The notes under the pieces were generated by a model. The model was not told the DNA's origin and searched no databases. It worked only from the letters and a program-made list of their open reading frames with translations. A stretch of 31,031 nucleotides of DNA, taken from positions 1-31,031 of the IMG/VR virus record IMGVR_UViG_3300030329_002217, one strand, 5' to 3'. The position numbers were made by a program, and so were the translations under genes. Origin of the DNA: a virus. The number at the start of each line of letters is the position of its first letter. Position 1 is the stretch's first letter. This document shows, in pieces, positions 1 to 31,031 of this stretch.

Positions 1-464
1 CTAATCCTAGTTTAGTAGATGCACAATCAACAGTAGATTTATTAGAGGTTGTAATTAGACGAGATAATACAGATATAAATGTTAGTAGAATATCAAGAGC
101 TGAGTATCTTAATATTCCTAATAAAACACAACAAGGTAGACCGACTCAATATTTTGTAGACAGGTTAATTACACCTACTATAAATTTGTGGCCAACACCA
201 GAGAACTCTACCGACCAATTAATTTTTTATAGAGTTAAAAGAATACAAGATGCTGACGCAGGAACTAATAATCCAGATGTTCCGTTTAGGTTTTTACCTT
301 GTTTAGTGGCAGGGTTGGCATATCATCTTGCAGTTAAAAAATCACCTCAAAGAATAGGTGTTTTAAAAGATATTTATGAAGAAGAATTTGCTCGAGCTGC
401 GGCTGAGGATGGCGAAAGAACTGCGCTACGTCTAGTTCCATCTTACTCATCGTTAAATATATAA
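1..464 (+). CDS. Head-tail adaptor-like protein, 5'-truncated
   Basis: The reading frame is open from base 3 and its start lies outside the window; about 153 residues are visible. It has the same layout as the protein at 969-1616: a G-x-P-x-Y element, then L-x-PTP, then a YY/FY strand, then a helical C-terminus with aromatic residues. This resembles the small head-tail adaptor (connector) proteins of podovirus- and siphovirus-like marine phages, which sit between portal and tail. The stop codon overlaps the next ATG by one base (TAATG), so translation is probably coupled. The TTG at 186 is internal, since the conserved part begins well upstream of it. The adaptor assignment comes from recalled family resemblance and position. 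Confidence 0.6.
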   Translation, partial: NPSLVDAQSTVDLLEVVIRRDNTDINVSRISRAEYLNIPNKTQQGRPTQYFVDRLITPTINLWPTPENSTDQLIFYRVKRIQDADAGTNNPDVPFRFLPCLVAGLAYHLAVKKSPQRIGVLKDIYEEEFARAAAEDGERTALRLVPSYSSLNI

Positions 465-967
465 TGGCTAATTTTGCTTCTGGAAAACACGCTTTAGGTA
501 TATCTGATAGATCAGGTAGAACTTATAAATTAAGAGAAATGATTAAAGAATGGAATGGGTTGTTGGTAGGAAAAGATGAATTTGAATCTAAACAACCGCA
601 ATTAGAGCCTAGACATACAAAAGCTGATCCGCAAGCATTACGTCAGAGTAGACCAGATAGGACAGAGCCAGCAGCTGAAGTTTTATTACCTTTTAATGGA
701 TTTAGAACAGGTGATAGTGGCTCCGCGATAATTACCGTTACAGAGCCTGGGCATGGCAGATCTACAGGCGATACAGTTAGATTTAGAAATGTAGAAAATT
801 TTGATGGTTTTACAGATTCTGTAATAGAGTTATCTTCAGGGTATTCGATAACAAAAGTGGACACTGATAGTTATACATTTACCACCAGTAGTGAAACTGC
901 TACAACAGGTAATGTTAAAGGTGGCGGTGGTTTTGCTTCAGCAGGTCCAGTAACAGTGAGCGCATAA
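464..967 (+). CDS. Virion structural protein with FCCH-like beta module
   Basis: A 167-residue protein between two adaptor-like genes. The N-terminal half (to about residue 80) is polar with many charged residues. The C-terminal half carries an EPGHG...TGD-x-V-x-F segment followed by a short strand-rich tail ending in glycine-rich GGGG. A recognisably similar module is inserted in the large tail protein at 5047-7347 (ADHG..KTGD..TF). This HG-x-x-TGD pattern is typical of the small FCCH-like beta modules that decorate phage tail and adaptor proteins. The specific role is unknown; a virion location is inferred from the module and the neighbours. Confidence 0.6.
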   Translation: MANFASGKHALGISDRSGRTYKLREMIKEWNGLLVGKDEFESKQPQLEPRHTKADPQALRQSRPDRTEPAAEVLLPFNGFRTGDSGSAIITVTEPGHGRSTGDTVRFRNVENFDGFTDSVIELSSGYSITKVDTDSYTFTTSSETATTGNVKGGGGFASAGPVTVSA

Positions 968-968
968 T

Positions 969-1616
969 ATGGCATTTACATTTACAACATTAAAAACAGC
1001 TATACAAGATTACACACAAAATAGTGAAACAACTTTTGTTAATAATTTATCAAGATTTATTATTAATGCAGAGGAACGCATTTTTAAAGAGGTGCAACTA
1101 GATGTATTTCGTAAAAATGTAAATGGTGCTATAACTTCAGGTAACAAGTTTTTAACAAAGCCTACTGATTATTTATCTACTTTTTCTTTAAGTATATTAA
1201 ATAATTCTGAAAATGTTTTTTTATTACGTAAGCACCCTACTTTTTTACAAGATTATACACCTGACCCAAGCACTACAGGAGTACCACAGTATTACGCAGA
1301 TTTTGATGAAACTACGTTTTTGTTAGCTCCAACACCAAGTTCTGGTTTTACTGCTGAATTACATTATTATCACAGGCCAACTTCAATAACTGCAACAAGT
1401 GATGGCACGAGTTGGTTAGGAACTAATGCAGAATTAGCTTTATTGTATGCCTCATTAGTTGAGGCTTATACCTTTATGAAGGGTGAAGCAGATATGTTTC
1501 AGATTTACAATGCAAGATATCAAGAAGCATTGGCGTATCTTAAAAATCTTGGTGAAGGTAAAAATACTAGAGATGAGTATCGTTATGACAAACTCAGAAA
1601 AGAGGTTATTGCTTAA
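969..1616 (+). CDS. Head-tail adaptor-like protein
   Basis: A 215-residue protein resembling the adaptor proteins that follow the portal/capsid genes in marine phages (DUF6682-like, recalled, not searched). Residues about 1-60 are helical (a TLKTAIQDYT start and a NAEERIF helix). The middle is strand-rich (VPQYYADFDE, LLAPTPSSG, LHYYHRP). The C-terminus is a helical bundle rich in Tyr, Ala and Glu. It is probably a paralogue of the truncated first gene. Its stop overlaps the next start (TTAATG), consistent with coupled translation in a structural operon. Confidence 0.65.
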   Translation: MAFTFTTLKTAIQDYTQNSETTFVNNLSRFIINAEERIFKEVQLDVFRKNVNGAITSGNKFLTKPTDYLSTFSLSILNNSENVFLLRKHPTFLQDYTPDPSTTGVPQYYADFDETTFLLAPTPSSGFTAELHYYHRPTSITATSDGTSWLGTNAELALLYASLVEAYTFMKGEADMFQIYNARYQEALAYLKNLGEGKNTRDEYRYDKLRKEVIA

Positions 1617-1906
1617 TGTTTAATCTTAAAGTTGAGTCAAATCTAGGAAATGCTGATGTAGTCACTTCTAAAAATAGAGGATTAAACGCTGAAGAATGGG
1701 CTAATATTGCAGTAAATAGAATAGTGCAAATTTCAGCTGACACTCCTTTACCATTACGAGAACAAGCTATCGCATATAAAGGACGTATAAAAAATTTATT
1801 AGTAGGTTACTTTCAACAAGTAGCAAAAAGTGAAAGGTCTACCATTAAAGTTATTTTAGAGCAAAAAGGTCATAGAGACATAGCGAAAAACATAGAGGAT
1901 ATTTAA
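1616..1906 (+). CDS. Conserved small phage protein, unknown function
   Basis: A 96-residue, mostly helical protein with a GLNAEEWANIAV element near residue 22 and an alternating charged C-terminal helix. It has no membrane segment or catalytic motif. Its place between the adaptor and structural genes, overlapping the adaptor stop, fits a small assembly or structural factor. Similar small proteins occur at this point in other marine phage genomes (from memory); no function can be assigned. Confidence 0.6.
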   Translation: MFNLKVESNLGNADVVTSKNRGLNAEEWANIAVNRIVQISADTPLPLREQAIAYKGRIKNLLVGYFQQVAKSERSTIKVILEQKGHRDIAKNIEDI

Positions 1907-1907
1907 T

Positions 1908-2339
1908 ATGGCAATTACATCTGCAATGTGTACCTCTTTTAAAAAAGAATTATTAGAAGGTAAGCATAATTTTTTGAATAGTGGTGGTGATACATTTAAG
2001 TTAGCCTTATATACTTCAGATGCTAGTTTAGGTGCAAGTACCACTGCATATACTACAAGCAATGAGGTTAGTGGCACAGGTTATACGGCTAAAGGTAATA
2101 CTTTAACTAGAGTAGACCCAAGCACTGATGGCACTACAGCAATTACTGATTTTGCTGACACAACTTTTTCAAGTAGTACTATAACAGCTAGAGGAGCTTT
2201 AATTTTTAATGAAGATACTAGCGGTGATACTTCTGTTATTGTTTTAAACTTTGGTTCCGACAAAAGTAGTAGTGCAGGTGATTTTACTATAACTTTTCCA
2301 GCTGCTGACGCATCTAACGCAATTATAAGGATAGCTTAA
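1908..2339 (+). CDS. Beta-rich virion structural protein
   Basis: A 143-residue protein of a pattern seen widely in tailed phages: an N-terminal helix (FKKELLEGKHNF), then the element FKLALYTSDASLGASTTAYT, an NEVSGTGYTAKGN segment and a Ser/Thr/Asp-rich beta C-terminus. These are usually annotated as structural or tail proteins. The length looks complete. The stop (TAA at 2337-2339) abuts the next ATG at 2340 with no gap, which supports cotranslation. The precise position in the particle is unknown. Confidence 0.65.
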   Translation: MAITSAMCTSFKKELLEGKHNFLNSGGDTFKLALYTSDASLGASTTAYTTSNEVSGTGYTAKGNTLTRVDPSTDGTTAITDFADTTFSSSTITARGALIFNEDTSGDTSVIVLNFGSDKSSSAGDFTITFPAADASNAIIRIA

Positions 2340-3005
2340 ATGGCTATCGGTTGGGGGAGAGATGGGTGGAGTGAGGGCGCATGGGGAACCACAGATACAT
2401 CTGTTTCCGTAACAGGTTTAAGTGGCACGGGTGCTGTAGGCTCTGTTACGGTAGTTGAAGGAACAGGTGTCTCTTTTGCTGTAACAGGTCAGTTAGGGAC
2501 AAGTGCAGTTGGTTCTGTAACAGCTACAGGTGGAGCTACTGTTTCCGTAACTGGTCAGTTAGGGACAGGTGCTGTAGGCTCAGTAAATGTTGTATTAGGT
2601 ATTACTGTTTCTGTAACAGGTCAATCTGCTACAAGTGCTGTAGGCTCAGTTACTATAGTTGAAGGCACAGGGGTAGATATAACTTTAACCGGTCAATCTA
2701 GCACAGGAGCAGTGGGATCTCCCACTATTGTTGAAGGCACGGGTGTTGATGTAACTTTAGATGGTCAATCAGCAACTGGTGAGGTAGGAGTTTTACTAGG
2801 TTGGGTTGAAATAGATGATTCACAAAATATTACTTATTTTAACATTAATGATTCTCAAAGCATTACTTGGTCGGAAATAGATGATTCACAACAATTAAAT
2901 TTTATTGAAATAACTCCTAGTAGTAGTGTAACTTATTCAGAAATAACAAATTCAGAAACAACTGTATATACAGAAATTGATGACGCACAAGATAGAGCAG
3001 CATAG
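2340..3005 (+). CDS. Repetitive structural protein (two repeat types)
   Basis: A 221-residue protein. After a Gly/Trp-rich start (GWGRDGWSEGAWG) come about six imperfect repeats of 22-24 residues with the core VTGQ-x-x-T-x-AVGSVT-VVEGTGV (residues about 20-155). Then come about six shorter repeats of 11-12 residues with the core (W/Y)-x-EIDDSQ-x-x (residues about 156-221). Both patterns occur in phage structural proteins, often tail-associated, and suggest stacked beta units. The DNA repeats are diverged, so this is an old protein-level repeat and not a fresh tandem duplication. Whether copy number varies between relatives is unknown. Confidence 0.6.
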   Translation: MAIGWGRDGWSEGAWGTTDTSVSVTGLSGTGAVGSVTVVEGTGVSFAVTGQLGTSAVGSVTATGGATVSVTGQLGTGAVGSVNVVLGITVSVTGQSATSAVGSVTIVEGTGVDITLTGQSSTGAVGSPTIVEGTGVDVTLDGQSATGEVGVLLGWVEIDDSQNITYFNINDSQSITWSEIDDSQQLNFIEITPSSSVTYSEITNSETTVYTEIDDAQDRAA

Positions 3006-3016
3006 GATTAAATACA

Positions 3017-4666
3017 ATGGCTAGTACATTTACAACAAATTTAGGTATAGAAAAACCAGCAACCGGAGATAAAGCTGGAACATGGGGAACCATGACAAAT
3101 ACCAACATGGACTTAATTGATGAAGCAACTAATGGTGTTGTTAGTATCACGTTAGCAGCAACAGGTAGTTCTGGATCTCCAAATGACTTACCTATAACTA
3201 ATGCCACTTCATCTAATGGTAGAAATAAATTTATAGAATTTGTTGATGGTGGTGATTTAGGTGGAACAGCATTTGTTCAACTTAGCCCTAATGATGCGGA
3301 AAAAATAGTATTTGTTAGAAATAGTTTGTCAGGTAGTCGTAGTATTTTAATATTTCAAGGGACTTATGATTCTGGCCGAGATTTTGAAATTCTAAATGGT
3401 AAGGATTATATATTAAAGTTTCCAGGTAGTGGTTCTTCTTCAACAGTTGCAACTGTTTTAGATAATCCAGTAATAGGTAGTAATTTAGAAGTAGGCGATA
3501 ACCTTACTTTATCATCTGATTCGTCTGTATTAAGTTTTGGTGCAGATAGTGATGTTACTATCACACATAATCACAACACAGGAATAACATTAAATGACAA
3601 AGATATTTCTGGTGTTGCTACTATTAATGGGGCAGGTTTACAAGCACATAACTACATACTCAATCCAGAATTTAATGTAGCTCAACGTGGTAAAGTTATA
3701 AATGCAACAACTCCTTTTTCAGGTGCAAACAATGATGCTAGTTATACTTTAGATAAGTGGATTTTACTAAGTGATGGTAATGATATTGTTGATATTGCTC
3801 AAACTGACTCAAACGTGCCTACAGGTAGTCAAAACGCAATAGAATTAGAAGTAGAAACTGCCAACAAAAAATTTGGTATTGTTCAATTTCTTGAGAATGT
3901 AAACTGCGAATCTATCTTGGGACAAGAGGTAACTTTAAGTTTTCAAGCCCAAGCCACTGCAAATCTTGATGATGTTCGTGCAGCTATTATAGCTTGGGAT
4001 GGCACTGAGGATGCTCCAACTAAAGATATAATTAATTCTTGGGAAGCTGAAGGTTCTAACCCTACGTTAGTATCTAATTTTACTTTTGAAAATACACCCG
4101 CTGATTTAAATGTAACTACTTCTTTTGCAAAGTATTCTATTACAGCAACGATAGATACCTCTGGAGCAAAAAATGTAGCTGTTTTTATATGGTCAAATGT
4201 TACTGGAACCACGGCAGGAACAGATAAACTACAAATATCGCAAGTACAATTAGAAAAAGGTTCCTCTGCATCTGCGTTTTCTTTTACAGATTTTAGTGAT
4301 CAATTTTTAAAATGTGCAAGATACTTTAGAGGGTGGTTAGAAACAAGTGACGATTCTGCAAATGCTAGTGCAATCGCTACTGGACATAGTTTTACAACGA
4401 GTTCAAGATTACAATTATTTAATGTAGTGCCCTTTCGTGCGACCCCAACAATAGATCAAAATGAGTTACTGATTTTATCAAGCACAGCAGCCAATGTAAC
4501 CACAATTAGTTCAATAGGAACAGTAGGTCCTGGACAAAATGGGCTTACTTTTAATGCTGCTTATTCAACCACATCTTTCACAACAGGAGGTCAAGTTGCA
4601 CTTTTTTTAGATACAGCAGAATCAGGAACATCACGTTGTTTTATTTCATGTGAATTAGGAGCTTAA
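3017..4666 (+). CDS. Tail fibre / receptor-binding protein
   Basis: A 549-residue protein. The N-terminus (TNLGIEKPATGDKAGTWGT, then NMDLIDEA) is the typical head-proximal start of many phage tail fibres. A beta/collar region follows. From about residue 215 comes YILNPEFNVAQRG, a hallmark of carbohydrate-binding tail-fibre domains (NPxFxxxQRG), with a lectin-like stretch containing FGIVQFLEN and LQISQVQLEKG, and a C-terminal trimer-like domain containing KCARYF. It probably binds the host surface. It is followed by a 62-residue partner gene, as is common for fibre loci. Assignment rests on motif recognition. Confidence 0.75.
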   Translation: MASTFTTNLGIEKPATGDKAGTWGTMTNTNMDLIDEATNGVVSITLAATGSSGSPNDLPITNATSSNGRNKFIEFVDGGDLGGTAFVQLSPNDAEKIVFVRNSLSGSRSILIFQGTYDSGRDFEILNGKDYILKFPGSGSSSTVATVLDNPVIGSNLEVGDNLTLSSDSSVLSFGADSDVTITHNHNTGITLNDKDISGVATINGAGLQAHNYILNPEFNVAQRGKVINATTPFSGANNDASYTLDKWILLSDGNDIVDIAQTDSNVPTGSQNAIELEVETANKKFGIVQFLENVNCESILGQEVTLSFQAQATANLDDVRAAIIAWDGTEDAPTKDIINSWEAEGSNPTLVSNFTFENTPADLNVTTSFAKYSITATIDTSGAKNVAVFIWSNVTGTTAGTDKLQISQVQLEKGSSASAFSFTDFSDQFLKCARYFRGWLETSDDSANASAIATGHSFTTSSRLQLFNVVPFRATPTIDQNELLILSSTAANVTTISSIGTVGPGQNGLTFNAAYSTTSFTTGGQVALFLDTAESGTSRCFISCELGA

Positions 4667-4668
4667 AA

Positions 4669-4857
4669 ATGGCAACATATACAAATGCACAATACACCGA
4701 AGATGAACTTTATACAGGTGGCCCAACTATTAAAAATATAAAATGCACACTTGATGGTAGGAATATTGTAGTTCCCTTAGATTCTAAAAATAGTGATTAC
4801 ATAGCAATTCAAAAAGAAGTTGCCGCTGGAAATTTAACTATTGCTAATGCTGAATAA
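4669..4857 (+). CDS. Small protein next to the tail fibre
   Basis: A 62-residue protein starting two bases after the fibre stop. Its middle (LDGRNIVVPLDSKNSDYIAI) and its end (VAAGNLTIANAE) match a small protein type frequently found downstream of phage fibres, where a short domain carries a VPxDxxNxDYxxI core. The function is unknown; a role in fibre assembly or as a small structural part is possible. The last bases overlap the region upstream of the next gene. Confidence 0.55.
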   Translation: MATYTNAQYTEDELYTGGPTIKNIKCTLDGRNIVVPLDSKNSDYIAIQKEVAAGNLTIANAE

Positions 4858-4858
4858 A

Positions 4859-5047
4859 ATGAAAGATATGGATGAAAAAGTACATGATGTTGCTGCTAAA
4901 TTAGAGGCTCATGTAGCTCGTTCGGAGGAACGAGACAAAACTGTTTTCAACCGACTTGATAATATCGAACGCAATATTCGACAACATACTTTTGCTTTAT
5001 TAACAGGAATGGCAGGTGTTATTCTTACTTTATTATTGAGATTGTAA
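4859..5047 (+). CDS. Coiled-coil membrane protein, XhlA/holin-like
   Basis: A 62-residue protein if started at ATG 4859. A TTG at 4841 in frame would add six residues but lies inside the previous gene. Residues about 4-40 are highly charged with a heptad-like pattern (VAAKLEAHV, RLDNIERNI). The last 17 or so (LLTGMAGVILTLLLRL) form one membrane segment. This soluble-coil-plus-C-terminal-TM layout matches XhlA-type proteins associated with lysis, although the gene sits in the tail block and not the lysis block. The stop overlaps the next ATG (TAATG). A membrane anchor with another role is equally possible. Confidence 0.6.
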   Translation: MKDMDEKVHDVAAKLEAHVARSEERDKTVFNRLDNIERNIRQHTFALLTGMAGVILTLLLRL

Positions 5048-7347
5048 TGCCATTAGTAAAACTACAATTTAGACCAGGTATTAATAAAGAAAGTACATCT
5101 TATGCAAATGAGATGGGTTGGTTTGATTCTAGTTTAATACGCTTTCGCAAGGGCCGTGCTGAAAAACTAGGTGGTTGGTTAAAACTTAGTTCTGACACTA
5201 TTTTAGGAATCGTTCGTTCTCTTTTTACTTGGATAGCTTTAGATGGCTCAAAGTTCATGGGCGTAGGAACGAGTGAAAAATTTCTTATTGAAGAAGGAGG
5301 TATTTATAACGACATTACTCCTTTGAGAGCTACACAAGCAAGTTTATCTAATCCGTTTACCTCTACAAATTTAAGTTCAGTGTTAACCGTAACTGATGCA
5401 GATCATGGTGCTAAAACGGGAGATTTTGTTACTTTTTCAGGAGCATCAACATTTAATGGAGTAGCCGCATCTGCAATTAATACAAATTTAAAAATAACTG
5501 AAGTATTAAGTAGCTCACAATATAAAGTAGATACGGGTGATGCAGCCTCAAGTTCAGGAACTGGAGGAGGAACTGTAACTGCTAAATATGAAATATCAGT
5601 AGGTACTAGTTCTGCTGTGCCAGGTATAGGTTGGGGTGCAGGATTATACGGTGGTAATTTAAACGATGTAGTGGCTACTACATTAAATGGAGCTGTAAGC
5701 ACAAGTGCCAGTTCTATAACACTTACTGATGCCACTGGTTTTGCTCTACCATCGGATACCACCCTATCTGCTGACATCGAGATAGATGCTGCAACTATCG
5801 CTGTAGCTGATAGCTCTAATTTTCCCGCAAAAGGCACAATAAAAATTGGTAGTGAAAATATTATTTATACAGGTAATGCTAACAATACTTTTAGCGGTTT
5901 AACTAGAGGTGCTGATGGCACCACAGCTGCTACAGCAAGTAGTAGTGCAGCTGTAAAATTATTAGGTTTAATAAAAATTAATAACGAATTAGTTTTATAT
6001 GACACAGTATCTACGAACACATTAAGTGATTTAACTCGTTCCGCTAGAAATACTTCTGTTTATAGTGGTACAAGTAGAAGTTCTCCTACTACAGCAAACG
6101 CATCTCATAGCGATGGAGATGTTGTAGTTTTAGCAAATGATTTTTCAGGATGGGGTAATTTATCTGATAATACAAGTGCTAACTTACAGTTAAGACTATG
6201 GTTTCAAGATAATTTTGGTGAAGATTTAATATTTAATGCAAAAGATAACACACCTTATTACTGGGATAGAACTTTAACAACAGGCACAAGAGCCACTGAT
6301 TTAGCCTCTCAATCCGGTGCTTCAGATGCACCAACAATAGTTAGACAAATAATGGTTTCAACTGAAGATAGACATGTTTTAGCTTTTGGTTGTAATGAAG
6401 TTGGTTCTACAACACTTAATCCGTTACATGTAAGATTCTCAGATCAAGAAAATCCTTTTGTGTGGACACCAAGAATTACTAATACAGCAGGTGGTTTAAC
6501 TATATCTTCTGGTTCAGAAATAATTCGTGCGGTAAAAACAAAGCAAGAAATATTAATTTATACTGATGTAAATACTCACTCTATGAAATTTTTAGGCCCA
6601 CCTAATACTTTTGGTATTACTTTATTAGCTAGTAATACATCTTTAATAGGTCCAAATGCTGTGACCACAGTAGCAGATAGCGTATTTTGGATGAGTACAG
6701 AAAACTTTTATGTGTATGCAGGTCGCTTATCTATTATACCTTGCACTGTGTTACGACATATTTTTGATGATATTAATATTGACCAAAGCGAAAAAATAGT
6801 AGCAGGGTCAAATAAAATGTTTGATGAGGTATTTTGGTTTTACCCATCTTTGAGTTCGGAAGAAAATGATAAATACGTTAAATATAATTATGCTGAAAAA
6901 ACATGGGATATAGGCACATTATCTCGAACTGCTTGGTTAGATTTTAATATTCACACTTTACCAAGAGCTGCAGGTAATGATAGTAATGGCAACACTACTG
7001 TATTTACGCATGAAACAGGTACAACCGATGATGGCGCAGCTATGACCAGCTTTATTGAATCTGCTGATATAGATTTAGACCCAGATGGTAATAATTTTAT
7101 GTTAGTTAGCCGTATTATTCCTGATATTGCATCAACAGATCAGGTTGATTTTGTATTAAAAACTAGAAATTTTCCTGGTGATACATTAGTGACTAATTCA
7201 ACTAATGCGATATTACCTACCACACAACAGTCTTTTACTCGAGCTAGAGCACGACAAATAGCATTACGTATCGAAAGTAATATATCTAATGTTAACTGGA
7301 CGTTAGGAGATACTAGGCTTGACCTTAGACCAGATGGGAGGCGATAA
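5047..7347 (+). CDS. Large tail hub/nozzle-like structural protein
   Basis: A 766-residue protein. The N-terminus (LQFRPGINKE, YANEMGWFDSSLIRFR, KLGGWLKL) is characteristic of large marine phage tail proteins often annotated as tail tubular B-like or P22 gp10-like stabilisation/nozzle proteins. An FCCH-like module (HGAKTGDFVTFSG) is inserted at about residues 118-180. Short repeated beta modules follow at about 215-340, with the element N(E/N)-x-(I/L)-Y(T/D) appearing twice (SENIIYTG, NELVLYDT). The C-terminal half contains repeated W/F-rich strands compatible with a propeller. The inserts look like acquired decoration. Confidence 0.65.
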   Translation: MPLVKLQFRPGINKESTSYANEMGWFDSSLIRFRKGRAEKLGGWLKLSSDTILGIVRSLFTWIALDGSKFMGVGTSEKFLIEEGGIYNDITPLRATQASLSNPFTSTNLSSVLTVTDADHGAKTGDFVTFSGASTFNGVAASAINTNLKITEVLSSSQYKVDTGDAASSSGTGGGTVTAKYEISVGTSSAVPGIGWGAGLYGGNLNDVVATTLNGAVSTSASSITLTDATGFALPSDTTLSADIEIDAATIAVADSSNFPAKGTIKIGSENIIYTGNANNTFSGLTRGADGTTAATASSSAAVKLLGLIKINNELVLYDTVSTNTLSDLTRSARNTSVYSGTSRSSPTTANASHSDGDVVVLANDFSGWGNLSDNTSANLQLRLWFQDNFGEDLIFNAKDNTPYYWDRTLTTGTRATDLASQSGASDAPTIVRQIMVSTEDRHVLAFGCNEVGSTTLNPLHVRFSDQENPFVWTPRITNTAGGLTISSGSEIIRAVKTKQEILIYTDVNTHSMKFLGPPNTFGITLLASNTSLIGPNAVTTVADSVFWMSTENFYVYAGRLSIIPCTVLRHIFDDINIDQSEKIVAGSNKMFDEVFWFYPSLSSEENDKYVKYNYAEKTWDIGTLSRTAWLDFNIHTLPRAAGNDSNGNTTVFTHETGTTDDGAAMTSFIESADIDLDPDGNNFMLVSRIIPDIASTDQVDFVLKTRNFPGDTLVTNSTNAILPTTQQSFTRARARQIALRIESNISNVNWTLGDTRLDLRPDGRR

Positions 7348-7514
7348 TGGCAAAATTACTTGTGTCATCGTTAGCTCAGGCACCTGATGAGTATGATGCA
7401 GACACCCTACAAAGCATTTTACGAGAAATCGAAATTGCTTTGCAAAGCAAAGATTTTCCACAACAAGTAGAGGGTAAAGATAACTCTCGTAGTTTAGCGT
7501 GGTTTTTAGGCTAG
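7347..7514 (+). CDS. 55-residue small protein between tail genes
   Basis: ATG at 7347 overlaps the previous stop by one base (TAATG). The frame runs 55 codons to TAG at 7512-7514, directly followed by the next ATG at 7515. The product begins MAKLLVSSLAQAPDEYDAD, continues with a helix (TLQSILREIEIAL) and ends SLAWFLG. The flush spacing on both sides and the amphipathic helix support a real gene. No function is recognised; it is short enough to be missed by length-filtered gene calling. Confidence 0.7.
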   Translation: MAKLLVSSLAQAPDEYDADTLQSILREIEIALQSKDFPQQVEGKDNSRSLAWFLG

Positions 7515-7865
7515 ATGAGTACGTTTTATAAAAATGCAAAAGTAGATTTAACTACTACAGGTATTACTACTTTATATACTGCACCTACGGCCACTAGCAC
7601 TGTTAGTCCAGCTACAGCTATCTTTAAATCTATTTTAGTTGCAGACGATAGTGGGTCAGCTTCCACTATAACATTGACAATTACTGATACGTCATCTAAC
7701 GTATTTGTATTGTTTAACGTCAAAGCCACCACTGGTAATGGCACGGTTGAATTATTATCTGCGCCATTAGTAGTAGAAGAAGGGGAGGCTTTAAAAGTTA
7801 CGGCAGGTAACGCTAACCGCTTACACGTAGTAGGCAGCTATTTAGAGATTACTAGAGATGACTAA
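7515..7865 (+). CDS. Small beta-rich structural protein
   Basis: A 116-residue protein with a strand-rich composition (ATAIFKSILVADDSG, then STITLTITDTSSN, then a C-terminal EGEALKVTAGNANRLHV). The pattern of an extended beta sandwich ending in a VTAGNAN-x-LHV-x-GSYLE stretch recurs in phage tail and decoration proteins. It abuts the small gene before it, and its C-terminus overlaps the next gene's start by eight bases. A tail or decoration role is inferred. Confidence 0.6.
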   Translation: MSTFYKNAKVDLTTTGITTLYTAPTATSTVSPATAIFKSILVADDSGSASTITLTITDTSSNVFVLFNVKATTGNGTVELLSAPLVVEEGEALKVTAGNANRLHVVGSYLEITRDD

Positions 7866-9189
7866 CGGCATACAACAATTAGCAGACAATTTAGCAGAAT
7901 TTGGACGATATGGTGATACCTATATGGTACACGCAGCAGAGGGTGAGACAGTTGTTCCTGCTGAGATATTAGAAGCTAATCCAAATCTTAAAGACGAATT
8001 ATTCAGACAAATGCAATTAATGGGTATTCAAGACCCTAATCGTTATGTCGTAGGTAATACCTTAAATAGTATTAACCCTATCACTGGTCAACCAGAATTT
8101 TTCTTTAAAAAATTATTTAAGAAGGCATTTAAAGTTGTAAAAAAAGCAGCTCCTATTGTTGTAGGTGCAGTAGCAGGTCCACCCGCTGGAGCAGCATTAG
8201 GGGCAGCTATAGGTGCTGCTGAGGGTAAAGGACTTAAAGGTATTTTAGGTGGAGCAGCAACAGGATTTTTTGGGGGTCAAGCATTAGCAGGTGGGATAGC
8301 TGGTTTTCAGGGAGCACCTTCAAGTGCTGGTCTTTTTAGTAAATTAGGATCAGCAGTTAGGGGTGGCATTGGTAATCTTTCTTTAGATCCAAGAGGAAGT
8401 AAAACTATTGGTTTTGGTCAATTATTTGGACGAGCAGCACCAGCAGTACAGAGTAAATTTGCATTACCTACAACAGGTTCGCTTGGTAGTGAAGTATTAT
8501 CAACGACGCCTCCAGAAGGTTTAATGTCCTCCCCATTTGAAGCAGCAAAAAAAGTGCTTGAAAAAACACAATTAGGAGATCCAGGTTCTAAATCACAATT
8601 TTTAGAAGTAGCAGGGTCTAAATTTCCAACGTCTCTTAAGGATATTAATGTTGGAAGTAAGGTAGCAGAAGCAGCTAAAACTACAGGTGGTTTAACTAAA
8701 ATAACAGATGCTTTAAAAGGTGATTTAGGCAAAAATTTATTAAAATTTGGTTTACCATTGGGAGCTGCGGCTTTTGCTGCTAAGTATCAATCAGATTTTA
8801 ATAAACAAAGAACTGATGTAAATCCACAAATGACAGCGGGACAAGAGTTTTTTAGTACACCGCGTGACCAAAGAACAGCAGAACAACAGTTTGCAGCAGG
8901 AATAAGTGCTCCATTTGGAGCAGCAGAGTTAGCTAGACAAACTGGTATAAGTATTGAAGATGCACAAAATTATTTAAGTTCAGCATTTCCTAGTGAGCGT
9001 TTAATGGCAGCGACGGGTGGTGAAATAGTAGGCCCAGGCACTGGCACATCAGATAGTATACCTGCAAGATTGTCTGACGGTGAGTTTGTATTAACAGCAC
9101 AAGCAGTCAGGGGTGCGGGTAACGGAGACAGAGATTTAGGTGCAGCAAGAATGTACGACTTAATGAGTCGATTTGAAAGGATGGCATAA
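7858..9189 (+). CDS. Internal virion / ejection-like protein
   Basis: A 443-residue protein. Residues about 100-155 are rich in Gly/Ala with hydrophobic helices (VVGAVAGPPAGAALGAAIG), a membrane-interacting region preceded by a Lys-rich stretch (FKKLFKKAFKVVKKA). The C-terminus holds GGEIVGPGTGTSDSIPARLS followed by DGEFVLTAQAVRG, a recurrent motif in marine phage virion proteins. It is the first of four consecutive large genes that resemble internal virion proteins, which are expelled into the host to help DNA cross the envelope. The function is inferred from position and composition. Confidence 0.6.
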   Translation: MTNGIQQLADNLAEFGRYGDTYMVHAAEGETVVPAEILEANPNLKDELFRQMQLMGIQDPNRYVVGNTLNSINPITGQPEFFFKKLFKKAFKVVKKAAPIVVGAVAGPPAGAALGAAIGAAEGKGLKGILGGAATGFFGGQALAGGIAGFQGAPSSAGLFSKLGSAVRGGIGNLSLDPRGSKTIGFGQLFGRAAPAVQSKFALPTTGSLGSEVLSTTPPEGLMSSPFEAAKKVLEKTQLGDPGSKSQFLEVAGSKFPTSLKDINVGSKVAEAAKTTGGLTKITDALKGDLGKNLLKFGLPLGAAAFAAKYQSDFNKQRTDVNPQMTAGQEFFSTPRDQRTAEQQFAAGISAPFGAAELARQTGISIEDAQNYLSSAFPSERLMAATGGEIVGPGTGTSDSIPARLSDGEFVLTAQAVRGAGNGDRDLGAARMYDLMSRFERMA

Positions 9190-9198
9190 GGAAGTAAT

Positions 9199-10050
9199 AT
9201 GAGTACAAACCCAAACGAAACGCAACAAACGGTAATTAATAGACCAGCTCCTTTTATTGAGGATTATACTAGAAGATTATTAGATCCTGTTTTTGCATTA
9301 GGTACTACTCCCAGAGATTTACCACAACAAGAAGTTGCACCATTAAGTAGTTTAGTTACTAGAGATCTAGAACAAGCAAGAGGATTGCCTTCTTTTTTAC
9401 CATTTCTTACTGAAGCTGCTGATGTAGCGAGAGGTACAGCACAAGCTCCTACTGCTGCAAATCTACAACAATTTATAGATCCTAACCTTGCGTTAGTAAG
9501 AGATGCTGCTTTAAAAGAAATAGACAGGGGCGGTTTACAACAACTTAATCAATTACGTGGTGATCAAGTAGCGCAAGGTGCTTTTGGTGGTACTCGTCAA
9601 GCAGTACAAGAAGCAGAATTAGGTAGAGGGTTACAAGACGTTCGTGCTAAAACTATTGCGGGTTTGCAGTCTCAAGCCTTTCAAGATGCACAAAGAGCTT
9701 TTGAAAACCAACAAGCAAGACAGGCAGGTTTAGCTACTTTATTAGGTAATATAGGGTTACGAGGACAACAAGCACAATTAGGGTTAGGTGGACTCGAGCA
9801 ATCCTTTGCACAAAGACAACTCGATACAGATTTCTTAAATCAACAAGCTCAATCACAAGACCCATTTACTCGATTTGGATTTATTAGTGATATTTTACGT
9901 GGCGTACCAAGTTTTCAACAGCAGTTGACATCAACTCAAGCTCCTGGTGCTAGTCCGTTGTCCACGGCTCTTGGTACAGGAATAAGTGTTGCAGGTTTAG
10001 GACAAGCCGCAGGGCTACCTAGCGTAGCTAACTTTTTTAGAAGGGATTAA
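9199..10050 (+). CDS. Internal virion protein, Gln-rich helical
   Basis: A 283-residue protein, mostly helical and rich in Gln/Ala/Leu. It contains a core DQVAQGAFGGTRQAVQEAEL, a pattern (Q-x-AFGG-x-R) recurrent in phage ejection-type proteins, then further Gln-rich helices. The spacer after the previous gene has GGAAG ahead of the ATG. It belongs to the run 7858-15306. A role as a DNA-ejection or core protein is inferred; no enzyme motif is present. Confidence 0.6.
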   Translation: MSTNPNETQQTVINRPAPFIEDYTRRLLDPVFALGTTPRDLPQQEVAPLSSLVTRDLEQARGLPSFLPFLTEAADVARGTAQAPTAANLQQFIDPNLALVRDAALKEIDRGGLQQLNQLRGDQVAQGAFGGTRQAVQEAELGRGLQDVRAKTIAGLQSQAFQDAQRAFENQQARQAGLATLLGNIGLRGQQAQLGLGGLEQSFAQRQLDTDFLNQQAQSQDPFTRFGFISDILRGVPSFQQQLTSTQAPGASPLSTALGTGISVAGLGQAAGLPSVANFFRRD

Positions 10051-10052
10051 TT

Positions 10053-11855
10053 ATGGTAATAGATGATAGACAAATAAACCCTGTTGATCAAAAAGCTGCG
10101 GAGCTATTATTAAACGAACGGCTTAAAAACTTTACAGGTCCAATATCAGCAAGAGATATCAGAAGACTTAGTATATTACAGGCTCCAAGAACTGGAGGTG
10201 ATCTTAATTTAAGAACAAGTATTTTAGATGCTCCAAGAACAGGTGGGCAACCTTTGGCCAGTGAACAAATGTTACAAGGACAAAACATAACGGGTGATTT
10301 AGATCCTAATCTTACGCCTGGATTACTTCCTCCTAAATTTGCTTTTTTAGAAAAAAAGCCGAGTGGAGGCCGTTTAACGGATAGTGATTTTAAAGGCATA
10401 GATAGAGCTAGTCTAAGAGATGAAGATTTATTTCGAACGGATAGACGGCTACGAGAAATAGCAGAGGAGAGAGGTGAGCAATTACAAGGTATGCAAGCTG
10501 GCCCTAAGACACCAGACGAACAACAACAAGAGCGTAGTGAAGATTCATTGTTGGGTCCAGAGGATGTTAGATCCGCAATTCGAACTTTAATTTCAGATCG
10601 AAGAGCAGAAGAGAGAGGGTCAGATGGAACGCAAGAGCCTATAACGACTTTTGTTAATACTTTAAATAAAGATAAAACACAGGGACAACAAAAAGAAACT
10701 ATTGATGATTTTTTTAAAGAGTATATGGATGTTATGCCAGAGTATGAGGGTAAAACTAGATTTGAAAAAGGTATGGATTTAGCTAAATTTGGTCTGTTAA
10801 TAGCAGGGGGCAAAAGTCAAAATGCTTTCGATAATTTTTCAGCGGCTATGGAAAAAATGGGAGACACATTTACTGAAGACGCTAAAGAAAAAAGAATTTT
10901 TAAACGTCAAGTTGAGTTAGGTAAAGCTAAATACGGATTACAAAAAATTAACGAGTTAAGAAATCAAAGAATGCAAGATGCTAGAAATATTTCTTATTTT
11001 GTAGCAACATCTGACTTAACATTAGCTGATGGTCAAAAGATAAAAAAAGGAGAAATGTTTAATTTAGGAATGGATTATATTGCAGAAAACGGTGTTCCTC
11101 AAAATTCCCAGCCGTCTGATTTTTATGTAGAAACACAAAAAGCCTTAGCAACAAGAGATGCAAATCTCGCAAAAGCATTGAAAGATACTAGAATAAGTAC
11201 ATCTGATGCAAAATCTATAAGAAATGAGTATGACGATAACTTAAACGGCATAAACGAATCTAATAGAGCAATAAAAAATATTGATGATTTGACTCAAGGC
11301 ATGGTTGATAAACAAGGTAATATTTTTGGTGCATCGGGTATCTTTCAAGCTACTAAAGAAAATTTAAACGCCTTAATGAATAAATCATCAATAGATCCAA
11401 ACTCTAGAGAAAAATTTAGTAGAAAAGAGTGGGAAGGAAAATTAGCTTTATTAATTCAACAATCAATACCTTTGGCATTAAGAGAAAATCAATCTGCTAA
11501 TTCTATTTCAAATTTTGACGTTCAAAATTTTGTAAAAGGTTATTTTGATGATATAGGTTTAAGAGAGAGAGGAAAATTTGGTTTTTCAACTGCTTTTTCA
11601 AATCCAAACGTAATATTTGAAAAGTTATTAGAACTTAGAAATTTAGCTGTAAGTAAAAGACAACGTGCAATATCTAATTTAGACTCTATTGATGAAGAAG
11701 TGACTGGTTTGCAACTTAAATCAGGACGAGAAGTATCTACAATATTAGAGCCTTTTCAACAAAAAAGAGAGTCTGCAACTGCTCAAACTAAAAAGCTGCC
11801 AGCTACTTTAGTGCAAGATAAAGATAACCCAAACTTATTTCGAAAATCAAAATAG
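10053..11855 (+). CDS. Internal virion protein, large helical
   Basis: A 600-residue protein starting three bases after the previous stop. The N-terminal 200 residues are Arg/Asp/Glu/Gly-rich and probably disordered, with repeated (L/I)-x-APRTGG elements near residues 48 and 62. The remainder is largely helical (FEKGMDLAKFGLLIAGG near 235, coiled segments to the end). No catalytic motif is seen. Length and position between two other internal-virion-like genes suggest an ejected core protein. Confidence 0.55.
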   Translation: MVIDDRQINPVDQKAAELLLNERLKNFTGPISARDIRRLSILQAPRTGGDLNLRTSILDAPRTGGQPLASEQMLQGQNITGDLDPNLTPGLLPPKFAFLEKKPSGGRLTDSDFKGIDRASLRDEDLFRTDRRLREIAEERGEQLQGMQAGPKTPDEQQQERSEDSLLGPEDVRSAIRTLISDRRAEERGSDGTQEPITTFVNTLNKDKTQGQQKETIDDFFKEYMDVMPEYEGKTRFEKGMDLAKFGLLIAGGKSQNAFDNFSAAMEKMGDTFTEDAKEKRIFKRQVELGKAKYGLQKINELRNQRMQDARNISYFVATSDLTLADGQKIKKGEMFNLGMDYIAENGVPQNSQPSDFYVETQKALATRDANLAKALKDTRISTSDAKSIRNEYDDNLNGINESNRAIKNIDDLTQGMVDKQGNIFGASGIFQATKENLNALMNKSSIDPNSREKFSRKEWEGKLALLIQQSIPLALRENQSANSISNFDVQNFVKGYFDDIGLRERGKFGFSTAFSNPNVIFEKLLELRNLAVSKRQRAISNLDSIDEEVTGLQLKSGREVSTILEPFQQKRESATAQTKKLPATLVQDKDNPNLFRKSK

Positions 11856-11865
11856 GTCTTACATC

Positions 11866-14800
11866 ATGGCAATTATAGATGTTGAAACCCCTGAAGGTAT
11901 AAAACAAGTAGAAATTGAAGGGGATACACCTACAGAAGAAGAGTCTGAATTAATTTTAAATACCTTTTTTCCTTCCGATTTAGATGCTCAGTCGCAAGCA
12001 CCATCAGACGTTAGCCCTTTTGCAGGTATGTCATTAGCAGAGGCAATACAACAAAGCAAAACAGGCACTGGTCAAACTATACAAGGTGAAGATGAGCCTA
12101 TAAAGCCAACTCACATTGGAGAGGTAGAGAGTGCTTTAGTACAAGGAAGCGTGGCTCGTGGCTTTGATGCAGAGGACAAAGCACGAAGAATAGAGGGAAT
12201 ATTTGGCGAAAACTCTTATTTTCAAGATGAAAAAGGTAATTTTATTTTAAATTTAGATAATATAAATGATGAAATAAAAGACGAATATAACTTGCCTAAA
12301 GCTGGATCAATTTTTGTTAATCAGCCAGGATTAACTAAGTATGACGTTTCTAATTTTTTTGCAAAAGAAATTTTTCCATTACTAGGTGGTGTTGGTGCTG
12401 GTATAGCTACCACTGGGATGGGAGCTTTTGCGGCTGTTCCTCTGGTTGCTTTAGCCTCAGGAGCAGGAAAACTTTTTGATGAAGTTGTTGTTAGAGACTT
12501 AGAAAGACAAGAAAGACAAGAACCTAAAGAAATAATGAAAGACGTAGGTTTTGAAGCATTATTTGTCGGTGTATTTGATACTGTTTTGCGAGGAATTGCT
12601 AAAGGTGTTGGCTATTATGCCAAAGGTAGAGGTGCTGAACCTGATCAAGAATTAGTTGATCAAATAAAAGCTAGAATTATAGAAAAAGATAAAGTAAGCG
12701 AGGCAAAGGCTTTAAAACAAGCAATTCCAATAGCTCGAGAAGCTCAAGCTCTATCAATGAGACAAATGATTGATGAGGGGGCAAGAATACCTGTTGAGAC
12801 TTTATCTGGTAAATCTATTTTAGGCAGAACTCAATCTATTTTAGAGCAAATTTTTAAACCAAATAAAATTTCTACAGAAAATCGTATTTTTGTAGAAAAA
12901 CAAATTAACGATGCTAAGTTAGGCTTGTTAGATAAAGAAGAGGCATTAGAGAATATAAATAGAGTTATAGATCCAATTATTGAAAACATTTCGGTTAGAT
13001 TACAGACAGATGATGCTATAAAAATAGCAAGACAACACATGGACGATATTCTACAGCCTCAACTTAAACAACTAGAAAAAGCGTTTGAGGTAGATCCTAA
13101 CTTGTCAGCAGAGCCTTTTTTAGATGCGCTAGATTCTTCTTTTAAATTATTTAATATGCACACGACAAATTTGTACGGTCAAGCGGATACTGCTTTTAAA
13201 TCTGCGGGTCGAGATGCCAAAATCGATTTAAAAGACATAAAAGATACTCTTAGTTTAAGAGGTTTAGGGCCTGAAGCACAGCAAACCACTATGGCTGCCT
13301 TGCAAAAAGCTCAATTAGAAGACATAGATGGCAAAGAAATAATAAAAGTTTTAACTGATCCTCAGTTTAATACAGTTGATATTAATCAAATACCTTTAGT
13401 CAGGTCAGCTTTACGATCAACTATTTTAGACCCAAATTTAAAAAATAGCCCTTCAGCTAATTTAATAGGCGACGTAATAAAACAGTTAGATGAGGCTGTT
13501 GAAGCAAAAAAATTAAAAGCAATAGAAGAAAACAATCCAGCATTAAAAGATGCAATAAATAAATTAGAAGAAGCACAAGATTTTTATAAAACTAATATTG
13601 AAGGGATAAATTCAGGCATTAATAACGCCATTCGTGCTCAGATTAAACAAGGTTTTGCTGCCGATGGTAAACAATTAGTTGATTTATTTGTTAGTCGAGG
13701 CGAACCTAATAAATTAAAGAACTTCTTAAATTCTATTACTCCTTCTGCTTTTGTAAGAGGACAATTAGCACAGGTAAGAAAAACAGGCGATGATGTTTTA
13801 GAACAAGCAGCTAGAGATTTTGATAAAGGCACAACTCAAGGTATAAAAGACGGCATATTAAAATTAGAAGGTGCAGATTTTCTTAAAGCCAGTGACAAAA
13901 AAGGTAAATTTAAATTTGATAAAAATCAAAACTTTTTAAAATTTCCAGAGCAATATAAAACATTACCAGATGACCTTAATTCTGTTGGTGGTCAGTTAAA
14001 ACGAAGAGCTACTAGAGAATATGCAGAAACTTTACGTTTATATGATCAACTTTCAAAACGTAATATCGATCCTGTTTCTTTTAAAGAAAGTTTTAGAAAA
14101 AAACTTGCAGGAGAGTGGATAGATACTAATAAAGGCACTACTTTAAAAGAATTGTCTGATGCTTTTGAAAATCTCGGAGAAGCTACTGGTAAACAATTAT
14201 TCGGTAAAGACTATGGTCGAGTAAAACAACTGATGAATGATTTTGCTATAGACGATCTTAGTCAATCAGGAAGAGCACTGGAAACCGCAGCATTAGAAGG
14301 AGTAAAAACGTCTACTAAAGGTCTTGATGAGGTATTAGAACAATTAAAAGTAGCTCAACTTCAAAAAACTGCCGATTCTCAAGATGCTTTTTTGAAATCA
14401 ATAAATTCTGGAAGGATAGCCGATACAGATAAACTTGTTAGTTATGTATTAGATAAAAATAACACTAAGGCATTTTCATCTTTACAAAAAGAACTTTCAG
14501 AGGGAGAGTTAGATAATTTTAAAACAGCAGTCGTTCAAAGATTATTGCCTGTTAAAATAACGGCAGATAAAAATACTATTGCTGAGGCCATAAAAAGTGG
14601 TGAGTTTGCTAGAGAACTAACAAAAAAAATACAAAAAGACAAAAATAAACTTGTTGAAATTTTAGGAAAAGAAGAGGTAGACAATCTTTCTAAAATAGCA
14701 AAACAATCAGGCATAGTATCTGATGAAGTTTTAAAAGGCCAAACAGGTCTTGCCGCAGCCGCTTTTTCGGCAGGTTTCGCTGTTTCTGTACTTACTGCTC

Positions 14801-15306
14801 CTGTGACCACGATTATCGGAGCAGCAGGTATGTTTGGATTTTCTAAACTTTTACGCACGAAGTCTGTAATGAAAGTATTAACAAGCAAAAGATTGCGTGG
14901 TAAAGCAGCAGAAAAAGCACAAAGAATAGCAGATGGCCTTGCACCTATTAGAGCTAAAGGAGCACAAGACTTAGCTGATGAAAAAGTTATTGATCAAGCA
15001 TTAACAGCAATACGTCAAGTAGCTATTCAAGTACAACAAGAAGCACAAAGCTCTGGGCTTGAAAGATTAGAACAAGAAACACGACCAATTAGAGAACAAA
15101 CTAGACAGGTAACTGCTCCTATCACAGAACAAGTAACAGAAGAAGTGCAAAATTTAAGACCACAGGCATCGACATTGAACTTACCCGACACAAGCAATTT
15201 TACACCACTAGCGAACCAACAACCACGGCCCGTGGCTCCTGGCATGGGTACAGGCGAACAACTATTAGCAGACATTGAGAGGCGAAAAGCGTTAGGGTTG
15301 GTATAA
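11866..15306 (+). CDS. Giant internal virion (DNA ejection) protein
   Basis: A 1146-residue protein, the largest in the window. The N-terminus (VETPEGIKQVEIEGDTPTEE) is a short beta segment seen in several phage ejection proteins. Hydrophobic Gly/Ala-rich stretches occur at about residues 168-202 and 959-990, each long enough to span a membrane, separated by a long charged helical body. The last 100 residues are Gln/Glu-rich. This fits a protein ejected to form a conduit in the host envelope. No lytic transglycosylase motif was noticed, so the wall-opening activity seen in some homologues is not evident. Confidence 0.6.
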   Translation: MAIIDVETPEGIKQVEIEGDTPTEEESELILNTFFPSDLDAQSQAPSDVSPFAGMSLAEAIQQSKTGTGQTIQGEDEPIKPTHIGEVESALVQGSVARGFDAEDKARRIEGIFGENSYFQDEKGNFILNLDNINDEIKDEYNLPKAGSIFVNQPGLTKYDVSNFFAKEIFPLLGGVGAGIATTGMGAFAAVPLVALASGAGKLFDEVVVRDLERQERQEPKEIMKDVGFEALFVGVFDTVLRGIAKGVGYYAKGRGAEPDQELVDQIKARIIEKDKVSEAKALKQAIPIAREAQALSMRQMIDEGARIPVETLSGKSILGRTQSILEQIFKPNKISTENRIFVEKQINDAKLGLLDKEEALENINRVIDPIIENISVRLQTDDAIKIARQHMDDILQPQLKQLEKAFEVDPNLSAEPFLDALDSSFKLFNMHTTNLYGQADTAFKSAGRDAKIDLKDIKDTLSLRGLGPEAQQTTMAALQKAQLEDIDGKEIIKVLTDPQFNTVDINQIPLVRSALRSTILDPNLKNSPSANLIGDVIKQLDEAVEAKKLKAIEENNPALKDAINKLEEAQDFYKTNIEGINSGINNAIRAQIKQGFAADGKQLVDLFVSRGEPNKLKNFLNSITPSAFVRGQLAQVRKTGDDVLEQAARDFDKGTTQGIKDGILKLEGADFLKASDKKGKFKFDKNQNFLKFPEQYKTLPDDLNSVGGQLKRRATREYAETLRLYDQLSKRNIDPVSFKESFRKKLAGEWIDTNKGTTLKELSDAFENLGEATGKQLFGKDYGRVKQLMNDFAIDDLSQSGRALETAALEGVKTSTKGLDEVLEQLKVAQLQKTADSQDAFLKSINSGRIADTDKLVSYVLDKNNTKAFSSLQKELSEGELDNFKTAVVQRLLPVKITADKNTIAEAIKSGEFARELTKKIQKDKNKLVEILGKEEVDNLSKIAKQSGIVSDEVLKGQTGLAAAAFSAGFAVSVLTAPVTTIIGAAGMFGFSKLLRTKSVMKVLTSKRLRGKAAEKAQRIADGLAPIRAKGAQDLADEKVIDQALTAIRQVAIQVQQEAQSSGLERLEQETRPIREQTRQVTAPITEQVTEEVQNLRPQASTLNLPDTSNFTPLANQQPRPVAPGMGTGEQLLADIERRKALGLV

Positions 15307-15307
15307 C

Positions 15308-15769
15308 ATGCGTTTATCTGACCATTTTACCTTACAGGAGCTAACCAAGTCTTCTACAGCAGAGCGTAAAGGCATCAAAAACGCTCCTGACGACACGCAA
15401 CTAGAATCTTTGAAGAATGTATGCCTAAACATACTAGAACCCGTTAGAATCAATTATGGGGTGCCTTTGCGCCCATCTAGCGGTTTTCGTTGTTTAGAAC
15501 TGAATCGTGCGATAGGATCTAGTGATAGTTCTCAACACGTAAAAGGAGAAGCGGTTGATTTTGAAGTACCGCATATAAGCAATGAAGATTTGGCACATTG
15601 GATTATGCTTAATTTAGACTACGATCAATTAATTTTAGAGTTCTACCGTGAGGAAGAACCAAACTCAGGCTGGGTACATTGTAGTTATGTCAAAGGAAAA
15701 AATAGAAAAAAAGCACTCAAATACAACGGTAAAAACTACGAAAGGCTCTCATTCGCTAGAGAAGGATAG
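15308..15769 (+). CDS. M15-family D-Ala-D-Ala peptidase endolysin
   Basis: A 153-residue peptidase M15-type protein. The zinc motif S-x-H-x-x-G-x-A-x-D is at residues 75-84 (SSQHVKGEAVD; His77, Asp84), and the third ligand is in WVH at about 123-124. A Glu near 111 (LILEFY) is in the position of the catalytic residue. The helical start (HFTLQELTKSSTA) is typical. It probably cleaves peptidoglycan stem peptides at lysis. There is no signal peptide, so export needs a holin, consistent with the adjacent membrane gene. The 3' end overlaps that gene by about 80 bases in another frame. Confidence 0.85.
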   Translation: MRLSDHFTLQELTKSSTAERKGIKNAPDDTQLESLKNVCLNILEPVRINYGVPLRPSSGFRCLELNRAIGSSDSSQHVKGEAVDFEVPHISNEDLAHWIMLNLDYDQLILEFYREEEPNSGWVHCSYVKGKNRKKALKYNGKNYERLSFAREG

Positions 15770-16049
15770 TCGTTTCGAAGGTTTTGACTTAGATCACGAT
15801 GGCATCGTTAGTGATGATGAGATACAGAGTAGTAAAGAGTTAATACAGCTTGAGAAGCTACAAACTCAAAAAAAGATGTCATGGATTGCTTTATCTAGCA
15901 TGATTATTCTTACAATCATACTACTTACCGACTTAGTATCTACTGAAAAGCTAGACGTTCTCGAAGAGCTTATATCCATGTACTACCTTGCTATGGCAGG
16001 TGTGGTGTGTGGTTACTTTGGCGTTTCAGCATGGATGAGTAAAAAATAA
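15687..16049 (+). CDS. EF-hand holin-like membrane protein
   Basis: A 120-residue protein. Residues 34-45 form a canonical EF-hand loop, DLDHDGIVSDDE (Asp at 1, 3, 5, Gly at 6, Glu at 12). A coiled segment and two hydrophobic segments at about 64-84 and 98-117 follow. EF-hand holin-like proteins with this layout occur in several marine phages. The first ATG that keeps only conserved residues is 15687; an upstream TTG at 15648 would add a stretch lying inside the endolysin gene. The overlap with the endolysin suggests coupled lysis genes. Calcium dependence is a hypothesis. Confidence 0.75.
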   Translation: MSKEKIEKKHSNTTVKTTKGSHSLEKDSRFEGFDLDHDGIVSDDEIQSSKELIQLEKLQTQKKMSWIALSSMIILTIILLTDLVSTEKLDVLEELISMYYLAMAGVVCGYFGVSAWMSKK

Positions 16050-16075
16050 CTTAAATAAATAAAAAAGGTAAAAGT

Positions 16076-16210
16076 ATGACAGATCATCAGCAAATTAAAA
16101 AACAAGCAATATATCAATTCTGTAAAGAGATGTATCCTTTTTTAATATTGTGGTTAATTTTAACTTGTGTTTGTGGATTTATTGTAGCAACGCTTATTTG
16201 GTGGATGTAA
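16076..16210 (+). CDS. 44-residue single-pass membrane protein
   Basis: ATG at 16076 is preceded by AAAAAAGG eight bases upstream. The frame runs 44 codons to TAA at 16208-16210, flush with the next ATG at 16211. The product has a polar start (MTDHQQIKKQAIYQF) and a single long hydrophobic segment (residues about 20-44, containing LILWLILTCVC and ending IWWM). A small lysis-module membrane protein is plausible. No family is recognised. Confidence 0.65.
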   Translation: MTDHQQIKKQAIYQFCKEMYPFLILWLILTCVCGFIVATLIWWM

Positions 16211-16693
16211 ATGCCTGATCCATTGACCGTTACCGCTGCTATTACTATAGCTAGCAAATGTTTGAATGGCGTTACAAAAGCTGTTAATGCAGGTCGTGAG
16301 CTAGAATCTGCTATGGGACACATTTCTCGTTGGTTTGAGTGTGTATCTGATGTTAATGCTGCCGAACGTAGAGCTAAAAAACCTAGCTTATTCAAAAAAC
16401 TTACTCAAGCAAAATCTGTTGAAAAAGAAGCATTTGATGCGCTTATAGCCAAACGTAAGATGGCCGAGATGCGAAAACAACTTTATGAATTAATTGTTTA
16501 TTCATGGGGCAAAGAGGCTTGGGGTGAGTTGGTTCAAATGGAAAAAGATATTCGTGCTGAACGTAAAAGACAAGTGCATGCCCGGGCAGAATTTAGGCAA
16601 AAAGTAGCTGATTTTATATTTATTTGTATAGGAGGTATTGTTATTATTGGTCTACTTATAGGTTTTATTTATATACTGTCGTTAGGTGGATAA
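16211..16693 (+). CDS. Helical protein with C-terminal membrane anchor
   Basis: A 160-residue protein. The N-terminal 120 residues form charged helices (AGRELESAMGHISRWFECV, MEKDIRAERKRQVHARAEFR). The C-terminus (about 135-157; FIFICIGGIVIIGLLIGFIY) is a single membrane segment. Similar helical, tail-anchored proteins lie near lysis genes in marine phages; a spanin-like or assembly role is possible but unproven. The stop overlaps the next ATG (TAATG). Confidence 0.6.
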   Translation: MPDPLTVTAAITIASKCLNGVTKAVNAGRELESAMGHISRWFECVSDVNAAERRAKKPSLFKKLTQAKSVEKEAFDALIAKRKMAEMRKQLYELIVYSWGKEAWGELVQMEKDIRAERKRQVHARAEFRQKVADFIFICIGGIVIIGLLIGFIYILSLGG

Positions 16694-16905
16694 TGCTACT
16701 TGTATTTATGCTAACGGTATATTTAGATGGTCAACCTTATGGTGACAAAACTTACTGGAAAGATTTAAACCGATGTATGTACTTTGCTAAAACTATCCGG
16801 AGACAAAATTACTTTCCACCTAATAAAAAATATAACAGTCCAGAGGTAGCAGCTACTTGTTTACCTACTTATGTTAATTCATCAAAAACAAAGGTCTGGG
16901 AATGA
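16693..16905 (+). CDS. Small secreted-type cysteine protein
   Basis: A 70-residue protein starting at ATG 16693, which overlaps the previous stop. An in-frame upstream start at 16624 lies wholly inside the previous gene and is less likely. A short hydrophobic start (MLLVFMLTVYLDG) suggests export or membrane insertion. Two cysteines (in LNRCMYF and ATCLPTYV) could form a disulphide in the periplasm. With its neighbour this could be a two-gene spanin-like arrangement, but there is no lipobox. Confidence 0.55.
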   Translation: MLLVFMLTVYLDGQPYGDKTYWKDLNRCMYFAKTIRRQNYFPPNKKYNSPEVAATCLPTYVNSSKTKVWE

Positions 16906-16964
16906 TAGGCTTGTGGTTTACGCATTAGTTTTATATATTAATAAAAAAATAAAAGGGTAAATAA

Positions 16965-17687
16965 ATGGCTAATGGCTTAGGTTCTTTTTCTATAGGCATG
17001 GACCCCCGACAATTTTTACGAGGTCGAGGAAGCATAGTGGGCAATAGATTTGTGCCAATGGCACCAACGCCTCAACCAGTGGCACCGCCACCGCCACCGC
17101 CACCAATGGCGCAACCAGTGGCACCAACACCACAACCAGTGGCACTAACGCCACCACCTATGATACCTGAGCCACCACCCGCTCTTCCTTCTGAACAACT
17201 TAATATGCAACCCTCTATGCCTCCGATGCAAGAACCACCGCCAATGGCACCCCCTGTTATGGAACAGCCACCAATGGCACCACCACCAATGGCACCCCCT
17301 GTTATGGATCAATCAGACAATGATTTTGCTAGAAGTTTTTTTGGTAGATTAAGAGACAGTGGAGTAAATTTTCCAGAACAACCAATAGCATCAACTCCAC
17401 AACCTGACGATTCTATGATGCGGCCAATGCCTTTACCAGAGTTTGGTATTCCTACAAGACCAGTATCAATGCCTACACCACCATCTAGATTTGGGTTGGA
17501 GGGTATTTTAAGAGGATTTGACCGTTTTAGACCAACACCACCACCTAGATTTGGTTTACCTGTTGGGTTTAGACCTGCTCGCAGACCTTTTTCACCAGGT
17601 TTTGGTGAAAGTCCTATGAGAAATTTTAGAGAAATGAGGGGTATTGGTTTACGCAACCCGTTCTTTGGACCTCGTAGACAAGGCTAA
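16965..17687 (+). CDS. Proline-rich low-complexity protein
   Basis: A 240-residue protein. Residues about 25-115 are dominated by PP, PMAPP and QPVAP repeats. The C-terminal half is rich in Arg, Phe, Gly and Pro (PPRFGLPVGFRP, FGPRRQG). It has no membrane segment or catalytic motif. It is preceded by AAAGGG upstream of the ATG and is the last plus-strand gene before the convergent junction. Similar Pro-rich proteins occur in virion or lysis blocks of marine phages. The function is unknown. Confidence 0.6.
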   Translation: MANGLGSFSIGMDPRQFLRGRGSIVGNRFVPMAPTPQPVAPPPPPPPMAQPVAPTPQPVALTPPPMIPEPPPALPSEQLNMQPSMPPMQEPPPMAPPVMEQPPMAPPPMAPPVMDQSDNDFARSFFGRLRDSGVNFPEQPIASTPQPDDSMMRPMPLPEFGIPTRPVSMPTPPSRFGLEGILRGFDRFRPTPPPRFGLPVGFRPARRPFSPGFGESPMRNFREMRGIGLRNPFFGPRRQG

Positions 17688-18037
17688 GCGTATTTAGTTT
17701 TTTTACGCCTATTGTTCATTATTGCTCCGCACCCTATTGCAATCTTACTTGCTAAACCGCCTTCTTTCGCTTTAAAAGTTTTTACGTTTGTAGGTTTTCC
17801 ATCTACGCCTTGAGCCTTAGCCCTTTTCCTACGAACAGCACTAGCAATTTGTTCTTTGCTCATGCTCCTGGCTTTAGCTCTAGGCACACATTTAGGATAT
17901 TTTCTTTTACTGGTTTTTGTAGATTTTCTACCGCAAGATTGAAACTTCCCATCTTTTTTAGGTGCGCCAATATCAACCCAATCACCTTTAGAGCCTTTAC
18001 CGAACCACTCTGTTAAACCACCTTTGGGTTTAGCCAC
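17684..18037 (-). CDS. DUF5872-like small basic protein
   Basis: A 117-residue, highly basic protein with a GTG start at 18037 and AAGG seven bases upstream. The N-terminus (GGLTEWFGKG..DWVDIGAPKKDG, then CGRK) matches the DWVDI-x-xPKK-x-G-x-x-x-CGR pattern of a DUF5872-like family recalled from marine phages and some large eukaryotic viruses. Cys residues in CGR and KCVPRAKA may bind metal. The C-terminus is Lys-rich. Its stop (TAG read from CTA at 17684-17686) overlaps the stop of the convergent gene. Binding to nucleic acid is inferred from charge. Confidence 0.65.
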   Translation of the reverse strand: MAKPKGGLTEWFGKGSKGDWVDIGAPKKDGKFQSCGRKSTKTSKRKYPKCVPRAKARSMSKEQIASAVRRKRAKAQGVDGKPTNVKTFKAKEGGLASKIAIGCGAIMNNRRKKTKYA

Positions 18038-18275
18038 GTTTCACCTTAATTTTCTTACCTGCTACTCTTCTTGTAGTAGATTTTCTTGCTGTGGTCTTTC
18101 TTTTAGTGGTCGTGGCGGTAGTAGTCCTATAACCACCACCACGTTTTTTATAGGTACGCACTAACCAAGCATTAGCATAAGCTGAAGGATAAACGTCAAA
18201 TTTACGTTTAGCTTCTGCCTTAACCCTTGCGTATAAAGCTGGATTAGTTGGTTTAGCTTTACTTTTTTGAGACAT
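18030..18275 (-). CDS. Small basic protein with PSAYANAWLV motif
   Basis: An 81-residue protein. The core YPSAYANAWLVRTYKKRGGG (residues about 29-48) is a recurrent viral motif. The tail is a run of Thr/Lys/Arg (KRKTTARKSTTRR, KIKVKRG) and looks disordered and strongly cationic, histone- or protamine-like. The gene overlaps the next by eight bases. DNA or RNA compaction is a hypothesis. Confidence 0.65.
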   Translation of the reverse strand: MSQKSKAKPTNPALYARVKAEAKRKFDVYPSAYANAWLVRTYKKRGGGYRTTTATTTKRKTTARKSTTRRVAGKKIKVKRG

Positions 18276-18279
18276 ACTC

Positions 18280-18657
18280 TTATCTTCCCCTAACTGGTTT
18301 CATTCCTCCACCTCTCATTCGAGTAGGCTTCATTCCTCCACCTCTCATTTGAGTAGGCTTCATTCCTCCACCTCTCATACCTGTTTTTTTAACTATGCCT
18401 GCTCCTCCGCGATTCATGCCTGTCTTCTTAACACCACCGCGATTCATACCTGTCTTCTTAACACCACCGCGATTCATGCCTGTCTTCTTAACTGTGCCAC
18501 CTACATTACGTTTAGTTCTAGTTTTTTTAGTGCCAGTTTTTTTAACTGTTTTTTTAACTTTAGTGCCGGTTTTTTTAACTGTTTTTCTACCCCTAGCCCC
18601 AGTTTTTTTAACTGTTTTTTTACCTCTTTTACTCGCACCTTTTTTTAATTTTGACAT
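18280..18657 (-). CDS. Lys/Gly repeat protein
   Basis: A 125-residue protein, nearly all low complexity. The first half has KKTVKKTGTK-type repeats. The second half has three KKTGMNRGG units followed by about three MKPT(Q/R)MRGGG units. The DNA carries matching 30-bp near-identical tandem repeats. The start has GAGG eight bases upstream of the ATG, in the end of the previous gene. The composition suggests a disordered nucleic-acid-binding protein. It is the most strongly repeated gene in the basic cassette. Confidence 0.6.
   Translation of the reverse strand: MSKLKKGASKRGKKTVKKTGARGRKTVKKTGTKVKKTVKKTGTKKTRTKRNVGGTVKKTGMNRGGVKKTGMNRGGVKKTGMNRGGAGIVKKTGMRGGGMKPTQMRGGGMKPTRMRGGGMKPVRGR
18301..18378. 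repeat. 30-bp tandem repeat, MRGGG-coding
   Basis: Two nearly identical 30-bp units at 18301-18330 and 18331-18360 (cattcctcca, cctctcattc/t, gagtaggctt) plus a partial third copy to 18378. They encode the MKPT(Q/R)MRGGG units of the basic protein at 18280-18657. The low divergence indicates recent slippage or recombination, and the period keeps the reading frame. Confidence 0.8.
18409..18491. repeat. 30-bp tandem repeat, KKTGMNRGG-coding
   Basis: Near-identical 30-bp units (gcgattcat(g/a)cc, tgtcttctta, acaccacc) at 18409-18438 and 18439-18468, with a third continuing to 18491 before diverging. They encode the KKTGMNRGGV units. Unlike the array at the right edge, these are ordinary coding tandem repeats. 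Confidence 0.8.
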
Positions 18658-19232
18658 TTTATCATCCTCTTAAATAAATTATTTCTGTTTTCCAATATAT
18701 TAGATACTTCATAATTACCAAATTTTCTATCATAATACCGTTTCTTTTGCAATTTATTTGAAGCCTCACATAATAAACTTAATCTTTGTATAAAAATCAT
18801 AGAATACATTTCTTCAGATTCTGTTTCAAAAGTTTGTGTTTCAATAGTTTCTTCATTATTAAGTAATTCATTACTTTCATCTTCAGGATGAAAACCCATT
18901 ACAAATAAATCTCGATCTCCAAAACAATTTTGTGCAATAGTTTCATTTATTCCAGATAAATATTCATGAAATCTATCAGAATTAGAATCGTATCCTAAAT
19001 CTATTAAAATGACTAACTCAAATCTATCATCATAATTAGATAATATTTGATAAAATTCTAAAGGGCTGTTGTCATAACTAAATTGAATGTCCACTCTATT
19101 ATCGGCCCACGCTTTAGCGGCAAAGGGACATGCAGGAAAATTATTATAATTTTTATTTGGTTTTTCTAGAAATGTTTTTGACCAATCCCGTATCTCATTG
19201 CGGATATTAGTCTCAAAAATATCGTCATCCAT
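18645..19232 (-). CDS. Conserved acidic protein, unknown function
   Basis: A 195-residue acidic protein inside an otherwise basic set. The N-terminus (NIRNEIRDWSKTFLEKPN, NFPACPFAAKAW) contains an FPACPFA-x-xAW motif seen in other marine phage proteins of unknown role. The middle has an alternating beta/helix pattern (FELVILIDLGY) and the C-terminus is helical. The acidic character could let it partner the basic neighbours, but that is only an idea. The 3' end overlaps the next gene's start by 13 bases. Confidence 0.6.
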   Translation of the reverse strand: MDDDIFETNIRNEIRDWSKTFLEKPNKNYNNFPACPFAAKAWADNRVDIQFSYDNSPLEFYQILSNYDDRFELVILIDLGYDSNSDRFHEYLSGINETIAQNCFGDRDLFVMGFHPEDESNELLNNEETIETQTFETESEEMYSMIFIQRLSLLCEASNKLQKKRYYDRKFGNYEVSNILENRNNLFKRMIKCQN

Positions 19233-19233
19233 A

Positions 19234-19554
19234 CTAACATTTCCAGCGTCTTCTCGCTTGTCGAATACGAGAATTAGGATTGTTCCTTGTCTTTGCTGAT
19301 GATTTTTTTAATTGACCTAATGACCTAGCGCAAAATGATTTACGCCTTTTAGCTGCTTTACTGCCAGGTTTTACTTTACCCGTTACTGCAGTTTTTAATT
19401 TAGAACCAGGATTTTTTTTACGAAACTCTTTTACACCTTTAGCTGTCATTCCCGCACCTTTTTTAGTGGGCCGGAAATTAGGATTTTTACCGGTAGTTGT
19501 TCTAGCTACATTTTTTTGCCTTTTAGGTTTTTGAGATGTGCTTCTGACTGCCAT
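19234..19554 (-). CDS. DUF6321-like small basic protein
   Basis: A 106-residue protein rich in Lys/Arg with the family-like core KGAGMTAKGVKEFRKKNPGS then LKTAVTGKVKPGSKAAKRRK and FCARSLGQ. This pattern is common in cyanophages and other marine phages (recalled as DUF6321-like). The C-terminus carries another Arg-rich stretch. It overlaps the end of the preceding 52-residue gene by 32 bases. Nucleic acid binding is inferred from composition. Confidence 0.7.
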   Translation of the reverse strand: MAVRSTSQKPKRQKNVARTTTGKNPNFRPTKKGAGMTAKGVKEFRKKNPGSKLKTAVTGKVKPGSKAAKRRKSFCARSLGQLKKSSAKTRNNPNSRIRQARRRWKC

Positions 19555-19681
19555 CGTAATGCCTTTTTAAATTTAATAAAGTAGTAATTATAATACCTGC
19601 AATTCCACAAAATATTACCGTTATTGCAGCACAAAATAAATATATTGTCATAAATAAATAATATATTAAATTTTTTATCAT
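19523..19681 (-). CDS. 52-residue membrane protein coupled to DNA polymerase
   Basis: ATG at 19681-19679 overlaps the polymerase stop (ATGA). The frame runs 52 codons to TAA at 19523-19525. The product starts MIKNLIYYLFMTIYLF and continues with a second hydrophobic stretch (AAITVIFCGIAGIIITTLL), then a polar tail. One or two membrane segments are likely. The gene fills the 19555-19677 gap, which otherwise holds nothing. The ATGA overlap supports coupled translation. The function is unknown. Confidence 0.55.
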   Translation of the reverse strand: MIKNLIYYLFMTIYLFCAAITVIFCGIAGIIITTLLNLKRHYDGSQKHISKT

Positions 19682-21603
19682 TTTGTCTCTCCCCAGTTTT
19701 TTCCTAGTCCTACATCTATTTTTGATGGCACTTGCATTTTGACGCAGTTTTCCATCAAATCTTTAATTTTATCTATATCTTCCTCATCTATAGAAAAGCA
19801 TAATTCATCATGCACAGTCAACATTGGGGTAAAACCATTGTTATAGCAGTTTAATAATGCTTGTTTGGTTTGATCTGCACTAGACGCTTGTATCAAACGA
19901 TTCAGGGCTTTGTAAGTATTAGCTACCCTAAAAAACTTAGGGTTTCGATACTCCCAGTCTTTTTCTCTCTCTTCTATTGGCATATCAAGTATTGCTTGCC
20001 ACTCCCTTTCTAACCTATCCACATGCAAAAACTCCGAGCTTTTACTGCCATACACACCCTTCTCTCGCATCGGAAACCTACATTTACGACCTAATAATGT
20101 TCTAATCTCTTTACGAGACTCCGCTGCTTTAGACACAGCGTTAGCTATTTCACGAATAAATGGCACTTTGTCATCATAATCATTTCGTATCTCTTTAGTC
20201 TCTCCCATAGATATATCGCCTAACACATTAGATAATTTACCTAATCCCATGCCATACATAATGCCTAAATTAATTGTTTTAGCTATCGTTCTTTCTACTC
20301 CTGCTAAATCTGCTACCATCTGATGAAAGTCAAAGTCCTCCTGGTGATATTGTTTAATTATTTCTTGCACCCGATGATCATCTTTGGTTGTAGGTGTTAA
20401 ACTTACATAGTGCATCAACCACCGTGGTTCTTGTGCGGAGTAATCAAAACTACCCCACAGTTTATCTTCCTCAGGTAAAAACAAACCTCGTATCATCTTT
20501 TTTATCTCAGGGTGCCTAGCAGGAACTTGCTGCAAGTTAGGGTGGCTTGATGAAAACCTGCCGGTAACTGTGCCTCCTACTTCGCTACGAAGTTGGTTAA
20601 ACTCACAATGAATGCGGCCATTATGCTGATGAGATAAAATAGTGTCGATAAACGTAGTGTTTGCTTTGTTAAATTCTCTAATCTCAAGAATTTTCTGTGC
20701 GATAGGATGTTCGTGGTTGCTAAGAAAATGTTTCGTGAAACTCGGTGCACCCGATTTTTGCGTTCTTTCATACTTTAACCCCAATGTATCAAAAGCCTTT
20801 GCCAGACTTGTTGCGTTCCAAGGCTCTATAAAAAAGCCTACCTCTTTTTTCACTTCTTGCAGAAGTTTTTTCTCCTTTGTTTCTAAAATCTTTTTAGTTT
20901 TTTCTGCTTGTTCTAAATCTATGCGTATACCTTTTTTTCTCATCTCAAAAATAATGGGTATTAGTGCCAGTTCTAAAGTTAATATATTCTTACAGTCGTC
21001 TTGTATTAATTTTTGATGCAACACCGACCATAAATCATAAGTTATTCTGGCATCCGTCTCGGCATAATTAGCAACTCGAGCAGCAGGTAATCGCCACATT
21101 TCTTTCTTCGCATCGACCCCATGCTGACTAGCGGTGGTATTTAACTCTAAATTAGCCTTCCTTTTACCTATGTAAGTGCTACCTAACGCATCTAACGAGT
21201 AGCTAAATCTATTCTCGTCAAGCAATGCTGCCGCTACCATCGTGTCGAACACTGAACCATGAACCGTAATCCCTTCATGATGTAACCACCCTAAATCGTA
21301 CTGAGCGTTGTGCATCACTACGTCCATGCCGTGCGATAACTGGTCACATAGCCAAGAAGCCACCAAATTTGGGCTGAGATTGCCTCTACCCTCATGACGC
21401 ATGGGGAAGTACCATTGTTGGTCTTTAGACGCTACAGCGATGCCTATGAGGTGTCCATCGTTCCTGAACCACCCTGCACCCTTAGTGGTGAGGTTAGGAT
21501 CTTTAGTTTCTACGTCTATGGCTAATAATTTTTCTTGAGATAAGTCTGGAAAAGACTCTGGTGGTGTCCATACTTTTTCGTCAAATATTAGTTCTTCTTG
21601 CAT
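19678..21603 (-). CDS. polA: Family A DNA polymerase with 3'-5' exonuclease
   Basis: A 641-residue replicative polymerase, T7-like in size and lacking a 5'-3' exonuclease domain. Proofreading motifs are visible: Exo I (AIDVET, Asp30/Glu32), Exo II (HNAQYDLGWL), Exo III (YAETDARITYD). Polymerase motif A is DYSAQEPR near 387-394, motif B is RTIAKTINLGIMYG near 438-451 and motif C is VHDE near 597-600. The residue aligned with E. coli Pol I 762 is Leu (INLG where Pol I has INFG). It lies in the replication run after the SF1 helicase and before a coupled small membrane protein. All catalytic residues seen are intact. Confidence 0.92.
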   Translation of the reverse strand: MQEELIFDEKVWTPPESFPDLSQEKLLAIDVETKDPNLTTKGAGWFRNDGHLIGIAVASKDQQWYFPMRHEGRGNLSPNLVASWLCDQLSHGMDVVMHNAQYDLGWLHHEGITVHGSVFDTMVAAALLDENRFSYSLDALGSTYIGKRKANLELNTTASQHGVDAKKEMWRLPAARVANYAETDARITYDLWSVLHQKLIQDDCKNILTLELALIPIIFEMRKKGIRIDLEQAEKTKKILETKEKKLLQEVKKEVGFFIEPWNATSLAKAFDTLGLKYERTQKSGAPSFTKHFLSNHEHPIAQKILEIREFNKANTTFIDTILSHQHNGRIHCEFNQLRSEVGGTVTGRFSSSHPNLQQVPARHPEIKKMIRGLFLPEEDKLWGSFDYSAQEPRWLMHYVSLTPTTKDDHRVQEIIKQYHQEDFDFHQMVADLAGVERTIAKTINLGIMYGMGLGKLSNVLGDISMGETKEIRNDYDDKVPFIREIANAVSKAAESRKEIRTLLGRKCRFPMREKGVYGSKSSEFLHVDRLEREWQAILDMPIEEREKDWEYRNPKFFRVANTYKALNRLIQASSADQTKQALLNCYNNGFTPMLTVHDELCFSIDEEDIDKIKDLMENCVKMQVPSKIDVGLGKNWGETK

Positions 21604-21605
21604 AA

Positions 21606-23132
21606 TTATATTTGATAAAACATATTAGATTGTGGTTCTAAAAAATGCAGAGATTTTTTAGCCCTTGTAACCGCAACATAAAAAACTCTGTGTTCAGTGT
21701 CTGGATCTTCGTAATAATTTTTGTATGCTGCTGGAGATAGGTCAGGAACAACCAAAATATTATCGCATTCACCACCTTTCATAGAGTGTATTGTGCTTAT
21801 TTTTATTCTTGGATTTTTCACATTATCTCCGCGTTTTAAAGCATTTAGAATGTAATTTTGAGATTCTACATCAACTTTGTCAAGAACTTGGTGCCAACGC
21901 ATATTTTCATCTGCAAGTAATCCTAACCCCTGTTTCATTTCGTCAAGCGTGAATACGTTGTCAGGATTAAGTTGCATGATGGCACTTGATCTAGGCCCGA
22001 ACCCCCTCTTAAAACCTACACCTACACTCATAAAATTATAAATACTTTTTATTCCTGGAGTATCGATTACCTTGTCTTTGCACAATTTTTCCCAGTCAAG
22101 AATAGCTTGGAATGTTTTTATTGGCACACTAGGATGACCATGACGACTATATACCCATCCCTCATCACGTAACATTCTAGCGTACACATCCCCTAACCTA
22201 TTTGTTCTTGTCATAATGCACCATTCACCTTGATCCAAAGGTAAGTCCCATAGATTTTGATGAAACTGCACAGAGCCTTTATCATCTCTTGGCGACCATT
22301 CTTTAGGCGCACGACCACTAATTCTTGACACAATTCGTTGAGCCTCAAACCATGGTTCCTGAGGTAACCTATAAGACTTGCTCAATACTTCTTTATCTTT
22401 TGTTGCATTAAGAAATCTTTTTACATCTGCACCTTGAAAACCCATAATGGCCTGATCATCGTCACCTGTGAAAATTTGTATTTTTGGTTTTACTCTTAAA
22501 ATATCTACCATATCCCACTGTAAAGTAGATAAATCTTGAGCTTCGTCTACGAATAACGCATCAATGTCCACTGGCTCATTTCTATTAATAAAAGTTTCTA
22601 TCATGTCTGTAAAATCAACTTTACCGTTAATTTTTTTATATTTTTCATAAACAGATATTAATCTTTTCAACTCTTCCCAGTGTAACTTATAGTTTGATAT
22701 TAAATTAAAAGACTTTTCAGTTGATATCCGCATGTTTCTGCCTAGGTGATAGATACCTAAATATTGGTCGCCTGGAGAAATACCTAACATACTGAAATCA
22801 GATTCTTGACCATTAGTATTAGTTATAGCGTTGAAACTAATGCCCACAGCATCTCCAACGGCTTTTAAGTCTGTGCCACGTATCACATCTTCTTTTTTAT
22901 ATTGACCTGCTCGAAAAGCCATAGAATGTAATGTCTGAAAATAATGTAAACGATTTTTTTCTACCCCTAGATCTCTGAACACTCTGTCCTTACTTTCTTG
23001 TGCCGCTTTTTTAGTAAACGAAACACAAGCTATTCTTTCAGGATAAATACCATCTTCGATACACTGTCTAATTAACAAAGTATTAGTATGTGTTTTGCCA
23101 CAGCCAGGCGGGCCTAAAATAGTTTTAATCAT
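21606..23132 (-). CDS. UvrD/Rep-type SF1 DNA helicase
   Basis: A roughly 508-residue helicase, started at the ATG giving MIKTILGPPGCGKTHTN (an ATG seven codons upstream lies inside the primase gene). Motifs in order: Walker A GPPGCGKT, motif Ia (CVSFTKKAAQES), Walker B FVDEAQDLS, motif III (TGDDDQAIMGF), motif IV/V-like ISTIHSMKGGECDNI, and motif VI VAVTRAKK. It probably unwinds DNA during replication or recombination using ATP. It is three bases from the polymerase start. It is shorter than full UvrD, so some accessory subdomains are missing. Confidence 0.85.
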   Translation of the reverse strand: MIKTILGPPGCGKTHTNTLLIRQCIEDGIYPERIACVSFTKKAAQESKDRVFRDLGVEKNRLHYFQTLHSMAFRAGQYKKEDVIRGTDLKAVGDAVGISFNAITNTNGQESDFSMLGISPGDQYLGIYHLGRNMRISTEKSFNLISNYKLHWEELKRLISVYEKYKKINGKVDFTDMIETFINRNEPVDIDALFVDEAQDLSTLQWDMVDILRVKPKIQIFTGDDDQAIMGFQGADVKRFLNATKDKEVLSKSYRLPQEPWFEAQRIVSRISGRAPKEWSPRDDKGSVQFHQNLWDLPLDQGEWCIMTRTNRLGDVYARMLRDEGWVYSRHGHPSVPIKTFQAILDWEKLCKDKVIDTPGIKSIYNFMSVGVGFKRGFGPRSSAIMQLNPDNVFTLDEMKQGLGLLADENMRWHQVLDKVDVESQNYILNALKRGDNVKNPRIKISTIHSMKGGECDNILVVPDLSPAAYKNYYEDPDTEHRVFYVAVTRAKKSLHFLEPQSNMFYQI

Positions 23133-23133
23133 C

Positions 23134-24663
23134 TTAAAAAGGAGTATCCTCATTTATTTCAACGTCTGGTAATTCAACTTCACCTCGTTTCATTTCAGGA
23201 ATAAACCACACTCTAACCTTACGCCATTTGTCGCGAGAGTCTTTAAATCGATATTCTTTATCCGAGTTTGCTCCGTTGTTTAGCTCTTTTAATCGCTCTG
23301 TGATTTGACCACGAGTGTAATCTGTAAACCCATGCCGTCTTAAAAAATCTTGTAAAGAGCTTAATTTAAAAAAAGTTAGTCCACCATCTGTCCAAGGCTT
23401 ACCTGTCAGTAACTCTTCAGGGCTGGTGGCTCTAATACGGCTAGTGCAAAAAATTTCAAGTAACTCGTTAAATAAACCCTTTTGTGTTAACTCTTCAGGC
23501 ACTGAGATTCTAGTAGCACTATCTAATAAATTATCTACTAAATCTCTCCAGTCGTTCTCTTTCATGCGTACCGGCATACGATAAGTTTGTTCCATGCAAG
23601 CACGTTGGAACTCTACCTGCATTTGTAATTGTCTAGTAGTTAGCTCCAACCTTGCTCCATCAACATCTACAAACCATACTGGAGGTTCCGACTGAACAAC
23701 AGTCAACCCTCCTAATATTGGAAATGCTTGATTGTTTCCAATACCAAACTTGCGGTTACGGCATAAGCCACGATTACAATGACTACATAACGGCTCTTGT
23801 TTACACATGTAATAATAGTCTTTCTTATCCAACCTAGTTTGTATATCGACTATTTCTTTTGCGGGTAATGGTGGGCTTGAATAATTTTGATTATGTTCTT
23901 CTAGCTTCTCTTTCCAGTCGCTAGGGTTGGACATTTTATAGTATATCCCTATGTTCATAAGAGTTGTGTTACGACCACCTTCAGGAATTCCAAACTCTGT
24001 TAATTGCTGTAAACATGGTGGTCCATGTGGTAATAAATTGTCGTCATTATGTATTTTAAAATCTAATAATTGTTTTGGTGTTAGTGCAAGATTGCTTACT
24101 TGTTTAAAAAATTCCTCTAATGTGTAAGCATCACCATCTTTTTTAATGGCGTATCGAGTAGAATATTTAGCGTTAAAATAAGGTAGATTAATAAAATTAC
24201 CTACGTCCCCTCGTTCTACTTTTACTTCTTCCTGTTTAGGAAAAATCTCACACCCCCCGAAACCTAATGCACTAGCAAACTCCGCTAACTTGTCACGCAT
24301 CTCAGCTGCCGATATCTTTTCTTTAACAAACAGAAAACAATGTGCGCCACCACTTTTTGATCGACACACGACCAGCGGTAGTTTTAATCTGTCTATTTTA
24401 TTTTTTAATGCAATCAGGTCTAAGTTGTAGTCGTCAATGTCTAACGCGCCGAACACACATTTATTGTATTCGTCTATGGGTATTGAACCTATACCACGCT
24501 CACCTTTTAAATGTTGTTCCACCAGGTCAACCGTTAATGCTTCACGGACAATGAAACTTTTTGCGTTCATTTTTCCGTTTCGAGCACTATCAAGCACAGT
24601 GGTTTGCCCATGTGCTGTGGTGCACCCTGAAAATAACAAAAGAAATTTTTGTGCTAAACTCAT
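23134..24663 (-). CDS. Archaeo-eukaryotic-type primase (TOTE-like AEP)
   Basis: A 509-residue protein. The catalytic pattern of archaeo-eukaryotic primases is visible: ALDIDDYN (Asp75/Asp77), then CRSKSGGAHCF (S-G-G-x-H, about 104-108), then CEIFPKQ (about 138-144) and GNFINLPYF. This matches the primase domain of TOTE-type elements. From about 215, PPCLQQL, GIPEGGRN and IGIYYK look like a PriCT-type domain, with a cysteine set at 217, 287, 293, 296 and 301 that could bind zinc or an iron-sulphur cluster. It probably makes primers for the family A polymerase. A hairpin covers its ribosome binding region. Confidence 0.8.
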   Translation of the reverse strand: MSLAQKFLLLFSGCTTAHGQTTVLDSARNGKMNAKSFIVREALTVDLVEQHLKGERGIGSIPIDEYNKCVFGALDIDDYNLDLIALKNKIDRLKLPLVVCRSKSGGAHCFLFVKEKISAAEMRDKLAEFASALGFGGCEIFPKQEEVKVERGDVGNFINLPYFNAKYSTRYAIKKDGDAYTLEEFFKQVSNLALTPKQLLDFKIHNDDNLLPHGPPCLQQLTEFGIPEGGRNTTLMNIGIYYKMSNPSDWKEKLEEHNQNYSSPPLPAKEIVDIQTRLDKKDYYYMCKQEPLCSHCNRGLCRNRKFGIGNNQAFPILGGLTVVQSEPPVWFVDVDGARLELTTRQLQMQVEFQRACMEQTYRMPVRMKENDWRDLVDNLLDSATRISVPEELTQKGLFNELLEIFCTSRIRATSPEELLTGKPWTDGGLTFFKLSSLQDFLRRHGFTDYTRGQITERLKELNNGANSDKEYRFKDSRDKWRKVRVWFIPEMKRGEVELPDVEINEDTPF

Positions 24664-24669
24664 TAGAAA

Positions 24670-24705
24670 TGTCCCCCCTTGTCAAAGGAAAATAAAGGGG
24701 GGACA
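24670..24705 (-). promoter_or_regulatory. Hairpin over the primase ribosome binding site
   Basis: A perfect 11-bp inverted repeat, TGTCCCCCCTT (24670-24680) with AAGGGGGGACA (24695-24705), with a 14-base loop. On the minus-strand transcript the 3' arm ends about six bases before the primase ATG (24663). Its purine run is the only Shine-Dalgarno-like sequence, so folding would hide it. There is no following U-tract, so a terminator is unlikely. It lies between the SSB-like and primase genes and could set their ratio. Confidence 0.6.
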
Positions 24706-24718
24706 AGCCCCACAATGG

Positions 24719-25480
24719 TTAGAATGGCACTTCTTGTTCAGTTCCAATCTTCTCAGGCTCATAGGCTGGGGGAGCCAGAGAGATTGAACCAGACTTCAAA
24801 GCGTCACTGAAGTCTTTTGCTTCATTAAACGTTTGTATGTCTGGCACCGTTTTCTCCATTGTGAAACTAAGCGAATACCATGTACCCTTGTCATTCTTCT
24901 CTTTGACTGTAGTAGCACGGTATACATTAGCAAAAGTTGGCATGGTTTTACCTGTTGATTTAATTTTTTGCATGGCCATCAATGAATTCCATATTCTGGA
25001 TTTTTTCAAGCCAGTTTTCTTTAAATCAATTACTGCGGATTCTAACGAACCGTCTTCGTGTAAAATCTTTACATAATGTTGAGCTGTTCTTATTAACTCA
25101 TTGCCATTAGGTAACATTTCAATGTTGCTTTCATCTCGTTTTGCTTGTTTGATTAAAGGGTCTGTAGGATTAATCTCACCCACAAATCCTCCACCATCTT
25201 GACCTCTTGGAATAAATTCCAGGTATTTCATTTGGTAATACACTGGAATGACCAATAGACCATCATCAGCCTTCCAAAACTTTTTAGTGACCGTATTAAA
25301 AATGTCCCCTGCCTTTGCATCAGGAATATAATCTGCTTCATCACTTTGCAGTTGTGGATTAAGTGGTTGTAATGCTCTTATAAAAGGCATTTGTAAGTCA
25401 TCGTTAGATACCTCTTCCATGCCCGAGTTTGCGTTTTCAAGAAACGCTGTTTCTAGTTCTTTGCTGATTTGGTTTTTCAT
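24719..25480 (-). CDS. Single-stranded DNA-binding protein-like
   Basis: A 253-residue protein. The middle contains VIPVYYQMKYLEFIPRGQDG followed by GGFVG, a pattern seen in phage SSB-like proteins. The C-terminus ends EPEKIGTEQEVPF, resembling the acidic tip (…D/E-x-PF) through which SSBs recruit partners. Its ATG overlaps the previous stop (ATGA) and has AGGGAG about nine bases upstream. It sits upstream of primase, helicase and polymerase, as expected. OB-fold structure is inferred. Confidence 0.65.
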   Translation of the reverse strand: MKNQISKELETAFLENANSGMEEVSNDDLQMPFIRALQPLNPQLQSDEADYIPDAKAGDIFNTVTKKFWKADDGLLVIPVYYQMKYLEFIPRGQDGGGFVGEINPTDPLIKQAKRDESNIEMLPNGNELIRTAQHYVKILHEDGSLESAVIDLKKTGLKKSRIWNSLMAMQKIKSTGKTMPTFANVYRATTVKEKNDKGTWYSLSFTMEKTVPDIQTFNEAKDFSDALKSGSISLAPPAYEPEKIGTEQEVPF

Positions 25481-26046
25481 ATTTTCACTCCCTTAATTAC
25501 AGCAGTTGTACCTAAATATGTGTTGAACCTTTCGAGATCTATATTCTCTCCGTTTTCTACACAATCCTTTATAAGTTTCTTTAAAGTAGGTGGTTCTATC
25601 CAGACCTTACTTGAACAGTGATAGCCATGACCCTCCAACTCTTTTTGTAACTTCATACATCTATCATCTTCTGATACCCCAAAAGATATTGATAAATCAT
25701 TTTTAATGAAGTCACCTTTACCGATTGAACGTAGATATTCCAACGCTTGTTGTTTCTCTATTGGGTCGGTTGGCATTCGTGCTGAAACAAAACTTTTTAA
25801 AGATACTACTGATCCATCAGCTTCTACTTTATCCAGTCCCATAGTATTCATTTGTTCAGGTATCAAGTCATAAAGATAAGCTGCATACTGCTTTTTCTCT
25901 TTCTTTATCTCCTCTTCCAAAGCCTCAATTTTTTTCCTCATCTTATTAGCTTCTTCAATGAGAACTGAAAGCTCTTTACCACTCTCAGCATTTACCTCTT
26001 TAAATTTTTCACTTTCCGCTTCTATCGCTTCAAATATTTCATTCAT
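25477..26046 (-). CDS. Coiled-coil protein of the replication run
   Basis: A 189-residue protein starting at ATG 26046, with GAGG eight bases upstream; an in-frame start at 26085 lies in the previous gene and lacks this. Residues about 15-55 are a strongly charged coiled coil (EEANKMRKKIEALEEEIKKE). A Pro/Met-containing mixed domain follows (YDLIPEQMNTMGLDKVEADG). The C-terminal part is mixed. It immediately precedes and overlaps the SSB-like gene. No enzyme motif; a recombination or replication partner is possible but not shown. Confidence 0.6.
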   Translation of the reverse strand: MNEIFEAIEAESEKFKEVNAESGKELSVLIEEANKMRKKIEALEEEIKKEKKQYAAYLYDLIPEQMNTMGLDKVEADGSVVSLKSFVSARMPTDPIEKQQALEYLRSIGKGDFIKNDLSISFGVSEDDRCMKLQKELEGHGYHCSSKVWIEPPTLKKLIKDCVENGENIDLERFNTYLGTTAVIKGVKI

Positions 26047-26068
26047 AAGTAATTCCTCTTCAGGTTGG

Positions 26069-26389
26069 TTAGTCTTCAATCCCACAATTAAAATTAATCT
26101 TTACCAGGTAATACATTTTTTCAAATTTGTCCCACTTTAATAAATTAACGTGTCCATTGTTTTGATTAGATGCAATGGTAAAAGCAATACCAATAATTGC
26201 TGGATCTCCCACAGCTAATAAATAGTCGTCATCACTAAACCCCTTTAATTTAGAGGTGATTTGTGTAATCATTCTCATGGGGTTGAGATGCACTTGATCA
26301 TTAGCAGAAGATAAAGGGATAAGTTCACCCCACTTCGTGGCAGATACCATATCTACACGGGGGTTTTCTTGTGTTACGTAAACAGTCAT
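26069..26389 (-). CDS. Conserved phage protein of unknown function
   Basis: A 106-residue protein started at ATG 26389, which has AGGAG six bases upstream; an in-frame ATG at 26416 is close to the likely transcript start and less favoured. The pattern MTVYVTQENPRVDM, then LKGFSDDDYLLAVGDP, then LLKWDKFEKMYY is recalled from many phages, where the function is unknown. It is the first gene of the minus-strand replication run, so it is probably expressed early. Confidence 0.65.
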   Translation of the reverse strand: MTVYVTQENPRVDMVSATKWGELIPLSSANDQVHLNPMRMITQITSKLKGFSDDDYLLAVGDPAIIGIAFTIASNQNNGHVNLLKWDKFEKMYYLVKINFNCGIED

Positions 26390-26418
26390 TCCTTTCTCCT
26401 TTAACTTTCTTACCATCG

Positions 26419-26447
26419 AATATACCTTTTACTATTAATATTTGCAA
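26419..26447 (-). promoter_or_regulatory. Predicted promoter for the replication run
   Basis: On the minus strand, TTGCAA (26447-26442), a 17-base spacer and TATATT (26424-26419) match sigma-70-like -35/-10 elements at 4/6 and 5/6. Downstream lies the AGGAG and ATG of the first replication gene. The -35 hexamer is palindromic and is shared with the opposite promoter. Prediction from sequence only. Confidence 0.4.
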
Positions 26448-26471
26448 CAATAAATAATCCCATGGTATTAT
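26442..26471 (+). promoter_or_regulatory. Predicted promoter for the SNF2-like gene
   Basis: TTGCAA (26442-26447), an 18-base spacer and TATTAT (26466-26471) on the plus strand. The -10 lies seven bases from the ATG at 26479, so transcription would start at or beside the initiation codon, giving a leaderless message. No Shine-Dalgarno sequence is visible before this ATG. Confidence 0.4.
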
Positions 26472-26478
26472 ATCTGTC

Positions 26479-27930
26479 ATGGATAATAAAAAATATAAGT
26501 TTAAAACCACGCCTTTTGACCATCAAAAGAAAGTTCTTGAAGATTGTTGGAACCGTGTGAACTATGCTTTTTTTATGGAAATGGGTACCGGAAAGTCTAA
26601 AGTTTGTATAGATAATGCAGGTATTTTATTTGAAAAAGGCAAGATAGATACCTTCATAGTCATAGCACCTAAAGGTGTTTATCGTAACTGGCATAATCTT
26701 GAAATACCTACGCATCTTCCTGATACCATAAAAACAAAAATGATGGTGTGGAAACCATCGCCAGGTAAAAAAGAAAAAGAAAATTTAATGGGAATGATGG
26801 ATAGTTTTGAGGGGTTACGAATATTTATTATGAATGTTGAAGCACTGTCCACGGCTAAAGGTGTTAAGTATCTTGAAAAATTATTATTACACTCAAAAGC
26901 ACTGTTAGCGATAGATGAATCTACAACTATAAAAAATCACAAAGCATCACGAACCAAAGCTCTAATTAAACTTAGCCAGTACGCCATATATCGAAGAATA
27001 CTAACTGGTTTTCCTGTTACACAATCGCCTATGGATTTATGGGCGCAATGTAGATTTTTAGATGAGCGTTTGCTAGGTGACTGTGGTAAAAACTTTCATC
27101 ATTTTCAACATCGTTATGCCGTAACTAAAAAACGTAGCGTGGGTTCGCATTCTTTTAACATGATTGTTGGGTATAGATACCTGGATGAACTAACAAGTAT
27201 TTTAAGAGGGTTTTCTTCGAGAGTTCTTAAAAAAGATTGTATGGATCTACCTGATAAAATTTATACACAAAGAAACGTGTCAATGACCGAAGAGCAACAA
27301 AGAATTTATCAAGACTTAAAAGAATATGCCGTTGCACATATTAACGATGAGGAGTTTATGACAGCAAATAATGTCATGACTCAATTATTACGAATGCAAC
27401 AAGTATTGTCCGGGCACACAAAAGCAGATGATAGCGATGAATTAATAGATATTAAAGATAATAGATTAAATGAAATGTTATCGTGCATAGAGGAAATAGA
27501 AGGTAAAACAATTATCTGGTCAAGATTTAGATATGACGTGGTGCGAATACAAAATGCCTTGATAAAAAAATATGGAAGTAAGTCTGTGGTTAGTTATTTT
27601 GGAGATACCAAAGATGAAGAACGGACCACGGCCATTGACCAGTTTCAAAATGGTGAAGCTAAGTTTTTTGTAGGCAACCCACAAACAGGTGGTATGGGTA
27701 TTACCTTAACTGCTGCACAGAACGTCATTTACTTTGCTAATAGTTTTGATTTAGCGATTCGAACTCAATCTGAAGACAGAGCGCATCGCATAGGTCAAAA
27801 AAATCCTGTGACTTATATTGATTTTATTTGTGAGGGTACGATTGATGAACGCATCGTAAAAGCTCTTCGCAATAAAATGAATATTGCCAGCATTGTCATG
27901 GGTGAAGAATTAAAAGACTGGCTTCAATAA
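26479..27930 (+). CDS. SNF2-like SF2 helicase
   Basis: A 483-residue protein of the SNF2/SF2 DEAD-like family. Walker A is EMGTGKS near 34-40, the DEAD-like box is AIDEST near 144-149 (DEST, not DEAH), motif III is LTGFPVTQSP near 175-184. The C-terminal lobe carries GNPQTGGMGITLTAAQNVIY, then EDRAHRIGQKNPV. Single-subunit phage SNF2-like proteins of this length are common near replication genes; they are ATP-driven DNA translocases that may help replication, repair or recombination. Its message is apparently leaderless. Confidence 0.85.
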   Translation: MDNKKYKFKTTPFDHQKKVLEDCWNRVNYAFFMEMGTGKSKVCIDNAGILFEKGKIDTFIVIAPKGVYRNWHNLEIPTHLPDTIKTKMMVWKPSPGKKEKENLMGMMDSFEGLRIFIMNVEALSTAKGVKYLEKLLLHSKALLAIDESTTIKNHKASRTKALIKLSQYAIYRRILTGFPVTQSPMDLWAQCRFLDERLLGDCGKNFHHFQHRYAVTKKRSVGSHSFNMIVGYRYLDELTSILRGFSSRVLKKDCMDLPDKIYTQRNVSMTEEQQRIYQDLKEYAVAHINDEEFMTANNVMTQLLRMQQVLSGHTKADDSDELIDIKDNRLNEMLSCIEEIEGKTIIWSRFRYDVVRIQNALIKKYGSKSVVSYFGDTKDEERTTAIDQFQNGEAKFFVGNPQTGGMGITLTAAQNVIYFANSFDLAIRTQSEDRAHRIGQKNPVTYIDFICEGTIDERIVKALRNKMNIASIVMGEELKDWLQ

Positions 27931-27945
27931 ATTAAAGGAGTAATT

Positions 27946-28116
27946 ATGCCTAATGTTCAAAAATACAAATCTGTAGCTGTACCTGTAAATGTATGGGAAA
28001 AGTTATGGGAAATATCAAATAAAAACCACCGTAGCCCATCTAAACAAATATCTTTTTTTGTAGATGAGGAAATGGCGAAGCAGTCAAAAAAACCTGTTTC
28101 AGAAAAAGTAAAATGA
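27946..28116 (+). CDS. Ribbon-helix-helix DNA-binding protein
   Basis: A 56-residue protein with AGGAG six bases before the ATG. The sequence has a strand (YKSVAVPVNVW), a helix (EKLWEISNKN), a turn and a second helix (SPSKQISFFVDEEM), the layout of Arc/CopG-type ribbon-helix-helix proteins. The stop overlaps the next ATG (ATGA). Such dimers bind short operator sites, often in tandem, so it is a candidate partner for the array at 30558-31031; that link is speculative. Confidence 0.65.
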   Translation: MPNVQKYKSVAVPVNVWEKLWEISNKNHRSPSKQISFFVDEEMAKQSKKPVSEKVK

Positions 28117-28316
28117 ATAATTCAATTACTTTAAGTTATGAAAAATTTATGTTAGTTAAGAGAGCTATTGTTGATAGCTTGTCTGAGGATCCTCCCATAG
28201 ATAATATTCAACTATTAGAGGATGCTTTAGATGTTCTTAACCAAGCACATCTTGACTCACATAAAAAAGAAGATGATTCTTATATTAATGACTGGGTAAA
28301 AAACAATATTAGTTAA
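28113..28316 (+). CDS. Small acidic protein, unknown function
   Basis: A 67-residue acidic helical protein (LVKRAIVDSLSEDPP, LLEDALDVLNQAHLDSH). The overlap with the ribbon-helix-helix gene suggests coupled translation, and the pairing of a small basic DNA-binding protein with a small acidic partner recalls toxin-antitoxin or regulator pairs, but no toxin fold is recognised. Confidence 0.5.
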   Translation: MNNSITLSYEKFMLVKRAIVDSLSEDPPIDNIQLLEDALDVLNQAHLDSHKKEDDSYINDWVKNNIS

Positions 28317-28326
28317 GGAGATGATT

Positions 28327-28677
28327 ATGGGAGAAGTTATTGACATAACAGATGAATTAGAATTTTTAAGATTAACAAATAATTATTCTTATTGGTTACA
28401 AGTTCCTAAAAAAATTCGAATGAAAATGTATTTAAAACACGCTCAAAATAGGGGTGAGTTTTATGAAATAATAGATAATATAGATTCCGCTGAAATATTA
28501 AAGTATTTAGAGGATTTTAATAATGGTAAAAGTTCTGGTTATAGATTAGCTAACGCTTTGTTAAATGCTTTTGAAGAGTATTATCACGAACATTTTGATG
28601 AAAAATTAGATGATGAAAGATTTAGAAAAGGTAAATATATTTATGATGAGGAGTTAGGGCATTTTATTGAGCCTTAA
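28327..28677 (+). CDS. Acidic helical protein, unknown function
   Basis: A 116-residue protein started at ATG 28327, because AGGAG ends six bases upstream; an ATG at 28321 directly adjoins the AGGAG. Acidic and aromatic-rich, with helical stretches (EIIDNIDSAEILKYLEDF, ALLNAFEEYYHEHFDEKL). No family is recognised. Its stop overlaps the stop of the convergent PP-loop gene (TTAA). Confidence 0.55.
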   Translation: MGEVIDITDELEFLRLTNNYSYWLQVPKKIRMKMYLKHAQNRGEFYEIIDNIDSAEILKYLEDFNNGKSSGYRLANALLNAFEEYYHEHFDEKLDDERFRKGKYIYDEELGHFIEP

Positions 28678-29489
28678 ACTCCACAATATCCTTCACATTC
28701 GTCAAGTAAACTCATTTGCGCTGAATTAGATAACGTGTAGAAATCTATTTTATCTAATGGTTTACATGACCTATGCAGAAATAAATTCCCATCAACACCG
28801 CTTAATTTTCGAATAGTTTTATCAAATTGAACGACATCTTCCCATTCTTTTTTAGGCCCATTCTTTATTTTTAACCATTCATGATTATTGTGAAAAGGGC
28901 AACATAAACAAGCTGATCGTGGTGGCTCTGGATAATTGTTCTTTTTCATCCACTCCAGGCATTGACCTCTATATATTCTTTTTTCTATCAAAGGGTATAC
29001 GTTTCTGCGCCATGGTTCGACAAAAGGCACTTTTTGTCTTTGTATTTCGTCATAAGATATGCCATACCACAAATCAACCACATGTTCTTTAGGAAATCTT
29101 TGTCTACGCTTTAAACCTAAAATATGCTCCCTGGTGTATTTGGTTACTGGGTTTATTTTATATTCTGCTGTGCATTGTCGTTGTAACATACCCACGCTAC
29201 CATCTTTCTTATTTAAAGTGAAATAAGGTAAAGCAGCACCTCTGCTTGATCTAACTCTCGTGTTAATTTGATCTTGTCTGAGATTACCCCTCGAAACTCT
29301 CGCAACTTTAAATGGTAGTTGTTTTTCTAACCAATCTAACCAATCGTACACGGCTTTTGGTTCATACCCAGTATCAGCGAATACTGCTACATCAGGCATA
29401 GGAGTTACTTCTCCTTTAGCTGCCATTAAAGCTAAAGCTGAAGATTGAACACCTGCCCCTAAACTTAATATTGTTGTTATTTTTTTCAT
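28674..29489 (-). CDS. PAPS-reductase-like PP-loop protein
   Basis: A 271-residue protein of the PAPS reductase/adenine nucleotide alpha-hydrolase family. The PP-loop is SLGAGVQSSA (9-18), then FADTGYEP (37-44), then QRQCTAEYKINPV (103-115, Cys106). A cysteine set at 194, 196 and 197 (ACLCCPF) with Cys177 and the terminal CEGYCGV (265, 269) suggests a metal or Fe-S site. Family members activate a substrate with ATP for sulphur or other transfer (DndC is a relative), but many phage members are unassigned. It overlaps the methyltransferase stop (ATGA), so the two are probably coexpressed. Confidence 0.75.
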   Translation of the reverse strand: MKKITTILSLGAGVQSSALALMAAKGEVTPMPDVAVFADTGYEPKAVYDWLDWLEKQLPFKVARVSRGNLRQDQINTRVRSSRGAALPYFTLNKKDGSVGMLQRQCTAEYKINPVTKYTREHILGLKRRQRFPKEHVVDLWYGISYDEIQRQKVPFVEPWRRNVYPLIEKRIYRGQCLEWMKKNNYPEPPRSACLCCPFHNNHEWLKIKNGPKKEWEDVVQFDKTIRKLSGVDGNLFLHRSCKPLDKIDFYTLSNSAQMSLLDECEGYCGV

Positions 29490-30535
29490 TTTACTTCCAT
29501 ATAAGCACTAATAAATTTAGCTGCTACTTGAGGTATGATTGCGTTACCTATGCCTTTGAGCGAGCCTGAGTAACTGTATTTTCTGGGATTGCCTTCTGAA
29601 TCCATGACTTCGGGTACCCCATTAACCAAAGGCTGAACATCGGATTCAAGCGGAATCGGGCGGGTTTTTCCGTCTCCACATTCGACCCATTCGACTGCTC
29701 TCCAGTCAACTGAGCTGTTATGTCCAATGTATCCGTTGAGATGTGTCCGTTCCTCGTTCGACCGCCCTGGTAGCCCCCCTTGTAATCCCTCGTTGACGGA
29801 GTCGGCCATGTGTGAACGCTGTCCCTGAGGTTTGCTCCGTACTCTATTCCCGTGGTGTCGCTCTGACGTTTTCCCCTCTTGTTTAATTTGGCTGCTCCCC
29901 CTGTCCCGTCTACTGTCCTCGGTGTCGGCCATGTGTGAACGCTCTCTCTCAAATTCGAACAACCGCCTTTCTTCGCACGAGGGCTGAGTTCTTCTCGACT
30001 CCTTATTTGATTGCCTCTTGCTCCGTCCATCGTTTGTGGTGTCGGCCACGAACCATAATCGCTGCCTCCGGTGATAGGCTCCGACAGTGTATCCTGACAA
30101 TACGCTCGAAGCGAATCGGTAGTCACACGCTTCAAGATCTGTTGCGACTGCATCCAGCCACCCGAACCCAATCGCTCCAATAACCTGCTCGCCAAAGACT
30201 GTTGCAGGTCTTGACTCTCTGATGAGGCGAAACCATTGTGGCCAAAGGTTACGCTCGTCATCTGCGCCTTTTCTTTGTCCTGCTGCTGAGAAACTTTGAC
30301 AGGGGCAACTTCCAGTCCAAACAGGTCGGTCTGAATCCCACCTGGCGAGTTGGAGGGCGTAAGCCCACCCTCCGATTCCTGCGAAGAAGTGACACTGTTT
30401 AAACTCTTTAAGGTCTTTTGGTTGGACATCTTCGATTGATCGATCATCTACAACTCCCTCTGGTATCAATTTCTCTCGGACTAGGTTACGTAACCACTCC
30501 GAAGCATATTTATCGTTTTCATTATAGTAATTAAT
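29486..30535 (-). CDS. C5 cytosine DNA methyltransferase
   Basis: About 349 residues. Motif I is FAGIGGW (51-57), motif IV is SCPCQSF (catalytic Cys79), motif VI is FGEQV, motif VIII is RRQRLWFVA (156-164), motif X is GNAIIPQ (330-336). An ORF from the TTG at 30469 would drop the conserved N-terminal element YYNENDKYASEWLRNL. The frame stays open to an in-frame TAG at about 30544. The likely start is ATT at 30535-30533, with GGAG seven bases upstream. The recognition domain between about 165 and 300 is repetitive (SHMADT twice). It methylates cytosine C5 in a sequence not predictable here. Local GC is near 50%, well above neighbours. Confidence 0.85.
   Translation of the reverse strand: MNYYNENDKYASEWLRNLVREKLIPEGVVDDRSIEDVQPKDLKEFKQCHFFAGIGGWAYALQLARWDSDRPVWTGSCPCQSFSAAGQRKGADDERNLWPQWFRLIRESRPATVFGEQVIGAIGFGWLDAVATDLEACDYRFASSVLSGYTVGAYHRRQRLWFVADTTNDGRSKRQSNKESRRTQPSCEERRLFEFERERSHMADTEDSRRDRGSSQIKQEGKTSERHHGNRVRSKPQGQRSHMADSVNEGLQGGLPGRSNEERTHLNGYIGHNSSVDWRAVEWVECGDGKTRPIPLESDVQPLVNGVPEVMDSEGNPRKYSYSGSLKGIGNAIIPQVAAKFISAYMEVK
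29548..30447 (-). CDS. Overlapping alternative-frame ORF within the methyltransferase gene
   Basis: A 299-codon ORF, ATG to stop, wholly inside the methyltransferase gene in another frame. Its translation is not random: it contains GGLTPSNSPGGIQTDLFGLE, then ASSESQDLQQSLASRLLERL, repeated HTWPTP elements and, near the end, RLNPMFSLWLMGYPKSW. I recall the same ordered motifs in annotated phage proteins found with methyltransferases. It may be a true overlapping gene, or a shadow frame kept open because the methyltransferase sequence is constrained. A stop-free 900 bases is unexpected in this AT-rich genome, though this segment is richer in GC. Confidence 0.4.
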   Translation of the reverse strand: MIDQSKMSNQKTLKSLNSVTSSQESEGGLTPSNSPGGIQTDLFGLEVAPVKVSQQQDKEKAQMTSVTFGHNGFASSESQDLQQSLASRLLERLGSGGWMQSQQILKRVTTDSLRAYCQDTLSEPITGGSDYGSWPTPQTMDGARGNQIRSREELSPRAKKGGCSNLRESVHTWPTPRTVDGTGGAAKLNKRGKRQSDTTGIEYGANLRDSVHTWPTPSTRDYKGGYQGGRTRNGHISTDTLDITAQLTGEQSNGSNVETEKPARFRLNPMFSLWLMGYPKSWIQKAIPENTVTQARSKA

Positions 30536-30546
30536 TTTATTACTCC
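30533..30546 (-). promoter_or_regulatory. Ribosome binding site and ATT start of the methyltransferase
   Basis: On the minus strand GGAG (30546-30543) precedes ATT (30535-30533) by seven bases. The ATT is in frame with the conserved methyltransferase N-terminus, and a TAG lies nine codons further upstream. No ATG, GTG or TTG occurs in frame before the conserved residues. ATT initiation is rare but known, for example in infC. Confidence 0.5.
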
Positions 30547-30557
30547 AAGTCTATTAA

Positions 30558-31031
30558 TTATTCGCTCGAGTTTTATGTTTGAATCTGCATAATTGGCTCG
30601 CTCTGTGGTTATGTTTCTATCAATTTATATGGCTCGCTCCGTCGGAGTGTTTCTATCTCATCATGTGGCTCGCTCCCCAAATTTGTTTCTATCGCGCTCT
30701 GTGGCTCGCTCCTGTCAAGTGTTTCTATCTTTTCAGATGGCTCGCTCGATAGTCTTATTTCTGTCCTTCTTATTGGCTCGCTCTGCGGATATGTTTCTAT
30801 CTAATTTAATGGCTCGCTCTACATTTTTGTTTCAATCATTCCTCTGGGCTTGCTTTAGTATAATGTTTCTTTCACGTACATTGACTCGCTCCGGACATTT
30901 GTTTCTATCGCCAATGATGGCTCGCTCTCCAAGAGTGTTTCTATCTTGTTATATGGCTCGCTCACTCACATTGTTTCTATCTTATCTTGTGGCTCGCTCT
31001 TGCTGAATGTTTCTATCTTGTTTTGTGGCTC
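30558..31031. repeat. Interspersed dual-repeat array, 36-bp period
   Basis: Each unit is TGGCTCGCTC, 8 variable bases, TGTTTCTATC, 8 variable bases. Complete units start at 30594 and every 36 bases to 30990 (twelve units); a further TGGCTC begins at 31026 and runs off the window. A degenerate unit sits at 30558-30593 (7/10 and 8/10 matches). The 24 spacers of the twelve complete units are all different. Spacing is exactly 8 throughout, even where the constant blocks decay (30756-30765, 30828-30837, 30846-30855, 30864-30873 and 30882-30891). No such blocks were seen elsewhere in the window. The array lies immediately upstream of the methyltransferase start. Its role is unknown. Confidence 0.95.

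Follow-up and report, generated by a model that had tools for sequence, protein, structure and literature searches.

Tandem Interspaced Guide RNA (TIGR) arrays consist of alternating edge and loop repeats of 8–12 nt with short spacers (~9 nt, and 8 nt in SpTIGR) between them (Faure et al. 2025, PMC12045711). Processing yields tigRNAs of 36 nt, each with two guides, one pairing with either strand of the DNA target. A 5'-truncated edge repeat stands at the array start and a 3'-truncated one at its end, while a terminator is typical but not obligatory. The authors suggested that rival elements are blocked by these systems, and listed their targets, and how the arrays emerge and expand, as open questions (PMC12045711). 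In the TIGR-TasH system of Salicola phage CGphi29 (SpTIGR; PMC12045711; PDB 9w04, 21kl), 36-nt dual-repeat units with 8-nt spacers directly follow tasH in the same orientation. Their edge repeats are of the AAGCGAGCCA and (A)AGCGAGCCA type and their loop repeats of the AAGACAACCA type, and the Tas protein combines a Nop fold with an HNH domain. In TIGR-TasA systems, such as that of Flavonifractor plautii (FpTIGR; PMC12045711), a solo Nop protein without a nuclease accompanies a dual-repeat array with 9-nt spacers.

The stretch of DNA analysed here, referred to as the window, is a linear IMG/VR contig of 31,031 bases from an uncultured tailed phage, and it ends inside a repeat array. We are highly confident that this is a TIGR array and belongs to a phage TIGR-TasA system. 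It has dual 10-nt repeats with 8-nt spacers, a 36-nt unit, truncated edge repeats, and an adjacent Nop-domain Tas gene. The first-pass annotation regarded the two-block design as unprecedented, but it is the dual-repeat design of the TIGR array (Faure et al. 2025, PMC12045711). The kind itself was thus published in 2025, and, measured against the open-licence literature, only the turnover of units and the apparent tas-array exchange among close relatives are new here.

Two 10-mers alternate with 8-base variable stretches at a period of 36 bases, and no indel interrupts them up to the contig end, as the first-pass annotation had described. Exact pairs of the two repeats across eight bases occur 8 times in the window, against 0.00 expected in shuffles. 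The annotation had placed the array at 30558–31031 with thirteen-plus units. Thirteen units do lie in the window, but the array proper starts with a truncated repeat at 30562 and its total is 20. On the minus strand each unit reads edge repeat GAGCGAGCCA, spacer A (8 nt), the A-rich loop repeat GATAGAAACA, and spacer B (8 nt). The mean column entropy on this strand is 0.32 bits for the edge repeat and 0.18 bits for the loop repeat, against 1.71 and 1.78 bits for the two spacers, in agreement with the earlier description of conserved blocks and freely variable spacers. All spacers of the joined array differ (40 of 40), again as claimed, and simple recent tandem duplication is insufficient as an explanation, a point on which the annotation is upheld. 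The constant blocks had also been called exact, and this does not hold: 4 of the 13 loop repeats in the window (30576, 30756, 30828, and 30864) and two full edge repeats (30846 and 30882) differ from the consensus.

The window carries no tas gene, and array and tas are linked through a contig join over 78 bases. The first 78 bases of a second contig (L013; 8,452 bases; reversed) are identical to the final 78 of the window, and seven more units follow there. The overlap suggests that the two contigs join, which is supported by the sister contigs L018, L017, and L009, where array and tas are unbroken on one contig. An assembly artefact, a concern that the first-pass annotation had raised, is rejected because more than one metagenome yields the same array (L169/L010; L208/L209/L210/L216). 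Read from the tas stop codon, the joined array runs TTTTT-AGCCA, 20 units of 36 nt each, and GAGCGA, after which the sequence is unrelated. Both ends are truncated edge repeats, the 5'-truncated AGCCA lying over the tas stop codon. A crude minus-strand scan for Rho-independent terminators, by a consensus that demands GC-containing stems in a genome of 37% GC, found none past the array. The layout of the CGphi29 array, downstream of tasH and on the tas strand, fixes both the strand and the identity of the edge repeat here, and the meaningful array strand is accordingly the minus strand, co-directional with the tas gene. The coordinates are collected in Table 1.

Table 1. Positions of the array and related features (window positions unless another contig is named).
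Feature	Position	Strand	Remark
TIGR array, 13 of 20 units in window	30562..31031	(-)	Matches the dual-repeat description in PMC12045711; goes on in L013
3'-truncated edge repeat GAGCGA, array 3' end	30562..30567	(-)	
First full edge repeat GAGCGAGCCA	30594..30603	(-)	Recurs each 36 bases to contig end; AGCGAGCCA common with CGphi29 array
First exact loop repeat GATAGAAACA	30612..30621	(-)	Recurs each 36 bases; degenerate copy 30576-30585
78-base overlap identical to L013 end	30954..31031	(.)	L013 beyond it: 7 units and tasA (L013 7304-8125, array strand)
L216 tas	20-790		
L216 array	821-1804		

The tas product of L013 is a Nop-domain protein of 273 aa, on whose stop codon the array begins. Its family matches Pfam Transposase_20 above the cut-off, and a PDB search with a profile of 13 members gives TasR (9mty) at 6.7e-29 and TasH at 6e-19, followed by the IS110-family recombinases IS621 (1.1e-5) and ISCro4 (6.2e-5). 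The AlphaFold (AF2) model of the L013 protein has a mean pLDDT of 84.6, with low confidence for residues 1–12, and its top 11 Foldseek matches are all TasH or TasR. Alignment of the model with VIA-align 2 gives Z 19.1 against TasH (rmsd 3.4–3.7 over 213–225 residues) and 18.0 against TasR, with 12.8–13.2 for the IS110-type recombinases IS621 (13.2) and ISCro4, and 7.0 for the first unrelated chain. Residues 28–273 align to TasH 65–307, the part that follows the HNH domain, so the protein is a TasA, a solo Nop protein without a nuclease domain.

With SpTIGR the locus shares the unit length, the spacer length, the Nop fold, the position of the array directly downstream of tas on the same strand, and AGCGAGCCA in the edge repeat. 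It differs in lacking the HNH domain, in a protein identity of ~25%, in its loop repeat, GATAGAAACA here, and, as far as the crude scan shows, in having no clear terminator. By description it is like FpTIGR in its solo Nop protein and dual-repeat array, with spacers of 8 nt against 9 nt there. The IS110-family bridge-RNA recombinases (IS621, ISCro4) also have a Nop-like RNA-binding domain and dual guides, but here there are no transposon ends and the guides are carried in a long array. No N-terminal DEDD nuclease domain was found in the L013 protein, its match being confined to the C-terminal Transposase_20/Nop region, and membership in the IS110 transposons was therefore rejected. CRISPR arrays likewise combine constant repeats with spacers that are unique and change from strain to strain. 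Their single repeat of 25–36 nt and spacers of similar length contrast with the two 10-nt repeats and 8-nt spacers here, where no Cas genes are seen, and CRISPR-Cas membership was rejected as well.

A pattern search in viral metagenomes, as the first-pass annotation had proposed, recovered the exact array pattern in 13 IMG/VR stretches and the relaxed pattern in 23. Among genomes the pattern forms an array only in a 3.4-kb contig of a gammaproteobacterial MAG, which also encodes Tas and is probably viral or proviral. Single matches in three other genome contigs (L022, L023, L025) are presumed to be chance, with one relaxed-pattern match each and ~7 expected by a rough count. The Tas family is encoded in 16 of the 24 records searched, and tblastn with Tas finds Salicola phage CGphi29, the phage of the published SpTasH. 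A period of 32–45 bases with at least 10 conserved columns (maximum in shuffles 7) is present in 77 of 83 IMG/VR Tas loci; a handful of the 77 are other tandem repeats, and dual-repeat arrays, mostly of period 36 (few of 34–38), accompany ~70 of the 83. The non-redundant set on the strand of tas comprises 54 arrays, 44 of which start just downstream of the gene, with a median distance of 25 nt from its end. In related arrays GAnnGnnnCA fits nearly all repeats at edge and loop positions alike, which would fit recognition of both by a single symmetric dimer.

Variation in arrangement was also noted. Some phage contigs have several TIGR sub-arrays that lie apart from one another (L012 645-2755, L016, L021, and L033), and the repeats are degenerate in L016 and L021 (contigs of 112 kb and 24 kb). 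The tas-array cassette lies before an SNF2 helicase gene in G001 (15507-16943), and after it in the window and G012.

These relatives bear on the explanations offered earlier. Partition, origin, packaging, and decoy functions had been proposed, with the array as a set of DNA sites whose two 10-mers are recognised by a protein. Iterons and T7-type short repeats are arrays of this sort near replication or packaging sites. The even spacing would suit such sites, as would the ParB-like genes found beside some TasA loci (PMC12045711). However, the arrays of the relatives adjoin the Nop-domain tas gene, and the constant same-strand association of 54 non-redundant arrays with an RNA-guided protein, together with truncated edge repeats like those of transcribed TIGR arrays, argues against DNA sites, as does the replacement of whole units between near-identical phages, which such sites would not need. 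We consider an array of DNA sites very unlikely. Coding repeats of a repetitive protein can be practically dismissed. A plus-strand frame of 137 aa is open across most of the array, but it stops within a spacer, the spacers are not conserved in relatives, where lengths of 7 and 9 bases break the frame, and no frame is conserved across them; the annotation had itself argued against a protein repeat.

It had also proposed a repeated RNA leader or attenuator for the methyltransferase operon. Array and methyltransferase are indeed on the same strand, with ~90 bases between the array end and the gene start. Yet the arrays of relatives adjoin tas rather than the methyltransferase, no relative of the latter was found in the array-bearing related phages G001, G007, G009, and G012, and L018 has lost most of the methyltransferase but kept the array. 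A leader function is extremely unlikely on these grounds.

The TIGR-TasA reading brings with it the question of how the guides change. The window phage and L018 have 97% base identity over 8.7 kb beside the array, and 348 of 359 bases are equal in the methyltransferase start and leader. Their tas genes are equal at 787 of 822 bases (35 differ) and at 272 of 273 residues, and Tas looks to be under purifying selection. The arrays, of 20 and 16 units, have only one unit in common, at different positions. L015 and L017, with identical outer flanks beside the array, have several common units in a partly changed order, and their arrays differ by units gained or lost and by point changes in spacers. 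Pairs of tas genes with 90–95% identity often lack any common spacer (L192/L198, L188/L198). Guides are thus replaced almost completely between near-identical phages. The tas of L216 is 99.4% identical to that of L215 and only 96.1% identical to that of L208–L210, yet the array of L216 is that of L208–L210 (40 of 40 spacers). Such a combination suggests tas-array exchange by recombination in L216. Within arrays, duplicated units that differ only in their spacers suggest that internal duplication also contributes.

A tentative explanation, and a doubtful one, is that an active process, as yet undescribed, renews the TasA arrays in these phages, so that guides track changing targets although no adaptation genes are known. 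If active, this process may be the gain of new guide pairs or the exchange of whole arrays between phages. Groups of close relatives whose Tas and flanks are near-identical but whose arrays are not provide material for learning how spacers are gained, lost, and exchanged, and such phage pairs, combined with matched host and virus data, could reveal what the spacers target.

For the mechanism, the array, its linked and co-directional Tas gene, their conservation, the predicted fold, the kinship of the repeats to the tested SpTIGR array, and the turnover come from the data here. Expression, processing, and binding of both DNA strands we infer from the published family. The gene tasA and the array are read in one direction, on the window minus strand, and by that analogy the transcript would be cut in the middle of the edge repeats to give 36-nt tigRNAs with two 8-nt guides each. 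A TasA dimer would bind one tigRNA, whose two guides would each pair with a different strand of a single short DNA target, which would be opened and bent. Since TasA has no nuclease, its effect would most likely be blocking, of transcription or replication; that the blocked DNA would be a competing genetic element or host DNA is our guess at the purpose.

Candidate targets were sought by joining spacer A to the reverse complement of spacer B with a gap of 0–2, a geometry deduced from 8-nt 3' overhangs (PMC12045711). The 13 array-bearing phage records contain 0 exact and 4 one-mismatch paired-spacer matches (shuffled pairs 0 and 1–4), and 848 kb of DNA-polymerase relatives contain 2 exact ones at one site (shuffles 0–1). 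The full 2.9 Mb of fetched loci contain 3 distinct exact ones (shuffles 1–4, other controls 0–4). The candidates in L200, L119, and L105/L107/L188/L189 are thus not above chance, and, as no enrichment is seen among kin, the window phage and its kin are not obviously targeting each other. Spacers of this array favour A at position 5, but the preference is lost when 400 units are considered. In 400–409 spacer pairs from related arrays, both spacers A and B have a weak positional bias, with few G at position 1 and a C-rich position 6.

Several neighbouring genes were noted. L018 (8600-8910) lacks ~690 bases in the cytosine methyltransferase gene (window 29551-30235), and the broken gene adjoins the TIGR array and tas. 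A weakly PAPS-reductase-like protein adjoins the methyltransferase in the window (28674-29489, minus strand). Further away on the same strand, the window encodes a primase-like protein with an AEP-TOTE domain match (23134-24663) and a small, basic protein whose tandem KKTGMNRGG-type repeats arise from near-identical 30-base DNA repeats (18280-18657). In L009, from a related phage, a Mom-family DNA modification gene (8011-8667, minus strand; Pfam 4.8e-39) lies close to tas and the array.
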